DNA from: Gracilimonas mengyeensis
GTDB taxonomy: Bacteria; Bacteroidota; Rhodothermia; Balneolales; Balneolaceae
DNA: 64,000 nucleotides
NCBI RefSeq assembly: GCF_900182705.1
Contig: NZ_FXTP01000011.1
Location: forward strand, 1 to 64,000
Direction: 5' to 3'
Shown: piece after piece, positions 1 through 64,000 of the stretch
Layout: every line of letters starts with the position of its first letter
Position numbering within the stretch: position 1 is the first letter of the stretch
Translations under genes and position numbers: made by a program
Notes under the pieces: generated by a model
Seen by the model: only the letters and a program-made list of their open reading frames with translations
Told to the model about the DNA's origin: nothing
Databases searched by the model: none

Positions 1-189
1 TTTAGATTTAATCATCGCGATCATAACTTATATCACATATTGCTTAAACGACTCAGAGAGGATCCTCTTTGACTCGTTTGCTTCATAAGACCCTACGAAG
101 TTCTTATCGGGGTGATGGAACGCTGAGACCGTTCCAACCTCAACTCTTCACTACACACTTAAACCATCTGATTTTTACCACTCCAGTGC
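1..189. other. Downstream flank of the GH115 gene, no gene seen
   Basis: No coding frame is convincing here. Two short inverted sequences are visible, an AGAGGATCCTCT palindrome near position 57 and a GGAAC/GTTCC hairpin near 118-136. Neither is followed by a clear T-run on the minus strand, so I do not call a terminator for the upstream minus-strand gene. Confidence 0.4.
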
Positions 190-3100
190 TTAATCGAGGT
201 CCATTTTGGATGAAGACGGGCCCAAGTAGGTAGGTTTCAAGCCTCCAAAATCCATGATGATTCTGTCAATATTGACCGAAGGATCCGTACCCCACACTTT
301 AAACCGGTAGGTACCGGGTTCAAGCTCCAGACGGCCGGTTCCAGTCATGCGGTCTTCTAACACATGCTCACTCCAATTTTCATTCATTTCGAAGTTGATC
401 CATTGAGGAGCGCCGTCATCCACACTAATGGCCGATCGCAAAGGCTGTGACTTTTGTAAGGGGAAGGCCGGAACCGCTTCAAGGAGTACCTCCGCGGAGC
501 CTCCCTGGGTAACCACTATTTCATATTCCAGTGCCGGGGATTGCTCCTTCACTTGCGATAAGTCTTCCACATACCATCCTTTCATCGGTTCCATAAGCAT
601 GGCCGAACCGCTGCGCCCCAATCCTTTCACTGGTTTCCAGGCTGCTGTCTCGCCTTCCTTATTTTGATGATACTGGTTTGCCGGTATCGAAATCACACCA
701 TTGGATTCTGCGAAGGCATAGTCCGAAATATTCAGGTCCGGATTGTAAACCGAGAGCTCTACCCGATAAAGAAAATCTCCGCTACTAATTTCAACATAGC
801 CTTCAATATCTTCGCCAGTAGGAGCTTCATCATAATTCACGCTTACCCAGATGCGGTGTGAATTCCCGTTGAGTATGCCACCCTTCTCACTCAGTTCAAT
901 CCATGAATCACTGGCTTCCGCTGACCATTTTTCGGTCTCTTCTCCGCGACTAAAAATGTCTATAAAATGTTGGTTTTGGGTGAACCGGTTAAAGGTTGGC
1001 AACTGGTTTTCGTGGGTATATGCTGGAGTAATCTGACGGGATTCCTGCACAAATTCAATTCCATAGAGTTTAGCTCCACTTTCACGGGGATGGATGATCA
1101 CGGTGTTATCCCCCTCTCTCAGTACAAATTCCTCAGCCCTGAGTTTTTGGATGCTACCGACTCCACCTTCAACAAGCGTGGGAGCCCGGTCGTTGACGGT
1201 TACCCACCATGAATCGCTGTCCTCATTCCCATGATTAACTGACAGATATAGCTGGTGAATGCCGCCGGCTTCTTCCAAGTTAAATTCAAATACGGCTTTT
1301 GTGGGACTATCCACCTCATAAGGGATCGTATCATAATTTCCAGGACCAGGAATTAAGCGATTCTCACCGATATCCGGCCAGCTCACAAAGCTTCCTTCAG
1401 CATCGGTCCCCGACTTCAGTTCTCCAAAAGTTTTGGCCTCTGAAATATCCAGCTTGATGCTTGATTCATCAGTATGCGCATCGGGAAGATTACCTGTCAG
1501 TGGTTGTAACGGATTGCGTTGCCCCTCAATCGCAATGCCCACACCGGATACATTATCGGTTTTAATGCGAGTGGTAATCGGTTCAAGAAATACCGATGAG
1601 CCTTTTTCATATCCCGGACTTTCATCCACGATATGCTCCCATTTGCCCCCTGCAATCTCTTGGTTGTAACGATGAGTTAAATTCTGAAGCTCTTTGTAGG
1701 CGGCAAAAGCTGAATCGCTATATTGATTAGCTGAAGCCCTCCCCTGTTTGGCGTATTCCCTGCTTTTGTAGGCATACAGTATTTTCTCATTCAGTGCTGC
1801 TGCCCCGGCAACCGGAAAGTAAACCAGTTCAAAATAGGAATCGGCAGTAGCCTCTGGAATCTCTTTCGCAATCTTGGTGGCCCTGGCTCGCAGGTTTTGA
1901 TAGTCTTGCAGCCTTCTTTCCACCTCATCATTGTAGTGCCACAAGCTGAACTTCGGGTCTTTGATGGGAGGCCAACCTGCCCACTGTGGGTTATTGAAGC
2001 CCATATGTTCCGGTTTCCGTTCATTAGAAAGCCGACGATATTCCCACATTATTTCCGATATCTGTTCGGCATGGTCCGCTGAGATATCACGGGAAGCAAC
2101 TTTCTCATAATAATCAGCTATGTTATCAGGATCCCATGAATTGATGTTCCAGGCCAAACCCAGAAAGAATTCCATTTCCCACTCCCGGCGTTTCAGGTCG
2201 CCCACATTGCCTACCCATAGCTCATCCATGTTCTGAAGCCAAGCTCGTTTCATCTCACGCCAAACCTTGGCCGGAGAAATAGAAGAAAACAACAAATACG
2301 GATGCGGAGAACCCAGGTATGAAAGATGATAGTACACTCCGGCTCCTCCTTCCCTTAGCTGCTCAGCTTCATTCGAGAACCGTCTGATATGCCCAAAATT
2401 ATCATCCGGCCAGGTGATGGTAACATCCTCCGGAACGTCCATGCCGCTTTCGTAGATTTCCAGCACTTCTTTGTAGGGAGTAAAAGACTGAGGAATTTCA
2501 GCTACATCTTCATTGATATGATTTTTAAGCATTTCCCGCTGATCAGAAATAACTTTTTCCAATGCACTTACTTTCTCCTCCATGGAATCGGCACCTTCCA
2601 TGCCACTGTCATGTACACCACGCATCCCAACGGTGTAGATGGCATCCAAACCCCGGCTTCCCTTCACGCGCTGCTCCCAGTAATCATACACGGTAGACCT
2701 GTTGGTTTGATAGTTGAAGTCCCCCATGGTTTCATGATCCCATTCGCCCACGTTATTACGAAGCATGGCCTCGGCGTGTGAACTGCCCACCGCAATCTCC
2801 CATTTCTTTGCCATCTCAGGATTCCCTGGAACCTGGAAAAAAGGCACGGTATTCGGGTGCATCGCCGGCCACAGCATATTGGCTTTTAAGCGGAGCAGCA
2901 GCTCAAATATTTTTGCATAGGTTTTAGATCCTATGTTTCCAACCGAAGTTTCGAAAGTCTTGGATGCCCAGGGCTCCAGGCCCCATCCTTCATCATTTAG
3001 AAAAATGCCCCTATACTTTACGGAAGGAGAGTGTGAATGTACATTTTTAGTCTCAACCGACAATTGGTTCTGCTTCTGTACTGGCACATCTGCCCACCAG

Positions 3101-3543
3101 TACCAGGGCGACACTCCTATTTCCTCCGAAAGATCAAATACCCCGTAAGCCATCCCTCGCGGATCACTCCCCACAATAAACATAGCCTGATCGATATTTC
3201 CAGCTGGCTTGCTTTCAAATACTCGTTCATAGGTTTCCCATTTCCCCGATAACCGAGCCGTATCGAAATGACCTTTAATCAAGTCAGATGTGATATCACC
3301 AAGCACAATTACATTTCCCTTCACCCCTTCCAAAGTGGTGTAAATTTCTGGACGATGACCGCTTACAGCCTCAATATCCTTTGCTAATAAACAAGCTGTG
3401 ATGGAGTCCAATGCTGTATTTTGAATATCATAAACGATAGATGCAGCTTCATCTTCATCCGCAATGATAAACTGGGCTAAGGCCGGTTGGATATACCATG
3501 TCAAAGCAAATAATAATAGAGCGATAATTTTCTTGTGATGCAT
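190..3543 (-). CDS. GH115 family glycoside hydrolase (xylan alpha-1,2-glucuronidase type)
   Basis: This is a secreted glycoside hydrolase of 1117 residues. A signal peptide ends near residue 23 (ALA|QF). The N-terminal alpha/beta domain is followed by a barrel region opening with YRGIFLNDE (177-185), which I recognise as a GH115 hallmark, and by a PDDNFGHIRRF stretch further on. The C-terminal third is beta-rich and matches the family's accessory C-terminal domain. GH115 enzymes remove glucuronic or 4-O-methyl-glucuronic acid from xylan side chains; the length fits. It acts in the periplasm or outside the cell. A glucuronoyl-esterase-like gene 4 kb away supports a role on glucuronoxylan or an algal glucuronan, but the exact substrate is inference. 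It is divergent from the next gene. Confidence 0.88.
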   Translation of the reverse strand: MHHKKIIALLLFALTWYIQPALAQFIIADEDEAASIVYDIQNTALDSITACLLAKDIEAVSGHRPEIYTTLEGVKGNVIVLGDITSDLIKGHFDTARLSGKWETYERVFESKPAGNIDQAMFIVGSDPRGMAYGVFDLSEEIGVSPWYWWADVPVQKQNQLSVETKNVHSHSPSVKYRGIFLNDEGWGLEPWASKTFETSVGNIGSKTYAKIFELLLRLKANMLWPAMHPNTVPFFQVPGNPEMAKKWEIAVGSSHAEAMLRNNVGEWDHETMGDFNYQTNRSTVYDYWEQRVKGSRGLDAIYTVGMRGVHDSGMEGADSMEEKVSALEKVISDQREMLKNHINEDVAEIPQSFTPYKEVLEIYESGMDVPEDVTITWPDDNFGHIRRFSNEAEQLREGGAGVYYHLSYLGSPHPYLLFSSISPAKVWREMKRAWLQNMDELWVGNVGDLKRREWEMEFFLGLAWNINSWDPDNIADYYEKVASRDISADHAEQISEIMWEYRRLSNERKPEHMGFNNPQWAGWPPIKDPKFSLWHYNDEVERRLQDYQNLRARATKIAKEIPEATADSYFELVYFPVAGAAALNEKILYAYKSREYAKQGRASANQYSDSAFAAYKELQNLTHRYNQEIAGGKWEHIVDESPGYEKGSSVFLEPITTRIKTDNVSGVGIAIEGQRNPLQPLTGNLPDAHTDESSIKLDISEAKTFGELKSGTDAEGSFVSWPDIGENRLIPGPGNYDTIPYEVDSPTKAVFEFNLEEAGGIHQLYLSVNHGNEDSDSWWVTVNDRAPTLVEGGVGSIQKLRAEEFVLREGDNTVIIHPRESGAKLYGIEFVQESRQITPAYTHENQLPTFNRFTQNQHFIDIFSRGEETEKWSAEASDSWIELSEKGGILNGNSHRIWVSVNYDEAPTGEDIEGYVEISSGDFLYRVELSVYNPDLNISDYAFAESNGVISIPANQYHQNKEGETAAWKPVKGLGRSGSAMLMEPMKGWYVEDLSQVKEQSPALEYEIVVTQGGSAEVLLEAVPAFPLQKSQPLRSAISVDDGAPQWINFEMNENWSEHVLEDRMTGTGRLELEPGTYRFKVWGTDPSVNIDRIIMDFGGLKPTYLGPSSSKMDLD

Positions 3544-3761
3544 CAGGTTGAATTTTATTCCTTTAAGCTGGAGTGTAACAAATACAATGAATGGATGAAA
3601 TGAATTATTCGGATTAGCCCGATAGAAACTTTAGTCGTTATAAAACATGTCACCTAAAGCTCTAACTCGTTAGTTTATTCGATTCGGTTTGAAAACACTC
3701 ATATTGAATTAATGGGTCTAATGTACTACTATCTCTTAAGATTCAATATACGGGGTTATAC

Positions 3762-4529
3762 ATGCGTACAATTATATTTTTACTGCTGATTTCTTTTGCA
3801 ATGCTCTTGCTTGCTTCCTGCTCTTCTGAAAAATCGCCGGAGACCGAAGCCGAACCACCTCCTTCTGCATTGCAGAATTATCCAACTTTTAACATGCCTC
3901 CGCCGGAGCCTTCTTCAAAAACTATTATCGACAATAGTATTTTTTTGGCTGATGATTCTACTACTACCTTAGATGATGTAGCCAGACGGCTTATGGCAGC
4001 ATTGGATGAAGCCCGCTTTGGTGACCGGAGTTTTTACCTGCCCCGGTATGGTTCCGAAATTACGGATGGTTTTGTACTAGCTTCTCAGTGGGAACAGACC
4101 GATAAAAATGGGAACCCTATGCCTGAACCCGATCGCTGGGCTGTAAAAGTCACTCCATCTCGTGACTGGTCGCTAAGTAGTATCCTCGAATCCTTACTTG
4201 GTCCTAACACCGGATATTTCCGTGTAATGGTCTTTTTTGTGACTCCCAATTACATCGGACAAACAGACTCTTTGGTAAACCAAGAAACTGCCTCTGACTG
4301 GACTACCGAAGGTGCCGGTTTTTTGCCTGAAGAAGTAGGAAATGAATTATTTGCATCAACTAATAAGGCCTATTTCTGTACGGTTTATATCTATGAATTT
4401 GTTCAGAAAACACCAGATGAAAAACCGATACAGCGTATGCAAGCAGATGGCGGGCTACCTGCTCGTGTTCATATGGAAAAGTCTATGCTTTGGTCCTCCT
4501 TGATGGAAAACACCCAGGGAGGTAACTGA
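3762..4529 (+). CDS. Hypothetical lipoprotein
   Basis: The 255-residue product has a lipoprotein signal with lipobox LASC (Cys about residue 20), followed by a Pro/Glu-rich linker, so it should be a membrane-anchored envelope protein. I do not recognise the remaining domain. It mixes alpha and beta segments and has no obvious catalytic motif. The next gene starts one base after its stop and has a GGAGG sequence inside the end of this gene, so the two are almost certainly co-translated. The function probably depends on that small membrane protein, but the sequence does not say more. Confidence 0.7.
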   Translation: MRTIIFLLLISFAMLLLASCSSEKSPETEAEPPPSALQNYPTFNMPPPEPSSKTIIDNSIFLADDSTTTLDDVARRLMAALDEARFGDRSFYLPRYGSEITDGFVLASQWEQTDKNGNPMPEPDRWAVKVTPSRDWSLSSILESLLGPNTGYFRVMVFFVTPNYIGQTDSLVNQETASDWTTEGAGFLPEEVGNELFASTNKAYFCTVYIYEFVQKTPDEKPIQRMQADGGLPARVHMEKSMLWSSLMENTQGGN

Positions 4530-4530
4530 C

Positions 4531-4965
4531 ATGCTTATATCTAAACGAAAAGCCATACACCGATTAGCGGCAGCATGGACCATAGGTTTTGCCCTGCTCT
4601 TTGGGCTGCTACTTTTACAAACATTGATGGGCGCTTATGGAGACCGTTCCGAGGAAGCCTGGAACTGGCTGCTGCCTACTATTATGCCCACGATGCTACT
4701 CATTTACGGGGTGCTTTTCTCCGATCTTTCGGGAGGTGTATTTGAGACCGAATCCGTGAAAAAATTTCTTTACCGGCTTACCCTTTGGCTATCTGTATTT
4801 TATTTGCTGATTGTGAGCCTGCATATTATCATCCCCTCCCTATTTAGCTTTCCGAGGCTTGGTACCATGAGTCAGTCTCATATTTATATGGGCCCCTTAC
4901 AGGGATTGGTGGGGATTGCTATCGGGTATTTTTTCGGGAACAAACAAAAAGAAGAGACAGGCTAA
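4531..4965 (+). CDS. Small integral membrane protein, unknown function
   Basis: The 144-residue protein has about four hydrophobic segments (roughly residues 15-33, 47-65, 83-105 and 120-137) and a short charged C-terminal tail, which suggests an inner-membrane protein. A strong ribosome binding site, GGAGG, lies at the end of the preceding lipoprotein gene, 1 bp upstream, so it is translationally coupled to it. No family was recognised. The pairing suggests a lipoprotein and membrane-protein unit of unknown role. Confidence 0.65.
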   Translation: MLISKRKAIHRLAAAWTIGFALLFGLLLLQTLMGAYGDRSEEAWNWLLPTIMPTMLLIYGVLFSDLSGGVFETESVKKFLYRLTLWLSVFYLLIVSLHIIIPSLFSFPRLGTMSQSHIYMGPLQGLVGIAIGYFFGNKQKEETG

Positions 4966-5009
4966 AGCTTGAAAATCGAGGATTTGGTCTTATTTATTAA
5001 ATACATACA

Positions 5010-5441
5010 ATGAAGTTAAATTTATATCCTAATCAAGTTACATCCATACTGCTATTTTTTGCTTTATTTATATTTGCAGGCTGTGTGCCCTCTAAACCCT
5101 CCTTTCCTCCGGCAGGTACATTGTGGGAAAATGAATATGGCTATACCGATGTCTATTCCGTACCAGAAGAATTTCCTGAACCAGAGTTGGGCTTCAGAAT
5201 AGCAAGGCAATACATTTTAAGTCGCTTAAGCAAAACACCTTGCAAAGGGTACCGCAGACTGGTACTACAAGCAATCATTGACGAGGAGGGTACCGTGATG
5301 GCAGTCCATGTTCATAAGCCCGTTGAGGAAGCCTGTGAAGAAACCGGGGTTGATGCCGTGAAGAAACTCAAGTTCACCCCTGCTACCTTAGACGGTGAAC
5401 CCGTAAAGTCGGTATTTGCCTTTTCTTTTAAATTCGAATAA
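5010..5441 (+). CDS. Lipoprotein with TonB C-terminal-like domain
   Basis: The product is a 143-residue lipoprotein with lipobox FAGC (Cys about 25). Its second half resembles the TonB C-terminal fold: LVLQAIIDEEGTV, then AVKKLKFTPATLDGEPV and a closing beta strand. Such domains normally contact TonB boxes or peptidoglycan in energy transduction. Here there is no N-terminal transmembrane helix or Pro-rich spacer, so it is unlikely to be a working TonB. It is more likely a stand-alone envelope protein using the same fold. It follows the membrane protein gene by 44 bp on the same strand and may share its transcript. Confidence 0.7.
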   Translation: MKLNLYPNQVTSILLFFALFIFAGCVPSKPSFPPAGTLWENEYGYTDVYSVPEEFPEPELGFRIARQYILSRLSKTPCKGYRRLVLQAIIDEEGTVMAVHVHKPVEEACEETGVDAVKKLKFTPATLDGEPVKSVFAFSFKFE

Positions 5442-5749
5442 ATCTACAGATCAGTGGATTTCACAGATTACACTGATAATACAGACTAACTTCGGAATAG
5501 TCAGTGTAATCCATAAATCTGCTCCTTCCGTGGTTCAACTCTACTACCATTGCAGATTTACCTAATTTCAGTACCGCCCTTTTCTGTGCTTACAACGACT
5601 ATTAAAACCAACTTTATTGGTATTTGCTGGAAGAATTCGAACAGTCTGCCCTCAAACAAAACATTTAGTTATAGTTATCATTTCAGGTTGATGATATCGA
5701 TAACATGCAGTATACTTTTTATTTATGATGAATATATACCCACTATCTG
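5442..5749. other. Intergenic region with an inverted repeat, no gene
   Basis: This 308-bp gap has no credible gene; the open frame across 5550-5750 lacks any family signal. An 11-bp perfect inverted repeat, GATTACACTGA (5465-5475) and TCAGTGTAATC (5500-5510), lies 23 bp after the preceding stop. It contains the wording of dispersed intergenic repeats common in Bacteroidota-like genomes and might also end transcription, although no T-run follows. The rest is AT-rich and may hold the promoter of the downstream BNR gene. Confidence 0.5.
5465..5510. repeat. Perfect 11-bp inverted repeat
   Basis: GATTACACTGA pairs with TCAGTGTAATC across a 24-nt loop. It looks like a dispersed palindromic word rather than a classical terminator because there is no T-run. 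Confidence 0.55.
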
Positions 5750-7060
5750 ATGCACACACACAAGTTCGCTCTACAAGGGTTTTTCTTTACTTTTTTGATT
5801 TTACTTATCGCAGGATGCACCCAGTCTGTGCCCCACCAAAATGATCAACCCCAAATAAAAGTCCTGGCAGAGCATGGTGCCTGGACTTGGTTTAATGATG
5901 AGCGTGCCATCGTAATCGATTCGCTGTTGTATGTTGGCTATGTAGATACAGCCGGTTATTCCAGCGCCACGGTATATAACCTGGAGTCGGGCAGCACCAT
6001 TAATTCTATTCAGTTAGGCTCTTTCAAGGAAATAGATGATCATAACAACCCCGCCTTTATGGAATTGAACAACGGTTCTGTACTAGCCACTTATGCAGCC
6101 CATCATACCCAGCCTTATTGGTACTGGCGTTTTGCCAGCTTTAATGACTCGCGTGAACCAACCTGGTCGGATGAGCAAAAAACGAAAGAGCTATCTGCCA
6201 GCATTACCTACACCAATTTATTTCAACTTCCTGCTGAAGACGGGCTTTTGTATAACTTTTTCCGTGGCTACAATTTTGATCCAAACTTTATGACTTCCGA
6301 TGATGAAGGTCATAGCTGGAGTGAGGAGCAACATTTCATTTCATCCGGTGGCGGTTGGACTCGTCCCTACATGAAGTATGCTTCCAATGGGCAAAACCGA
6401 ATTGATATGCTTTTTACGCAGGCTCATCCCAGGGATGCTAAAACAAATATATATCACGCCTACTATCAGGATGGTAAACTCTACAAAAGTGATGGTGAAG
6501 AAATACAAGACCTTCCCGGAGAAAACACTCCACCTATGAATGTAGATGAAGGCACACTTATTTATAATGCCCAGGACAAAGGTCGTGCCTGGGTTTGGGA
6601 TCTCGAATATGGAACCGATGGTCAGCCTGTAGCTGTGTTTGTGACTGCAAGAGATAGTACTATCGGAAATGACTTACGCTATCACTATGCCAGATGGAAT
6701 GAAGCTGATAAAACTTGGAATGAGCAGGAAATAGCTTATGCCGGCACCCATCTTTACGATGGCGAAAATCATTACGCCGGTGGCATTGTACTTGATCCAG
6801 CCGATCCTAATATCGTTTATACTTCATCCGATCTACACCCTGAAACCGGTGATACTACAGATCACTATCAGCTTTACCGCGGCGTAACGGAAGATGAAGG
6901 CGATAACTGGTCCTGGACTACAATCACCCCTGATGCCACTGAAGATAACATCCGGCCTTTTGTGCCCCGCGGCAAGCAGCAACACGTTGTATTATGGCTG
7001 CGCGGACGATATACCACCTACACAAATTATGACATGAAAATCATGGGGCTTGTTGATTAA
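5750..7060 (+). CDS. BNR-repeat (BNR_4-type) beta-propeller lipoprotein
   Basis: The 436-residue lipoprotein has lipobox IAGC (Cys23). The body is a predicted beta-propeller: it opens with GAWTWFNDERAIV, typical of the BNR_4 family, and contains Asp-box motifs SDDEGHSWS and TEDEGDNWS. BNR_4 proteins include polysaccharide lyases and other glycan-binding or glycan-cleaving propellers, so a role on an acidic polysaccharide is plausible. It sits between a GH115 gene and a CE15-like gene, which supports that. Whether it is catalytic cannot be judged from sequence alone. A strong hairpin with a T-run follows 240 bp downstream. Confidence 0.75.
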   Translation: MHTHKFALQGFFFTFLILLIAGCTQSVPHQNDQPQIKVLAEHGAWTWFNDERAIVIDSLLYVGYVDTAGYSSATVYNLESGSTINSIQLGSFKEIDDHNNPAFMELNNGSVLATYAAHHTQPYWYWRFASFNDSREPTWSDEQKTKELSASITYTNLFQLPAEDGLLYNFFRGYNFDPNFMTSDDEGHSWSEEQHFISSGGGWTRPYMKYASNGQNRIDMLFTQAHPRDAKTNIYHAYYQDGKLYKSDGEEIQDLPGENTPPMNVDEGTLIYNAQDKGRAWVWDLEYGTDGQPVAVFVTARDSTIGNDLRYHYARWNEADKTWNEQEIAYAGTHLYDGENHYAGGIVLDPADPNIVYTSSDLHPETGDTTDHYQLYRGVTEDEGDNWSWTTITPDATEDNIRPFVPRGKQQHVVLWLRGRYTTYTNYDMKIMGLVD

Positions 7061-7084
7061 TAACGTCAGTTCGATATAAAACTC

Positions 7085-7209
7085 GTTATTGCGAGTCCCG
7101 ATGCTTCGGGAAGCGACCGAAGGGGAGCAAATACCTCGCAATCTCCCGGATAATGCCTCTGAGCTTTGTACGGGAGATCGCTTCGTTCCCGATTTATCGG
7201 GACGATGAC
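7085..7209. repeat. MITE-like palindromic repeat
   Basis: The ends are imperfect inverted repeats of about 30 bp. The left end reads GTTATTGCGAGTCCCGATG and the complement of the right end reads GTCATCGTCCCGAT followed by TCGGGAACGAAGCGA. Two further internal hairpins are present (CCCGATgctTCGGG and TCTCCCG/CGGGAGA). The wording with CGAAGC and GAGATCGC is typical of non-autonomous palindromic elements found between genes in many bacteria. No coding frame is present. Confidence 0.65.
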
Positions 7210-7301
7210 AAGGCTATTTTTACATCATTCTTCTCTCGAACTCACGTTAAATAATCTTTTAGTCCAGCTTTATTCACCCCATTCAATTTAACACTGCTAT
7301 C

Positions 7302-7332
7302 TACCCCCGTATAAGACCGGGGGTATTTTTTT
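7302..7332 (+). terminator. Rho-independent terminator
   Basis: The stem TACCCCC pairs with GGGGGTA across a 10-nt loop and is followed by a run of seven T. It faces the plus strand and probably ends the transcript that includes the BNR gene, although a repeat lies between them. Confidence 0.75.
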
Positions 7333-7433
7333 AAACCTATCCCATCCTGATTAAAAAAGCCTCCCTTACAATAGTTGGTAAATTTCATCACTCCTCTCCC
7401 AATGCAAAGTGAACAACTCTTTTACAATTATTT

Positions 7434-7462
7434 GCGCAAAAAAGGGACAAATAGCGCAAAAT
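7434..7462 (+). promoter_or_regulatory. Direct repeat GCGCAAA upstream of the CE15-like gene
   Basis: GCGCAAA occurs at 7434 and again at 7454, exactly 20 bp apart, or about two helical turns, in A-rich sequence about 100 bp before the start codon. This spacing suits a protein binding one face of the DNA, such as an activator of glycan-degradation genes. It is a candidate operator only; no known regulator matches by eye. Confidence 0.3.
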
Positions 7463-7557
7463 AAGAGCCAAAAAAGCCCTTTTATTCCTTTGTTTATTCT
7501 GAATTTTTTATAGATTAGAGCAGCTACAATATCATCAAAATAATCTTATAACCACTT

Positions 7558-9870
7558 ATGAAGAGCCTAACCATCTTTCTTGCCCTCGGGATTCAAATTT
7601 TACTTTTCGCCCAATCTTTTGCGCAACAATTGCCCTTTGTTTATGACAAGGAAAACACTTGTGAGGATTGTCCTACTCCTGCATTGCCGGAATTCAGGGA
7701 TTTATCCCGTATAGATCATTTTCCCAATCCCTTTGAATGGTCGGATGGCCGGGGTGTGATTCAAAATAAATCTGACTGGAAATATCGCCGGCATGAAATT
7801 GGACAAGAATTACAGGCCTATGAGATTGGCCAAAAACCCAGCCGCCCCGATAGCATTGAAGCCAGCTATGCCGATGGCGTTCTCACCGTACAGGTAACCG
7901 TAAATGGTGAAACACTCACATTGACTTCAAATATTATATTACCTTCGGGTAGCCTCCCCGGAGATATTTTTACCAGCCGTGATATAGCACAGATTCCTTT
8001 TAACTTCGGTCAGGTAATGGCTCATACACAAAGTCGCGGTTCCGAGCCCATTAATGAGCTTTATCCCGAGCTCACCAATATGGGAGCCTATGCAGCATGG
8101 CCCTGGGGCGTTAGCCGATTGATTGACGGACTGGAACTGGTTAAGGAAGATCTCAATATTGATCTGGATTACATGGGGGTAACCGGTTGTTCTTTTGCCG
8201 GAAAGATGGCTCTTTTTTCCGGTGCATTGGATGAACGCATTGCACTAACTATTTCTATAGAATCAGGCGGTGGCGGTTATACTTCATGGCGTTACTCAGA
8301 GACCATGGAAGGTGTTGAACAATTAGGGGCAACTAATTCAGCTTGGTTCAAGTCTGATTTTATTAGAAACTTTGGAAATGATGTAAACAAACTGCCATTC
8401 GACCATCACGAGCTTATGGCTATGGTAGCCCCGCGCGCCCTTTTTGTTACTGGTAATGACGGCTGGACTTGGTTAGCAGATGAGTCGGGCACGGCAGCAA
8501 GTATGGCTACCCAAAAAGTGTATGATGCGCTTGGAGTCCCCGATCGTTTTGGTTATTACAACATGGGCGGGCATTCCCACTGTCAGCTTACCCCGGAAAA
8601 GCGAACAAGAGTGGAAGCTTTTGTAGATCGTTTTTTGATGGGTGATGAGTCTGTTGATACCGACGTTGCAGAAACCCCATATGACGTAGACATTGATCCC
8701 TGGACCCCATGGGAAACTCCCGCTCTGGGTGATGGTACTTCCTTCCTGGAAACCGCTCCATTACAGTATCCTGATAACAAGGGAGAAAAAATGGATTCCA
8801 GCCTCACCTTTAGGTGGAATCAGGTAGCAGATGCAGAAACCTATTATTTTCAGCTTTCGGCCAACTCTGGCTTTACTGACCTTATTGCCAGCGATTCAAC
8901 TGCCGACAGCCTGTATGCCGTAAGCGGACTGCAAAAAGGAAAGGAATATTACTGGCGAGTACAAGTTCGCAATAATGAAAATATTCTCGGTCCATGGAGT
9001 GAGCCCTGGAGTTTTGTGACCGATGTTCCCATCCCTGGCAAAGCTCAGTTGATCTCCGAAATTCCCTCTCCTTCCCGCAGTGATTACATCAATTTTAACT
9101 GGAAAAGAGTGCTCTATGCTAACCGCTATGAAATTCACGTGGCTGAAGATGCCAATTTTGAAACAGGCTTAAAAACCTCATCCACTTCCGACACTGTCCG
9201 TACCATTTTTGGTACATCAGAAGGCACTAAATACTTTTGGCGTGTGCGTGCAAGTAATATCAGCGGTGAAGGTCCCTGGAGTGAGGTACAGTCTTTTGTA
9301 TTCATTCTGCCCCCTGACGACCTCCAGATTGCCCACACCAACCCTACCGAAATCAGCCTTCGATGGAGCGATAATTCTGATGTGGAAGAAGGATACATCA
9401 TCGAGAGAAAAATTGGCGAAGATGGTTCTTTTACAGTGATTGATTCCCTGGAAGCGAATAGCAGAAGCTATGAAGACAGGAGCGTTTCCGGCGATCTACT
9501 TTCGTATTCGTATCGTATAAAAGCATACGTTGGTATGGAAAGCTCTCATTACACCACCGCACAAGCCCTCACCGCTGTGAGCAACGAAGAAGAAATGAAT
9601 GTTCCTTCCGGCTTTAGCATCAGCCAGAATTATCCCAATCCTTTTAATCCTACCACCCAAATACGCTTTGGGCTGGCAACCGCCTCACACGTAAAACTGG
9701 AGGTTTTTAATATCGCGGGACAGAAAGTGGATGAACTGGTGAACGAAGCTCGCAGCGCCGGTTTCCATACCGTTACCTTTGACGCACAAAACCTGGCTTC
9801 CGGTATTTACATCTACCGATTAGATGCCGGTGATAACATCCTCACCAACAAAATGATTTTGATGAAATAG
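7558..9870 (+). CDS. Secreted CE15-like glucuronoyl esterase with FnIII domains and C-terminal sorting domain
   Basis: A 770-residue secreted protein with a signal peptide ending near residue 22. The esterase part (about 40-365) has the alpha/beta hydrolase nucleophile motif GCSFAGK (Ser212), an acid in IESGGGG (Glu235) and a histidine in GGHSHC (339 or 341), as in CE15 glucuronoyl esterases, which cleave ester bonds between lignin alcohols and glucuronic acid of xylan. The canonical motif is GCSRxGK; here Phe replaces the oxyanion Arg. About three fibronectin-III-like repeats follow (about 390-680), then a tail with NYPNPFNPTTQ and a closing KMILMK, which resembles a type-A T9SS sorting domain. 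It is probably attached to or released at the cell surface. Confidence 0.82.
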   Translation: MKSLTIFLALGIQILLFAQSFAQQLPFVYDKENTCEDCPTPALPEFRDLSRIDHFPNPFEWSDGRGVIQNKSDWKYRRHEIGQELQAYEIGQKPSRPDSIEASYADGVLTVQVTVNGETLTLTSNIILPSGSLPGDIFTSRDIAQIPFNFGQVMAHTQSRGSEPINELYPELTNMGAYAAWPWGVSRLIDGLELVKEDLNIDLDYMGVTGCSFAGKMALFSGALDERIALTISIESGGGGYTSWRYSETMEGVEQLGATNSAWFKSDFIRNFGNDVNKLPFDHHELMAMVAPRALFVTGNDGWTWLADESGTAASMATQKVYDALGVPDRFGYYNMGGHSHCQLTPEKRTRVEAFVDRFLMGDESVDTDVAETPYDVDIDPWTPWETPALGDGTSFLETAPLQYPDNKGEKMDSSLTFRWNQVADAETYYFQLSANSGFTDLIASDSTADSLYAVSGLQKGKEYYWRVQVRNNENILGPWSEPWSFVTDVPIPGKAQLISEIPSPSRSDYINFNWKRVLYANRYEIHVAEDANFETGLKTSSTSDTVRTIFGTSEGTKYFWRVRASNISGEGPWSEVQSFVFILPPDDLQIAHTNPTEISLRWSDNSDVEEGYIIERKIGEDGSFTVIDSLEANSRSYEDRSVSGDLLSYSYRIKAYVGMESSHYTTAQALTAVSNEEEMNVPSGFSISQNYPNPFNPTTQIRFGLATASHVKLEVFNIAGQKVDELVNEARSAGFHTVTFDAQNLASGIYIYRLDAGDNILTNKMILMK

Positions 9871-9905
9871 AAAGTAATTAAAGCCCTCTCTTACTTTCCA
9901 AGAAT

Positions 9906-9939
9906 AACAAACCCCGGTTTGCCGCCGGGGTTTGTTTTT
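9906..9939. terminator. Rho-independent terminator, bidirectional
   Basis: A 12-bp stem, AACAAACCCCGG paired with CCGGGGTTTGTT, is followed by T-rich sequence. It lies between the convergent CE15-like and phosphofructokinase genes and is strongest in the plus direction. Confidence 0.85.
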
Positions 9940-10012
9940 GAGGTCTCGGTTCGAATGATGGTGGTTCCTTGGGTACTAAGCCAAGCCATTCATTCTTCCG
10001 TTTCTTTAAGAA

Positions 10013-11218
10013 TCAATATTCGCTGGTCATAATAAACAGCGGTTGCATTTCGAAGCTTTTGTAGAAAGGCCGCAAACGGTCTGTGTTATAATGTCTTCCC
10101 ACATTTACCACTTTCTTTTTACTGGTAACGATATCCACCGGAACGTTGTCGTAGCGACCATTTTTAAGCACTACCAGCCGACCATGAATGTTTTGCAAAA
10201 TCAGATCCAGTGCCAGGTTTCCATAGGCCATTGGGACAATGGAATCTATCGCATCAGGATCACCACCCCGCACCAGGTATCCCAGTTTTTGGTTGATAAT
10301 ATTCACCTTCTTCCCGTTGTTGAATTTAGGCGAAAGCCGTTTTAGTTCTTCCGATATCAGGTCTCCGATTCCGCCCAGCTTCTTGTGCCCGTAAGCATCT
10401 GTAGTGGCATCCTGGAAGATCATCTCGCCGCCATCAAACATGGCCCCTTCCGAAACTAACAACATGGAATAATTGCTGGGGTTTTTCTTACGATCATAGC
10501 TCATTAGTTCTGCCAAATTCTCCATCTCAAATTGGTATTCGGGAATCACGCAGCGGTTTGCAGCACCGGCCATAGTTGGCAACATGGCTGTAAAGCCTGC
10601 ATAGCGTCCAAAAACCTCCATCACCAAAAACCGTTCGTGTGAACCAGCTGAAGTCCGCAGGTTGTTTGCATGCTGTATGGTCCGGGTAACACAGGTACTA
10701 AAACCAATACAGTAATCAGTACCGGGTACGTCGTTATCCATTGTTTTAGGGATAGCAATCACTTTTACCCCATGACTGTATAGGTGCACCCCATAGCTCA
10801 GGGTATCATCTCCGCCAATAGGTATCAGATAATCGATTCCCACCCATTCCAGATTCTTAAGTACTTCCGGGGTTAGGTCGTTTACCTCTTCTTGGTAATC
10901 TTCTTTTAAGAATTCAGGTACTTCCTCTTTTCTCACATGGCTGGGGCGTGTTCGTGAGGTGTGCAAAAAAGTCCCGCCGGTACGCCCTGCCTTGTTTACA
11001 ATATCCTCGGTTAATTCCAGGAAATTACGGCTGTTATCGTGTTTCTTATCCCGGACTATATCAATTAAACCTGCCCAGCCACGGCGGAAGCCAATCACTT
11101 TATATCCTTCCCGAAGCGCACGAATGGTTACTCCACGAATTGCCGGATTCAGTCCCGGCACATCTCCTCCTCCCGTTAAAATTCCTATAGTCCCTTTATA
11201 CGATTTTTTTCTTGCCAT
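10013..11218 (-). CDS. 6-phosphofructokinase, probably pyrophosphate-dependent
   Basis: It phosphorylates fructose 6-phosphate in glycolysis. From the chosen start, the 401-residue protein has the GGGDVPGLN loop (16-24), GGDDT (135-139) and PKTMDND (157-163). In this family an Asp at the second position of GGDD together with Lys in PKT marks enzymes that use pyrophosphate; ATP-dependent ones have GGDG and PGT. The PPi preference is therefore read from signature residues, not proven. The longer frame to 11293 is unlikely: the ATG at 11218 has CGGAG 5 bp upstream and begins right at the conserved domain. A shared terminator lies downstream. The upstream region is divergent from the flavoprotein gene. 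Confidence 0.88.
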   Translation of the reverse strand: MARKKSYKGTIGILTGGGDVPGLNPAIRGVTIRALREGYKVIGFRRGWAGLIDIVRDKKHDNSRNFLELTEDIVNKAGRTGGTFLHTSRTRPSHVRKEEVPEFLKEDYQEEVNDLTPEVLKNLEWVGIDYLIPIGGDDTLSYGVHLYSHGVKVIAIPKTMDNDVPGTDYCIGFSTCVTRTIQHANNLRTSAGSHERFLVMEVFGRYAGFTAMLPTMAGAANRCVIPEYQFEMENLAELMSYDRKKNPSNYSMLLVSEGAMFDGGEMIFQDATTDAYGHKKLGGIGDLISEELKRLSPKFNNGKKVNIINQKLGYLVRGGDPDAIDSIVPMAYGNLALDLILQNIHGRLVVLKNGRYDNVPVDIVTSKKKVVNVGRHYNTDRLRPFYKSFEMQPLFIMTSEY

Positions 11219-11223
11219 AATTG

Positions 11224-11228
11224 CTCCG
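11224..11228 (-). promoter_or_regulatory. Ribosome binding site deciding the phosphofructokinase start
   Basis: On the minus strand CGGAG stands 5 bp before the ATG at 11218. No comparable site precedes the longer possible start at 11293. Confidence 0.65.
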
Positions 11229-11361
11229 TTAAACCTTGTTTTCATCCACCATACCATTGTAATGTGAAGCAATGATGAAAATGCACGTACCAACCTCTCT
11301 CTACTTCATAATATCTTCAAAAATGGATGGTATTAATCAGTATACCTTATCTACCACAAAC

Positions 11362-11367
11362 AGGGGG
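11362..11367 (+). promoter_or_regulatory. Ribosome binding site deciding the flavoprotein start
   Basis: AGGGGG lies 4 bp before the ATG at 11372 and supports this start over the in-frame codon at 11327. Confidence 0.55.
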
Positions 11368-11371
11368 ATTT

Positions 11372-12577
11372 ATGAAAAAGCGAATAGCCATCATCGGTTC
11401 TAGCTTTGCGGGATATACAGCAGCAGTGCGCTTAGCGAAACAACTTTCCGGTAATCACGAAATCATCGTCATTGACCGAAAACCGGATTTCGTTTTTTTG
11501 CCTTCCTTCGTATGGTATCCTTTCGGATATCGCAATACAGATGACATTTCTTTTGATGCCCGGCCTATTTACGACGAATTAAATATCCGTTTTATCAAAA
11601 CCAATGTGTATGGCTTTGACCTCGAAGACCAGCTTATCTATACCCCCAAAAAAGATATCTCTTATGATTATCTGCTTATTGCCACCGGGGCACGCCCACG
11701 TTATGAAAGTATAAAGGGACTGAAACCCGGCAAGAACTCCTGGTCTATAAGCGACCTCTCTCATGCCAAAGAAACCCGTAAGGCATGGAAGAAATTTTTA
11801 ATGAATCCGGGTTCTATGGTGATTGGAGCCGCCCAATGGGCCGGTTACTTTTTTGCCGCATACGAGTTCTTACTTAACACTCTGTATCATCTCGATAAAA
11901 ACCATTTATTGGATGACCTTACGGTTCACTTTATCACCCCGGAACCTTATCTGAGCCATTTTGGAATTGGCGGTCTGGGTCACGATCCGGACAACTGCCG
12001 GCATCTTTTTGAAATGCTTGGCGTTAACTGCCACATAAATACTGAAATCCATCAGGTCAAACCTTCTGAAGTGGTGCTCGAAAATGGAGAACACCTACCT
12101 TCTGATTTCACCATGATTATCCCGCAGTTTATAGGGGTTGATGCGGTCCGTACTACCAGAAAACTGGCAGATGAGCATGGATTGATAAAAGTAACCGATG
12201 AATTCTATCACCCCAAATATCCTAATGTTTATGCTGCAGGGGCATCGGTTTCTATCCCACAAGCTCACGAAACTCCTATAGGATTGGGTGTACCCCGTAC
12301 TCAAAAGATGTCGGAATTAATGGCACGAACCGCTGCTTTAAACATTGCTGCTGATATACAGGGAGGCGTACGACATAAACTTACCACTGAAGAACTGTAT
12401 CAACAATGCCAGTTTGATATGGATCACCTGAGCCGTATGATTTTCGGAGAAGAGCGGCCTGGTAAGGACACCTTACATCTCATTGAAAAAGGCTCTCAGG
12501 AAAAATGGGCCAATATGACCCTTAAACGGTATATAGAAGCTTCATTTACCGAAGAATATTTGAGCACCATCCCTTGA
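11372..12577 (+). CDS. FAD/NAD(P)-binding oxidoreductase, sulfide:quinone-reductase-like
   Basis: The 401-residue flavoprotein begins with a dinucleotide-binding motif IAIIGSSFAGYTAA and has ATGARPRYE and a later VYAAGASVSIP segment, the layout of the pyridine nucleotide-disulfide reductase group closest to sulfide:quinone reductases. A conserved redox cysteine of true SQR normally sits in a segment like GASCxGxAYE; here it reads GAAQWAGYFFAAYE with no cysteine. Sulfide oxidation is therefore doubtful and a different quinone- or NAD-linked activity is possible. The start at 11372 follows AGGGGG and drops 15 residues that do not look coding. glgC follows by 31 bp. Confidence 0.75.
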   Translation: MKKRIAIIGSSFAGYTAAVRLAKQLSGNHEIIVIDRKPDFVFLPSFVWYPFGYRNTDDISFDARPIYDELNIRFIKTNVYGFDLEDQLIYTPKKDISYDYLLIATGARPRYESIKGLKPGKNSWSISDLSHAKETRKAWKKFLMNPGSMVIGAAQWAGYFFAAYEFLLNTLYHLDKNHLLDDLTVHFITPEPYLSHFGIGGLGHDPDNCRHLFEMLGVNCHINTEIHQVKPSEVVLENGEHLPSDFTMIIPQFIGVDAVRTTRKLADEHGLIKVTDEFYHPKYPNVYAAGASVSIPQAHETPIGLGVPRTQKMSELMARTAALNIAADIQGGVRHKLTTEELYQQCQFDMDHLSRMIFGEERPGKDTLHLIEKGSQEKWANMTLKRYIEASFTEEYLSTIP

Positions 12578-12608
12578 TAATACCAACACATTTTTACCAT
12601 CATGCATA

Positions 12609-13877
12609 ATGAAACCGTCTTTGTCCTATGAAAATATCGCAAGTGATATTAAAAAGACTATTGCGCTTATCCTTGCAGGCGGCAGAGGCGTCCGGCTTAA
12701 AGAACTAACAGACTGGAGAGTAAAACCTGCTGTTCCATTTGGCGGAAAGTACCGCATTATCGATTTCGTTCTGTCCAATTGCGTGAACTCCGAGATACGC
12801 AAAATTGGAATTCTTACCCAATATAAGTCACAATCCCTGATCCGGCATGTGATGCGAGGCTGGGAACTGTTCCATGCTGAACTCGGGGAATTTATTGAAT
12901 GCGTACCCGCTCAACAAAGGCAAGGCGATGATTGGTATAGCGGAACAGCCAATGCCATCTACCAGAATATGGACCTGATTTATTACCATCGTCCAAGCTA
13001 CGTGCTTATCCTTGCCGGTGATCATATTTATAAAATGGACTATCGCAGTTTGTTAGCCTTTCACACTCAGAATGAAGCTGAACTTACCATAGCATCTACT
13101 TATGTTCCTATAAATGAAGCCTCACGTTTTGGAGTGATGGAAACCAATCAAAAGTACCGGGTTACAGCTTTCAATGAAAAACCAGAAGCCCCTTCCACAA
13201 GCCCCCATCACCCTGACTATGCCCTGGCTTCAATGGGCATTTACGTATTTAATACTGATTTTCTCAAAGAAGTTCTCTACAAGGATGCCAAGGACATTCA
13301 ATCCGATCACGATTTTGGCAGAAACATCATCCCCTCACTCATTAATGATCATCGGGTATATGCCTTTCCCTTTTTCGATTTTCAGCAAAACCAAAGTCTT
13401 TATTGGAAAGATGTAGGTACTGTTGACGCCTATTGGAAAGCTAGCATGGACCTAATTGGGGTATCTCCAGAATTAAACCTGTACGATGCAGACTGGCCTA
13501 TCCGAACCGCAGCAAATAATTACCCACCGGCAAAATTTGTTTTTAATGATCCCGACCGGCAGGGAAAAGCCGTAGACTCTATTGTAGCAGAAGGCTGCAT
13601 CATATCAGGTGCCTCGGTCACACACTCAGTGCTATCCAACAATGTACGTGTTGAAGAACACTCGACAGTTGATAACTCCATCCTGCTGCCAAACGTAGTT
13701 ATTGGCCCCAACTGCCGCATCAAAAATGCCATTATTGATAAAGAGTGTCGCGTTCCACAAGGAACCGTCATAGGCGAAGACCCGGAAGCCGATGCACGTG
13801 ATTACGACCTCAGCCCGGAAGGGGTAACCCTGGTGGAACCGGAAATGCTTGGGCAGCAGATTCATCAGATCGAATGA
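12609..13877 (+). CDS. glgC: Glucose-1-phosphate adenylyltransferase
   Basis: This enzyme makes ADP-glucose from glucose 1-phosphate and ATP, the first committed step of glycogen synthesis. The 422-residue length is typical. The nucleotide-binding motif LILAGGRGVRL is at about residues 20-30, followed by KPAVPFGGKYRIIDFVLSN, then AGDHIYKMDY and FGVMETN in the catalytic domain. A left-handed beta-helix-like C-terminal region carries isoleucine-rich hexapeptide repeats (IVAEGCIISGASV onward), as expected for the allosteric domain. It lies 31 bp after the flavoprotein gene and 70 bp before rsgA. With phosphofructokinase nearby it suggests a central carbohydrate storage locus. Confidence 0.95.
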   Translation: MKPSLSYENIASDIKKTIALILAGGRGVRLKELTDWRVKPAVPFGGKYRIIDFVLSNCVNSEIRKIGILTQYKSQSLIRHVMRGWELFHAELGEFIECVPAQQRQGDDWYSGTANAIYQNMDLIYYHRPSYVLILAGDHIYKMDYRSLLAFHTQNEAELTIASTYVPINEASRFGVMETNQKYRVTAFNEKPEAPSTSPHHPDYALASMGIYVFNTDFLKEVLYKDAKDIQSDHDFGRNIIPSLINDHRVYAFPFFDFQQNQSLYWKDVGTVDAYWKASMDLIGVSPELNLYDADWPIRTAANNYPPAKFVFNDPDRQGKAVDSIVAEGCIISGASVTHSVLSNNVRVEEHSTVDNSILLPNVVIGPNCRIKNAIIDKECRVPQGTVIGEDPEADARDYDLSPEGVTLVEPEMLGQQIHQIE

Positions 13878-13947
13878 TAAGGGCTATTAAACCAGCTAAT
13901 TCCAATTATTTACTTGTTAATACGCTGAGCTTCCGTATTTTTGGCGC

Positions 13948-14856
13948 ATGATCAAAGGACGCGTCATACAATCTACCGGCAGCTGGTATCACGTAGATAC
14001 CGGTGAAGAAAAAATCATAGAATCTCGCCTTCCGGGCCGTTTCCGGCTTAAGGAGCAACAGGTAACCAATCCTATAGCTGTGGGTGACTGGGTTGATCTA
14101 TCTATGAACGAAGATGGTACCGGCTCCATTGAACACATTCATGAGCGCAAAAACTATATTACGCGGCAAGCCACCCATGGCAAACGCGGCGAACAAATCC
14201 TGGTATCCAACCTGGATGCAGCCTGCGTGGTTCAATCCATAAAAAAGCCAAAACTCAAAGAAGGCTTTATCGACCGTTTCCTGGTAACCTGTGAAGCTTA
14301 TGAAGTACCCCCTTTGATCATCATCAACAAGATGGACCTGGCCAAAAGCGGCGGCATTGCCTTTGCCGAGGAGCTTACCGACTTGTACCAGGATCTTGGA
14401 TACTCTATCATCACCACCAGCATACACGATGAAGCTTCGGTTGAAGAACTCAAGGAATTTCTTACAGATAAAACCTCGGCATTTATCGGGCCATCTGGTG
14501 TAGGTAAAACCAGTTTAATCAATACCATTGATCCTGCATGGGATTTTAAGGTAGCAGCCGTATCAGACTACTCCAACAAAGGCAAGCATACCACCACCTT
14601 TGCCCGGCTCATTCCACTTGAAATAGGCGGTTACATTGCCGACACCCCGGGGATCCGGGAATTTGGCCTGGTTGATATTGAGCCATGGGAATTGTCCCTT
14701 TACTTCCCTGAAATGCTTGAACCAAGGCAGCACTGCAAATTTCATAACTGCACCCACCATCATGAGCCAAAATGCGGGGTAGCCGAAGCCTTCGAAAATG
14801 GGGAAATTGCTGCCAGCCGCTATCACTCGTATCTGAATATGCTCGAATCCCTGTAA
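13948..14856 (+). CDS. rsgA: Ribosome small subunit-dependent GTPase A
   Basis: RsgA is a late 30S assembly GTPase. The 302-residue protein shows the order expected for this circularly permuted GTPase: an N-terminal OB-fold, the G4 motif NKMD (about 125-128), then the P-loop GPSGVGKTS (about 178-186), G3 DTPGIREFG, and finally a C-terminal zinc site built from a Cys/His cluster (HCKFHNCTHHHEPKC). All motifs are intact. It is probably transcribed alone or with glgC. Confidence 0.95.
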   Translation: MIKGRVIQSTGSWYHVDTGEEKIIESRLPGRFRLKEQQVTNPIAVGDWVDLSMNEDGTGSIEHIHERKNYITRQATHGKRGEQILVSNLDAACVVQSIKKPKLKEGFIDRFLVTCEAYEVPPLIIINKMDLAKSGGIAFAEELTDLYQDLGYSIITTSIHDEASVEELKEFLTDKTSAFIGPSGVGKTSLINTIDPAWDFKVAAVSDYSNKGKHTTTFARLIPLEIGGYIADTPGIREFGLVDIEPWELSLYFPEMLEPRQHCKFHNCTHHHEPKCGVAEAFENGEIAASRYHSYLNMLESL

Positions 14857-14934
14857 ATTATTTTTGCTCTTGCCACTACAGGGCTGTACTTCTCCTAAAT
14901 ATTACACATATTCACTTGTCATATAACAAATATC

Positions 14935-14940
14935 AAGGAG
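14935..14940 (+). promoter_or_regulatory. Ribosome binding site deciding a start
   Basis: AAGGAG lies 5 bp before the ATG at 14946 and rejects the in-frame alternative at 14772 inside rsgA. Confidence 0.7.
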
Positions 14941-14945
14941 AACCC

Positions 14946-16040
14946 ATGTTTACTGCTATAAAAAAACACATAACCCTGTGGTGTACTTTAACCGCTGTTC
15001 TGATCACCACGTCTACTTCTCTTCATGCTCAGGTCAATAACATTGGAGCATTCCTGCGTGCTGGAGCTGAAGATGCTACCATCCTTACAAAAGCCTATCT
15101 CAAGCCTTTTCCTACCGGCTTCGGTACTGGTTTGAATGCGGGATGGAATGAATCTGCTACTGCTAAAAATACCCTTGGATTCAGCTTACAAATTCGTCCT
15201 TCGGTTGCTCTTGTTCCAGGCTCTGCACAGAAATTTGATATCTCTGAGCTTGATTTGAACAAGATAGTTGTAGCCGATGGCGAAGATCCTGTAACCCCAA
15301 CCATTGCAGGTAATGACAAGCAAGGTCCTTTACTGGAGATTTATGAAAACAGAAACAACCAAAACCGAAAATTGGGAGAATTCAACATGCCGGCCGGAAG
15401 TGGGGTTTCTGCTATTCCTGCTCCCATCGTACAAGCCAGTATCGGTTTACTTAAAGGTACTTCTTTGGCCGTACGGTTTTTCCCTCAAACCGAAATTGGT
15501 GATTACGGAAGTTTTGGGGTACTCGGTGGTGCGGTAAAGCATAACCTGAATCAATGGCTACCTGGTGGTGACTTTTGGCCGGTTGATGTATCCGTTATGG
15601 CAGGATTTAATCGTATAGATATTGATGGAGACCTGACTCTGGATCCAGAAGGCATAAGAAATCCAAACGATCCCTCACTTGTAGAAAATCCAAACCCTGA
15701 TTTTGATGATCAACAGCTAACCACTACTACCAATGCATTTGTATTTAATGCTTTGGTTGGTAAATCACTGCCCTTCATTTCCGTTTATGGCGGCGTTGGT
15801 TATCAAAAAGCTTCCTTCGATCTTGAGATATCCGGAGATTATCCGGTAAACACCGATGTAGCCGGACAGACATTCTACAATGTGCTTACCGATCCCGTCT
15901 CTTTTGGCATTGATAGTGAGAGCAATGTACATATGCTGGGAGGCTTTAGCCTTAATCTGGGCCTTTTTGCCTTTTATGGAGAAGTAACTTTAGCTGATTA
16001 TTTTACCGCTAATGCAGGAGTAGGTATTAGTTTCAGATAG
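14946..16040 (+). CDS. Secreted beta-rich protein, DUF6588-like
   Basis: The 364-residue protein has a signal peptide ending near residue 26 (LHA|QV). The rest is rich in alternating hydrophobic beta strands and glycine, ends in GVGISFR, and looks like an outer-membrane barrel. I believe it resembles the DUF6588 family, of unknown function, but this is recognition by eye. An AAGGAG 5 bp before the ATG at 14946 decides the start over the longer frame that opens inside rsgA. The transcript may end at the hairpin at 16386. Confidence 0.7.
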   Translation: MFTAIKKHITLWCTLTAVLITTSTSLHAQVNNIGAFLRAGAEDATILTKAYLKPFPTGFGTGLNAGWNESATAKNTLGFSLQIRPSVALVPGSAQKFDISELDLNKIVVADGEDPVTPTIAGNDKQGPLLEIYENRNNQNRKLGEFNMPAGSGVSAIPAPIVQASIGLLKGTSLAVRFFPQTEIGDYGSFGVLGGAVKHNLNQWLPGGDFWPVDVSVMAGFNRIDIDGDLTLDPEGIRNPNDPSLVENPNPDFDDQQLTTTTNAFVFNALVGKSLPFISVYGGVGYQKASFDLEISGDYPVNTDVAGQTFYNVLTDPVSFGIDSESNVHMLGGFSLNLGLFAFYGEVTLADYFTANAGVGISFR

Positions 16041-16071
16041 GCTTAGATCCCAAAAAGCGCTCAATTGCATG

Positions 16072-16385
16072 AACTAAACCACCCTGCACTGAAAGTGCAG
16101 GGGTTTGGTTGGGGACTGAAAGTCCCGGTCGCTCCACCATCTCGGTCATCCAGAGGGTACCCCCGATGGACCTTGCATTTTGCGGAGCATCTTCAACCAA
16201 TTTCCTGAACTATATTTCCAGTGGCTCATGCGCTATTGCCACTGGTTGGTTGGCAATCATTTCTTGGCTAAGGTTCTTCAGCGGTAGCTTCTGAATGACC
16301 CCATGATCTTAGCCATTAGATTTTTTAGGAATACTAAAGTGCTGCACTAAAAGTGCAGGGTTTTTAACCCGGGGCTGGGACCAAT
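16072..16385. repeat. Structured intergenic repeat, family 1 copy 1
   Basis: About 314 bp, repeated at 36505-36834 with a core of more than 200 bp almost identical. It opens with hairpins CCCTGCACTgaaAGTGCAGGG and GGGACTgaaAGTCCC, has an internal CCAGTGG/CCACTGG pair, and closes with CTGCACTaaaAGTGCAG. There is no long coding frame. The element resembles REP-bounded non-autonomous elements that are mobilised by single-strand transposases elsewhere in the genome; that mechanism is inference. Confidence 0.8.
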
Positions 16386-16425
16386 AAAAAAGCCCCGTTT
16401 TTCAAAATCGGGGCTTTTTGTTTTA
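16386..16425. terminator. Bidirectional Rho-independent terminator
   Basis: GCCCCG (16392-16397) pairs with CGGGGC. An A-run precedes it and a T-run follows, so it can act on both strands between the convergent secreted-protein gene and the efflux operon. Confidence 0.85.
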
Positions 16426-16443
16426 GAGATATGAAATAGAAAA

Positions 16444-17172
16444 TTAAACAACCACTTCTTCCCCGGCCAGTACAGGATTTTCTACAGGAAGATCCGATTC
16501 AATCAAACCATCACGCAGGCGAACAATGCGCCGGGCGTGATCGGCAATTTCCTGTTCGTGCGTCACCACAATAATGGTATTTCCCTGCCGGTAGAGTTCT
16601 TCAAACAACATCATAATTTCTTCCCCGGTTTTGGTATCCAGGTTACCGGTAGGCTCATCGGCAAGAATAATGGATGGATGGTTCACCAAGGCACGGGCAA
16701 TAGCCACACGCTGGCGCTGTCCACCTGAAAGTTCATTTGGTTTGTGATCCACACGGTCACCCAATCCAACACGGGTCAATACTTCGCGGGCCCGTTCTTT
16801 TCGTTCGGATGATTTCATCCCCGAATAGATCAGCGGAAGCTCGGCATTTGCCAAACATGAGGTACGTGGCAGCAAATTAAAGGTCTGAAATACAAAACCA
16901 ATTTCGCGGTTTCGTACTTCGGCCAGTTCCGCATCATCCATATGGCTTACGTTATTTCCGTTTAGAAAATAGTCGCCAGTGGAAGGCGTATCCAGGCATC
17001 CAATCATATTCATTAGCGTAGATTTTCCAGAGCCGGAAGGCCCCATGATGGCGATATATTCATTTTCTTTCACGTCGAAGCTGACCCCGGCCAGGGCATG
17101 CACTTCGGTCTGCCCCATTTGATACACTTTTGTAAGGTCTGTAATCTGGATAACTGCTTTTTTAGTACTCAT
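16444..17172 (-). CDS. ABC transporter ATP-binding protein, MacB/LolD type
   Basis: The 242-residue nucleotide-binding subunit powers the efflux complex encoded by its neighbours. Walker [10 protein letters not shown] (about 44-52), the Q-loop region, the signature LSGGQRQRV (about 144-152), Walker [13 protein letters not shown] and the H-loop VVTHE are all present. The sequence is of the MacB/LolD clade, which couples ATP hydrolysis to FtsX-type permeases. It starts 11 bp after the adaptor gene's stop, at the end of the same minus-strand operon. The two permeases are encoded upstream in separate genes rather than fused as in MacB. Confidence 0.92.
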
Positions 17173-17183
17173 CGCTCTGCTAC

Positions 17184-18575
17184 TTAGTTGTTGTTTGAGG
17201 CTGCTGGGTTGTTATTCACCGTAACCTGGTCACCATCTTCCAGCACGGTTGACAATACACGGTAACTTCCGGTTACAATTTCTTGTCCGGCTTCCACACC
17301 CGATAATATTTGGGTATGGGTATTGTCACTGATACCGGTTTTTACTTCTTTTCTGATGGCTTTGCCGTCTTCAACTACAAAAACCACTTTTCGCATATCC
17401 TCTCGTTCTATCATCAGCCCTTCTTCCTGATCGCTGGCTAAGGTTGCCTCAGCTTCCTGGGAATTTTGACTGGTGGTATCACTTGAGTTCTTATTATTAG
17501 CAAAATCTCGTACGGTAACCGACTGAATGGGAACTGATACCACATTCACAGCCGTCTGGGTCTCAATATCTACGGTGGCAGACATTCCCGGTCTGAAGTT
17601 TGGAATAAAAGATTCGTCCGGATCTTCTCCGGCTTCTGTTCTTACCAATTTTTCTGAGGTATTATCAATATTATGTGGTGTGGCAATACGAACCTTTACT
17701 TCATAATTCGTTACCTGTTCGTTAGTTCCACTTCCCGTTATCAAAGCAGAATTGGCTATCTCCGTTACTACCCCATTAAACTGCCGGTCAGGGTAGGCAT
17801 CTACTTCGATGCGGGCGGTATCGGCAAAATCTACGTTTACAATATCGTTTTCATTTACTTCTACCAAAACTTCCATCTGGTCAAGCAGCGAGACGCGCAT
17901 CATGTCGGTACCGGCCATCTGGGCATTACCCAAAACACGTTCACCTTCTTCAACAGCAAGACCGGTAATGGTACCATCTTGTGGCGCACGAATAACCGTT
18001 TGCTCCAGTTCTTCTTTAGCTTGTCTTAATTGAGCTTCGGCACTTTGGACCTGGTACTCTGCCGCATTCAGGCTGGCTTTTTCTGACTCATATTCCGATT
18101 TGGATTGAATGTAGTCCATCTCAGAAATTACGTCCTTATTATACAGTTCCTGATCCCGCTGATAAGCTGCTTCAGCTCTGATTAAAGCGGCACGGGTTTG
18201 CTCCAAACGGGCTTTTTGAGTTAACAAAGCCGCATTCAAATTGTCAATATTGGCTTGGTAAATATCGGGTTTGATACGAACCAACAAGTCGCCACGGCGG
18301 ACAAAGTCACCCTCATCCACAGCCAGTTCGATGATCTCTCCCGAAACATCGGGACGAATAATCACTTCTACTTCTGGCTGTACCTTCCCGGAAGCAGATA
18401 CCAGTTGTGTGATGGTTTTAAGTTTTGCCGTGGCAGTTTCTACCTGTACGCCCGAATCGGCATTACCAATTACCCCGGTAAAACGCAGTACCAAACCTGC
18501 AATGATGATGAAGCCCAGAAAACCGCCAATCCAGATCAGCAGTCGTTTGGTGGATGATTTTTTCTTGGTTGCCAT
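17184..18575 (-). CDS. Efflux periplasmic adaptor subunit, MacA/HlyD type
   Basis: The 463-residue membrane fusion protein links the inner-membrane pump to TolC. One N-terminal transmembrane segment (about 10-30) is followed by a lipoyl-like half ([16 protein letters not shown]), a coiled-coil hairpin (about 105-200, rich in Gln/Glu/Ala), the second lipoyl half ([18 protein letters not shown]), a beta-barrel and membrane-proximal domains. A Ser/Asn/Glu-rich insertion around 370-395 is unusual for the family and may be a flexible loop. It lies 37 bp after tolC and 11 bp before the ATPase gene. Confidence 0.9.
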
Positions 18576-18612
18576 GTTTTTTGTTCCCTATCCTTTTAGT
18601 GAATAAAATGCC

Positions 18613-20001
18613 CTAATTAAAAGAAACTGTTTCCCCGTTGAGTTTACCCAGGTAGTAATCCAGCAGTTTTTCCTGAAAAATGAGATTGAAGATTGCCTGG
18701 GTATAATCCGATTGCGCCGTCACATAACTGGCTTGTGCATCACTCAGCTCGATAAGCGTGCTGGAACCTACATTGTAGCGTTCCTGCTGGGTTTCAAATG
18801 CTTTCTCGCTGGCGCGGAGTGATTTCTCGGCTGCATCCAATTGTTTAACGTATGAAGTGTAATCGTTGTAGGCCTGCGCCACTTCCTGAATAACCTGCAG
18901 CTTGGAATTGTCGTAACTCAGCTCAGCATTTTTTAACTGTATTTTTGCAGACTGAATGCTGTTCATACGATTCCAATTCTGGAAAATTGGTACGTTTATT
19001 GAAAAACCAATCGAACGGTTTACTTGCTGATCAAAAAACTGATCACTAAAATCAACCTCTACAAATTCATCATTTTCGTTTCTAATGGCATACTGATCAC
19101 TATAACGGGAAGAAATATCAGCACTTGCTGAAATGGTAGGATACAAACTCCCTTGTGCGATCTTAAGCTGGTACTGCAGGCTTTTAATATTAGCGATCTC
19201 ACTCTTTAAATCAGAGCGATTTAATAAAGCCTGATCTATGAGCTCGTTAATGTTATAAGTTGCATTAATACTCTTTTGAACCTGTGATTCCACAGCAGGA
19301 GTCTCAAACTCGTATTCCCCTAAGGGATCAATCTGAAGCTGTCTAATAAGCACCAACTTGCTGAACTTTAAGCTATTTTCTTGTTGGGTTACACTTAGTT
19401 CATCATTTGCCACCTGGGCCTCTTGGTTGTAAAGATCAACCGTAGGCCGGGAACCAACTTCCACTTGTGCCTGAACTTGTTCAAGTTGTTTTGTTGAGTT
19501 TTCCAAGTTTTGTTTGGCAATTTCTAACAACTCTATATCCAAAAGTACTTGCAAATACCTGGAAGCAGTATTAAAAATTACTTCTTCTCTCGCTCTTTGA
19601 ACTTGCTCCTCATAAGATAATTTAGCTTGCTGGCTCTGGCGCAAACTATTTATGTTATTAAATCCATCAAAGATGGTAAGCTGCGCACCAACTCTTCCAC
19701 TCATTCCTTTTGAGGTAACGTCCACAAAACTTACCAAATCCTCTACAAACTGTTGTCCGGAAGTACGAGAACCACCAAAACTTCCAGAAACTGATGGCAA
19801 GAAATCTGCATATTCACTTTTGATATCGGCGTTGGCTAAATCCAGGTTATTCTTTGCCTGTTTTAGCTGGTAATTATTTTCAAGCGCTATATCTATTGCT
19901 TCCTGGAGAGTGATGGTACGTACATCCTGTGCAGTAGCGGAAGGCTGAATTAACAGCAGTGATGCGAGTACAAAAAAGGTAGATGAAAGTATTCTTTTCA
20001 T
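18613..20001 (-). CDS. TolC family outer membrane efflux protein
   Basis: The 462-residue protein has a signal peptide (about 1-24) and the duplicated long-helix pattern of TolC: LQEAIDIALENNYQLKQAKNNL near the start and a second set in the C-terminal half (VAQAYNDYTSYVKQLDAAEKS). TolC trimers form the outer-membrane exit duct. It is placed directly before the adaptor and ATPase genes in the operon. A 13-bp perfect inverted repeat lies 41-80 bp upstream of the start codon and may regulate it. Confidence 0.92.
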   Translation of the reverse strand: MKRILSSTFFVLASLLLIQPSATAQDVRTITLQEAIDIALENNYQLKQAKNNLDLANADIKSEYADFLPSVSGSFGGSRTSGQQFVEDLVSFVDVTSKGMSGRVGAQLTIFDGFNNINSLRQSQQAKLSYEEQVQRAREEVIFNTASRYLQVLLDIELLEIAKQNLENSTKQLEQVQAQVEVGSRPTVDLYNQEAQVANDELSVTQQENSLKFSKLVLIRQLQIDPLGEYEFETPAVESQVQKSINATYNINELIDQALLNRSDLKSEIANIKSLQYQLKIAQGSLYPTISASADISSRYSDQYAIRNENDEFVEVDFSDQFFDQQVNRSIGFSINVPIFQNWNRMNSIQSAKIQLKNAELSYDNSKLQVIQEVAQAYNDYTSYVKQLDAAEKSLRASEKAFETQQERYNVGSSTLIELSDAQASYVTAQSDYTQAIFNLIFQEKLLDYYLGKLNGETVSFN

Positions 20002-20041
20002 AATGAAATTATTTTGATTAGTCGGGTTGGTACACGAAGTG

Positions 20042-20081
20042 AGCCAAAAATAGTTACAATTAATTTCTACTATTTTTGGCT
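20042..20081 (-). promoter_or_regulatory. 13-bp perfect inverted repeat upstream of tolC
   Basis: AGCCAAAAATAGT (20042-20054) pairs with ACTATTTTTGGCT (20069-20081), with a 14-nt loop. It stands between the small-protein genes and tolC. It may be an operator for a dimeric regulator or an internal attenuator/terminator; on the minus strand no T-run follows, which argues against a simple terminator. Confidence 0.5.
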
Positions 20082-20127
20082 TTTATATCCTTTTACAGGA
20101 TAACACTAAATTGTTGTAAACTTTAGC

Positions 20128-20505
20128 CTACTCGGGGCGTTCTCTTTGCTTCAGCTCATGGATTTTATCATCCAGAAAATCCATTAACATACTCAACCCT
20201 TTCCGAGTAAGAATGCGTTTTATTTCTTTGGATAATGCCGAATCAGAACTTTCTCCCCGATAGGCTGTAGTGTTTGATGATGAATAGCCCCCTTTTCTTT
20301 TGGACCCCAACAAAAAACCTGCAATAATAGATGCCCCTACTACCGGAAGTGGATACTTACGAATAATATTTTTTGGATCAAGACTGGAAGATACCCCTTC
20401 TTTCACATCATCAATTGAATCGTCGATCCCCTCTTGCAATCGGGTAAGTTCGTCTTCAAGTTCTTTTTTTCTTTTCTCTAATTTTGAAAGTTTTGCTTCA
20501 GCCAT
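20128..20505 (-). CDS. Small coiled-coil/membrane protein, unknown
   Basis: The 125-residue protein has a charged N-terminal coiled-coil (about 1-45), one short hydrophobic segment (about 53-67, VVGASIIAGFLLGSK), a Ser/Tyr-rich linker and a C-terminal amphipathic helix. I know of no specific family, but the layout resembles the YqjD/DUF883 group. Its start overlaps the end of the preceding gene by 8 bp, so the two are translationally coupled. It is the last of three small genes between the permeases and tolC. Confidence 0.7.
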   Translation of the reverse strand: MAEAKLSKLEKRKKELEDELTRLQEGIDDSIDDVKEGVSSSLDPKNIIRKYPLPVVGASIIAGFLLGSKRKGGYSSSNTTAYRGESSDSALSKEIKRILTRKGLSMLMDFLDDKIHELKQRERPE

Positions 20506-20938
20506 GGTCTTCAGATTCTTTATTGATATTCTTATGAACAGGAAGAGATTTGGTAGCCGGTTCTTGCATAATGTCGGTGTCCTTTTCTTCTTCCTTGGAG
20601 TCCAACATTTCAGCTAAAATTTGTTCCTGTATGCGATTCATAATTGATTTAGGCTTCCCAAAAATCAGATAGAGGCCCAGTAATAAAAATGGAGTTGATA
20701 CTATAAGGTATCCGGCCCAGCGTTCTTCTAACACTTCTCCCAGATATATCGCCAAAGCCGTCATGCCAAAAACAATTCCAATGCCCAATATCAGGTAGCC
20801 GGCCAGCTGCTGTATAGACTTCCCTATCACACGCGTGGCTTTATCCCCAAAATCGAGCATAGTAAGCTCAATGCGGGTCTCGATATATTCTTTAAATTCC
20901 CGCGTTACATTTTTTATCCGCCTTCCAAAATCATCCAT
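20498..20938 (-). CDS. Phage-holin-family (YqjE/DUF1469-like) membrane protein
   Basis: The 146-residue protein has an N-terminal amphipathic helix (VTREFKEYIETRIELTML), two transmembrane segments with a short turn (about 42-65 and 72-92) and a long charged tail. This is the YqjE/Actinobacterial Holin-X pattern. Despite the name there is no phage context. In enterobacteria, YqjE is encoded next to the DUF883 protein YqjD, the same arrangement as here. It overlaps the next gene by 8 bp and starts 8 bp after the preceding one. Confidence 0.75.
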   Translation of the reverse strand: MDDFGRRIKNVTREFKEYIETRIELTMLDFGDKATRVIGKSIQQLAGYLILGIGIVFGMTALAIYLGEVLEERWAGYLIVSTPFLLLGLYLIFGKPKSIMNRIQEQILAEMLDSKEEEKDTDIMQEPATKSLPVHKNINKESEDHG

Positions 20939-20946
20939 AATTACTT

Positions 20947-21159
20947 TCAGTGGTCTGAAGTAAATATTTTGGCTGCTATAAAACCAACAGCAAGTCCTAC
21001 GGCTACAGAAGCTATGGGATACCTGCGAATGGTGTCTTCCGTCTGATCTTTCATTTCATTGAGGCGCTTCTCCATCTCTTCTTCGGTAATAATCTCGCGG
21101 CCTTTATCTATGGCCCGGTCCAATCGTTCGTTCAGGTTTTGTATGATTTCTTCGTTCAT
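20947..21159 (-). CDS. DUF883/YqjD-like small membrane-anchored protein
   Basis: The 70-residue protein is a charged helix (about 1-45) followed by a C-terminal glycine-containing membrane segment (IASVAVGLAVGFIAAKIF), the form of YqjD/ElaB proteins, which can associate with ribosomes at the membrane in enterobacteria. That role is not established here. It is the first of three overlapping or closely spaced small genes on the minus strand. The gap to the upstream permease stop is 125 bp, so a separate promoter is possible. Confidence 0.75.
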   Translation of the reverse strand: MNEEIIQNLNERLDRAIDKGREIITEEEMEKRLNEMKDQTEDTIRRYPIASVAVGLAVGFIAAKIFTSDH

Positions 21160-21284
21160 GATGCCCTTGATTATTTAGCTATGTTGAGATAATTGCACTC
21201 TCTTTCATAGCTTTTATTTAATTGTTGAAAGCAATTCAATATAACAAATTGAAAGAGATGCATAAATCATTCCATCACAAAATG

Positions 21285-22508
21285 TTATTCGTAGCGCAAA
21301 CTTTCTATAGGGTCCAGCCTGGATGCTTTATAAGCGGGATACACTCCAAATATCAACCCAACAATAAGCATTCCAAAAAAACCACCGGCCACTGACCATA
21401 ACGGAACAACCGGCTCCGTCTCAATCCAGACGGCCATCAAGTTGCCTACCCCTACACCCAGTATCATCCCAATAACTCCACCAATCTGGCAGATAAAAAT
21501 GGTTTCCATCAAAAACTGGCTTACAATGGCTTTACTGGTAGCTCCAACGGCTTTTCGAATACCAATCTCACGGGTCCGTTCCGAGACCGATACCAGCATA
21601 ATATTCATTACGCCAATCCCGGCACCTAACAAAGTGATAAGACCAATGGCAAAGCCTCCCATGTAGAGAGCGCCAGTGAAGGAGTCAAAAGTTCCGGCCA
21701 GGGAGTCATTGGTAGATATCTCAAAATTGTTGTCTTCCCCGGGTTGTACTTTTCGGATTACCCGCAAAATTCCGGTCAATTCATCAATGGTTTTATCGAT
21801 GAAAGTAATGGCGGGGGCCCTCACTTGTATACTTATGTTTCGGTTTCCTCCGTAGGCATTTAAAGCTGTGGTGTAGGGAATTAACACAAAATTGTCAAAG
21901 GACTGACCAAAAATTTGTCCTTTTGCTTCTAAAATTCCCACTACACGGTAAGGCTTGCCATCAAAGCGAATTTCCTTACCCACCGGGTATTCATTTTTGA
22001 ATAACACATCCTGCACATCTTTCCCAATAATCACCACGTTGCGTGCATATTGAACATCATCCGGAGTAAAATTGCGCCCGTCTTCCAGATCGTAGGAATT
22101 ATTTAGCAGGTAGTTCTCATTACTACCCACCACCCGTACATTGGGTTCGGTTTCCTCTTCATTATGGGAAATCTCTGACACTCCGAAAGTCTCGTCAGGG
22201 CTCATAGATTGTCCGATTTGCATCCGGTCTTCCAGCTGCTCTGCCGTTACAAAGTCAATGTCTTTCCTGTTTCTGATCTCGTCACTCAAACCGCCCATCT
22301 GCACCGCCGGGGTTTTGGAAACATTGATAACGTCTGTCCCCATGATACTCATGGTATTCTTGAAATAATTATCGAGTACTGCTACGGCCGTGGTAGAAAC
22401 AATCACCGAGAAAACGCCAATCACCAAAGCCAATAATGTCAAAAATGAACGAAGCTTATTGGCTTTCAGGGCGTCGTATGCTTGTTTTGTAGTTTCTGCT
22501 ATATGCAT
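21285..22508 (-). CDS. ABC transporter permease, MacB/FtsX type
   Basis: The 407-residue permease has the FtsX plan: one transmembrane helix near the N-terminus (about 20-45), a large periplasmic MacB_PCD domain (about 50-270), and three C-terminal helices with the RTREIGIRKAVGA coupling motif that contacts the ATPase. It ends in the usual DPIESLRYE. It starts 6 bp after the related permease, so the pair probably forms a heterodimer served by the single ATPase at 16444. Confidence 0.92.
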   Translation of the reverse strand: MHIAETTKQAYDALKANKLRSFLTLLALVIGVFSVIVSTTAVAVLDNYFKNTMSIMGTDVINVSKTPAVQMGGLSDEIRNRKDIDFVTAEQLEDRMQIGQSMSPDETFGVSEISHNEEETEPNVRVVGSNENYLLNNSYDLEDGRNFTPDDVQYARNVVIIGKDVQDVLFKNEYPVGKEIRFDGKPYRVVGILEAKGQIFGQSFDNFVLIPYTTALNAYGGNRNISIQVRAPAITFIDKTIDELTGILRVIRKVQPGEDNNFEISTNDSLAGTFDSFTGALYMGGFAIGLITLLGAGIGVMNIMLVSVSERTREIGIRKAVGATSKAIVSQFLMETIFICQIGGVIGMILGVGVGNLMAVWIETEPVVPLWSVAGGFFGMLIVGLIFGVYPAYKASRLDPIESLRYE

Positions 22509-22514
22509 AATGGC

Positions 22515-23744
22515 TTATTCAAATCTTAGTGATTCAATGGGATCAGACTTGGCGGCCCGGTAAGCAGGGATAAATCCAAAAATCACCCCTACGATCGTAC
22601 AGATACTAAATCCAAGAAATACGACTCCTACATTCATAACGGCAACAAAGACCTCGTTAATTAAAACGGTGATAATACCTGCAAGGGCTACGCCAATTAT
22701 TCCCCCTAAAAGGCAAATCGCAATGGCCTCTAACAAAAACTGGGTAAGAATTTCCCATGCTTTTGCCCCCACCGCTTTCCGAATACCAATTTCTTTGGTC
22801 CGCTCCCGAACGGATACAAACATAATGTTCATCACACCGATCCCCCCTATCAACAGGGAAAGTCCGCTTAAGATAAAGCCAACGGCATAAATGCCCGCCT
22901 TCATCCCCTCCAACTGTTCTTTGAATGCTTCCGGCTTATTGAGGGCAAAGTCGTTGTCTTCGGTTGCCTCAACCTGCCTGATCCTTCGCATAATGCCCTC
23001 CAGCTCATATTCCCCTTCCCTCAGGGTTTGTTCATCAGGAAACTGCACTCCAATCTGAATCCCACTCCTTAAGCCATAAATATGTTCATAAGCTGAAATG
23101 GGTATGATGATGCGGTTGTCGGTATCTTCCAAACCTAAAAACTTACCTTGTTTTTCCAGAACACCTACTACCGTAAACCGTTGCCCTCCAACTCTTATTT
23201 GCTTGCCGAGAGGGTTTTCAAATTCAAACAAAGCTTCCATCAATGAATGGCCAATAACCGCAACTTTCGATCCCGAACGGACCTCTTCCTGCACAAACAT
23301 TCGTCCCTCGGCAATATCCAAACCCTGTAGCTCAAGGTAATTTGATGTAGCCCCGTTGAGTCCGACATTTTCTGCCGTTTTTTCCTGGTAACGAATGTTG
23401 GTGTACCTGCTGGCAGAAGCGGCCACATGCTCAGCTAATTCGCTGTAGTCACGTATCCGGTCCACGTATTCCATTTTCATTTCACGGCGGTTACGGTATT
23501 CCCACCACTTATACTCACCACCCATACCCCATGGCCATTTTTCTACATATACTACATTCTGCCCCATCATAGCCATGCTTTTCTCAAACGTAACATCCAT
23601 ACCGGTTGTAACGGCATCCACAATGGTTACCATGGTTATTCCGATTATGATACAAAGTGCGGTGAGGGTAGATCGGATCTTATTGGTTCGGAGTGCCCCA
23701 AAAGCAATTTTAAACCCCTCTGTAAAACTATTTAGTATTCTCAT
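22515..23744 (-). CDS. ABC transporter permease, MacB/FtsX type
   Basis: The 409-residue protein is the first gene of the efflux locus. It has the same FtsX plan as its neighbour, including a single N-terminal helix (about 22-45), a periplasmic MacB_PCD region, ERTKEIGIRKAVGAKA and three C-terminal helices ending DPIESLRFE. The periplasmic part carries a Trp/Gly-rich stretch (EKWPWGMGGEYKWWEY, about 77-92) absent from the second permease; it may help define the substrate. The upstream 231 bp is shared with the divergent bshB1. Confidence 0.92.
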   Translation of the reverse strand: MRILNSFTEGFKIAFGALRTNKIRSTLTALCIIIGITMVTIVDAVTTGMDVTFEKSMAMMGQNVVYVEKWPWGMGGEYKWWEYRNRREMKMEYVDRIRDYSELAEHVAASASRYTNIRYQEKTAENVGLNGATSNYLELQGLDIAEGRMFVQEEVRSGSKVAVIGHSLMEALFEFENPLGKQIRVGGQRFTVVGVLEKQGKFLGLEDTDNRIIIPISAYEHIYGLRSGIQIGVQFPDEQTLREGEYELEGIMRRIRQVEATEDNDFALNKPEAFKEQLEGMKAGIYAVGFILSGLSLLIGGIGVMNIMFVSVRERTKEIGIRKAVGAKAWEILTQFLLEAIAICLLGGIIGVALAGIITVLINEVFVAVMNVGVVFLGFSICTIVGVIFGFIPAYRAAKSDPIESLRFE

Positions 23745-23975
23745 GAATTTGGTTGATTAAACGGATGGGTAGCTTACGAAAGAAAATCACTTTCGTTTCA
23801 AAATAAAAAAGCATTTTCCCTGACAACTCTTTCTTGTGCCAAGATAGTAAGTGCTACTATAATTTTCAGTTTAGTTGCTGTAAAAAACTTTGTAGTAATC
23901 TATAAATACAATCTTACAAGTTGCCTTTTATAGATACAGCGATTATTTACTACTTTAAATCAAAAAAATAACACC

Positions 23976-24719
23976 ATGAAATTAGACGTACTTGTATTTG
24001 CTTCTCATCCTGATGACGCCGAATTAGGCAGCGGGGGTACCATTGCAACTTTGACCTCTCAGGGCAAAAAAGTGGGGATCGTAGACTTAACAAAAGGTGA
24101 GATGGGCACCCGGGGCACAGAAAAGACACGTGCCAAAGAAGTGGAAACCGCTTCTGATATCTTAAATATTTCTTACCGTGAGAATCTGGATCTTGGCGAT
24201 TCACTTATTCCAAATACACGGGAGAACCAATTAAAAATTATTGAACAAGTGCGTCTTACCCGTCCCCATATTTGCCTGGTGGGGGCTCCTTTTGATCGTC
24301 ATCCAGATCATGGCAAAGGAACCGCCTTGGCTATTGACGCTCTTTTTTACAGCGGGTTGAAGAAAATCGAGACTTTCGATACTTCCGGAAATCCTCAAGA
24401 ACCCTGGCGACCAGCCCACATCTTACATTACATGCAGGACCGTCCTTTTGAACCGGACTTTGTATTTGATATATCTAAACATTGGAACACCAAGCAAAAA
24501 GCTATGCTGGCTTATGACACCCAGTTCAATGTTTCTGACTTAGGCGATGAGCCCGAAACCTATATCTCATCACAAAATTACTTCAAGCAGATGGAAGCAC
24601 GTGCCCGACTCTATGGGCATCTGGCCGGCTTTGAGTTTGGCGAACCCTTTCAATACTACCTCAAACCGGCTCCTTTGCAAAGCATGAATGTATTTTTTGA
24701 GAGTGAACCTAAGCGTTAA
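23976..24719 (+). CDS. bshB1: Bacillithiol biosynthesis deacetylase
   Basis: BshB1 removes the acetyl group from GlcNAc-malate in bacillithiol synthesis. The 247-residue protein has the LmbE-type zinc site HPDDAELGSGGT (11-22) and HPDH (109-112), and a typical C-terminal region ending near FGEPFQYY. Family members usually have about 235-240 residues. Genes bshA and bshC are not in this window, so the pathway is inferred from this one member. Confidence 0.9.
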   Translation: MKLDVLVFASHPDDAELGSGGTIATLTSQGKKVGIVDLTKGEMGTRGTEKTRAKEVETASDILNISYRENLDLGDSLIPNTRENQLKIIEQVRLTRPHICLVGAPFDRHPDHGKGTALAIDALFYSGLKKIETFDTSGNPQEPWRPAHILHYMQDRPFEPDFVFDISKHWNTKQKAMLAYDTQFNVSDLGDEPETYISSQNYFKQMEARARLYGHLAGFEFGEPFQYYLKPAPLQSMNVFFESEPKR

Positions 24720-24830
24720 TGTATTTCCGGCCTTTTAACCAATACCTGTATAGATTCTCCTCACCTTACCGATACTGTCTTTAAAAAGGATGCCTAAAGT
24801 TTTTCTGAATTCTTCCGATAATATTGCTTT

Positions 24831-25424
24831 ATGAATATGTACGAAACCGTTGCCCTTTTCCTGCAACAGAAGTTTTCTTCCCTGAATCATGATTTCCAGG
24901 AGGTATCCCGGAAGTTTCAGCTCATTTCAGTACCAAAGAACACTTTATTACTGGAAGCAGGTGATAATGAGTCGGAGCTTCGGTTTCTAAGCAAAGGAAC
25001 AGTCCGTGAATTCTATGCCACGGCCGAAAAAGAAGTGAATATCAATTTTTATACGAAGCCACAGTTTATAACAGATTTGCTGGCGTTCACCAACCAACAA
25101 AAAACCAAGAAATATCAGCAAACATTAAGTGAGGCGGAAATTTTGGTGATGCACAAGTCAACCTTCAATGGCTTACTTGAGCAACATCAATGTGGTAAAT
25201 CGCTGATTGATGAAACATTCAGAAAACTCTTAAAACATCAACAGGAACAAGAATTTAACAGACGTACCAAAAGCCCGGAAGAACAATATCAATACATTTT
25301 GGATAACAAAGCAGATTGGCTGCAATCTATTCCGCAGTATCAGATAGCTTCCTATCTGAATATTACCCCTGAGACTCTCAGTCGAATTCGGGGGCGTTTG
25401 TCTTCCACCCCGATAACTGGCTGA
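24831..25424 (+). CDS. Crp/Fnr family transcriptional regulator
   Basis: The 197-residue protein has an N-terminal cyclic-nucleotide-binding-like beta-roll (about 15-120; LLLEAGDNESELRFLSKGTVREFY) and a C-terminal helix-turn-helix (IPQYQIASYLNITPETLSRIR). No [4Fe-4S] cysteine cluster is visible, so it is not an Fnr-type oxygen sensor by that mark. The ligand is unknown. It has its own 111-bp upstream gap and its targets cannot be assigned. Confidence 0.85.
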   Translation: MNMYETVALFLQQKFSSLNHDFQEVSRKFQLISVPKNTLLLEAGDNESELRFLSKGTVREFYATAEKEVNINFYTKPQFITDLLAFTNQQKTKKYQQTLSEAEILVMHKSTFNGLLEQHQCGKSLIDETFRKLLKHQQEQEFNRRTKSPEEQYQYILDNKADWLQSIPQYQIASYLNITPETLSRIRGRLSSTPITG

Positions 25425-25526
25425 CTTATGGATGCAGATTCCAGTGAATACCCTTCTTGATTCAAATCAATGTAAAAGAGAGAGGGTCCGCATTACCTTG
25501 GCGCATTATCTAACAAATAACGAACT

Positions 25527-26327
25527 ATGCTTAAAATACATCAGCTTAGAAATGCGACCATTGTCCTGGAAGTAAACGATCAGAAAATACTGGTTGATCC
25601 CATGCTGGGAGATCAAGCCTCCATGCCCCCTTTTGCTTTTATCCGCTACAAAGCCCACAAAAATCCCACGGTTCCCTTACCCAATAATGCCGATGAAACC
25701 CTGAAAGATATCACGCATTGTGTTATCACTCACAACCATCCCGACCACTTAGATAATGCTGGAGAAGCCTTTCTGAAAGAACACGATATCCCCGTGTGGT
25801 GTAGCTACAAGGATGTAGAAACTTTTAAGAAGCGCGGTTTGAGGATTAAACAACCGGTTAAATATTGGAAGAAAAGTGACTTTGCCAAAGGCACTATTGA
25901 GGGCATACCCGCTCGCCACGGATATGGGATGGTAGCCAAGCTACTGGGCAACGTGATGGGCTTTTATATACAATTTCGGCATGCACCTTCTGTATATCTT
26001 ACCTCCGATACTATTTATACGCGGCCTGTAAATTATGTACTCAGCAAATATAAACCCGCTGTATGTGTAGTGCCCGGAGGACTCGCTCGCTTCGATCTGT
26101 TCAAACATCTGATCATGAATGAAAATGACCTGCTTAATTTTACAGATCACGCCCCGGGAAAAGTTATCATTAATCATCTGGAAGCTATAAACCATTGCCC
26201 TGCTACCCGGGCAGGATTGCGGGATTTATTTGATCAAGCCGAATTGGAGAACAAAGTCCTGATTCCTGAAGACGGAGAAAACATGCTTTTTAAGAGTAAA
26301 CTAAATGGCCACAAAACGCTTGCCTAA
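25527..26327 (+). CDS. MBL fold metallo-hydrolase
   Basis: The 266-residue protein has the metallo-beta-lactamase HxHxDH-like motif THNHPDHLD (about 72-80) and a later SDT segment, typical of the UlaG-like or lactonase-like zinc hydrolases. N-terminal KIHQLRNATIVLEV and VDPMLGDQ match that group. The physiological substrate cannot be told. It follows the Crp-type regulator by 102 bp on the same strand, so regulation by it is possible but unproven. Confidence 0.8.
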   Translation: MLKIHQLRNATIVLEVNDQKILVDPMLGDQASMPPFAFIRYKAHKNPTVPLPNNADETLKDITHCVITHNHPDHLDNAGEAFLKEHDIPVWCSYKDVETFKKRGLRIKQPVKYWKKSDFAKGTIEGIPARHGYGMVAKLLGNVMGFYIQFRHAPSVYLTSDTIYTRPVNYVLSKYKPAVCVVPGGLARFDLFKHLIMNENDLLNFTDHAPGKVIINHLEAINHCPATRAGLRDLFDQAELENKVLIPEDGENMLFKSKLNGHKTLA

Positions 26328-26444
26328 GTAAAAACCTGTAGTTTTTATTGTAATGATATCTTAAAATGGATTTCTTCTAAGGCCTGTTAGTATTGTATAT
26401 ATTTGAACTTCTTTATTATTCAACTTCCAAAATCCTGATTCACT

Positions 26445-28478
26445 TTGTCTGTATTCGCGGTAAGTCTTCCCTTTTTGAACGAGATCGTTGCGCTCTTTTT
26501 GGTAAGCGTGCTCATCGCTTACATATGCTATAAAATCAAACTGGTACCTATTGCCGGTTTTTTACTGGCTGGGGTGATTATCGGACCCAATGCACTTGGT
26601 TTGGTACAAGACCAAGCCCTGGTAGACACTTTAGCCGAAATCGGCATTATCCTTTTGCTATTTACTATTGGTATTGAATTCAGCCTCGAGAAACTGGCCC
26701 GCATACGAAATGCAATCCTGATTGGGGGAGGTTTACAAGTAACCCTTTCTGTAGCAGCCGTAGTTGGTGTGCTGGCTTTATTTCAGGTGGATTGGAAAGT
26801 AGCCGTGTATACAGGCTGCCTGGTGGCCTTGAGTTCTACAGCCATCGTATTGGGACTACTGAGTGAACAAGGCAAAACGGATACCCCAAAAGGCAGGCTT
26901 TCTCTGGCGGTGCTCATTTTCCAGGATCTGGCCATCATTGCTATGGTACTGCTGGTGCCCATCCTTTCCGGAGAAAGCGAATCGATCACTGATGTATTTA
27001 TCGTTTTAGGGAAGGCCATTGCCCTGATTGCACTTGTTGTTTTTGCCGCACGGAAGATTGTCCCATGGATCTTGGAAAAAGTAGCCCAAACCCGGCGGCA
27101 AGAACTTTTCCTGTTAACCGTTATGGCCATCTGTTTTGGAACCGCGGCCCTCACTAACCTGGCTGATGTTAGTTTGGCTCTCGGAGCTTTCCTGGCCGGT
27201 TTGGTAGTAAGTGAAAGCCACTACAGCGATCATGCCCTCAGTGAGATCCTGCCTCTCAAAACTATTTTCAATGCGGTATTCTTCGTTTCCGTAGGTATGT
27301 TGCTGGATCTTCAATATGTGATTGATCACCCTTTCTTGTTATTGGGCATTGCCGTTGGAGTTTTGTTACTCAAGTTTGTTATCAGTTCTATCAGTTTGCT
27401 TGTACTGGGATACCCCGTCCGGGTAGCAGCCGCAGCGGGATTGGTGCTCGCTCAAATCGGGGAATTCTCTTTTGTTCTGGAGCGGGCAGGACGTACCGCC
27501 GGCCTTACCCCGGGCGGCTTTGGAGAATTAGGCTCCCAAACATTCATCGCCGTATCTGTTTTACTGATGCTGCTTACCCCACTCTTTTTAAAAGTTGCCC
27601 CGCAAATAGGCGATTTATTAGGCAAAACTCCTTTGGGTAAAATTGGGAAAAGCAGACGCGAACCCGAAGATCAATCTCCTTCCCCGGATCTCGAAGACCA
27701 TGTGATATTAGTTGGCTACGGACCGGCCGGACGCAATCTCGCCAAAGTCTTTAAGGACACCGGGATTCCATTTATTGTGATTGAGATGAATCCTAAATCT
27801 GTAAATGAGATGCGGGCCAACGGCATTAATGCGGTGTATGGAGATGCTTCCAGGGCTCCCATTTTAGAGCACGCCAAAATTGTGAAAGCTAAACTCTGTG
27901 TGGTAGTCATTAACGACCCAAGGGTAACGCCGCGTATTATTAAACTGGCCAACTACCTCAACCCTACCATCGAGGTCATTGCCCGAACCAGATATCTCTC
28001 CGAGGCTGAAGTGCTTAAAAAAGCCGGTGCTCACAACGTAGTTCCTGCAGAGATGGAAACAACCGTTCGCCTGTTCTCAAACGTACTGCGTGCTTATCGT
28101 ATTCCTGAGGAGGAAATTGAGCAGCATATCCGTGAACTTCGCAAAGAAGACTACCAGATCATGCGAGGCAGTATTCGGGAGGCCCACCTAATGGTATTGC
28201 GTGGATTGGATGAAGAAGGCTTGCATACCCGTGCTGTAGTTGTTCGCGAAGGATCGCTGGCCGCAGATAAATCACTGGCCGAACTGATGCTACGAAACAA
28301 ATACGAGATTACAGTGCTTACCGTTAATCGAGGCAATAAGAATATTGGGAATCCCGCTGGGGAATTTACACTCAAGCCCGGCGATCGATTGGTGATGGTT
28401 GGCCTTGCCGAACGCTTCGCGGAAGCCGCAGAGATTTTCCGGGAACCTACCATGCCTGATGAATTGAAAGAATCTTAA
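26445..28478 (+). CDS. Monovalent cation:proton antiporter with RCK domains, KefB type
   Basis: The 677-residue protein has about 12 transmembrane segments of the Na/H exchanger (CPA2) fold (about 10-380), a cytoplasmic TrkA-N domain with the Rossmann motif VILVGYGPAGRNLA (about 421-434), and a TrkA-C domain at the end. This is the KefB/YbaL plan, probably potassium efflux or ion homeostasis under gated control. The start used is a TTG at 26445; no ATG lies in the conserved first helix, so the exact start is uncertain. Confidence 0.88.
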   Translation: MSVFAVSLPFLNEIVALFLVSVLIAYICYKIKLVPIAGFLLAGVIIGPNALGLVQDQALVDTLAEIGIILLLFTIGIEFSLEKLARIRNAILIGGGLQVTLSVAAVVGVLALFQVDWKVAVYTGCLVALSSTAIVLGLLSEQGKTDTPKGRLSLAVLIFQDLAIIAMVLLVPILSGESESITDVFIVLGKAIALIALVVFAARKIVPWILEKVAQTRRQELFLLTVMAICFGTAALTNLADVSLALGAFLAGLVVSESHYSDHALSEILPLKTIFNAVFFVSVGMLLDLQYVIDHPFLLLGIAVGVLLLKFVISSISLLVLGYPVRVAAAAGLVLAQIGEFSFVLERAGRTAGLTPGGFGELGSQTFIAVSVLLMLLTPLFLKVAPQIGDLLGKTPLGKIGKSRREPEDQSPSPDLEDHVILVGYGPAGRNLAKVFKDTGIPFIVIEMNPKSVNEMRANGINAVYGDASRAPILEHAKIVKAKLCVVVINDPRVTPRIIKLANYLNPTIEVIARTRYLSEAEVLKKAGAHNVVPAEMETTVRLFSNVLRAYRIPEEEIEQHIRELRKEDYQIMRGSIREAHLMVLRGLDEEGLHTRAVVVREGSLAADKSLAELMLRNKYEITVLTVNRGNKNIGNPAGEFTLKPGDRLVMVGLAERFAEAAEIFREPTMPDELKES

Positions 28479-28769
28479 AAAATCCTTTTGAACAAACCGT
28501 TATGCACTGAAAGCATGACTTGTCCTGAGCCACCTACCAAATGATCCTATGGATCATACTCTCGTTCCATAGGAACGTTTGATATATAGAAGCAATAAGA
28601 ATTAGATGTCGAAAATTTTCGCCCGGATGGCTTTTTGTCATGAAGGAACATCCAGAAAATTGGGCAAGAATTCACCCCTGCATATTGCCATTCCACTTTC
28701 ATGGATTTACACAATATTTGAGCGTTGACACAGCACTAGTATGCTTCACTGAAAGTACAAATGTCTAAT
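28479..28769. repeat. Repeat-bearing intergenic region
   Basis: No gene. It contains ATGATCC(tat)GGATCAT at 28541-28557 and CGTTCC(ata)GGAACG at 28563-28577, side-by-side hairpins of a kind common between genes in this group of bacteria. Its ends carry CACTGAAAG words (28505 and 28748), as in the family 1 elements, so it may be a decayed relative of those. Confidence 0.5.
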
Positions 28770-29312
28770 TTAGCTGGAACCTATAAACTCTCTCAATTCT
28801 CCTTTTGATAATGCCCCGGCATTTCTCTTTACTTCTTTCCGGTTTTCAACAAGAATCAAATTGGGCAAGCCTTTAACCTGAAATTTTTTGGCAATCTCAG
28901 GATGTCTTACCGTATCAACTTTTACAATCAGGCAATCCACCTCTCCGGAAGCGGCCAATTGCTTTAGTGGTTCATTCATCATGATACATGGACCGCACCA
29001 TTCGGCCCAAAAGTCTATCAAAACCCGTTCCCTACTCCGCAGTAATTGTTCCAGTTGTATCTCATCCACTTCATGAATCATATTTTTTGCAAAGGATTCT
29101 TCGGCTTCCTCTTCCTTTCCATCAAAAAGTGCTCGTTTAAGAGCTGCAAAAGGCCATCGAATCATGGCGATGCTGTTGCTTATCATCAATACCAAAAACA
29201 GGACTAAATATCCCAAAAACCTAATTGGATAGAGATGATATTTCCCGGAAGCAGATTGAATCCAAACTTCCAGTTTATTCAGGTTGATGATAAGATTGTT
29301 TGTATCGAACAA
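28770..29312 (-). CDS. Membrane-anchored thioredoxin
   Basis: The 180-residue protein has a transmembrane segment (about 30-50) and a thioredoxin domain (about 75-180) with the redox motif WAEWCGPC and a cis-Pro region KGLPNLIL. Thioredoxins reduce disulfides or form them depending on compartment; the topology around one helix cannot be fixed here. It is separated from the ZIP gene by 39 bp on the minus strand and could share a transcript with it. Confidence 0.85.
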   Translation of the reverse strand: MFDTNNLIINLNKLEVWIQSASGKYHLYPIRFLGYLVLFLVLMISNSIAMIRWPFAALKRALFDGKEEEAEESFAKNMIHEVDEIQLEQLLRSRERVLIDFWAEWCGPCIMMNEPLKQLAASGEVDCLIVKVDTVRHPEIAKKFQVKGLPNLILVENRKEVKRNAGALSKGELREFIGSS

Positions 29313-29351
29313 ATTTACTCCGGTTAATTTCGTTTTGTTGATTGTTTGTAC

Positions 29352-30062
29352 TTACCCAAGCATTTGTTGCCCGATCATCCCCAATAAAAAACCCAATACC
29401 GCACCCAATGAAGGCGCCCAGTGCCGCTGCATAGTTGCTTTAGGTGCTATATCTTTAAAAACGAGGTAGAGGATTCCTCCGGCGGCAAAACTCATAATAG
29501 AAGCGGTTAGTACATGCTGATCTTGCAAAAAGTAAAAGCCAATGGTAGCCGCAACCGGACCTAACAAACTTATACCAAACAATAGTGAGAGGATGGTCTT
29601 GGGTTCTATCTGATCAGACAAAATTTCCCGAAATGAATTAAATCCCTCTGGCAGGTTCTGTGCTGCGATAAATAAAGCCAGCAGAATAGCTGCATTTTCA
29701 TTGGTTGCAAACAAAGCGCCCAAGGCCAGGGCCTCAGGAATGAAGTCCATCAGCATGGCCATAAACTGCGCTTTATTTCCTCCTTTATTGCTCAGATAAG
29801 CATCTACTGCACTGAATATCACTCCACCGGCCAGAAAGGTAATGCCCAACGCAGTCGTCGACAGCGTTTTAATGCCCTCGGGGGCCAAGGAAAAAGCAAC
29901 GGCCGCAACTAAAATGCCGCCACCGAAAGCCATTACCCCGTGAATCCATTCATCTTTATGTCTTGACTCTACGGTTTGCTCATAGCGAGCAATTAGCCCG
30001 CCAATGAAAGCCGTCAGGCCTGCCAGCCAGGAAAACAGCAAAATGGAAATAATTTGACTCAT
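29352..30062 (-). CDS. ZIP family metal transporter
   Basis: The 236-residue protein has about eight transmembrane segments and the ZIP signature in the fourth and fifth (ALALGALFATNE and LAQNLPEGFNSF-like stretch with PEG), with acidic and amide residues where zinc-binding ones are expected. ZIP proteins import Zn or other divalent metals. A Fur-like half site lies 29-46 bp upstream. Typical histidines of the TM4/TM5 site are partly replaced (no HxxPEG), so the metal preference is uncertain. Confidence 0.8.
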   Translation of the reverse strand: MSQIISILLFSWLAGLTAFIGGLIARYEQTVESRHKDEWIHGVMAFGGGILVAAVAFSLAPEGIKTLSTTALGITFLAGGVIFSAVDAYLSNKGGNKAQFMAMLMDFIPEALALGALFATNENAAILLALFIAAQNLPEGFNSFREILSDQIEPKTILSLLFGISLLGPVAATIGFYFLQDQHVLTASIMSFAAGGILYLVFKDIAPKATMQRHWAPSLGAVLGFLLGMIGQQMLG

Positions 30063-30090
30063 TTAATCAGTTTTTAGTTTAGAAGGTTTT

Positions 30091-30108
30091 GAAACGATTA
30101 TCATTAGG
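30091..30108 (-). promoter_or_regulatory. Fur-family-like box upstream of the ZIP gene
   Basis: On the minus strand the sequence reads CCTAATGATAATCGTTTC, containing TGATAAT, the half-site of Fur-type boxes. It sits 29-46 bp before the ZIP start. It is a candidate metal-responsive operator; the other half is degenerate. Confidence 0.35.
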
Positions 30109-30189
30109 AACTTGATTCATCGACAGGATTATGTTGATTAAACTCAATAGAATACATTCCAATTTAAACGTAACACAAAATCGCAGCGA

Positions 30190-30957
30190 TCACAGTTCCA
30201 GGCCAAACAATTGGCTTGCGATCTTAGTAGTACGCTGGTCAATTTCTTCCAGGCTTAGATCAAACAATTCAGCCAATTTCTGAGCGGTGAATTTCATGAA
30301 CGCTGGTTCGTTCCTTTTGCCTCGTTTGGGAGTGGGTGAAAGATAGGGAGCATCCGTTTCCAGCATCATTTTATCCAGCGGTAACTGTGCAACGGTCTTA
30401 TCCACACCGGCATTTTTGAAGGTAGCGACTCCGCCAATTCCCAGATACAGTCCCAGGTCTATAGCTCGCTTACCTTCGTCTACACTGCCGTTAAAGCAGT
30501 GCCAAATTCCTTTCAGGCTCCCGTCCTGTTCTTCTTCTACAATATCCAGTACATCCTCCGTACTTTCACGATTGTGAATAATAACTGGTTTCTGCACCTC
30601 TTTGGCCACCTCGCAATGCAGCCGGAAACTCTGCTTTTGCTGCTCCACCCGTTCCGTACTCCAGTAATAATCGAGGCCGGTCTCTCCCACCCCGTAAAAA
30701 TCATCCTGCCCACAAAAATCAAGCAGCTTTTGTTCTAACTCTTCTGGTAGTACTTCGGGCACATCACAGGGATGAATGCCAGCCATTTTGTAGAATTGAA
30801 GCTCCGGATGGCTCAGCTTTTCCATTTGGGAAATAGAATCGAAATCAATGGCGGGCATCATAATCGCCTTCACGCCGGCTTCAACGGCCCGGGCGTTTAC
30901 TTCGTCGCGGTCTTCATCAAATTTGGATAAATAAATGTGGGAATGGGTATCTATCAA
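30190..30957 (-). CDS. tatD: TatD family hydrolase
   Basis: The 255-residue protein has the TatD metal-site motifs: MIDTHSHIYL at the N-terminus, GETGLDYYW (about 92-100), VIIHNREST, WHCFNG and LETDAPYLSP. TatD proteins are Mg-dependent DNases or deaminated-tRNA nucleases. Length and motifs are standard, and all recognised ligands are present. It is a minus-strand gene, 48 bp before the next gene's stop. Confidence 0.92.
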   Translation of the reverse strand: MIDTHSHIYLSKFDEDRDEVNARAVEAGVKAIMMPAIDFDSISQMEKLSHPELQFYKMAGIHPCDVPEVLPEELEQKLLDFCGQDDFYGVGETGLDYYWSTERVEQQKQSFRLHCEVAKEVQKPVIIHNRESTEDVLDIVEEEQDGSLKGIWHCFNGSVDEGKRAIDLGLYLGIGGVATFKNAGVDKTVAQLPLDKMMLETDAPYLSPTPKRGKRNEPAFMKFTAQKLAELFDLSLEEIDQRTTKIASQLFGLEL

Positions 30958-31005
30958 AGCAGTGTATTTTAGATTGAGATGATATCATCCCAAAAATACA
31001 AAAGC

Positions 31006-31863
31006 TTAGCGCGAGAAGTGAAAAGCGATATGCTCAATAGGTGTGCGAATCACGGAACTGATTTCAAGCCCCATTTGCTTGGCACATGCGCGTAATTCGG
31101 CTTCGTAGACTGAAGCAATACTGCCTACAAAGCCCAGTTGATGTGCTGCTGATTCTTCCGGGAAATGCTCTTTTACTTTGTTCAGGAAATCGCAAAAGCC
31201 ATGATCAAGGATATTCTGCATTTCAGGATGATAGGATTTCTTGCTCATAAGTTTGCATAAACGGGACACAAAAAGCTTTGCCATTTCAGGCGTTTGTACC
31301 TGGGCAAAAATCTCATCCAAGTCCATCTTCAGCTGTTCTTCAAGATAAACGCGTAGGTCTTTGTGAAGACGCCCCTCGAGGTAAGCCACTAAAATTTCTT
31401 TACCAATGTAACTACCACTGCCTTCATCCCCTAGTGGATAACCCAGCGAGGGCATCTGCCGGTCGATGGCATTTTCTTTAAAAAAACCGGCACTGGAACC
31501 TGTTCCCAAAATACATACGATGCCCTGCCGCTTGCTAAACAAAGCGAGCCCGGCCCCGTCCAGGTCCGTTTTAACATCTACTTTTACCCCTGGAAAGACC
31601 TCTCTCAGGAAACTGCGTACATTTTCTTTTTTCTGGGGTGAACCGCATCCGGAACCGTAAAATTGTATACGGCTTATGGATTTGCCCATTAGGTTGGGCT
31701 TAAGTTCTTTGGAGAGCGTATTCAAAAATTGCGAGGGCGATACGATATGGGGATTCAGTCCTTCCGTCTGGATGAACTGCTTGTCTCCGTCATGAAGTAA
31801 AACCCAATCGGTTTTAGATGCTCCGCTGTCTGCTACCAACATATTCATACCGCAATAGTACAT
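31006..31863 (-). CDS. BadF/BadG/BcrA/BcrD-type ATPase, probable N-acetylglucosamine kinase
   Basis: The 285-residue protein begins with LVADSGASKTDWVL, the phosphate-binding loop of the ASKHA fold, and contains ILGTGSSAGF and LGYPLGDEGSGSYIG, typical of GlcNAc kinases in Bacteroidota. It probably phosphorylates an amino sugar during peptidoglycan or chitin recycling. The annotated start may be 5 to 7 codons too early; ATG at 31848 or 31842 begins just before the conserved strand. There is no clear ribosome binding site to decide. Confidence 0.82.
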   Translation of the reverse strand: MYYCGMNMLVADSGASKTDWVLLHDGDKQFIQTEGLNPHIVSPSQFLNTLSKELKPNLMGKSISRIQFYGSGCGSPQKKENVRSFLREVFPGVKVDVKTDLDGAGLALFSKRQGIVCILGTGSSAGFFKENAIDRQMPSLGYPLGDEGSGSYIGKEILVAYLEGRLHKDLRVYLEEQLKMDLDEIFAQVQTPEMAKLFVSRLCKLMSKKSYHPEMQNILDHGFCDFLNKVKEHFPEESAAHQLGFVGSIASVYEAELRACAKQMGLEISSVIRTPIEHIAFHFSR

Positions 31864-32053
31864 AATTTTTTACAACTAATGAAGCCTTTTTGGTACCGCT
31901 TCCACCTAATTATTTCATTTAGTTGAAGTTTATCCAAAATGATGACTGCACGTATCGCAGGCGAATTACCTTTTTCCTTATTAAAGCTTGATATACGCTT
32001 TGGCAAAACGGTACAGATCTTCCTATCATCCGACCAATAAAAATCCGGAATTT

Positions 32054-32833
32054 ATGAGCCTGACCTACACCAACTACCTGAAAATTGATGAATTGCTGGA
32101 ATTGCAGCAGTTGAAGTCGGATCCGCCCGAACATGATGAAACCTTGTTCATCATCATTCATCAAACGTATGAACTTTGGTTCAAGCAAATCCTGCATGAG
32201 TTTGGAAAGCTTCGCAAGGAGTTAGAAGATGGGAACACATGGTCATCCCTGAAAACCATGCGCCGGGTACTTACCATCCTAAAAACCATGGTAGCCCAGA
32301 TTGATATTCTTGAAACCATGACACCGTTGGAATTCAATAGCTTTCGTAAGTTTCTGGGGCAATCCAGCGGGTTTCAATCCCTGCAGTTTAGAGAGATGGA
32401 AATTGTATGCGGCCTTCGCTTTCCATTGATGAAGGAAGCTCATAAAGATCAACCTGAGCATCTGGAGATACTGGAAAAAAGAATGAACGAATCTACCCTA
32501 TGGGAGAGTTTTTGTGCGTACCTGCGAACACGTGGATTTGAGGTTCATCCGCAGCGAGAAAACGAAAAAGGCTTGGTGCATAATCCCTCTGAAAAAATTC
32601 AGCAAGAACTGGTGAAAGCTATGAACGAAGACCCAGAAGCGGCATTGATCGCGGAGTTGTTTGTGGATTACGATGAAGGTTTGCAGGAATGGAGATACCG
32701 TCACGTAAAAATGGTGGAACGTACCATTGGTACCAAAAAGGGAACCGGCGGCTCGGATGGGGCCAAATATCTGCGAAAGACACTTAACCATCCCATATTT
32801 CCTGACTTGTGGGCCATTCGCTCTAAATTTTAA
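32054..32833 (+). CDS. kynA: Tryptophan 2,3-dioxygenase
   Basis: This heme enzyme opens the indole ring of tryptophan to give N-formylkynurenine. From the chosen start it has 259 residues, and the family signature is intact: DETLFIIIHQTYELWFKQ near the N-terminus, FREMEIVCGLR, and the heme-ligand region YRHVKMVERTIG followed by GTGGSDGAKYLRK. The frame opens earlier at 31988 but the first 22 residues look non-coding and the family begins at SLTYTNYLKIDELL. The next gene encodes a kynureninase, 83 bp downstream. Confidence 0.92.
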   Translation: MSLTYTNYLKIDELLELQQLKSDPPEHDETLFIIIHQTYELWFKQILHEFGKLRKELEDGNTWSSLKTMRRVLTILKTMVAQIDILETMTPLEFNSFRKFLGQSSGFQSLQFREMEIVCGLRFPLMKEAHKDQPEHLEILEKRMNESTLWESFCAYLRTRGFEVHPQRENEKGLVHNPSEKIQQELVKAMNEDPEAALIAELFVDYDEGLQEWRYRHVKMVERTIGTKKGTGGSDGAKYLRKTLNHPIFPDLWAIRSKF

Positions 32834-32846
32834 CCAATATTATTAA

Positions 32847-32873
32847 ACCGCAGAGGACGCAAAGTTCGCGAAG
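32847..32873. repeat. Dispersed intergenic word
   Basis: The 27-bp stretch beginning ACCGCAGAGGACGC has the wording of short intergenic repeats I recall from Bacteroidota-like genomes. It lies between the tryptophan dioxygenase and kynureninase genes and has no coding role. Confidence 0.3.
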
Positions 32874-32916
32874 AAATAAAACATCCCACGCCCCTTGCGA
32901 TTCTAACTCTTATTAT

Positions 32917-34101
32917 ATGAATGAAATTGATGCTTTAGCCAATAAACTGGCACCTCACTACTCTCACTTTGATGTAGCCAACCGGCTGCTTTTCACCGGT
33001 CACTCTCACCAGGCCTGGCCGGATGTGGCCCGGGAAGGGCAGCTGGAATATTTTGACGTTTGCGCCCGTGATGTGGATAACAAATGGGAGGCTTCTTTCG
33101 AAAAGACGGAAATTCTGCGCAATTACTTACGTGATTTCTATGATGACCCTGATGGACTGTACTGCCGCGAAGAAAGTACCCATGTGCTTTTTGTAAGCTG
33201 GATGAGCAGCCTGGATCTGAAGAACAAGCCCAAAATTGTAACCACCGACGGTGAGTTTCATTCACTCTTCCGCCAGCTTAAGCGAATGGAAGAGGAAGGC
33301 CTTGAGATGGCAGAAGTTCCGGTTCATCCCGATGAAAGTTTTGGCGAGCGCATCATCGATGAGATGGATGAACGCACTTCAGCCGTGATGCTGTCCCGGG
33401 TTTATTTTCAAAGCAGTTTCATCAATACACATCTTACCGAAATTGCAGCAGCAGCCCGGGATAAAGGAATTCCGGTTATGATTGACGATTATCATGGCAC
33501 CAATGTGGTCCCTCTTTCCATCCGTGAGGCCGGACTGGAAGATTGCTTCATCCTGATTGGCGGCTACAAATACCTGCAATGGGGGGAAGCCAACTGCTTT
33601 TTGCGATTTCCCAAAAACTGCAATTACCGCCCTGCCATCACCGGCTGGTTTGCCGCCTTTAACTCTTTGGATAAGCCCCGAACCGGTGGCCCGGTAGAAT
33701 ATGATGATGGAAACCAGCGCTTTGCAAGTGGCACCTATGATCCCTCCTCTCAGTTTCGTGCCGCCAAAGTAGTTGAGTTTTTCCGAGAAGAAGGACTCAC
33801 TCCCCAAGTTTTAAGAAAACAGTACAAAGCACAGGTTGGCTTATTGCGGGAACGATTTTTATCCAAAAAATTTGATCAGTCAGTGATTCGGCTGACCCAT
33901 GAAGAACCGCTGGAGCAAAACGGTGGATTTCTTTCACTGACTTCTCCAAAAGCCCGAGACATCCGTGCCAAGCTTATGGATAACGGTGTTTATACCGATG
34001 CACGAGGTGAAATTTTGCGCTTTGGTCCCGCTCCCTATATCATCACGACACAAATTGAACATGCGATGGATAAGCTGGAGAAGGTGGTTAGGGAGATTTA
34101 A
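32917..34101 (+). CDS. Kynureninase-like PLP enzyme (class V aminotransferase fold)
   Basis: The 394-residue enzyme has the PLP-binding lysine in GGYKYLQWGE (about 220-229), preceded by GIPVMIDDYHGT, the layout of kynureninase. Kynureninase cleaves kynurenine or 3-hydroxykynurenine to anthranilate or 3-hydroxyanthranilate. It follows tryptophan dioxygenase on the same strand, so the pair probably works in tryptophan breakdown. The gap of 83 bp contains a dispersed repeat word. A formamidase and monooxygenase are not in the window. Confidence 0.78.
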   Translation: MNEIDALANKLAPHYSHFDVANRLLFTGHSHQAWPDVAREGQLEYFDVCARDVDNKWEASFEKTEILRNYLRDFYDDPDGLYCREESTHVLFVSWMSSLDLKNKPKIVTTDGEFHSLFRQLKRMEEEGLEMAEVPVHPDESFGERIIDEMDERTSAVMLSRVYFQSSFINTHLTEIAAAARDKGIPVMIDDYHGTNVVPLSIREAGLEDCFILIGGYKYLQWGEANCFLRFPKNCNYRPAITGWFAAFNSLDKPRTGGPVEYDDGNQRFASGTYDPSSQFRAAKVVEFFREEGLTPQVLRKQYKAQVGLLRERFLSKKFDQSVIRLTHEEPLEQNGGFLSLTSPKARDIRAKLMDNGVYTDARGEILRFGPAPYIITTQIEHAMDKLEKVVREI

Positions 34102-34135
34102 CGCCTTGGCAATTGGGTACTTTGCTTCCACCATT

Positions 34136-34353
34136 GCACATCCCTCTGGATGAAAGCCAGGGCTTTCATCCAGTCTCCCTTCAAAGGGAGAATTATTGAA
34201 TAGTACAGTAAAGATCGTTCAAGACTCAAGTGTGCAAACTTACATTTTCTGTTAATTCAGATGCTAAAATATACATCTGAACTCAACAAAAAGAATTCCC
34301 TCTTCGAAGAGGGACCGGAAAATCAGCCTGCTGATTTTGCAGGGGGATGTGCG
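34136..34353. repeat. Structured repeat A flanking the DUF559 gene
   Basis: A 218-bp element, direct repeat of 34780-34996. It begins GCACATCCC and ends GGGATGTGC. Hairpins: 13-bp stem CTGGATGAAAGCC/GGCTTTCATCCAG (34146-34173), CTCCCTT/AAGGGAG, palindrome TCCCTCTTC/GAAGAGGGA (34297-34314), and AAAATCAGC/GCTGATTTT (34319-34338). Similarity to copy B continues past the end to the stop codon of the DUF559 gene. Confidence 0.85.
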
Positions 34354-34361
34354 ATGACGAC

Positions 34362-34742
34362 TTAGGACTTCCCTTCCTCCAAACGTCTCACAAAATCTTC
34401 AAGATACGTCAGCACATCATGCATATTTCTTTTGACGTCTATATCATCAACCCGTGCAAAAATAACTCCTAAAGCTTCAATTCTTTCTTGGCGTGCCTGA
34501 TCATCTTTAAACTTCTCTGGGTTATCGTGAGTTACACCGTCAATCTCAATGGCCATCATCAATTCATGGCAATAAAAATCGACGATATAATCCAAAACAG
34601 GAACCTGCCGATGAAACTCTACTCCAAGGGCTTTTCCTTTGATCTGATCCCAAAGTAATACTTCACTGAGGGTGCTGTTCTTCCGTAACTCCCGGGCTAG
34701 CTTCTTTAGCTTTCGGTTATATGGAAGAATTTTGTTTGGCAT
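34362..34742 (-). CDS. DUF559 family endonuclease-like protein (PD-(D/E)XK/Vsr fold)
   Basis: The 126-residue protein matches DUF559 throughout: ARELRKNSTLSEVLLWDQIK at about 15-34, GVEFHRQVPVLDYIVDFYC, then MAIEIDGVTH (acidic-x-acidic core of a PD-(D/E)XK nuclease) and a C-terminal DDIDV strand. DUF559 proteins share the fold of Vsr and other PD-(D/E)XK endonucleases; the activity of most is untested. No DNA methyltransferase is next to it, so it is unlikely to be a Vsr repair partner. It occupies 381 of the 426 bp between two direct repeats, which suggests a self-contained mobile or selfish unit. Confidence 0.82.
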   Translation of the reverse strand: MPNKILPYNRKLKKLARELRKNSTLSEVLLWDQIKGKALGVEFHRQVPVLDYIVDFYCHELMMAIEIDGVTHDNPEKFKDDQARQERIEALGVIFARVDDIDVKRNMHDVLTYLEDFVRRLEEGKS

Positions 34743-34779
34743 AATGGCCTATTCTAAAGATCGAATTGTTTCCAGTATC

Positions 34780-34996
34780 GCACATCCCTCTGAATGAAAG
34801 CCAGGGCTTTCATTCAGTCTCCCTTCAAAGGGAGAATTATTGAATAGTACATTACAGGTAGTGCATGGCTCAAGAGTGATAACTTACATTTTCTTTTAAA
34901 TCCGATGCCAAAATAAAATTGGAGTGTACCAAAGAAAAATTCCCTCATCGAAGAGGGACCGGAAAATCAGCTCGCTGATTTTGCAGGGGGATGTGC
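34780..34996. repeat. Structured repeat B flanking the DUF559 gene
   Basis: A 217-bp copy in the same orientation as repeat A, with the same four hairpins. In the first stem the A-copy pair G34149-C34170 is A34793-T34814 here, a compensatory change that keeps the stem. Its left end TCGCACATCCC forms an 11-bp inverted repeat with GGGATGTGCGA at the right end of copy A, so the gene is bracketed by inverted ends. Confidence 0.85.
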
Positions 34997-35038
34997 GATG
35001 GCGACTTAAGAATTAGAACCAGACACTTAACACCCCAA

Positions 35039-35857
35039 TCACTCAAAAGAACCCACAAGCTCGTCTTCCTCAAAGCACTCCTGTATTTCTTTCTTCAGAA
35101 ACGATACAAGAGATTCATTTCCGGCTATAATCCGCTGACCAAACAGCCAATCATTGCCACCCTTCCAATCAGTTACAACTCCACCGGCTTCCTGGATAAT
35201 GAGCGTTCCGGCAGCTACATCCCAAGGGCTCAATCCGTACTCGTAGAAACCTTCAAAACGGCCGCAAGCCACGTTACATAAATCCCATGCAGCCGTTCCC
35301 GGACGACGTACCCCGTGTGTCTTTTCCATCATCCGGCGGAAAAGCTTCAGGTAGTTATCCACCAGGTTCAGGTTGGAATACGGGAAACCGGTCCCAATCA
35401 ATGAAGCAGCAGGGTCGTTAGTTGGGGAGATGGAAATTGATTCGCCGTTCAGCCATGCGCCCTCTCCTTTTACAGCCGTAAACCACTCGTCATGAGCCAC
35501 TTCCAGCACCAGGGCAACCTTAGCTTCCTGCTCATCCCAAAGTGCAATGGAAACACAATAAAAAGGAAAGTTATGGGCGAAGTTAGTAGTGCCATCAATG
35601 GGATCAATAATCCAGACACGGCCTTCCGGCAATGCTATTTTCTTTTGGGATTCCTCGGCGAGGATTTCATCCTCTGGAAAAGTCCCTTTGATAATTTCAA
35701 TAATCTTTTTTTCCGCCGACACATCCGCATCCGTTACAAGGTCATTTTTACCTTTTAGCTTGATGTCGAAGGAAGCTTTGCTGGCGTATTCCCGAATGAT
35801 GGTTGCTGCTTCCCGGGCTGCTTCTTTTGCCGTTTCTAATTCCCTTGTGTAGTTCAA
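35039..35857 (-). CDS. Inositol monophosphatase family protein
   Basis: The 272-residue protein has the Mg-dependent phosphatase motifs LAEES (about 67-71), DPIDGTTNFAH (about 85-95) and the late WDVAAGTLIIQEAGG (about 210-224). Family members dephosphorylate inositol phosphates, 3'-phosphoadenosine phosphates or related small molecules; the substrate is not fixed by these motifs. SuhB-type is most likely. The C-terminal acid-rich tail (EEDELVGSFE) is unusual. It is isolated, downstream of a repeat region on both sides. Confidence 0.88.
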   Translation of the reverse strand: MNYTRELETAKEAAREAATIIREYASKASFDIKLKGKNDLVTDADVSAEKKIIEIIKGTFPEDEILAEESQKKIALPEGRVWIIDPIDGTTNFAHNFPFYCVSIALWDEQEAKVALVLEVAHDEWFTAVKGEGAWLNGESISISPTNDPAASLIGTGFPYSNLNLVDNYLKLFRRMMEKTHGVRRPGTAAWDLCNVACGRFEGFYEYGLSPWDVAAGTLIIQEAGGVVTDWKGGNDWLFGQRIIAGNESLVSFLKKEIQECFEEDELVGSFE

Positions 35858-36263
35858 TCGTCTGTATTTAGTTCAAAATTTGTTGCTGAAAGATATCTAC
35901 CTCTGCAGTTCATTTCCAATGGGTTTGGTAGTAAGGGAGAATTGAAGATTGAAAGATGGAAAATTGAAGATTTAACAAGGACCTATTACCGAACAATATT
36001 GAGGCAATCTTTAACTTTAGTTGGACAGTAAGATGAAATTAGTGCCAAAGATTATGCTAAGGAAGATAACGCGGATGACATAGAAAGAAGAGGTCATCAC
36101 AGGAAACTTTATAACAACTGTTTTAAATCCAATAGTGTCCAAAGTATTTTCAGAAATTTTCATAATACCAATAATTCTGCCTTAGAAAAGATTTTTAAAA
36201 TAAAAACTGAAACAACCCCATGATATGTTAACTGGATTAGTAAGATGAATACAGGCCAGTAAA
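35858..36263. other. Intergenic stretch, no gene recognised
   Basis: The 5' half carries low-complexity wording (GAAGATTGAAAGATGGAAAA) common in dispersed repeats of this group. An open run after the ATG at about 36031 is interrupted by stop codons and matches nothing I know. I see no functional feature. Confidence 0.4.
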
Positions 36264-36446
36264 CTATCCCTCTTCGGAGAGGGTATGCGTAATGAGCTTG
36301 CTCATGAAGCGAGGGAGAGGGAAGCCAAGGGCTCGGACCGTGCTATAAAACACGAAAAAGCCACTGGCCACTACCCTCTCTGGTTTTTACGCAGCACAGG
36401 GCTGCGTAAAAACCGCTCTCTCCAAAGAGACACAGGATATGGGGCG
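36264..36446. repeat. Palindromic element C, gene-less relative of the DUF559 flanks
   Basis: CCCTCT/AGAGGG (36268-36283), ATGAGCttGCTCAT (36292-36305) and a 14-bp stem GGTTTTTACGCAGC/GCTGCGTAAAAACC with a 5-nt loop (36382-36414), followed by CTCTCTCCAAAGAGA. The order of hairpins and spacing around them matches the pair of half-elements that bracket the DUF559 gene, but sequence identity is low and there is no gene inside. Confidence 0.55.
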
Positions 36447-36504
36447 ATGAAAAAAAAGGTGTGAATAATTCTGACGTTTAGGACGCTATTACTTTAGAAC
36501 CTCT

Positions 36505-36834
36505 AACTAAACCACTCTGCACTGAAAGCGCAGAGGTTTGGGTTGGGACTGAAAGTCCCGGTCTCCCCACCATCCCGGTCATCCATCCCGAATAACTCGG
36601 GACGATGGACCTTGCATTTTGCGGAGCATCTTCAACCAATTTCCTGAACTACATTTCCAGTGGCTCATGCGCTATTGCCACTGGTTGGTTGGCAATCATT
36701 TCTTGGCTAAGGTTCTTCAGCGGTAGCTTCAGAATGACCCTATGATCTTAGCCGTTAGATTTTTTCCGAATACTAAAGTGCTGCACTAAATGTGCAGGGT
36801 TTTAAACCCCGGAATGGGACCAATGAAAGTAATC
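36505..36834. repeat. Structured intergenic repeat, family 1 copy 2
   Basis: The 330-bp second copy of the element at 16072-16385. The first hairpin reads CTCTGCACT/AGCGCAGAG: a C-G pair of copy 1 is T-A here, a compensatory change. It contains an extra TCCCGAataaCTCGGGA hairpin in the centre, where copy 1 has a shorter variant. It ends close to the next repeats and the lipoprotein gene's terminator. Confidence 0.8.
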
Positions 36835-36907
36835 GATAGATCTTCCGGGCCTGCCTAAAATAGTTAAGAATTAAGGCTTGAGATCACACCGTTATAATAT
36901 CTAAAAT

Positions 36908-36936
36908 AATCCGCCAAATCAGCGTCATCCGCGTTC
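36908..36936. repeat. Dispersed intergenic word
   Basis: The 29-bp stretch containing AATCAGCGTCATCCGCGTTC is of the short repeat wording common in intergenic regions of related genomes. It has no coding role. Confidence 0.3.
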
Positions 36937-36994
36937 AATTCAGATATATCCAGTACAGGAAATCAGCGTATGAATTATCGAATCTGTGAATCAT

Positions 36995-37028
36995 AAAAAA
37001 GCCCCGAACAACTTAATGTCCGGGGCTT
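36995..37028 (-). terminator. Rho-independent terminator for the lipoprotein gene
   Basis: On the minus strand AAGCCCCG pairs with CGGGGCTT across a 14-nt loop and runs into a T-tract (36995-37000 on the plus strand is A-rich). It lies 34 bp past the stop of the 37062-38723 gene. Confidence 0.85.
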
Positions 37029-37061
37029 AATGCTTTTCAAGTTAATTGTATAAGATTAGTG

Positions 37062-38723
37062 TTAATCACAAATATCCGCGCTGCTGGCTGGTATCTCAAA
37101 GTTATACACTTTGTTGGTTTCAAATACTTCATGGATTTTTATCGCCTTCCCATCATAGGTGGTAGTGAAAGTGTATTCCTGGTTCGGTTCCATATTATAA
37201 GCCAGGAAACTTCCTCCTGTAAGTGCTTTTTCTTCCTCACTAAAAATGAATGTAGGTGATGTTGTGCGCCATGGTCCGTTCGCACCTGTCTTTCGATAAT
37301 TAAGGGATGCTTTCAGATTTGTAATGCGCACTTTTTGGCTGTTATCCGGGCAGGCCAGGGTAAAATTCATCGTGGTTTCATCCACCATATTTGAGGGAGC
37401 AGAGAGCAGGAAAATTTCAGCCGTCGGGTTGTTCGCAAAACTGTGATTCTCAATCTTTGCAAATACCGGTTCAGTAATTTCTACCGTAAAGCTTTCGGCA
37501 GCCAGGCTGTTGATCTGGGTACTGTTGCTACCCGCCGCAATGTTAAATTCTTTAAGAATCCCGTTATTATACACTTTCCCTTTCACCGGTCCGGCCCAGC
37601 CATTTCTGTTTATGTTGATGGTAGCTGTGGTGGTAGAAGTTACATTTTGGTGAAAACCAAGGATACTTCCCGTTCCTGAAAAGTATCCGGAAATCACACC
37701 GGTTTGCGGATTAATGGTGCATTCTCCCACTATGCTTTGCCCGACAGATTTAGCCAGTGTAGCCCCTAAACCACCTACACCTGATACTGTGAAGATCACG
37801 GATTCATTGGGGTTAAAAGTACCCGCAAATACATTGAATGCTATAGAAGCTGGCGGAGTAAAAGAAATTGGAGAATTATTTTGTGTACACGTTCCAAAAT
37901 ATGCCCCACCGCTTTGGGCTTTTGAAGAAGTTCCGGCCCCTCCGCCTATACTGGCCGCTTGCCGGCCGCTGGCATCGGTAACCTCCATTACAGCCATAGC
38001 TAAGACGCGGGAAGTTTCATTGGCATTTTCTGCTTCAGGATAGTAAGGCAATGCCGACAGGCTTTCGGTAGTACCGGGGTCAAAATTCACTACTTCCACA
38101 TTTAGCTCCCCCTGAAGGTCATTTCCATCCGCATCTTTAAAAACCAGGCCAGCCGGAATGGAAAGGGTTGTGGAGGACTCTTGGTCATCCGAAGCAGCCT
38201 CAATGTTCAGTTCCTGCATCGTGGCATTATCTGAACCCGTAGAGGTCTTAGCGGAAGTGCTGTTAATACCTTGTGGCGCATTATTCTTTTTGGTCAGCTT
38301 TACCCCAAAATCAGAGTCTCCTTCTTGGGTAATGCGAACCATTTTACTGGCAGGCAAATAGCCTTTGGCACGGAACCATACTTGCACCTCAGCCGGAGCC
38401 CCTTCGGAGGGTGTAATCCCATTATTAATCCCAAACCCCAAAATCCCTTCTTCCACATTTTGTGATTGTATAGGATCACTATACATATCGATGACATCTT
38501 CGCCATTTTGACCGGTAAACGAAGCGGTCACATCAGCATCAACCAGTTCACCGCTGGCTGCATCCGTTATTTGTACCGTAGCATAGGTGTTAATAGGCTC
38601 CAGGCCAATCAATACCACAAAATCATCTGCAGCGTCAGATAAAGCGGAAAAGTCACAGGCTGAAACCATAGCCACAAGTAAAGCGCACATAGCCATGCGC
38701 CTGAAGGTCATTTTTTGTTTCAT
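37062..38723 (-). CDS. Large lipoprotein of unknown function
   Basis: The 553-residue protein has a signal with lipobox VSAC (Cys about 23). The beta-rich body includes a first domain of about 100 residues resembling carboxypeptidase regulatory-like or Ig-like folds (YATVQITDAASGELVDADVTASF), a Ser/Thr/Asn-rich linker, a GGGAGTSSKAQSGG segment, and further beta repeats. No catalytic motif was seen. It may be an adhesin-like or matrix protein on the cell surface; that is inference. A good terminator follows it. Confidence 0.65.
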   Translation of the reverse strand: MKQKMTFRRMAMCALLVAMVSACDFSALSDAADDFVVLIGLEPINTYATVQITDAASGELVDADVTASFTGQNGEDVIDMYSDPIQSQNVEEGILGFGINNGITPSEGAPAEVQVWFRAKGYLPASKMVRITQEGDSDFGVKLTKKNNAPQGINSTSAKTSTGSDNATMQELNIEAASDDQESSTTLSIPAGLVFKDADGNDLQGELNVEVVNFDPGTTESLSALPYYPEAENANETSRVLAMAVMEVTDASGRQAASIGGGAGTSSKAQSGGAYFGTCTQNNSPISFTPPASIAFNVFAGTFNPNESVIFTVSGVGGLGATLAKSVGQSIVGECTINPQTGVISGYFSGTGSILGFHQNVTSTTTATININRNGWAGPVKGKVYNNGILKEFNIAAGSNSTQINSLAAESFTVEITEPVFAKIENHSFANNPTAEIFLLSAPSNMVDETTMNFTLACPDNSQKVRITNLKASLNYRKTGANGPWRTTSPTFIFSEEEKALTGGSFLAYNMEPNQEYTFTTTYDGKAIKIHEVFETNKVYNFEIPASSADICD

Positions 38724-38949
38724 TACGTCTATATTTGTACAAGTTTATTAAAGGAGAGCTCTCACCATCTGAGATAAGAAATGAGACAGGTTCTATCACT
38801 TAGCCTGGCTTTTGTGCCTGATTAAGTGGCGAAGATATTAGAGAATAGGTTTATTATTTACTTGTTTTTTCTTTTGCCTAAAGAAATTTTAATCAAATAT
38901 GAAGTTAGCCAGCAGATTGCTGGCTAAGAACCCGCACTAAGTTCCACCA

Positions 38950-41900
38950 TCAACCATCAAACAAATTTTTAAGTAAATCCTTACCCGTATCTTTTAAAGA
39001 ATCTTTGATGATCTGTTGAATCAGTTCCATATCGGGACGAACCTGCGGATTTTGGGAGGTTCCGGTAATGGATAAGGGCACGCCAAGGGTGCCATCCTCA
39101 CGCTGCAGGGCATCGGCTGCCCGTTGTGAAATCACCGAAGCAATACCCTTCTTGAACCGTTCAGGTAAAGAAATAGTCGCTTTAAAATTGATCTCATCAT
39201 TAATCAGATGCTGAGTTCCCTCTAACTCCACTCCAATATTTCCACTGGTCAAATTGAAATCATCAAACATCAACACACCATCTGCTATGGAGTAAGTTGC
39301 TGTCCATTCATCCAGGGCTACATTTCTCAATTCCTGTATTTTTAACACTTCGGCTACTTTTACCTGGACCGGATGACCATTTAAGCGGGCTTTGGACATC
39401 CCAAAAGAACCTTCCGATACCGCCGTTTCCATTTTTGGCGAAAGCGAAGCTGCCAAATCTGAATTGTATTTGATATCTGCACTAAATGCGCCCTCAACAT
39501 ATTCATGGATGTTGCTGTCTTCTCCCAGAAAACTGGTTTCCCTGAAAAAAGCCGAGGCTTCCAGGCTGTCAAGCGATCCTGAAAAATCGATGTTGGTAGC
39601 TGTGGGTTCGGGCACTTTCCATACCATGTTGCCGGAAGCCGTTCCCCCAAACATGCTTAAATTTGCGTTCTTTAATGTAACTTCTTCAGGAGATAACGTC
39701 CCTTCTCCGGAGACCTCAGTGATATTTATTCCCAAAATTCTCATTGTTCCTATTTCAGCAGTAACCGCTCCATTCATTTCTGGAAGTTCAATGGGCACGG
39801 GTGCATCCGGATCGGTTTCTTCGTCCCAGTCAATCATTTCGTCCAGGTTCAACAACTCACTTTTATAGTCGCCTTTTACGTAGGGTAAATTTCTGGAAGC
39901 AGATTCACTCATCATGGCCAGATAATTGAGCAAAGACCCTGAGATTTGAATATCTGACGCTCCCAATTTCATGTAAAAATCAGGAAGTTGCACCGCTCTT
40001 GGAGAAACCGTCAACTGTCCGGATAAATCACTTACCGGCAACGGCAGAGAGTCGCCCCGGGCCATAACGTTCTCTACGGTAAGTCGGCCGTTTAAATCAA
40101 TGTTCTGGGGATTTCCAGCCGGTCCCTTTGCTGACAGATTCAGGTTGGTCTTCCCTTCTAATTCACTGATGTACGGCTCCAAAGAATAGTACTTACCTAC
40201 ATCCTCTAAAAAGGCCTCACCCTTAATATTCAGGTCAAACACGGGGTCATCCGAAAGGTACTCGCTAATGCTGCCATCCAGTGCCAAACTATTTTGACCT
40301 GTTTTGAAAGAGGCGTTTTGAATTTGCAATTGACGTCCATTTATGGTCCCTTCAAACGTGATATCCCTGAGCGGTTCCCCTACCGATTGATGGGCCACAT
40401 ATCCATTTTTCAGGCTTACCGTACTGTTTTGCAGTAACTGCTGTATATCAAGAGTGTCCAATTTTCCACGCAGTACGATTTCGGAATTCAGATTTCCCCT
40501 TAGGCTCAGTGTATCCTCATCAATTGGGTAAAACTCTTTGATGGTTCCTAAGTCTGCAGCTATGTCAGCTGACACATCTATACTCCGGCTGTTTTCATCT
40601 AAAGGATTGGAAATTACACCGGCTACTGTCACGGTATTTCCAGCGGCTGATAATCCCGCGTTTTGGATACGGATTTGCTGCTGGGTAGCTTGTATCTCTG
40701 CTGAAATGTCTTCAATCGGACGTGCAACCCCGGCATATTTTAATCGTCCATTGCTGAGGCTCACCTGTCCGTCCAGCGATGATTGCTCCGGAGACTGTAC
40801 AAAACCATTAGCCGAGACATCAATAGTTAATTGTCCTGCTAAATCCTCTATATCAAAATCCTGGATGGGATAAAATTGCTTAACCGTGGATAAATCCGCA
40901 TTACCCATAATTTCCAAATCATAACCGGGGTTTTCTTCCATGGGATTATTGATCACGCCCGTAATAGAAACTTCATTGGTTGCTGCCACCGCATTAAAAT
41001 TATGGATGGAAATCTGCTGATTGTTTGCCGTGAAAGAAAACTGAATATCTTGAATCGCTTCTGGCAAATCATTGTTTTTCAGGTAGCCATCCTCTACAGA
41101 AATGTCAAAATTGAAATCCGGAATCTGTTCTTCAGAAAATGCTCCTGAAATGGTACCCTCCAGGGCCAATGCTCCACGGGTTTCCAGCCCTGCAATGTAT
41201 TCTTCATATTCGGGAGGAACCAGTCCCAACAGTGCCCCAAAATCATCCGAAGAACTAGAAATACTAAGATCGGTTTGAAGAGCCTCACTGCTCCAATTAC
41301 TGATTTTTCCGGAGAGATTTAGTGCCAGTCCTCGTATATCGAGCTGACCCTCTTCGATACTCAGCAGTTCATTCTCCAAATCCAGAACCGACTGCTGATT
41401 AAAACTCAGCTGCATATTGCTGAGATAGTTTTCGCCCTGCATGTTTACGGTGAGATTCCCAACCTCGGACTCCAAATCCGTCTCAATCAATTCCGCATAT
41501 CGCAGACCAAGTGTGGCGTTAAGTCCTTCTGCGGTAACCAGCATGGCTGAGGTTTCATCGGCATATCGCAGCTGACCGTTGTTAACAGTCAGCTCTGGGA
41601 TACTCAGCGATAAGCTTCCTTCAGATGTTGTTTCCTCTGCGGGCTCACTCAGCAGAAAGTCAATATTGGTGGTACTGTCTTCATGCACCACATAATTGAT
41701 TCTTGGTGAATTCAGAGTCAGTTCCGAGAGTACAATCTCGTCACTCAGCAACGGAATAATTTCAATAGAAACCAGCAACTCATCCAACACGGCCACTTCC
41801 TCACCGTCAGGATCTGGAAGTACAAAATTGCTCATGCTAATGCCCGCATCCGGAAAAGTGGTGAAAATACTCAATGACATATTACCCACTTCTACTTCGG

Positions 41901-42033
41901 TACCCACACTTTCATTAATCATGGGTACTACCATTTCCCGAAGCCGTTCATCATTAAAATAGATGCGTAACCCAGCGCCGATCAGAATCAGCACAATTAA
42001 AAAACCTGCTAAAATTTTTCCAATAAGTTTCAT
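38950..42033 (-). CDS. AsmA-like C-terminal region protein
   Basis: The 1027-residue protein has an N-terminal transmembrane segment (about 7-27) and a long run of beta-strand units (repeating LSLSIPELTVNNGQLRY-type and GEAFLEDVGKYYSLEP patterns) of the AsmA/TamB-like group, which bridge inner and outer membranes for lipid transport or outer-membrane protein assembly. It ends with the AsmA_2-like stretch (KATISLPERFKKGIASVISQR). Function in this organism is inferred from the family. It is flanked by repeats on the upstream side. Confidence 0.8.
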   Translation of the reverse strand: MKLIGKILAGFLIVLILIGAGLRIYFNDERLREMVVPMINESVGTEVEVGNMSLSIFTTFPDAGISMSNFVLPDPDGEEVAVLDELLVSIEIIPLLSDEIVLSELTLNSPRINYVVHEDSTTNIDFLLSEPAEETTSEGSLSLSIPELTVNNGQLRYADETSAMLVTAEGLNATLGLRYAELIETDLESEVGNLTVNMQGENYLSNMQLSFNQQSVLDLENELLSIEEGQLDIRGLALNLSGKISNWSSEALQTDLSISSSSDDFGALLGLVPPEYEEYIAGLETRGALALEGTISGAFSEEQIPDFNFDISVEDGYLKNNDLPEAIQDIQFSFTANNQQISIHNFNAVAATNEVSITGVINNPMEENPGYDLEIMGNADLSTVKQFYPIQDFDIEDLAGQLTIDVSANGFVQSPEQSSLDGQVSLSNGRLKYAGVARPIEDISAEIQATQQQIRIQNAGLSAAGNTVTVAGVISNPLDENSRSIDVSADIAADLGTIKEFYPIDEDTLSLRGNLNSEIVLRGKLDTLDIQQLLQNSTVSLKNGYVAHQSVGEPLRDITFEGTINGRQLQIQNASFKTGQNSLALDGSISEYLSDDPVFDLNIKGEAFLEDVGKYYSLEPYISELEGKTNLNLSAKGPAGNPQNIDLNGRLTVENVMARGDSLPLPVSDLSGQLTVSPRAVQLPDFYMKLGASDIQISGSLLNYLAMMSESASRNLPYVKGDYKSELLNLDEMIDWDEETDPDAPVPIELPEMNGAVTAEIGTMRILGINITEVSGEGTLSPEEVTLKNANLSMFGGTASGNMVWKVPEPTATNIDFSGSLDSLEASAFFRETSFLGEDSNIHEYVEGAFSADIKYNSDLAASLSPKMETAVSEGSFGMSKARLNGHPVQVKVAEVLKIQELRNVALDEWTATYSIADGVLMFDDFNLTSGNIGVELEGTQHLINDEINFKATISLPERFKKGIASVISQRAADALQREDGTLGVPLSITGTSQNPQVRPDMELIQQIIKDSLKDTGKDLLKNLFDG

Positions 42034-42204
42034 GATATCAATAGGTTTAATTGACTTCTAAAACAGCTTTTGAGATGGTATCGTTTATCCCTCTTTCCCC
42101 ATCTATTCCAAAGCCTTATCGAATATACTATGTTTATGATTTAAAGCGGATGAGGTTCCCGGATTTTATTTTATTTGACAAAAATCATGTAATGAGCATG
42201 AGCG

Positions 42205-42354
42205 GGCACCTATCTCTCCAAGAGAGGAAATATGTTCATTCCTTTAAAGCTTTTGATTTAATTAATTCACCTGGCACATTCTTTATTTCAAACTTTAATC
42301 ACGCCATGGAGTTTCCCCGCTCGGGCGGGGATTAAGGGGTGGGTGAATAGTGCC
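42205..42354. repeat. Palindromic intergenic element D1
   Basis: Terminal GGCAC (42205-42209) and GTGCC (42350-42354) bracket hairpins TCTCTCCaaGAGAGGA-like on the left and CCCCGCtcggGCGGGG on the right. The right end reads GGGATTAAGGGGTGGGTG, close to the right half of D2. No gene inside. Confidence 0.5.
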
Positions 42355-42412
42355 AAAGGCTAAACTGCCTTTCTTTAAAACGAATACATTGCATTTTCTA
42401 ACAACTTGTAAA

Positions 42413-42589
42413 CCTTTGCAACATCCACCCTCTCCTTAATCCTCTCCCGGGAGAGGAAACGCTTTATTGAAACATGAAGCATATGGACAGAATATTGCCA
42501 CTAATTCCTTTCATTGATTTTAATTTAGACCTCCCCAACGAGCTTCCCCGCTTGGGCGGGGATTGAGGGGTGGGTTAATGTTGCAAAGG
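42413..42589. repeat. MITE-like element D2 with perfect 12-bp terminal inverted repeats
   Basis: CCTTTGCAACAT (42413-42424) and ATGTTGCAAAGG (42578-42589) are perfect inverted ends. Inside are CTCTCCCGGGAGAG and CCCCGCttggGCGGGG hairpins and a CCACCCTCTCC/GGGGTGGGTT pair. No open frame; 177 bp. Confidence 0.65.
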
Positions 42590-42717
42590 GCAACAATGTT
42601 TGTCTTTAACTCAAAACAGTAACCAAAACTTTATCTCAACTAATCCCCATTCCTTCTTTAATATCATAGAAAAAATGAGGATATTCTGTGCCTTAATTCT
42701 TACCAACAAAAATTCCT

Positions 42718-43161
42718 ATGATTATTCCCATAGCAAGCGATCACGCAGGCTATCCCGCGAAAGAAATCACCAAAAAAATACTGGAAGATATGGGGCATGA
42801 GCCGGTGGATTACGGCACCCATTCTGAGGACTCGGTGGATTATGCCGATTTTGCCGTTGAAGTTGCCGAACGGGTCAACAACGGAGAATACGATCAGGGC
42901 ATCCTGGTTTGTGGCAGCGGTCAGGGCGTTTGCATGACGGCCAACAAATATCCTAAAATACGGGCCGGCCTGGTATATAAAGCCGATGCTGCTAAAATGA
43001 CCCGCCTGCATAACAACGCCAATATCATGTGCCTGCCGGGACGGGAATTGAACGAAGATCAAATCAGAGACATTTTGAAATCCTGGTTTGACACTGAATT
43101 TGAAGGCGGACGACACAAGCGCCGCATCGACAAAATTGAATCCCTAACCACCAAAAAGTAA
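42718..43161 (+). CDS. rpiB: Ribose 5-phosphate isomerase B
   Basis: RpiB interconverts ribose 5-phosphate and ribulose 5-phosphate in the pentose phosphate pathway. The 147-residue protein has [11 protein letters not shown] at the N-terminus, [14 protein letters not shown] (active-site Cys region, about 64-77) and [14 protein letters not shown], all standard. It starts 11 bp before glyA and probably forms an operon with it and tatC. Confidence 0.93.
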
Positions 43162-43171
43162 CCCACCGCTG

Positions 43172-44470
43172 ATGAAATCCCTCCAAGAGCAAGATTCGCG
43201 CATCTTTGATTTGCTCGACCAAGAAAAAGACCGTCAGAACTACAACCTGGAACTCATTGCTTCCGAAAACTTTGCTTCAAAAGCTGTGATCGCAGCCATG
43301 GGCAGTACGCTCACGAATAAATATGCGGAAGGTTACCCCGGCAAACGCTATTACGGCGGTTGCGAAATAGTGGACGTGGTAGAAGATATAGCCCGCGATC
43401 GCGCCAAGGAATTATTTGGAGCCGATTGGGTTAATGTTCAGCCACATTCTGGTGCTACGGCTAATGCGGCCGTTTATCTTGCCTGTATGAAGCCCGGCGA
43501 TACCCTGCTGGGCTTTGATTTATCGCACGGCGGTCACCTCACGCACGGTTCGCCTGTCAACTTTTCGGGCATCAACTACAACGCTGAGTTTTATGGTGTG
43601 GATAAAGAAACCGGCCGGCTGGATATGAATAAAATCCGGGAGCGGGCCCGCGAAGTGAAGCCGACCATGATTTCCATTGGTGCTTCGGCCTATCCCCGTG
43701 ACTACGATTATGAAGCCTTCCGCAGCATTGCCGATGAAGTAGGTGCCCTGCTCTGGATGGATATGGCCCACACGGCCGGACTCATTGCTGTTGATTTACT
43801 CAACGATCCTCTACCCCACTCGCATGTAGTTACCACTACTACACATAAAACATTACGTGGTCCACGTGGCGGGATGATATTGGTGGGCAAAGACGGTGAA
43901 AACAGCATCGGGGTGAAAGCCCGAAAATCAGGCCGCACCAAAAACTGGAGCGAAGTATTTGACTCTGCCGTATTCCCCGGAACCCAGGGCGGTCCGCTGA
44001 TGCACGTGATTGCAGCCAAAGCCGTGGCTTATGGAGAGGCCCTGCAAGACGATTTTAAATCCTATCAAAAACAGGTGCAGAAAAACGCTCAGGCCATGGC
44101 CGAGCAGTTCCTTGAAATGGGATATAACCTGGTTAGCGGCGGCACCGATAATCATCTGCTCCTGATTGATCTACGTAACAAAGGCCTGAATGGCAAGATT
44201 GCCGAGGAAGCGCTCGAGAAAGCAGCCATCACTGTAAACAAAAACATGGTGCCTTTTGATACGGAAAGTCCTTTTGTAACGTCCGGTATTCGTATTGGCT
44301 CCCCTGCTATGACCACCCGTGGGCTCAAAGAAGCCGAATTCAAGCGCATCGCTGAGCTCATTGATAAGGTACTGCAGAAGCCCGAAGACGAAGACAATCA
44401 TAAAAAGGTAGAACAGGAAGTGCGGGATCTTTGCGACCGCTTTCCGCTATACGACTTTGTAACTGCTTAA
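43172..44470 (+). CDS. glyA: Serine hydroxymethyltransferase
   Basis: GlyA transfers a one-carbon unit between serine and tetrahydrofolate, making glycine, using PLP. The 432-residue protein has [10 protein letters not shown] near the N-terminus, the [14 protein letters not shown] stretch, and the Schiff-base lysine in [16 protein letters not shown] (about 225-240). All key motifs are intact. It lies 11 bp after rpiB and 19 bp before tatC. Confidence 0.96.
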
Positions 44471-44489
44471 GATAAGAAAGGACCTCCCC

Positions 44490-45341
44490 TTGGAAGAACG
44501 CCAAATTATGCAACCCGAGCCGCCCAAGGCCCAAAAGCCTGCCGACCGGACCGACACTATGTCTTTTCTGGAGCACTTGGAGGAACTTCGTTGGCGCCTC
44601 ATCAAGGGGCTGCTTGGTGTTCTCGTTGGGGTGATAGTAGCATTCATCTTCTCCGACTTTTTTGTGGAAGATGTGATGCTGGGCCCAACGCGTGCCGATT
44701 TCTTCATGTACGATATCCTGCGGGTTGATGCGCTCAATTTTGAGCTACAGAGTCGCCGGCTGCCTGGGCAGTTTTTCACTTATTGGGGTACTCTTTTTGT
44801 GATGGGATTCATCATTGGGTCTCCTCTTTTTATCTATCAAATATGGGCGTTCATCGAACCTGCACTTGAGTTTAGGGAGAAGAAGAAATCACTGTTTAGC
44901 ACGTTCTTCATCACCTTTTTCTTTTTGCTGGGAGTTTCTTTTGGCTACCTGGTGTTGGTGCCCTTCGCCCTGCAATTCTTCGCACAATTCCAGATTTCAG
45001 ACATCATACGCAACGATTTTGATATCAATGCCTATTTTGGCTCGGTATCTATGTGGGTGATCGCCTGTGGTATCATTTTCCAAATTCCGGTAGTAAGCTA
45101 TTCCCTTTCCAAGATTGGGCTCTTAACTCCGGAATTTCTTAAAACATATCGCCGGCATGCATTAATCATATTTTTGATTATTTCTGCTATGCTTACTCCT
45201 CCGGATCCCATTTCACAGATCCTGATTGCGATGCCGCTTACAGTGTTGTATGAGCTTTCGATTTGGATTAGCCGTTTTGCTGTTCGCAAACGCAAGCAGG
45301 AGTTAGCCGAAGCCATCGGTGGAACACCAAGTCAAGATTAA
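44490..45341 (+). CDS. tatC: Sec-independent protein translocase TatC
   Basis: TatC is the receptor for twin-arginine signal peptides at the inner membrane. The 283-residue protein has the signature MSFLEHLEELRWRLIKG near residue 25, then about six transmembrane segments, including FLLGVSFGYLVLVPFALQF. A longer first periplasmic loop (about 60-95, LGPTRADFFMYDILRVDAL) is typical of Bacteroidota/Chlorobi-type TatC. The tatA gene is not in the window. Confidence 0.93.
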   Translation: MEERQIMQPEPPKAQKPADRTDTMSFLEHLEELRWRLIKGLLGVLVGVIVAFIFSDFFVEDVMLGPTRADFFMYDILRVDALNFELQSRRLPGQFFTYWGTLFVMGFIIGSPLFIYQIWAFIEPALEFREKKKSLFSTFFITFFFLLGVSFGYLVLVPFALQFFAQFQISDIIRNDFDINAYFGSVSMWVIACGIIFQIPVVSYSLSKIGLLTPEFLKTYRRHALIIFLIISAMLTPPDPISQILIAMPLTVLYELSIWISRFAVRKRKQELAEAIGGTPSQD

Positions 45342-45481
45342 AGCGAGCACATTTCCTGTGGTTTTATCCGTTTCATCCGGTATCTTTGAGGCTGCATCAT
45401 AATTTATCTTAATCTGCGTTGATGATAGAATTCAAGAAGACATCACGCAAAGCAACAATCAAATTACAGATCAATACATTA

Positions 45482-45991
45482 ATGAAATTTATTTCTAAGT
45501 CAACGTTTTTAGTATTCCTGCTTATCTCAGCTATCTCAGTAAGTTCATGTGACGATGACAATCCCTATGAGATAGATTTGTCGGCTGTTCCAAAACCATT
45601 CGATATTAGCAACGCCATCTCATCCGATACTACCGATGATGGACTCATTATCCATATAATAGAAGAAGGCTCAGGTCAATATGAAGTAGACATCAGAGAC
45701 GAAATAGACTTGTACTATACAGGCAGGTATTTGGAAACGATGGAAGTAATCGTCTTAAGCCGTAGCCCTCAAACTTCTTACATCAACGGAAATACTACCC
45801 CTTCCAACATCCCAAGCATCCCCAACAGCAGATTCGCTATTTTTGACGGTTTAGTTGAAGGAATTGTTGGCATGAAAGAAGGTGAAAAACGTGTTCTCAT
45901 CATCCCACCCGAATTAGGTTTAGGAGTAGATGAAGATGGAAATGGAGACACTGCCCGCTATGATCTTGAATTGGATGAGATTGTACTTTAA
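45482..45991 (+). CDS. FKBP-type peptidyl-prolyl isomerase lipoprotein
   Basis: The 169-residue lipoprotein from the chosen start has lipobox VSSC (Cys about 22) and one FKBP domain: LIIHIIEEGSGQ, VDIRDEIDLYYTGRYLETMEV, then FDGLVEGIVGMKEGEKRVLIIPPELGLG near the end. FKBP proteins accelerate proline isomerisation during folding in the periplasm. The frame opens at 45419, but the lipoprotein signal starts at the internal ATG at 45482, so that is used. Upstream sequence has no strong ribosome binding site. Confidence 0.83.
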   Translation: MKFISKSTFLVFLLISAISVSSCDDDNPYEIDLSAVPKPFDISNAISSDTTDDGLIIHIIEEGSGQYEVDIRDEIDLYYTGRYLETMEVIVLSRSPQTSYINGNTTPSNIPSIPNSRFAIFDGLVEGIVGMKEGEKRVLIIPPELGLGVDEDGNGDTARYDLELDEIVL

Positions 45992-46039
45992 GTAATTTTT
46001 TAAGGACAAGGTATAATCACCAGTCACAAATATTAAAAG

Positions 46040-46137
46040 AGGTCATCCCTGCGTAGGCAGTGATCTTATTGTTGCCGGTAATTCAATTGCCGAACCCCAA
46101 ATTGTTTAGATTTTGGGCCTCCGCTTTGAAATGACCT
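46040..46137. repeat. Palindromic intergenic repeat
   Basis: AGGTCAT (46040-46046) and ATGACCT (46131-46137) bracket GCCGGTAattcaATTGCCG-like and CCAAA/TTTGG inner hairpins. The wording AGGTCATCCCTGCG is typical of non-coding palindromes between bacterial genes. It could be part of transcription termination between convergent genes. Confidence 0.45.
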
Positions 46138-46203
46138 TAAGGGCTGCAAAAGTTTCTTTCCCCTCCAACTCAAATTACCGCGAATCAATTCTTGCAGAAG
46201 TTC

Positions 46204-47637
46204 TTAAAAAGTAGGGTTCAGCCTGAACCATAACACGGGGGAGCGACTGGTGTTATTTAGGTCCCAGGCCAATTCAAACCGAAATGAGTTGGTGCCTAAC
46301 CCAATGCCTCCGTTGTGTTCAAGGTCCTCGAATTTAAAAGCTGAAAAACCATCCAGGGCAGTTTTATTGTCTTCTTGAGTTTTTGTAACCCAACCGGAGT
46401 CTAAAAATAAGCTTAGGTAGAAATCACTGAAATCAATCCAGTCTCCAGAATGATTAAAACCGTAGGAAGAACCAAACTGAAGCTCAGCATTGCTCAGCAG
46501 CATTTTGTTGCCTCCTTCTCGTATACCAGGAAAAGTCTTGTATGGCATCGCCCGTAGCGATCCAGGACCACCTAACTGAAACTCTTTCATAAGTGGAGCC
46601 TCTCCCGTTATACTTCCCGCTTTGATCCGGTACTTGAGTACACCACCCGGTTCAAAATTCAGGTAACTAATCATTTGTGCCTCGTACTTGGTGTACGAGT
46701 AATCCGAACTGCTAAAACCAGGATCGGCCAGTTCCATAGTACCAGACAGCGCAAAGGTATAATGAGGCAACAAAATTAGTTTCTTAGGATTAAAAGCCGC
46801 CGAAAAGCCCAGGCTAGAAATGTTTAAGGTATCAACACTTCGGTTATTTATAATCTCTACAGGGGGATTTGGACGATAGTGATCACCCGAGCCAAACATA
46901 TGGTAATCGGTTTGTTGTTCCAGGCTATTGAACCGGTTGTCATTATAGGAAGCACCGGCTTCAAATAACCTCCTGCTTCGCATTAAGAGATAAGCGCCCC
47001 AGCCTTTTTGCTGGTAATAATCCATGAAGTCATAACCGGCAAAAAAGGAAGTAAGACTTGTTTCAATATACCCAACCCTCCAGTAATCATCGGATGTGGT
47101 AGCATCGTAAATTTCAGCTCCTACTAAAATTCGATCGTTAAATCCCAAATAACGTTCCAGGCCGGCTTCGTAATGCCATTTCTCCTGTCCAAAAGAATAC
47201 CCGAGCATACCATGCGGAATGATATTGATGATACCCAACAGGTTGTCATTATTATACCACTGCATGCGCTCTTTTCGGAAGCCCAGAAAAAGTCCATCCA
47301 CCCGGTTAAAGTGAATCATAGGCAATGAGGGATATTGTCCGTATAAAGAATTTGAACTGTAGGGACCGGCCTCAAAAGCACCTCCAAAATCAATACCTTC
47401 ATCATATAGGCGGGAAACATAGCGCTTGACCTCTTTGGTTTCAGTTCGGGCTGAATCTTTTGCCAGCTCATTATCCTTGGCTACAGTCTTCTTGTTCAGC
47501 AACTCGTCCAGGGGTTTTGAGAAAAAGGGATCGTTTTTAAAAGGATCTTCCTCACTCTCACTTGAAGTCTGAGCTACAGCTTGAACAGTGGCTATCAGCA
47601 TAAACACAAAAAAAGAAAAAAGTAGCTTAATCCTCAT
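46204..47637 (-). CDS. BamA/D15-type outer membrane beta-barrel without POTRA domains
   Basis: The 477-residue protein has a signal peptide (about 1-22) and a short charged segment, then a beta-barrel of the surface antigen (D15) type; the conserved motif FQLGGPGSLRAMPY is present. The POTRA domains of true BamA are absent, so it is not the central insertase. Related short barrels occur fused to patatin domains or alone. It may be a porin or stand-alone barrel; the role is open. It lies 87 bp downstream of the phosphatase gene, same strand. Confidence 0.78.
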   Translation of the reverse strand: MRIKLLFSFFVFMLIATVQAVAQTSSESEEDPFKNDPFFSKPLDELLNKKTVAKDNELAKDSARTETKEVKRYVSRLYDEGIDFGGAFEAGPYSSNSLYGQYPSLPMIHFNRVDGLFLGFRKERMQWYNNDNLLGIINIIPHGMLGYSFGQEKWHYEAGLERYLGFNDRILVGAEIYDATTSDDYWRVGYIETSLTSFFAGYDFMDYYQQKGWGAYLLMRSRRLFEAGASYNDNRFNSLEQQTDYHMFGSGDHYRPNPPVEIINNRSVDTLNISSLGFSAAFNPKKLILLPHYTFALSGTMELADPGFSSSDYSYTKYEAQMISYLNFEPGGVLKYRIKAGSITGEAPLMKEFQLGGPGSLRAMPYKTFPGIREGGNKMLLSNAELQFGSSYGFNHSGDWIDFSDFYLSLFLDSGWVTKTQEDNKTALDGFSAFKFEDLEHNGGIGLGTNSFRFELAWDLNNTSRSPVLWFRLNPTF

Positions 47638-47724
47638 CAGTCGTTCTTTTTATACATTCGGTGCCATACGGGCAGCATAAGTCAATGTTACAGCAAAGCT
47701 TGATAAGCCGCCACCCTTTATTTC

Positions 47725-49815
47725 CTATTTCGTTTTTGCTTTGAGGGCAACTAAGGTAATGTCGTCTTCCTGTATGTTACCGCCCGCCCATTTCTCGGCC
47801 AGACGCATAATCTCTGATATAATATCAGAAGCAGAACCATCTCCAATATCTTTAAAAACCTGTTCTATTCGTTCCAGACCCAGCTGTTCTCTTTCCTTGT
47901 TAAACAGTTCCATCAAGCCGTCACTCATCAATAAAAGACTATCCCCTGGTTGAACACTCAATTCCAGCTTTTGATAAGGAAACTCAACACGAGCCCCCAA
48001 TGGCATTCCTTTCAGCAACACCTGACGCACGGTTCCTTGCTGGTTCTGGTAGTGCAATACGGGAGGCATACCCGCTGAGGTGTATTCAATGCTGTGCTGT
48101 TTACACTTCAGAAAAAGCATGCTCATAAACATCATCCGCAGGTTCATGTTTCTTATGCCTGAAGACATGCGCTGCAGCATTTCCACCGTATCATAATTAT
48201 TAGCCAGAGTGTGGAAATAACTCTTAGCCGTAGCCACCATAATTCCTGCTTTCATGCCATGCCCCGTTGCATCGCCTACGGCAACCGTTAAAACATCCTC
48301 GCCCTTTTGTACAAAATCATAATAGTCGCCTCCTACTTCATGGGCTGTTTCCATAAACACGGCAATATCCCAGTAGCTGCTTTCGGGCACTTTCTTGGGC
48401 AACATGGAAAGCTGAAGGGCCCGTGCTTCTTCCAGCTCTTTCGACTTCCGCTCGTTTTCCGCTGTAAGCAACTCGTGTTCAATTTCTTTTTGTTTGTTGA
48501 TGCGCTCCTGCTCCAAAGCCCGCTCGGAAAGGTGCTTAACTTCTTCCAGCTTGTATTTCAGTCGTTTGTTAGTCTGTGCAAAATCCCTTGAAAGGTAAAT
48601 CGACATGCCAAAAATCAGGCCGGCAGAACCATAGAGATTTCCTAAAACCGGATCTCCGCTTATCACATCCAGGTTCGCCAACACCGTAAAAAGAATGCCT
48701 GCCACCAGGCACATCAAACCGCTGCCTATGATCCAAACGCCCTCCTTTTGTTTATAGAATGAAATCATCAACACCCGGATAATTTCCATCAAGCCAAGAA
48801 AAGCGAAGAGTTCCCTGTATACATCCAGGTTGCGGGCATCAAACCAGGTACCTATGGCCAGTCCCAAACCAATCACCCCAAAAATCCAGAATACTTTGGG
48901 GGGATTATCATAAAACAAACTATAACAGAAACGTAAGGCATACACGATGGTAAAAAGCCAGGCGATGAGCGAAACGCGGTAGTAGGAAATGGCCAGTAAA
49001 GGCGAATCGGAATAATTGGTTTGAAGGATCGTGAAGGTAAGAAGTGCCAGAAAAGCGGTAAAAAGCGCAAAAAAGAGATTCTGTTTGCCCGAGGGATAAA
49101 AGGCAAAAAGCAGCATGTGTATCACCGTAAAAGCCAGCAAGATTCCGGTATACAATACTTTAGACCAGGTGGTTGAGGTTGCCCCGCCAATGGAAGAGGC
49201 CACATGATAATCCAAATCTCCGATCAAAAACCTAAAGCCGGCTGTAAAACCGTACTCATTAAAGGAACGGGCGGCATGATTGGCAAAACGCACGGCAATT
49301 ACATGCGTGGCTGTATCGGAAAGAACGATGGGCCGGGGACGGTTATCCCGATATGGTTTATACGATTCTTCAAATGCGGAGACTTCGCCCAGTTCATAGA
49401 GTAACTTTCCGTCCAAATAGATCTCCGAGGCCCCGTTATGCTGTTCAATCAATAATGCCAGCGGAAAATCAACCAGTGAAGAATCAACCTTGAGGTGCAT
49501 CCGGAACCACCCAATGCCATTCCATTCAATAAAGGGCAGTTCCGAGGGACCAAGATAGGTACTTACGTGTTGCCAGGAAGAATCATCATAAGCCGGGGCC
49601 GCCCATTTTTTGTTGTCGCCCGCGTTGAATTTCCAGGAATCGGTGATATAGATAATTCGGTCTTCCCGGGATAAATCAGCAGCTGAAAGCTGAAAGGCAT
49701 CTTCAGTATCAACAATCTGTGACATAGCTGGTACCGTCCAAAAGGCCAGGAATAAAGCAACCAGGAAGAAGCTGCTACCTGTGAGTTTTTTGCTATGTGA
49801 TGAAGAGCCCTTCAA
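47725..49815 (-). CDS. SpoIIE-type PP2C phosphatase with 7TM-DISM-like sensor
   Basis: The 696-residue membrane protein has a signal-like N-terminus, an extracellular beta-domain (about 35-210, 7TMR-DISM extracellular type with WRMHLKVDSSL and IYLDGKLLYELGE), about seven transmembrane helices (about 215-400), a coiled-coil (about 410-470), and a C-terminal PP2C/SpoIIE phosphatase (EVGGDYYDF, VAVGDATGHGMKAG, MSDGLMELFN). Such proteins dephosphorylate anti-sigma-factor antagonists. The partner is not visible here. It starts 5 bp after the DUF4097 gene, so the two are co-translated. Confidence 0.85.
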   Translation of the reverse strand: MKGSSSHSKKLTGSSFFLVALFLAFWTVPAMSQIVDTEDAFQLSAADLSREDRIIYITDSWKFNAGDNKKWAAPAYDDSSWQHVSTYLGPSELPFIEWNGIGWFRMHLKVDSSLVDFPLALLIEQHNGASEIYLDGKLLYELGEVSAFEESYKPYRDNRPRPIVLSDTATHVIAVRFANHAARSFNEYGFTAGFRFLIGDLDYHVASSIGGATSTTWSKVLYTGILLAFTVIHMLLFAFYPSGKQNLFFALFTAFLALLTFTILQTNYSDSPLLAISYYRVSLIAWLFTIVYALRFCYSLFYDNPPKVFWIFGVIGLGLAIGTWFDARNLDVYRELFAFLGLMEIIRVLMISFYKQKEGVWIIGSGLMCLVAGILFTVLANLDVISGDPVLGNLYGSAGLIFGMSIYLSRDFAQTNKRLKYKLEEVKHLSERALEQERINKQKEIEHELLTAENERKSKELEEARALQLSMLPKKVPESSYWDIAVFMETAHEVGGDYYDFVQKGEDVLTVAVGDATGHGMKAGIMVATAKSYFHTLANNYDTVEMLQRMSSGIRNMNLRMMFMSMLFLKCKQHSIEYTSAGMPPVLHYQNQQGTVRQVLLKGMPLGARVEFPYQKLELSVQPGDSLLLMSDGLMELFNKEREQLGLERIEQVFKDIGDGSASDIISEIMRLAEKWAGGNIQEDDITLVALKAKTK

Positions 49816-49820
49816 AATGG

Positions 49821-50816
49821 TTAATAAATACCCGTTTCTAAAGTTACCGTGCCATATTCTGTGACAAGATTAATGGTTGATCCGCCATTGTTGGATGTGC
49901 CCTCTACCATGTTGGATCGCTGTGTGCCTGTAAAACCAGGCAGTGCCGGGAAGTTGATTTTTGAGGCTCTAACCGCGATATCATAGCCGCCATCACGGGG
50001 TATATCCAGAAAGATATCACCCGCCGTAGTTTCCAAACTGATTCCCTGAGATACCTCAATAAAACTCGCTTTTATATTTCCTCCCTCAACTCGTGCCAAC
50101 ATAGAACCTGATATTTGCTCAGCTCGAACATTGCCCCCATTGGATCTTAACCTGATCTCGCCACCGCTTTCTGCAATATTGATATTGCCGCCTTCGGTTT
50201 GCCCATATATGGTTCCTTCTGATGTGCGGATACCAATATTGCCTCCTGAGGTATAAGCAGCGATCTTACCCACAGCATTACGCACTTCAATGTTTCCTCC
50301 GCTGGTTTTGGCCAATTGATCTCCCCTAAGCCCGTTAATGTGAATATCGCCGCCTGATGATTTCAGCTGTGTGGACATAGCTTGTGGCACAAATACTTTA
50401 AACGAAAATTTCATTTGGTCGCTAAAAAAGCCTGTCTCCTTCGACTTCTGCTCCACCGAAGCTACAATTTCATTGCCCCGTTTGAGCATCGTTATGCGGT
50501 AGTTGTCCAGATTTTTGGTATTCGACCAAAACGCATAGCCTCGATCTACATATAGCTCTATCCGTACTTTATGGGTATTGGGAGTTTCCTCTACTTCTAC
50601 ATCTCCCGCTAACGTAAACACTTTAAGGATTCCGGGCCCGTCCACTTCAAACTCACGGGTCATGTAGGGAGTTTCCTGAATAGTAGTCTCATGGAAAACA
50701 ACAGAATCAGGCAGGGTTTTTGTAGCTGCAATACCTAAGTGCGGCATTGACAGAAGCAAAATGAGACCTAAAATATGATATGAGAAAAATGTCCTACTCA
50801 ATTTTATAGATATCAA
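49821..50816 (-). CDS. DUF4097-type beta-helix-like secreted protein
   Basis: The 331-residue protein has a signal peptide (about 1-30) and repeats of SGGNI/GGNI steps (SGGDIHINGL, TSGGNIEVRN, TSGGNIGIRT, EGGNINIAES, NGGNVRAEQ), typical of DUF4097 proteins with a right-handed beta-helix-like shape. Function is unknown; similar proteins act as envelope or signalling partners. It is 5 bp upstream of the SpoIIE phosphatase gene in the same orientation, which suggests the two work together in sensing. Confidence 0.78.
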   Translation of the reverse strand: MISIKLSRTFFSYHILGLILLLSMPHLGIAATKTLPDSVVFHETTIQETPYMTREFEVDGPGILKVFTLAGDVEVEETPNTHKVRIELYVDRGYAFWSNTKNLDNYRITMLKRGNEIVASVEQKSKETGFFSDQMKFSFKVFVPQAMSTQLKSSGGDIHINGLRGDQLAKTSGGNIEVRNAVGKIAAYTSGGNIGIRTSEGTIYGQTEGGNINIAESGGEIRLRSNGGNVRAEQISGSMLARVEGGNIKASFIEVSQGISLETTAGDIFLDIPRDGGYDIAVRASKINFPALPGFTGTQRSNMVEGTSNNGGSTINLVTEYGTVTLETGIY

Positions 50817-50972
50817 TTAAAGACAGATAATAGCCTAATTGGTTGGCCGTACGAGTAAAAAAATAATTAGTTGCCCAGAAAGTTTATTGACCCGTAAACG
50901 ATAGGTGCTTATTGGGAATAGATCAAATAGAATGAAATATATTTCTTCTTTTAAGGAGGTAAGAAGTAGCAA

Positions 50973-52034
50973 CTAAGCTCCGATATATTTCCTTTTTACT
51001 TTAGGTTTGATGGCTGTAGTGATCTCATAGGGAATTGTACCGGCTTTTTGAGCCCAAGTTTTGGCAGATAGTTCTCCATTTCGAAGCAACGTAACTTCCT
51101 GTCCTTCACTAAACTTATTTGATCCAAGGAAAACAGCCGAATAATCCATACTAATCGTCCCAACCTGCGGATATAAGCTGCCGGAAATTTCCATATCAAA
51201 CTTACCGCTCAAACTTCGAAACAGTCCGTCGGAATAGCCAACCGGAACAATACCCAGCCAGCCATCTTCGGGCGCTTGCCAGCGAGAACCATATCCCACC
51301 AAATCTCCTTTTTTGATTGGTTTAACCTGAACCAGATGTGATGTCCATTCTATTACTGGTGATAACTCAGGAATCTCCACTTCTCCGGGTGCATAACCGT
51401 AAAGACATACGCCCGGGCGCACGGCATCAAATTGGGTTTCTTCTCCATAGTAGAAGATTCCCCCGCTGTTGGAAGTATGGGCCATTAAATCATCCGAAAA
51501 ATGAGACCGTATATTTTTGAATAGCTCAATCTGCTTTTTTACTCCTTTATGATTTTTTTCATCAGAACAGGCAAAATGAGTGTAAATACCGGTGTAGTTC
51601 AGGCCTGAATACTTTTCAACTGCGGCAACTGCATCTGAAATCTCTTCAGGTAGCATCCCCAAACGAAACATGCCGGTATCAAATTGAAGATGGCAGCTAG
51701 TGCCTTTTTTGAGTCGTTCAAATACAGCTAAATGGGAAATGCTGGCCGTGATGTCATACTTCTTATATAAGCCTTCCTTGCCTTTGGGAGGTACGCTAAA
51801 AACCAGGATTGGATTCTCAATTCCACTCTCCCGAAGCTTTATGGCTTCCTCCAGCCAGGCCACACAAAACCATTCTACTTTGTCCTTCAGGTAATTAGCT
51901 ACTGGCAACATTCCATGGCCATAAGCTTCGTTCTTTACCACCGCCATCCGTTGTACCTTGGGTTTCAGCCGGTCAGTTACGGCCTGTAAATTCTGCCCAA
52001 TTTTATCAAGATGAACCGTGAGTATGGAGTTCAA
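50973..52034 (-). CDS. alr: Alanine racemase
   Basis: Alr makes D-alanine for peptidoglycan using PLP. The 353-residue protein has the PLP lysine in VVKNEAYGHG (about 33-42), near the N-terminus, the VGYGSRW region where the catalytic tyrosine lies, and GTISMDYS. It is a little shorter than typical (about 370). Its start lies 8 bp after the stop of the oxidoreductase gene, so they share a transcript, although the functional link is not obvious. Confidence 0.9.
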   Translation of the reverse strand: MNSILTVHLDKIGQNLQAVTDRLKPKVQRMAVVKNEAYGHGMLPVANYLKDKVEWFCVAWLEEAIKLRESGIENPILVFSVPPKGKEGLYKKYDITASISHLAVFERLKKGTSCHLQFDTGMFRLGMLPEEISDAVAAVEKYSGLNYTGIYTHFACSDEKNHKGVKKQIELFKNIRSHFSDDLMAHTSNSGGIFYYGEETQFDAVRPGVCLYGYAPGEVEIPELSPVIEWTSHLVQVKPIKKGDLVGYGSRWQAPEDGWLGIVPVGYSDGLFRSLSGKFDMEISGSLYPQVGTISMDYSAVFLGSNKFSEGQEVTLLRNGELSAKTWAQKAGTIPYEITTAIKPKVKRKYIGA

Positions 52035-52042
52035 AGAATACC

Positions 52043-53647
52043 TCAGCTAAATGAAAAGAATGACTTCTTGTTATTTTTCAGGATGACTTGTGCCGCGTTG
52101 TGTCCGGCTGCGCCAAATACTCCTCCGCCCGGATGGCAGGAAGCACTGGCCAAATATAATTGTTTAACAGGAGTTTCGTAGTTACTCATTTCCGGAATGG
52201 GGCGAAACATAAACATCTGGTCAAAGCTCATTTCCACGTGCATTACGTTACCTCTCAACAAACCATGTTTCCGTTCAATGTCCAGGGGAGTTTGGATGTA
52301 CCAATCTATGAGTTTGTCTTTCATATTGGGGGCGTAATCGGTGACTACATCGTAAATCTTCTGTGCTTCCCGCATGCGGATATCATCCCAGTGCATGCCG
52401 TTAGCCAACTTATACGGATGCCACTGCGCCCAGGCAAATAAGGTATGTTTGCCATCTTTAGCTACTTCGGGATCAATCTTGGAAAAGGTCATGCATAAAA
52501 CCGCCGGTTTTTCTGGCGGGAGTTTTTTGGTATAATCGCCTATAGCATTATTCATGTACTGTACGGAAGGTGCCAGCAACTGAATGCCATTGTGAATGTG
52601 GGGATCTCCGGGAGCTGCGCTGTAATCAGGCAATTCCTCTACCGCACAACGAATCACCATGCCAAAACCGTTGCCTACGTTGATATTTTCTACTTTAGTG
52701 AACATGGAATCATCCAGATGCTCCCGCCCCACCATTTTCATCATGGTAGTTTGCACATGCGCATTCGAAACAATGGTATTCGCCCGGAATTCCTCCCCGC
52801 TTTCGGTGCGAACGCCAATGGCCTTGCCGTTTTCTATCAGAATTTTTTCTACGGGTTGATCCGCCCTTACTTCCCCGCCATGAGCTTCAATCATGTTTTT
52901 CATGGCTTGGGTGAGCATACCGCTCCCCCCTTTGGGATGTTTGGCTCCACTCTGATGCAACATTGATTGCCAGCCAGCAAAATCACCGGTAGCACTGTGA
53001 TCCGGCAATGGTCCCGATTGAGCTGCAAACCACAAAATAGCGGCTTTCATGTACGGACTTTCAAATGCATCGTCTACTACTTTCCCATAACTGGAGAGTA
53101 TCTTTTGTAAACCAGCAGCCTGCTCTCCTTTCTTGAACATCGAGCCATCCCGAATCTGGGCTTTGGTCATTTCGGCAAAAAGGCTTCCGGCTTTTGGTGA
53201 AGTCATGAAAGCTTTCAGCACGCCTTTGTTGATCTTACCCCAAAAATCGATGAACTCTTTGTAGTTCTCTACATCCTCCGGGGCTACTTTGGATATGGAC
53301 TCCAGCGTGCGATCTACATCTTTCCAAAAATGAATCACTCCCTTTCCGGTTGGCACGGGATAGGACATAATCGGATCCATATCGATGTATTCCAGTCCAT
53401 ATTTTGTCAATTCCAGATCCTCAAGTATTCCCGTTTGATGAATCATGATATGGACTGAAGACCCAACATCCATCCGAAAACCATGGGGGTTTTCATCTGA
53501 TTGGAACATCGTCTCGGTTCGCACGGCACCGCCTATGGTTGTATCACGCTCGAGTACCAATACTTTATAGCCGTGTTTTGCCAAATAGCAACCGGTTACC
53601 AATCCATTGTGGCCGGATCCAATAATTATTGCATCAGTTTGATTCAT
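52043..53647 (-). CDS. Phytoene desaturase-like FAD oxidoreductase
   Basis: The 534-residue protein has the N-terminal dinucleotide-binding motif AIIIGSGHNGLVTGCYLAK and GGAVRTE, and a C-terminal ASASCHPGGGVFGAAGHNAA, the typical ending of CrtI/PYROXD2-type FAD enzymes. Relatives desaturate carotenoids or oxidise related lipids. There is no carotenoid gene nearby, so the substrate is open. It is the first gene of a short minus-strand unit with alr, divergent from sppA by 120 bp. Confidence 0.83.
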   Translation of the reverse strand: MNQTDAIIIGSGHNGLVTGCYLAKHGYKVLVLERDTTIGGAVRTETMFQSDENPHGFRMDVGSSVHIMIHQTGILEDLELTKYGLEYIDMDPIMSYPVPTGKGVIHFWKDVDRTLESISKVAPEDVENYKEFIDFWGKINKGVLKAFMTSPKAGSLFAEMTKAQIRDGSMFKKGEQAAGLQKILSSYGKVVDDAFESPYMKAAILWFAAQSGPLPDHSATGDFAGWQSMLHQSGAKHPKGGSGMLTQAMKNMIEAHGGEVRADQPVEKILIENGKAIGVRTESGEEFRANTIVSNAHVQTTMMKMVGREHLDDSMFTKVENINVGNGFGMVIRCAVEELPDYSAAPGDPHIHNGIQLLAPSVQYMNNAIGDYTKKLPPEKPAVLCMTFSKIDPEVAKDGKHTLFAWAQWHPYKLANGMHWDDIRMREAQKIYDVVTDYAPNMKDKLIDWYIQTPLDIERKHGLLRGNVMHVEMSFDQMFMFRPIPEMSNYETPVKQLYLASASCHPGGGVFGAAGHNAAQVILKNNKKSFFSFS

Positions 53648-53767
53648 GCGGTAATTGTATTAAAATTAATGGAATGAATTTAATCTTTATGTACATTTTA
53701 TAGTCAGTACATATTGAACTTCATTCTCATTCCCACGCGGTAAAAATAATATCCAAACATTCATAAA

Positions 53768-55552
53768 ATGAATTTTTTTAAGACTTTTTTAGCGACGCTC
53801 TTAGGTATTTTTACTTCCCTGTTTTTACTCTTTCTGGTTTTTATTGGATTTGTAATGGTCAGCTCTTCGGAACCCGCCCCCCAAGTAGATGCTAATTCCG
53901 TGCTCACTATCAATTTAACCGGGGATATTCCGGCCTACGTGGTCCCCAGTCCACTGGAAGAATTGATTGATCCCGCTGCAACAAATCGCATTTCATTAGA
54001 GAGCTTAAAAGCAAACCTCACCAAGGCTGCAGCTGACGATAACATTCAAGCTGTTTGGGTTAAAACAAACATCGTAGGCGCATCGTGGGCTAATTTGGAG
54101 ACGGCACGGCAGTATTTTCAGGACTTCAAAGAAAGCGGCAAGCTGCTGTACTTCAGTACCGATGATATCGGGATGAATGAAAAATCCTATTTTTTGGCCA
54201 CTGCTGCGGATGGCATTTATTCACCGCCCAATACCAATTTCGAGTTTGACGGATTTGTAACCCAAATGACTTTTTATGCAGATATGCTGGATAAAATCGG
54301 TCTTAAGCCACAGGTATTTAGAGTAGGTAAATACAAATCGGCTGTAGAACCTTTCCTGCAAACATCAAGCTCACTTGAAAGCCGGGAGCAGATGCGAGAG
54401 ATTATGGGCTCTGCTGCCTCAACTTTTGTGGCAGCCGTTACCGAACGAACCGGCAAAACACCGGATGAAATTAACACCATGCTGAATTCGGCGCCCATCA
54501 ATCGCATTAATTTTGCCGTTCAGGAAGGACTGATAGATTCACTGGCTTTTGAGGACGAAGTAGAAGAAATTATCAAAAAAGCCATCGGTACTGACGATGA
54601 AGAATTGGAAACCATCACTTTTAGTCGATATTCCAAAGTATCCAAAGGCAGCGCAGGGATTGATACCAATTACCAAGACGATAAAGTTGCGGTCATCTAC
54701 ACCTCTGGTGCTATCATGCCCGATTTAGGAAGCACTCCTTTTGGCGGTTCCCAAATGATTACTGCAGATGACGTGCAGGAACAGATAGAAGATGCGCTGG
54801 ATGATAGCAAAGTAAAAGCCATCGTGGTTCACATTAACAGTCCCGGCGGTTCTGCTACCACCTCCGATCTTATCTGGAATACATTGAAAAAAGCCTCTGA
54901 GAAAAAACCCGTTATTGCTTCCATGGGCTCTGTAGCAGCCTCCGGTGGTTATTACATGGCCATGGGGGCCGACACCGTAGTAGCCGGGCCTAACACCATC
55001 ACCGGCTCTATTGGGATCTTTAGCGTGCTCTTCAATACCAATGAGCTACTTGAAGATAAAATCGGACTGGATTTCGAAACCCTGACCACCCACGAATACG
55101 CTGATCTTTATGACTTAACCGATGCATTTACCCCCGCAGAAGAGCGCATCCTTCAGCAAAACACAGAAAACGGTTACGAAACGTTTCTCAGCCGTGTAGC
55201 TGAAAACCGCGGAATGACACGGGATGAAGTACATGAACTGGCTCAGGGAAGAGTGTACACCGGCACCGCTGCTCATGAAGTTGGTTTGGTTGATGTTGTT
55301 GGTGATATTGAAACAGCCATTGCCCTGGCAGCTGAGATGTCCGAAATGGAAAGCTGGAGAATTGAGATCTACCCAAAACCTAAGGGTTTATACGAGGCGC
55401 TTTTTAATACTGCTAATACCCAGGCCCAAATGCTGCTAAGAGGTTGGATTCCCGAAATGGCAAGGCAACCGATCGAGCAAGTCTCGCTCTACCAACATGG
55501 TTCTAATGTCCAAAGTTGGGCCATAATGCCTCTCAGATACGAAATAAATTAA
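53768..55552 (+). CDS. sppA: Signal peptide peptidase SppA, 67K type
   Basis: SppA degrades left-over signal peptides in the membrane. The 594-residue protein has one N-terminal transmembrane helix (about 10-32) and two tandem S49 domains. The general-base lysine is in the first half (GKYKSAVEP, Lys190) and the nucleophile serine in the second (VAASGGYYM, Ser392). Both are intact, and length fits the long form. The next gene starts 7 bp later. Confidence 0.93.
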   Translation: MNFFKTFLATLLGIFTSLFLLFLVFIGFVMVSSSEPAPQVDANSVLTINLTGDIPAYVVPSPLEELIDPAATNRISLESLKANLTKAAADDNIQAVWVKTNIVGASWANLETARQYFQDFKESGKLLYFSTDDIGMNEKSYFLATAADGIYSPPNTNFEFDGFVTQMTFYADMLDKIGLKPQVFRVGKYKSAVEPFLQTSSSLESREQMREIMGSAASTFVAAVTERTGKTPDEINTMLNSAPINRINFAVQEGLIDSLAFEDEVEEIIKKAIGTDDEELETITFSRYSKVSKGSAGIDTNYQDDKVAVIYTSGAIMPDLGSTPFGGSQMITADDVQEQIEDALDDSKVKAIVVHINSPGGSATTSDLIWNTLKKASEKKPVIASMGSVAASGGYYMAMGADTVVAGPNTITGSIGIFSVLFNTNELLEDKIGLDFETLTTHEYADLYDLTDAFTPAEERILQQNTENGYETFLSRVAENRGMTRDEVHELAQGRVYTGTAAHEVGLVDVVGDIETAIALAAEMSEMESWRIEIYPKPKGLYEALFNTANTQAQMLLRGWIPEMARQPIEQVSLYQHGSNVQSWAIMPLRYEIN

Positions 55553-55558
55553 GCATAT

Positions 55559-56410
55559 ATGCAAGTAGGAAGATTTAATATTGAACAGCTAAGCGAGGGC
55601 GTTTTTGAAGTCTTCGAAGACGGTATCATACAAAAAGCCGAACATCCGGTTCCCGGTAAACCATTACAAACCGAATTATCAACTAAACGCCCGGTTTCAA
55701 TAGGCATCAACCCAATTTTGGTAAGTGATGGCAAACATCACGTACTGCTGGATACCGGGCTTGGCTGGGGGCTGGATCACAAAAGTCAGTTCACCGACAC
55801 TTCCAACCTGCTTACAAACCTCGAGATATTCGGCCTGACCCCTTCTGACATCACTCATGTGGTACTAAGTCACCTACATTACGATCACGCCGCAGGATCC
55901 ACATATGTTGATGAACGCACTTCAACCTGCCCTACTATGAGCTACGCCAACTATTTCATCCAAAAAAAGGAATGGTATTTTGCTTTGGAACAGATGAGTT
56001 CCGGGCAACAGATGGCTGGGGCTGGGTATAATCTGGATGAATTTTATAAGCTGGCAGCAGAAGACAAACTGGTGATGATAACGGATGAGGCCTTTGAGCT
56101 GCTGCCGGGCATCGATATCATTCGTACGGGAGGACATACACCCGGGCATCAAATTGTAAAAATCCATGACGGCGGTGAGGTAGCATACTATTTAGGAGAC
56201 CTTGTGCCTTCAGAGTACCATCTTAATCACTACGCCATGCGTCAGTTGGACGTAGATCCGGTACAATCTAAAAAAGCCAAAACGTTAATATTACGTCAGG
56301 CTTCCAAAGAAAATGCCCTTATGTTATTTTACCACTCTATTCATGCCAAAACCGGCAAGTTAGAGCGGGGTAAAGATAAAAATTTTGTATTGCGCGATAT
56401 TAAACGTTAA
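55559..56410 (+). CDS. MBL fold metallo-hydrolase, lactonase-like
   Basis: The 283-residue protein has the metal-binding HxHxDH motif SHLHYDHAAG (about 100-109), a GGHTPGH segment and a later YLGDLV, the plan of AHL-lactonase-like metallo-beta-lactamases. The substrate is unknown. It starts 7 bp after sppA, so they are probably co-transcribed. It converges with the small zinc-ribbon gene with 32 bp between stops. Confidence 0.83.
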   Translation: MQVGRFNIEQLSEGVFEVFEDGIIQKAEHPVPGKPLQTELSTKRPVSIGINPILVSDGKHHVLLDTGLGWGLDHKSQFTDTSNLLTNLEIFGLTPSDITHVVLSHLHYDHAAGSTYVDERTSTCPTMSYANYFIQKKEWYFALEQMSSGQQMAGAGYNLDEFYKLAAEDKLVMITDEAFELLPGIDIIRTGGHTPGHQIVKIHDGGEVAYYLGDLVPSEYHLNHYAMRQLDVDPVQSKKAKTLILRQASKENALMLFYHSIHAKTGKLERGKDKNFVLRDIKR

Positions 56411-56442
56411 CCCAAAATCAATTTCATTAAGCTAACAGATTG

Positions 56443-56670
56443 TTATTTCTTTCTTGAAGAGGAGAAAAACTGCTGAATTTTTTTGAGCAACGATTTTTTT
56501 GATTTGTTCTGATCAAACTTCTCCCGGTGATGGACAACACAGCTTTGGCACGCCAAAACAATGTTTCCATTCTTATCTTCCACTTCCGTTAGTTCAACTT
56601 TAAACCGTCCCAAAGGACGAAGTTTTCCTTCTTCCGCATTACAAAAACTACATGTACGAGTACGAGTCAT
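56443..56670 (-). CDS. Small zinc-ribbon-like protein
   Basis: From the ATG at 56670 this is a 75-residue protein with CSFC near the N-terminus and a second pair CQSCVVHH, so four cysteines in CxxC pairs can bind zinc. The C-terminus is Lys/Ser-rich. The fold resembles short HNH-like or zinc-ribbon proteins, but no nuclease residues are certain. The frame could also open at a GTG at 56688; there is no ribosome binding site to decide. Confidence 0.55.
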   Translation of the reverse strand: MTRTRTCSFCNAEEGKLRPLGRFKVELTEVEDKNGNIVLACQSCVVHHREKFDQNKSKKSLLKKIQQFFSSSRKK

Positions 56671-56789
56671 AATTTTTTTAGCTGTCACACTTTACTAAAC
56701 TCAGCATGTAAGAGCGATCTGAAACCTAATCCTTACAAAAAATTTTATTTTTTTTCAGTGTTTACTAATCTTTTTTTTCGCTAATTCGT

Positions 56790-56898
56790 TTCCTGTCAGC
56801 AGGTTCCAAAAAGTTTTTCAAATTTTGATGAGGAACCACAAAAAGACTTTTTATTATTAATCATCAACATACAAGTAGTCTAACAGCACTGACAGGAA
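56790..56898 (+). promoter_or_regulatory. Candidate structured leader upstream of the TonB receptor
   Basis: A 10-bp perfect stem, TTCCTGTCAG (56790-56799) with CTGACAGGAA (56889-56898), encloses a second stem GGTTCC (56802-56807) with GGAACC (56832-56837) and alternative pairing AAAAAGT/ACTTTTT. The start codon lies 78 bp further on. It could be a regulatory RNA leader or a palindrome for a DNA-binding protein. No known riboswitch class was recognised. Confidence 0.35.
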
Positions 56899-56976
56899 CT
56901 GCATGTGCATTTACTTATCGGTAATAATAAGTCTTAATTAATAAACATTAAATACCTCTAATAAAAAACACAGCTT

Positions 56977-59382
56977 ATGAAACAACTGCTACTTTTCTTG
57001 TTTCTATTTTTTTTAAGCATTTCGATACAAGCCCAGACCGTAACTGTCAGAGATGCAGAAACACAGGTGGCACTTCCGGTTGTAACTATAAGCAGTCAGG
57101 ATTCAAAGGTTTTTGTAACCACGGATAAACAAGGACAAGCAGATCTTTCTGGGTTTAAAGGTGCTGAAACCATACAACTAAGGTTATTGGGCTACAAGAA
57201 GCAGGTTCTTAGCTACCACCAGATCGAAGAAAATGATTTTCAGGTGTTCCTCCAGCCTACCTCTTTTACCATGGACCATATGGTAATATCGGCTACCCGC
57301 TGGCAACAGACTTCTGAAAATGTACCTTCCAAAATTTCTCGCATTAGCCCGGAAACCGTTTCTCTGCAAAACCCGCAAACAGCTGCTGATTTGCTGCAAC
57401 TTTCGGGAGAGGTTTTTATTCAGAAAAGCCAGCAGGGCGGCGGCAGTCCCATGATTCGTGGGTTTGCGACCAACCGCCTGCTTTATGCGGTAGACGGAGT
57501 TCGGATGAATACGGCAATCTTCAGGGGTGGAAATATCCAAAATGTAATTTCACTGGACCCTTTTGCCATAGAAAATACCGAAGTGTTGTTTGGTCCCGGT
57601 TCCGTTATTTATGGAAGCGATGCTATTGGCGGAGTGATGAGCTTCCAAACTTTAACCCCAGAGTTTTCTATGGATGATGAGCTGAATGTACATGGCTCCG
57701 CGGCTATCCGAACTTCTTCGGCCAATAATGAACAAACTGGCCACTTTGATGTAAATGTTGGAGGTCAAAACTGGGCTTTCGTAAGCAGCCTCAGTTCCTT
57801 TGATTATGGACATTTACGTCAGGGCAGTAACGGTCCGGATGATTACCTGAAGCCTACCCATGTAGAAGCGGGCATAAATTCAGATAAAGAAATTGTGCAA
57901 ACAGATCCCCTGTTGCAAGTCCCTTCGGCTTACTCACAGTTAAACCTGATGCAAAAAATTCGCTATAAAGCGTCCAATCAATGGGAGTTTAACTATGGAT
58001 TTCACCATTCCGAAACCTCCCCTTACGGACGCTATGACCGCCATAACCGTGTTCGTGACGGCAATCCCCGGTATGCTGAATGGAAATATGGGCCACAAAA
58101 ATGGACCATGAACCATCTCAAAATAAATCATACTTATGAATCGGGTTTGTATGATCAGCTAAGCCTGAGCATGGCCCACCAGTCATTTAAGGAAAGCCGA
58201 ATCAGCCGGAATTTTAATCAGGCCGAGCGTGAAATCCGTACCGAAGATGTGGATGCATATTCCATCAATGCAGATTTTATGAAGTTTACCGGTGACCGAA
58301 ACACCCTCTATTTCGGAGCTGAGTATGTAATTAATGATGTGCAATCAACCGGCATCAACGAACAGATTGATAGCGGAAACAGACAACCCGGTCCCTCCCG
58401 ATATCCCGATGCGACCTGGCAATCCATCGCCGCATATCTTAATGACGATTTTCAATATTCAGACAAGTTCACCTTCCAGGCAGGCATACGATATAACCAT
58501 GTGATACTGGATGCTGATTTTGACACCCAATTCTACCCTTTTCCTTTTGATGAAGCCAATGTAAACAATGGATCACTGACCGGCAGTATCGGAGGTATCT
58601 ATAAGCCCAATTCCAGCTGGCTGATAAGCGCCAATCTCTCCACTGCTTTCCGGGCTCCGAATGTAGATGACATTGGTAAGATATTTGATTCCGAGCCGGG
58701 TGCAGTGGTAGTCCCTAATCCCGACCTAAGCGCTGAATATGCTTACAATGCCGACCTTGGCATTGCTCATACGTTTGGAGAAGCTGTAAATTTGGACCTT
58801 ACCGGTTATTACACCTTGCTTAATAACGCTATGGTTCGTCGCAATTTTACCCTAAACGGTTCTGATAGCCTGATCTATGATGGAATCCCAAGCCAGGTTC
58901 AGGCTCTTCAAAATGCAGCAAACGCCCGCGTCTATGGTTTACAAGCAGGGCTTCAGGTTGAATTTAACCATGGACTTTCCCTTAGCTCTGATTTCAATAT
59001 CCAGAAAGGCGAAGAAGAAATGGATGACGGGACTATCAGTCCTTCCCGGCATGCAGCCCCCTGGTTTGGAGTAACACGCTTACAGTTTGATAATCAGCCA
59101 CTTGAACTTGAACTCAATGCCTACTATCAGGGCGAAAAAAAACATGATGAACTGTCGGTAAGCGAACAAGGTAAAGATGAAATCTATGCACTTGATGCAG
59201 AAGGACAAACTTATGCACCGGCATGGTACACACTCAACTTTAAGGCCCGATACCAACTGTCTGAGACATTGGAGACCAGCGCCGGTGTTGAAAATATTAC
59301 GGATCAGCGATACCGCCCCTACAGTTCAGGGATATCAGGCCCGGGAAGAAACTTCATACTTTCCCTAAAGATGATGTTCTAA
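56977..59382 (+). CDS. TonB-dependent receptor
   Basis: The 801-residue outer-membrane receptor has a signal peptide (about 1-19), a carboxypeptidase-like N-terminal domain (about 20-95), a plug domain (about 110-225; GGSPMIRGFATNRLLYAVDG and VLFGPGSVIYGSDAIGGVM) and a C-terminal 22-strand barrel ending in LSLKMMF. Plug wording resembles haem/siderophore-type receptors, but the ligand is not fixed. Expression may be controlled by the structured leader upstream. The stop is 12 bp from the convergent M1-like gene. Confidence 0.9.
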   Translation: MKQLLLFLFLFFLSISIQAQTVTVRDAETQVALPVVTISSQDSKVFVTTDKQGQADLSGFKGAETIQLRLLGYKKQVLSYHQIEENDFQVFLQPTSFTMDHMVISATRWQQTSENVPSKISRISPETVSLQNPQTAADLLQLSGEVFIQKSQQGGGSPMIRGFATNRLLYAVDGVRMNTAIFRGGNIQNVISLDPFAIENTEVLFGPGSVIYGSDAIGGVMSFQTLTPEFSMDDELNVHGSAAIRTSSANNEQTGHFDVNVGGQNWAFVSSLSSFDYGHLRQGSNGPDDYLKPTHVEAGINSDKEIVQTDPLLQVPSAYSQLNLMQKIRYKASNQWEFNYGFHHSETSPYGRYDRHNRVRDGNPRYAEWKYGPQKWTMNHLKINHTYESGLYDQLSLSMAHQSFKESRISRNFNQAEREIRTEDVDAYSINADFMKFTGDRNTLYFGAEYVINDVQSTGINEQIDSGNRQPGPSRYPDATWQSIAAYLNDDFQYSDKFTFQAGIRYNHVILDADFDTQFYPFPFDEANVNNGSLTGSIGGIYKPNSSWLISANLSTAFRAPNVDDIGKIFDSEPGAVVVPNPDLSAEYAYNADLGIAHTFGEAVNLDLTGYYTLLNNAMVRRNFTLNGSDSLIYDGIPSQVQALQNAANARVYGLQAGLQVEFNHGLSLSSDFNIQKGEEEMDDGTISPSRHAAPWFGVTRLQFDNQPLELELNAYYQGEKKHDELSVSEQGKDEIYALDAEGQTYAPAWYTLNFKARYQLSETLETSAGVENITDQRYRPYSSGISGPGRNFILSLKMMF

Positions 59383-59394
59383 AAAAACCGGCCG

Positions 59395-61692
59395 TTATCT
59401 GTTTCTAAGCCGCTCTATTTTTTCAAGGATACGTGGATCAAATTCATCTTTGGCGCGCTCTTCGAGCAAGTCTCCTGCACGTTGTGATGAAATTTTCAAC
59501 ACGGCATCCAGAGCCTTATAACGAATTCTGGGATCACGGTCAGACAGTAAACTCTCCAATTCCTGTCTCCAGTATTCAGCACTGTTCTCATGTCTCAACA
59601 AAATGTTGAACGCTGATTTCCGGATGGAATACGGATAGGATGCTTCCAGGTATTCGTCAGCCAATGGAAGCGCCTGACCGGTGGTATCCTCTGCCACAAC
59701 CCGCTCCAATATATAAATGGCCTTTTGATCATTTTGTGCGCTCTGCTCAAAGCGTTGAATTATCTCCAGCAGACTGCCGGTGGATGCAATTTTTTTGTAG
59801 GTATTAACAGAAGCCCTGAAAACAGTATCCGCAGGAGATTGACGAATAACATTGCGCACGGAATAGCTCACATTCTCATTTCCTGGATAATTGGATAATG
59901 CTTTGATGGCCTCCAGCCTGGTTTCCCGGTCATCTGAGTTTAATAAATTCAGGAAGGTTTGTTCTGTTCCGGTATCTCCCCCGGTAATAGTACCGAGTGT
60001 GCTATACAAAGCGGCTCGAACTTCCTCATTATCTTCCGTCCGTAAAACGTCCCTGATGGCAAGCTGTAAATCGGGCTCATCCGCATAAGCCTGAAGCTGA
60101 ATAGCCGCCTGTTTTCTTAGTTCCGGTTCTGAACTTCTAAGCTGATTCACCCAAAACATCATGGGTTTATTTTCCTGAAGCTCCAGGGCTAAATCTTCCT
60201 GATTATTCAGGGTTACGTATTCCACAGCCCTTGAAACCTGAACAGTAACGGTATCCACACTTCCTGTAAAACTGATTTCTGAACGGGTGGTATCTGCAAA
60301 CCCATATTCGGTGAGCTGCAATCCAGCCAAACTTTCCAATTCTTTACCCTGTGCACTAAATAACAGATTTAATTGTCCGCTGGCTTCATCGTAATTATAA
60401 TCTACCTTATAAACGTAGCCTGCGTTATCGCTTTTAACCTGTTGTGGCTGAACCTGTTTTTTGTATCTGGGCAACTCCACTTCATCCCAAAAAGTACCGG
60501 TCCGGCGATACCAAAAATCGGCATATTGATCCCACAATACCACCCCGCGATATTCATCAATAAGGTTAGGCAAAGTTCCGGAGAGAGTGTTTCTGAAAAA
60601 GTCAGCTTCTGTATTGGCAAATTCCTGCTGCCAGCTGTTCCAGGCATTAATTGAAAGTAAGGAGTCAGCATTTTGCAATTCGTTTGCTTTTGCTGAGCCT
60701 GTGAGTATCGTTCTCAATAACTCATAATTGGCTGATGGCGCATCCAGGTAACGTTGATAGTTGCCCAGCCATTGAGCGACGATACCTCTTTTCAACTGGG
60801 CCGGCAACGATCCCAGGTTTTGGTAGAGATAGATGATTCCTGCCCCGGCCTGAATCTCCTCCCATTGGTGATCAGGCAATACAACAATATTTAACACGGG
60901 ATAAGGAAATTCATACGACAGTTTATCCTCATACTCATTAATAAAGTTGATGGCTTGCTGCAACAAACGTGACCGTATTTCAGGCATTATGCTTTGTTCG
61001 GCTGAATATAACGTCAACCTTTTGACGCCGGAACGAGCCGTTTCGCGAACATAATTACCTACAGCCAGGCTTATGCCGGTTACAGGAACGGCTTTTTCTG
61101 AGCGCCATCGCAATGTTTTTTCATCGGTTGAAACCACTTCATCCTCTATTAACTCCCCATTAAATACGGCAGTTTTTTCTGCAGGGATGGTTATGGTTGC
61201 CTCAACCGGGCTTTCTACCCGCGGATGATCGGGAATCGGTAACCAATGCCGGCGGGCTTTGGGATTCAGAGAAGTCCACATGTTTCCATAAACATCTTTG
61301 TGGATACCATAGGAAGAAGAACTTTGCCAAGTGATCAGCAATTCTGCGGTATCATTTAGCTTTAGGGTATCCGGCAAAGAGATAATCAGGGAATCTTCGG
61401 AAACCCGGTAGTTGAGCTCTGTTTCTCCCTGCATCACTGTTTGTATTTCGATGTCGGAAGTATTAAACACCAGCTCGGCAACTCCCGGTTGCCGTGCTTT
61501 AATTTGATACCGTCCGGCCCCTTGTATCAACGCCGAGGAAGGATCCACCTGTACATCCAGCTGAATATCCTGTAACTGGAACGGCAAGGCCGGATAGGCC
61601 TCGTATTGCCACCGGGTGTCGGCCCTGTTTTGCGCATGCAGAGCTGTGCCTATCAATAGCAGGACTGCGATACTTATATAAAATCTTCTCAT
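59395..61692 (-). CDS. M1-peptidase-like protein with HEAT repeats, catalytic site lost
   Basis: The 765-residue secreted protein (signal to about residue 20) follows the M1 aminopeptidase plan: an N-terminal beta-domain (about 30-210) and a domain where the GAMEN-like and HExxH motifs should be. Those positions read EIQAGAGIIYL (279-289) and RGIVAQWLGN (302-311); the zinc histidines and the catalytic Glu are missing. The C-terminal third (about 520-765) is HEAT-like repeats (EVRAALYSTLG, DRDPRIRYKALDAVLKI). It is probably a non-enzymatic scaffold or binding protein. It overlaps hisN by 4 bp. Confidence 0.75.
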   Translation of the reverse strand: MRRFYISIAVLLLIGTALHAQNRADTRWQYEAYPALPFQLQDIQLDVQVDPSSALIQGAGRYQIKARQPGVAELVFNTSDIEIQTVMQGETELNYRVSEDSLIISLPDTLKLNDTAELLITWQSSSSYGIHKDVYGNMWTSLNPKARRHWLPIPDHPRVESPVEATITIPAEKTAVFNGELIEDEVVSTDEKTLRWRSEKAVPVTGISLAVGNYVRETARSGVKRLTLYSAEQSIMPEIRSRLLQQAINFINEYEDKLSYEFPYPVLNIVVLPDHQWEEIQAGAGIIYLYQNLGSLPAQLKRGIVAQWLGNYQRYLDAPSANYELLRTILTGSAKANELQNADSLLSINAWNSWQQEFANTEADFFRNTLSGTLPNLIDEYRGVVLWDQYADFWYRRTGTFWDEVELPRYKKQVQPQQVKSDNAGYVYKVDYNYDEASGQLNLLFSAQGKELESLAGLQLTEYGFADTTRSEISFTGSVDTVTVQVSRAVEYVTLNNQEDLALELQENKPMMFWVNQLRSSEPELRKQAAIQLQAYADEPDLQLAIRDVLRTEDNEEVRAALYSTLGTITGGDTGTEQTFLNLLNSDDRETRLEAIKALSNYPGNENVSYSVRNVIRQSPADTVFRASVNTYKKIASTGSLLEIIQRFEQSAQNDQKAIYILERVVAEDTTGQALPLADEYLEASYPYSIRKSAFNILLRHENSAEYWRQELESLLSDRDPRIRYKALDAVLKISSQRAGDLLEERAKDEFDPRILEKIERLRNR

Positions 61693-62462
61693 TGTATATT
61701 ATGCTTTTCAAAGATCGATTTCACTTTGGGGAATAACTTTTTATTGGTTGAAAAACCATTGCCGGAATGGATGGTTTCCTCACCTTTTACGTCACTGAAA
61801 ACACCGCCGGCTTCCTGTACTACGGGCAATAACGCGGCCGCATCCCAAATATTTAATACGGGATCGTACATCAAATCGGCACGCCCGGTAGCTACCATCA
61901 GGTGGCCATAAGCATCGCCCCAAGTTCGGTGTAATTTGGTTTTTTCCATCAATTCCATAAACAATTCCTGCTGGCCGTTCTCCTTAAACCGAAGAATTTC
62001 AGTAACCAGCAAGGTAGAGTCTTCAAGCTTTTCGGTATCCCGAACTTTGCATGGTTTGCCGTTAAAGGTAGCTCCGTGTCCAATAGCAGCTGCACAGAGT
62101 TCTTCGAGCGCGGGGGCATATATGATGCCAACCTGAGGCTCATTATCAATCATAATACCTATAAGCGTAGTGTAAAACGGAACGCCATGTATAAAAGATT
62201 TGGTTCCGTCAATAGGATCTAAAACCCACTGTATGTTACTGCCCTCGTTAGTTTTACCAAATTCTTCGCCAATAATTCCATGGTCCGGATAGCGCTTCAG
62301 AATTTCCTCTCGTATGATTTCTTCGGTTTCGCGATCAGCTATGGTGACCGGGGAGTCATCCTCCTTCTCTATTATTTCTATATTTTGTTTAAAGTACTGC
62401 AGGGTGTGGTGGCCACCAATTTTCGCTATTTCTGTGGCGGCGGAAAGTAATTCTTTAGTCAT
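61689..62462 (-). CDS. hisN: Histidinol-phosphatase of the inositol monophosphatase family
   Basis: The 257-residue protein has the IMPase motifs GEEFG (about 66-70), DPIDGTKSFIHG (about 82-93) and WDAAALLPVVQEAGG (about 204-218). The WGDAYGHLMVATGRAD stretch matches the HisN subgroup, which dephosphorylates histidinol phosphate in histidine synthesis; other his genes are not in view, so a broader substrate is possible. It shares a 4-bp ATGA overlap with the downstream M1-like gene. Confidence 0.83.
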   Translation of the reverse strand: MTKELLSAATEIAKIGGHHTLQYFKQNIEIIEKEDDSPVTIADRETEEIIREEILKRYPDHGIIGEEFGKTNEGSNIQWVLDPIDGTKSFIHGVPFYTTLIGIMIDNEPQVGIIYAPALEELCAAAIGHGATFNGKPCKVRDTEKLEDSTLLVTEILRFKENGQQELFMELMEKTKLHRTWGDAYGHLMVATGRADLMYDPVLNIWDAAALLPVVQEAGGVFSDVKGEETIHSGNGFSTNKKLFPKVKSIFEKHNIQ

Positions 62463-62519
62463 GTAAAAATAATATTCATCAAAAATTTAAACTTAAACTG
62501 TATCTTCGAAAATAAAACT

Positions 62520-63113
62520 ATGAGTATGAGTACGGTTCACCAAAAATTATTGGCATTGGTACTGCTTTTTCTGCCCTTGGCGGCTATCGCGCAAAACGGA
62601 CAAGTACAGCTGAGTAACGAAAGCAAGTTAAGCATTAATGGAAAATCAAACGTAAATGATTTTCGCTGTTATTCTGAGCATCAGCTGCAGCAGGATTCCC
62701 TTAGTTATTCCTATCATTTTGAAGGAGATGTGATTGAAGTAGACGGAGTTTCCCTTTCTCTGCAGGTAGATCAATTTGATTGTGGACGAAAAGGCATCAA
62801 CCGTGATTTTCGTAGTGCCCTCCAATACAAGGAATATCCTTTCATTCACATCACATTAAATGAACTGATTCTGGAAAACGAGGAAGATATTGTTCCAAGT
62901 TCAGCGCGGGTTACCATTAAAATTGCAGGGGTTGAGCAAAAATACACCGTTCCTCTGAATGCCTTTTCAAGCAGTGAAGAACGGATCATTGTAGGTGGCA
63001 GCAAAGTTCTTTCCATGCACGACTTTGGGATTGATCCTCCCTCACCCATGCTTGGACTGATCAAAGTAAGCGATGAGCTGGACATACAATTTGATCTCGT
63101 CATCAGGTATTAG
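62520..63113 (+). CDS. YceI-like family protein, secreted
   Basis: The 197-residue protein has a signal peptide (about 1-24; AAIA|QN) and the YceI domain: SKLSINGKSNVNDF at about 38-51 in the mature part, DCGRKGINRDFRSALQYKEYPFIHITL, and a C-terminal VGGSKVLSMHDFGIDPPSP. YceI proteins have a lipocalin-like pocket and bind isoprenoid-type lipids in some species. Here the ligand is unknown. It is divergent from hisN with a 57-bp gap. Confidence 0.85.
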   Translation: MSMSTVHQKLLALVLLFLPLAAIAQNGQVQLSNESKLSINGKSNVNDFRCYSEHQLQQDSLSYSYHFEGDVIEVDGVSLSLQVDQFDCGRKGINRDFRSALQYKEYPFIHITLNELILENEEDIVPSSARVTIKIAGVEQKYTVPLNAFSSSEERIIVGGSKVLSMHDFGIDPPSPMLGLIKVSDELDIQFDLVIRY

Positions 63114-63245
63114 CAATTCTTGTCTATTTAACCGCCATTCAGCATTAATACCCAAGCCAACGAATGGCACATCATTTATCAAAATCATTGTGTTATGAAG
63201 AGAATTCCTTAGTAAGTTAGGGATTAAAATTTTGTTAGCTCTACT

Positions 63246-63839
63246 ATGAAAAATATCCCTAACATATTAAGTGCCATACGGATGGTTCTGGCGCCGATAT
63301 TCCTGTTCATGTATATACAGGACGAGCTCATCTGGCGCTCGCTAAGTGTTGCCGTCTTTGCCACTGCGGCTGTTACCGATTATTTTGATGGCAAAATAGC
63401 CCGCTATTACAAAGTGGAAAGTGATTTCGGGGTTTTCCTGGATCCGCTGGCCGACAAGTTTCTCACTTTTGCCGGCTTCTTCTGCCTCCCTTTTCTGGAT
63501 ACTGCACAATTCCCCTGGTGGGCAGTAGCCCTGATCGTAATCAGGGATGTTGGGGTAACAGGCTTACGCATCTACACCAACCGGAAAGATATTGTTCTGG
63601 AGACCCGCTTTACGGCCAAAGCAAAAACCATGGTACAGATGATCTTTCTTTATGCCGTACTGCTACTGGGTGTTTTTAAAGAAGCAGATATTGAATTTGC
63701 CAACCTTGCAAACCAGTTTTTTAATTCCGGTCTGCTCTATTACGCCATGATGTTTGTTACGGTGCTCACGGTTTACTCAGGCATTGAGTACCTGTGGGTA
63801 AACCGAAAGATTCTAAATTCCCAGTCTCAAGCTTCATGA
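63246..63839 (+). CDS. pgsA: CDP-diacylglycerol-glycerol-3-phosphate 3-phosphatidyltransferase
   Basis: PgsA makes phosphatidylglycerophosphate from CDP-diacylglycerol, the first step to phosphatidylglycerol. The 197-residue membrane protein has the CDP-alcohol phosphotransferase motif AAVTDYFDGKIARYYKVESDFGVFLDPLAD, of which the D-x2-DG-x2-AR-x8-G-x3-D-x3-D pattern is complete, and about five transmembrane segments. The start follows NIPNILSAIRMVLAP, typical of the family. It overlaps pgpA by 4 bp. Confidence 0.93.
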   Translation: MKNIPNILSAIRMVLAPIFLFMYIQDELIWRSLSVAVFATAAVTDYFDGKIARYYKVESDFGVFLDPLADKFLTFAGFFCLPFLDTAQFPWWAVALIVIRDVGVTGLRIYTNRKDIVLETRFTAKAKTMVQMIFLYAVLLLGVFKEADIEFANLANQFFNSGLLYYAMMFVTVLTVYSGIEYLWVNRKILNSQSQAS

Positions 63840-64000
63840 ACGCCTTAAAGTTTTTCCTCGGAACAGGATGTTTCTCAGGCCTGTTTCCCAAAACACCGGG
63901 AACGGCCGGAAGCCTGGTTTTTCTGTTTCCCTTGTATCATGCGCTACAAATATCAACGGTTTGGCCTGTTATTCTCATTGTACTCTCAGCCTCGGCCGTT
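63836..64000 (+). CDS. pgpA: Phosphatidylglycerophosphatase A, partial (window edge)
   Basis: The frame starts with an ATG that overlaps the pgsA stop (ATGA) and continues to the window end, 55 codons. The visible part, FLGTGCFSGLFPKTPGTAGS, has the PgpA glycine-proline motif (GxxPxxPGTxGS) and a following hydrophobic helix. PgpA removes the phosphate after PgsA to give phosphatidylglycerol; the operon order supports this. Confidence 0.85.
   Translation, partial: MNALKFFLGTGCFSGLFPKTPGTAGSLVFLFPLYHALQISTVWPVILIVLSASAV

Follow-up and report, generated by a model that had tools for sequence, protein, structure and literature searches.

The window, by which we mean the whole 64,000-nucleotide stretch of Gracilimonas mengyeensis DNA that was analysed, is C11:1-64000 of a 4.67 Mb genome (genome G000). 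It carries a DUF559 gene of 126 aa on the minus strand at 34362..34742, confirming the open reading frame reported in the initial annotation by a match to DUF559 (PF04480) of 78.9 bits against a gathering threshold of 20.6 (E 3e-22). The gene lies between two palindromic units to which no strand is assigned. Unit A (34132..34356), defined by repeat search and DNA fold, consists of two inverted half-units with their tails outward and a variable spacer of ~100 bp, the whole closed by a terminal stem. Unit B (34776..35000), defined by repeat search, lies upstream of the gene and repeats unit A in direct orientation. The two bracketing direct repeats of ~218 bp that had been described earlier thus exist as described, at 34136-34353 and 34780-34997 with 86% identity across 218 bp, and repeat A does extend to the end of the gene, stopping only a few bases from its stop codon. 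Half-unit A-left (34138..34192, minus strand) is made of hairpin TCTCCCTTTGAAGGGAGA, hairpin CTGGATGAAAGCC/GGCTTTCATCCAG and tail AGAGGGATGT, and half-unit A-right (34296..34350, plus strand) has its tail GGGGGATGTGCGATG directed to the 3' end of the gene. Half-unit B-left (34782..34836, minus strand) directs its tail to the 5' end of the gene, and the tail of half-unit B-right (34940..34994, plus strand) points outward.

Units were defined by local alignment together with a simple hairpin rule. Every unit has a terminal stem of ~13 bp (CCATTGCACATCCC / GGGATGTGCGATG) enclosing four hairpins, and the four hairpins per repeat noticed at the outset are seen in the DNA fold of the window unit, which reaches -49.7 kcal/mol (z = -7.5; 0 of 200 shuffles as good). 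Within a half-unit the order is a C-rich hairpin, a second hairpin and the tail CAGGGGGATGTGCGATG, of type GGGATGT/GGGGTGT, and two such half-units inverted around a variable spacer make one unit. Because the tails are directed outward within the unit, the two half-units beside the gene face it. The 11-bp inverted repeat that had been ascribed to the gene-facing ends corresponds to this half-unit tail; it is present, but it is not peculiar to those ends since both ends of every unit have it. The minimal form, found in Flavobacteriaceae, reads GTCCCCTTGAGGGGAC-TTTA-GGGGTGT, then the gene, then the mirror order.

The compensatory change from G-C to A-T in the longest stem, on which an earlier argument for selection on the folded form was based, is real and agrees with covariation among half-units. 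Across the 28 distinct half-units of the genome, double-sided changes occur at 11 of the 18 stem pairs and number 115 compared with 39.6 in shuffles, while 95.4% of cells are paired compared with 73.8% in shuffles. The stem covariation score is 0.563 (0.166 in shuffles), and shifting the partner by one column abolishes the signal. The stems of the half-units are under selection.

The encoded protein is, as judged from its predicted structure, a small Vsr/EDxHD-type PD-(D/E)XK nuclease. An AlphaFold2 model (pLDDT 91.5) has as its nearest solved fold 3hrl, a putative and uncharacterised nuclease-like protein of Neisseria (Z 15.3), followed by the homing endonuclease I-Bth0305I (3r3p; Z 12.3, rmsd 2.7, 95 residues aligned) and Vsr (Z 9.8). 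These matches bear out the PD-(D/E)XK/Vsr-like fold that had been stated for DUF559. In an alignment of 26 sequences, residues E27, D55, E66, D68 and G69 are invariant and H72 is nearly so, a pattern of the nuclease type E-x-D-G-x-x-H. The gene is under purifying selection: its comparison with the paralogue on C7 gives a dN of 0.10 and a dS of 0.98. Among named relatives of the protein, the closest (73%) comes from Gracilimonas amylolytica.

The genome contains seven DUF559 genes, and all seven lie between palindromic units in direct order. The expectation that each DUF559 gene would be flanked by the same hairpins was correct as to bracketing (7/7) but not as to a single repeat, as the unit sequence family differs among the DUF559 gene lineages of the genome. 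One of the genes, that on C10, has been cut short by a copy of the unit end belonging to it. The family of units seen in the window comprises ~20-22 units genome-wide with 2 cognate genes, and most of its scattered members have conserved ends (positions 1-60 and 159-218) and a divergent middle. The initial annotation had tied the repeat to DUF559 genes and would have counted against itself a repeat occurring mostly apart from them; taken literally, the latter is what the genome holds, with ~18 of ~22 units lacking a gene. This gene-less majority does not by itself refute a REPIN-like system, because most repeats in such systems are non-autonomous. Two further repeats were noted in the window. 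A unit of like design at 36229-36490, with hairpin GTCTCTTTGGAGAGAG, a second hairpin and tail AGAGAGGGTAGTGG, has ~8 copies in the genome and ends that resemble the unit family of the C10 DUF559 gene. At 36504-36829 there is a repeat of ~320 bp that occurs >20 times in the genome and is matched only in part in congeners; it lacks a gene and shows no obvious link to DUF559.

Bracketing of DUF559 genes by family-specific palindromic units is systematic, in this genome, in the family and in other phyla. When G000 and other Balneolaceae were considered together, 38 of 48 DUF559 genes had direct repeats on both sides within 600 bp, compared with 9 of 546 random positions of equal geometry (Fisher P = 5e-42); at least one of the 10 genes scored negative (L095) does carry units. 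Beyond the family we took 80 named relatives, chosen by two peptide patterns. These were mostly from Flavobacteriaceae, with others from Calditrichota, Candidatus Scalindua, other Bacteroidota and one contig labelled Saccharibacteria, and by the manner of their choice they over-represent one subfamily. Among 56 stand-alone short-ORF relatives, C-rich palindromes within ≤250 bp were found on either side in 93% and on both sides in 54%, and controls gave 2.7% and 0/751, respectively; the controls were random positions within the same loci and not matched intergenic regions. A second Bacteroidota sample, chosen by Pfam, eases the subfamily bias but is small, and its 15 usable stand-alone genes gave 93% on either side and 73% on both. 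Chance hairpins are ruled out by the random-position controls. No unit could be recognised beside ~1/10 to 1/5 of the stand-alone DUF559 genes. DUF559 matches were present in 84 of 198 sampled Bacteroidota genomes, and the family is rare, nearly absent, on plasmids and phages. For the genome-wide profile search the closer alignment A2 was used, as the broad alignment A1 lacked a conserved stretch. Larger architectures also occur: in L432 (1-2526) DUF559 forms a nuclease domain in the interior of a Type ISP restriction-modification protein, and large fusions of this sort had no flanking palindromes in the few cases testable.

Other observations link the repeats to the gene that they enclose. 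Of 131 nearest tails, 109 are directed at the gene (P = 5e-15). Unit similarity increases with protein identity over 28 non-orthologous loci (Spearman 0.26; 0 of 2000 permutations as high), and strong unit matches are confined to >50% protein identity. A joint change of repeat lineage and DUF559 gene lineage is supported by these sequence comparisons. They bear on the idea that the palindromes are independent of DUF559 and that the genes merely land in them, as insertion sequences do in REPs. Units do far outnumber genes, two genomes (G008 and G020) have units, matching Rfam whalefall-1, with no DUF559 gene, and known insertion sequences such as ISPpu9 are reported to insert into REPs (PMC8450116). 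However, each gene lineage has its own unit family, unit similarity drops with protein identity and the tails are oriented to the gene. Furthermore, the five Y1_Tnp matches of the genome are located elsewhere, and its RAYT loci bear different palindromes with no DUF559-type units, which also led us to reject a RAYT-driven origin of the units. We regard the landing-site explanation as unlikely, though it is the rival that survives best.

The history of the loci combines long residence with occasional change. Several to many DUF559 loci have orthologues in other species and genera, indicating that the genes are mostly inherited vertically. At the window site, beside a kynureninase gene, 9 of 9 congeners lack the element. 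This does not provide the clean empty site that had been hoped for in relatives: the kynureninase side is kept in all 9 congeners but inositol monophosphatase is located elsewhere in them, so that the site is a breakpoint, and we rejected it as an empty site. The synteny breakpoint (kynureninase / inositol monophosphatase) coincides with the element at window ~34100-35040, and recA is next after kynureninase in several congeners.

Lineage-specific insertions and losses are seen, as are rearrangements at the units. A unit-gene-unit cassette of 900 bp is 86% identical between G001 and G005/G007 and has different flanks. Between the close genomes G001 and G007 (~94-95% identical), breakpoints fall within units, and no unit insertion was found in the 295 kb that align between them, besides the rearranged A/B loci. 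Other differences between this pair resemble loss, local deletion or replacement. A solo unit in G001 (C1:1092893) was rejected as an insertion, G007 having an 80-bp internal deletion between the hairpin arms. At the L100 locus, G001 has a gene with four units that G007 lacks, and since the element is present in outgroup genera the difference probably represents loss in G007. In the genomes compared, we found no recent insertion that could be paired with an intact empty site and a target duplication, and transposition itself is therefore something we infer.

In 14 loci from Winogradskyella or related genomes (L275, L279, L281, L284, L287-L289, L292, L296, L301, L307, L308, L325 and L340), a translated palindrome (TPLKSPQGDN) joins DUF559 in frame with threonine dehydratase. 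Of the sampled genomes, 141 had an IlvA match that was close enough, and all of these lack the DUF559 part. In the fusions inspected, no obvious start codon for IlvA alone lies near the junction, which suggests that the inserted gene may be needed by the host enzyme. Similarly, L285 and L293, from Muricauda-type genomes, have DUF559 in frame with RnpA, the RNase P protein subunit, by way of a translated palindrome. The Winogradskyella-like genome G262 has one degenerate palindrome where its relatives have the gene between two. Such a site, together with the closest characterised fold being that of the homing endonuclease I-Bth0305I, would fit homing, in which the nuclease cuts at unit-bearing or unit-less alleles and gene conversion copies the gene-unit cassette. 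We consider this improbable, as homing leaves unexplained why units are dispersed over unrelated intergenic sites, and the G262 site resembles a later loss and not a pre-insertion state because IlvA there has no obvious start codon. Gene-less relatives are thus found at both the L100 locus and the ilvA site, and the direction at these resembles loss.

Both gene-facing half-units of the window match the Rfam family whalefall-1 (RF01762), with 36.1 bits for B-left and 33.7 bits for A-right (E ~1e-7), just under the gathering cut-off of 37. Elsewhere the scores rise to 51.6 bits in other units of G000 and to 75.4 bits in relatives. Many whalefall-1 matches have a DUF559 gene within a distance of tens to hundreds of bases (for example on G031:C3, G021:C13, G006:C7, G001:C1 and G007:C1), and DUF559 is present in 14 of 16 genomes with whalefall-1 matches compared with 17 of 42 without (P = 0.0025). 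Whalefall-1 was known from environmental sequence only and was rated by its authors as certainly RNA (PMC2864571), and Rfam classes it as sRNA. It shares two hairpins and a tail with the half-unit, and differs in having been described as a noncoding RNA, whereas here the hairpins and tail form the terminal module of DUF559-flanking DNA repeats. Given the half-unit matches to RF01762, whalefall-1 is probably the end of DUF559-associated units; its simplest reading would be a DNA repeat end, which may be transcribed as well. Least probable of all, in our view, is that DUF559 acts locally, as a gene for a toxin, restriction or defence, and that the hairpins beside it serve as terminators or regulatory RNA and take no part in dispersal: T-runs follow the hairpins of some minus-strand half-units, whalefall-1 has the RNA status just given and DUF559 serves as a domain in the Type ISP enzyme, but family-specific doublets of ~220 bp in ~20 copies with conserved tails are unlike terminators, the window gene has no methylase or antitoxin partner beside it, and PADLOC matches are weak, the best (E 6.5e-8) being to a restriction enzyme model.

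Taken together, we favor the reading that a REPIN-like repeat system is present, that the locus is its gene-bearing form and that the DUF559 nuclease acts on its own repeats; we think this somewhat more likely right than wrong. The nuclease would recognise the hairpin-plus-tail that belongs to its repeat family, probably in an extruded or single-stranded state while DNA is replicated or repaired, and would nick or cut at the tail. Host repair or strand transfer would then copy units to new intergenic sites at a low rate as the gene itself remained mostly at its inherited locus, and recombination between the flanking units could remove the gene or rearrange the chromosome. The recognition, cleavage and copying of units by the nuclease are what we infer. 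Of the REP-like single-gene element proposed in the initial annotation, the family-specific bracketing and the scattered gene-less copies hold up; the cutting or moving of palindromes by the nuclease and present-day jumping of gene plus repeats stay proposals. A wider proposal seems to us about evenly balanced between true and false. In it, palindromic repeats of a large and so far undescribed class, present in Bacteroidota, Calditrichota, Planctomycetota and others, would be dispersed by stand-alone DUF559 proteins; this would be a mobile system of REPIN-like kind, with a Vsr-type PD-(D/E)XK nuclease in the place of the HUH transposase, and its repeat ends would have been misfiled as whalefall-1 RNA.

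The data suggest that DUF559 and its repeats form an undescribed repeat-spreading system that is similar to REPIN/RAYT (REPtron, TnpA-REP) and uses an unrelated enzyme. Both systems have tailed palindromic half-units in inverted pairs around a diverse spacer, and a single protein gene flanked by units with many gene-less copies. The RAYT gene is mostly vertical and nearly absent from plasmids (PMC8049555, PMC8266576), and for RAYT/REPIN a gene passed on mostly vertically has been described together with a repeat population that changes slowly (PMC8049555); the DUF559 system behaves alike in these respects. In contrast to the HUH tyrosine transposase there, the enzyme here is a PD-(D/E)XK Vsr-like nuclease; the unit ends and tails are not of the REP GTAG/CGTC types, and the window family has two hairpins per half-unit. 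Lacking the defining HUH Y1 transposase between its repeats, the system is not a REPIN/RAYT member, and the analogy drawn earlier with RAYT and REP sequences is apt for layout and population behaviour but not for the enzyme.

Other known systems share fewer features. I-Bth0305I/EDxHD homing endonucleases and Vsr have the same fold and a catalytic domain of comparable size, but DUF559 is without an intron, intein or mismatch-repair context and is linked to dispersed palindromes. MITEs and Correia-type elements are likewise short, dispersed, gene-less units with terminal inverted repeats; here, however, no parent DDE transposase was found, the linked gene encodes a PD-(D/E)XK nuclease and no target-site duplication was seen. 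Integron cassettes resemble the locus in placing a gene between two imperfect palindromes (attC) in direct order, whereas DUF559 units are dispersed singly and enclose one gene family every time. Inspection of the window unit ends revealed no GTTRRRY/RYYYAAC core, and attC was rejected.

We found no publication linking DUF559 to repeats in titles, abstracts and targeted literature searches. To our knowledge, there is no known mobile element in which repeat dispersal is driven by a single-domain PD-(D/E)XK nuclease. If the favored reading is true, such a nuclease can drive repeat dispersal, and REPIN-like repeat populations would appear to have arisen at least 2 times with unrelated enzymes. 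It also proposes, for the widespread but functionally uncharacterised domain DUF559, a concrete context and a substrate that can be tested, and offers a DNA-based explanation for the orphan Rfam RNA whalefall-1. A comparator system exists in the same genus: at ~379945-380645 of G001:C1 (L219-L220) a RAYT-like gene lies between REP palindromes and is cleanly absent in G007, which keeps one palindrome at that site.
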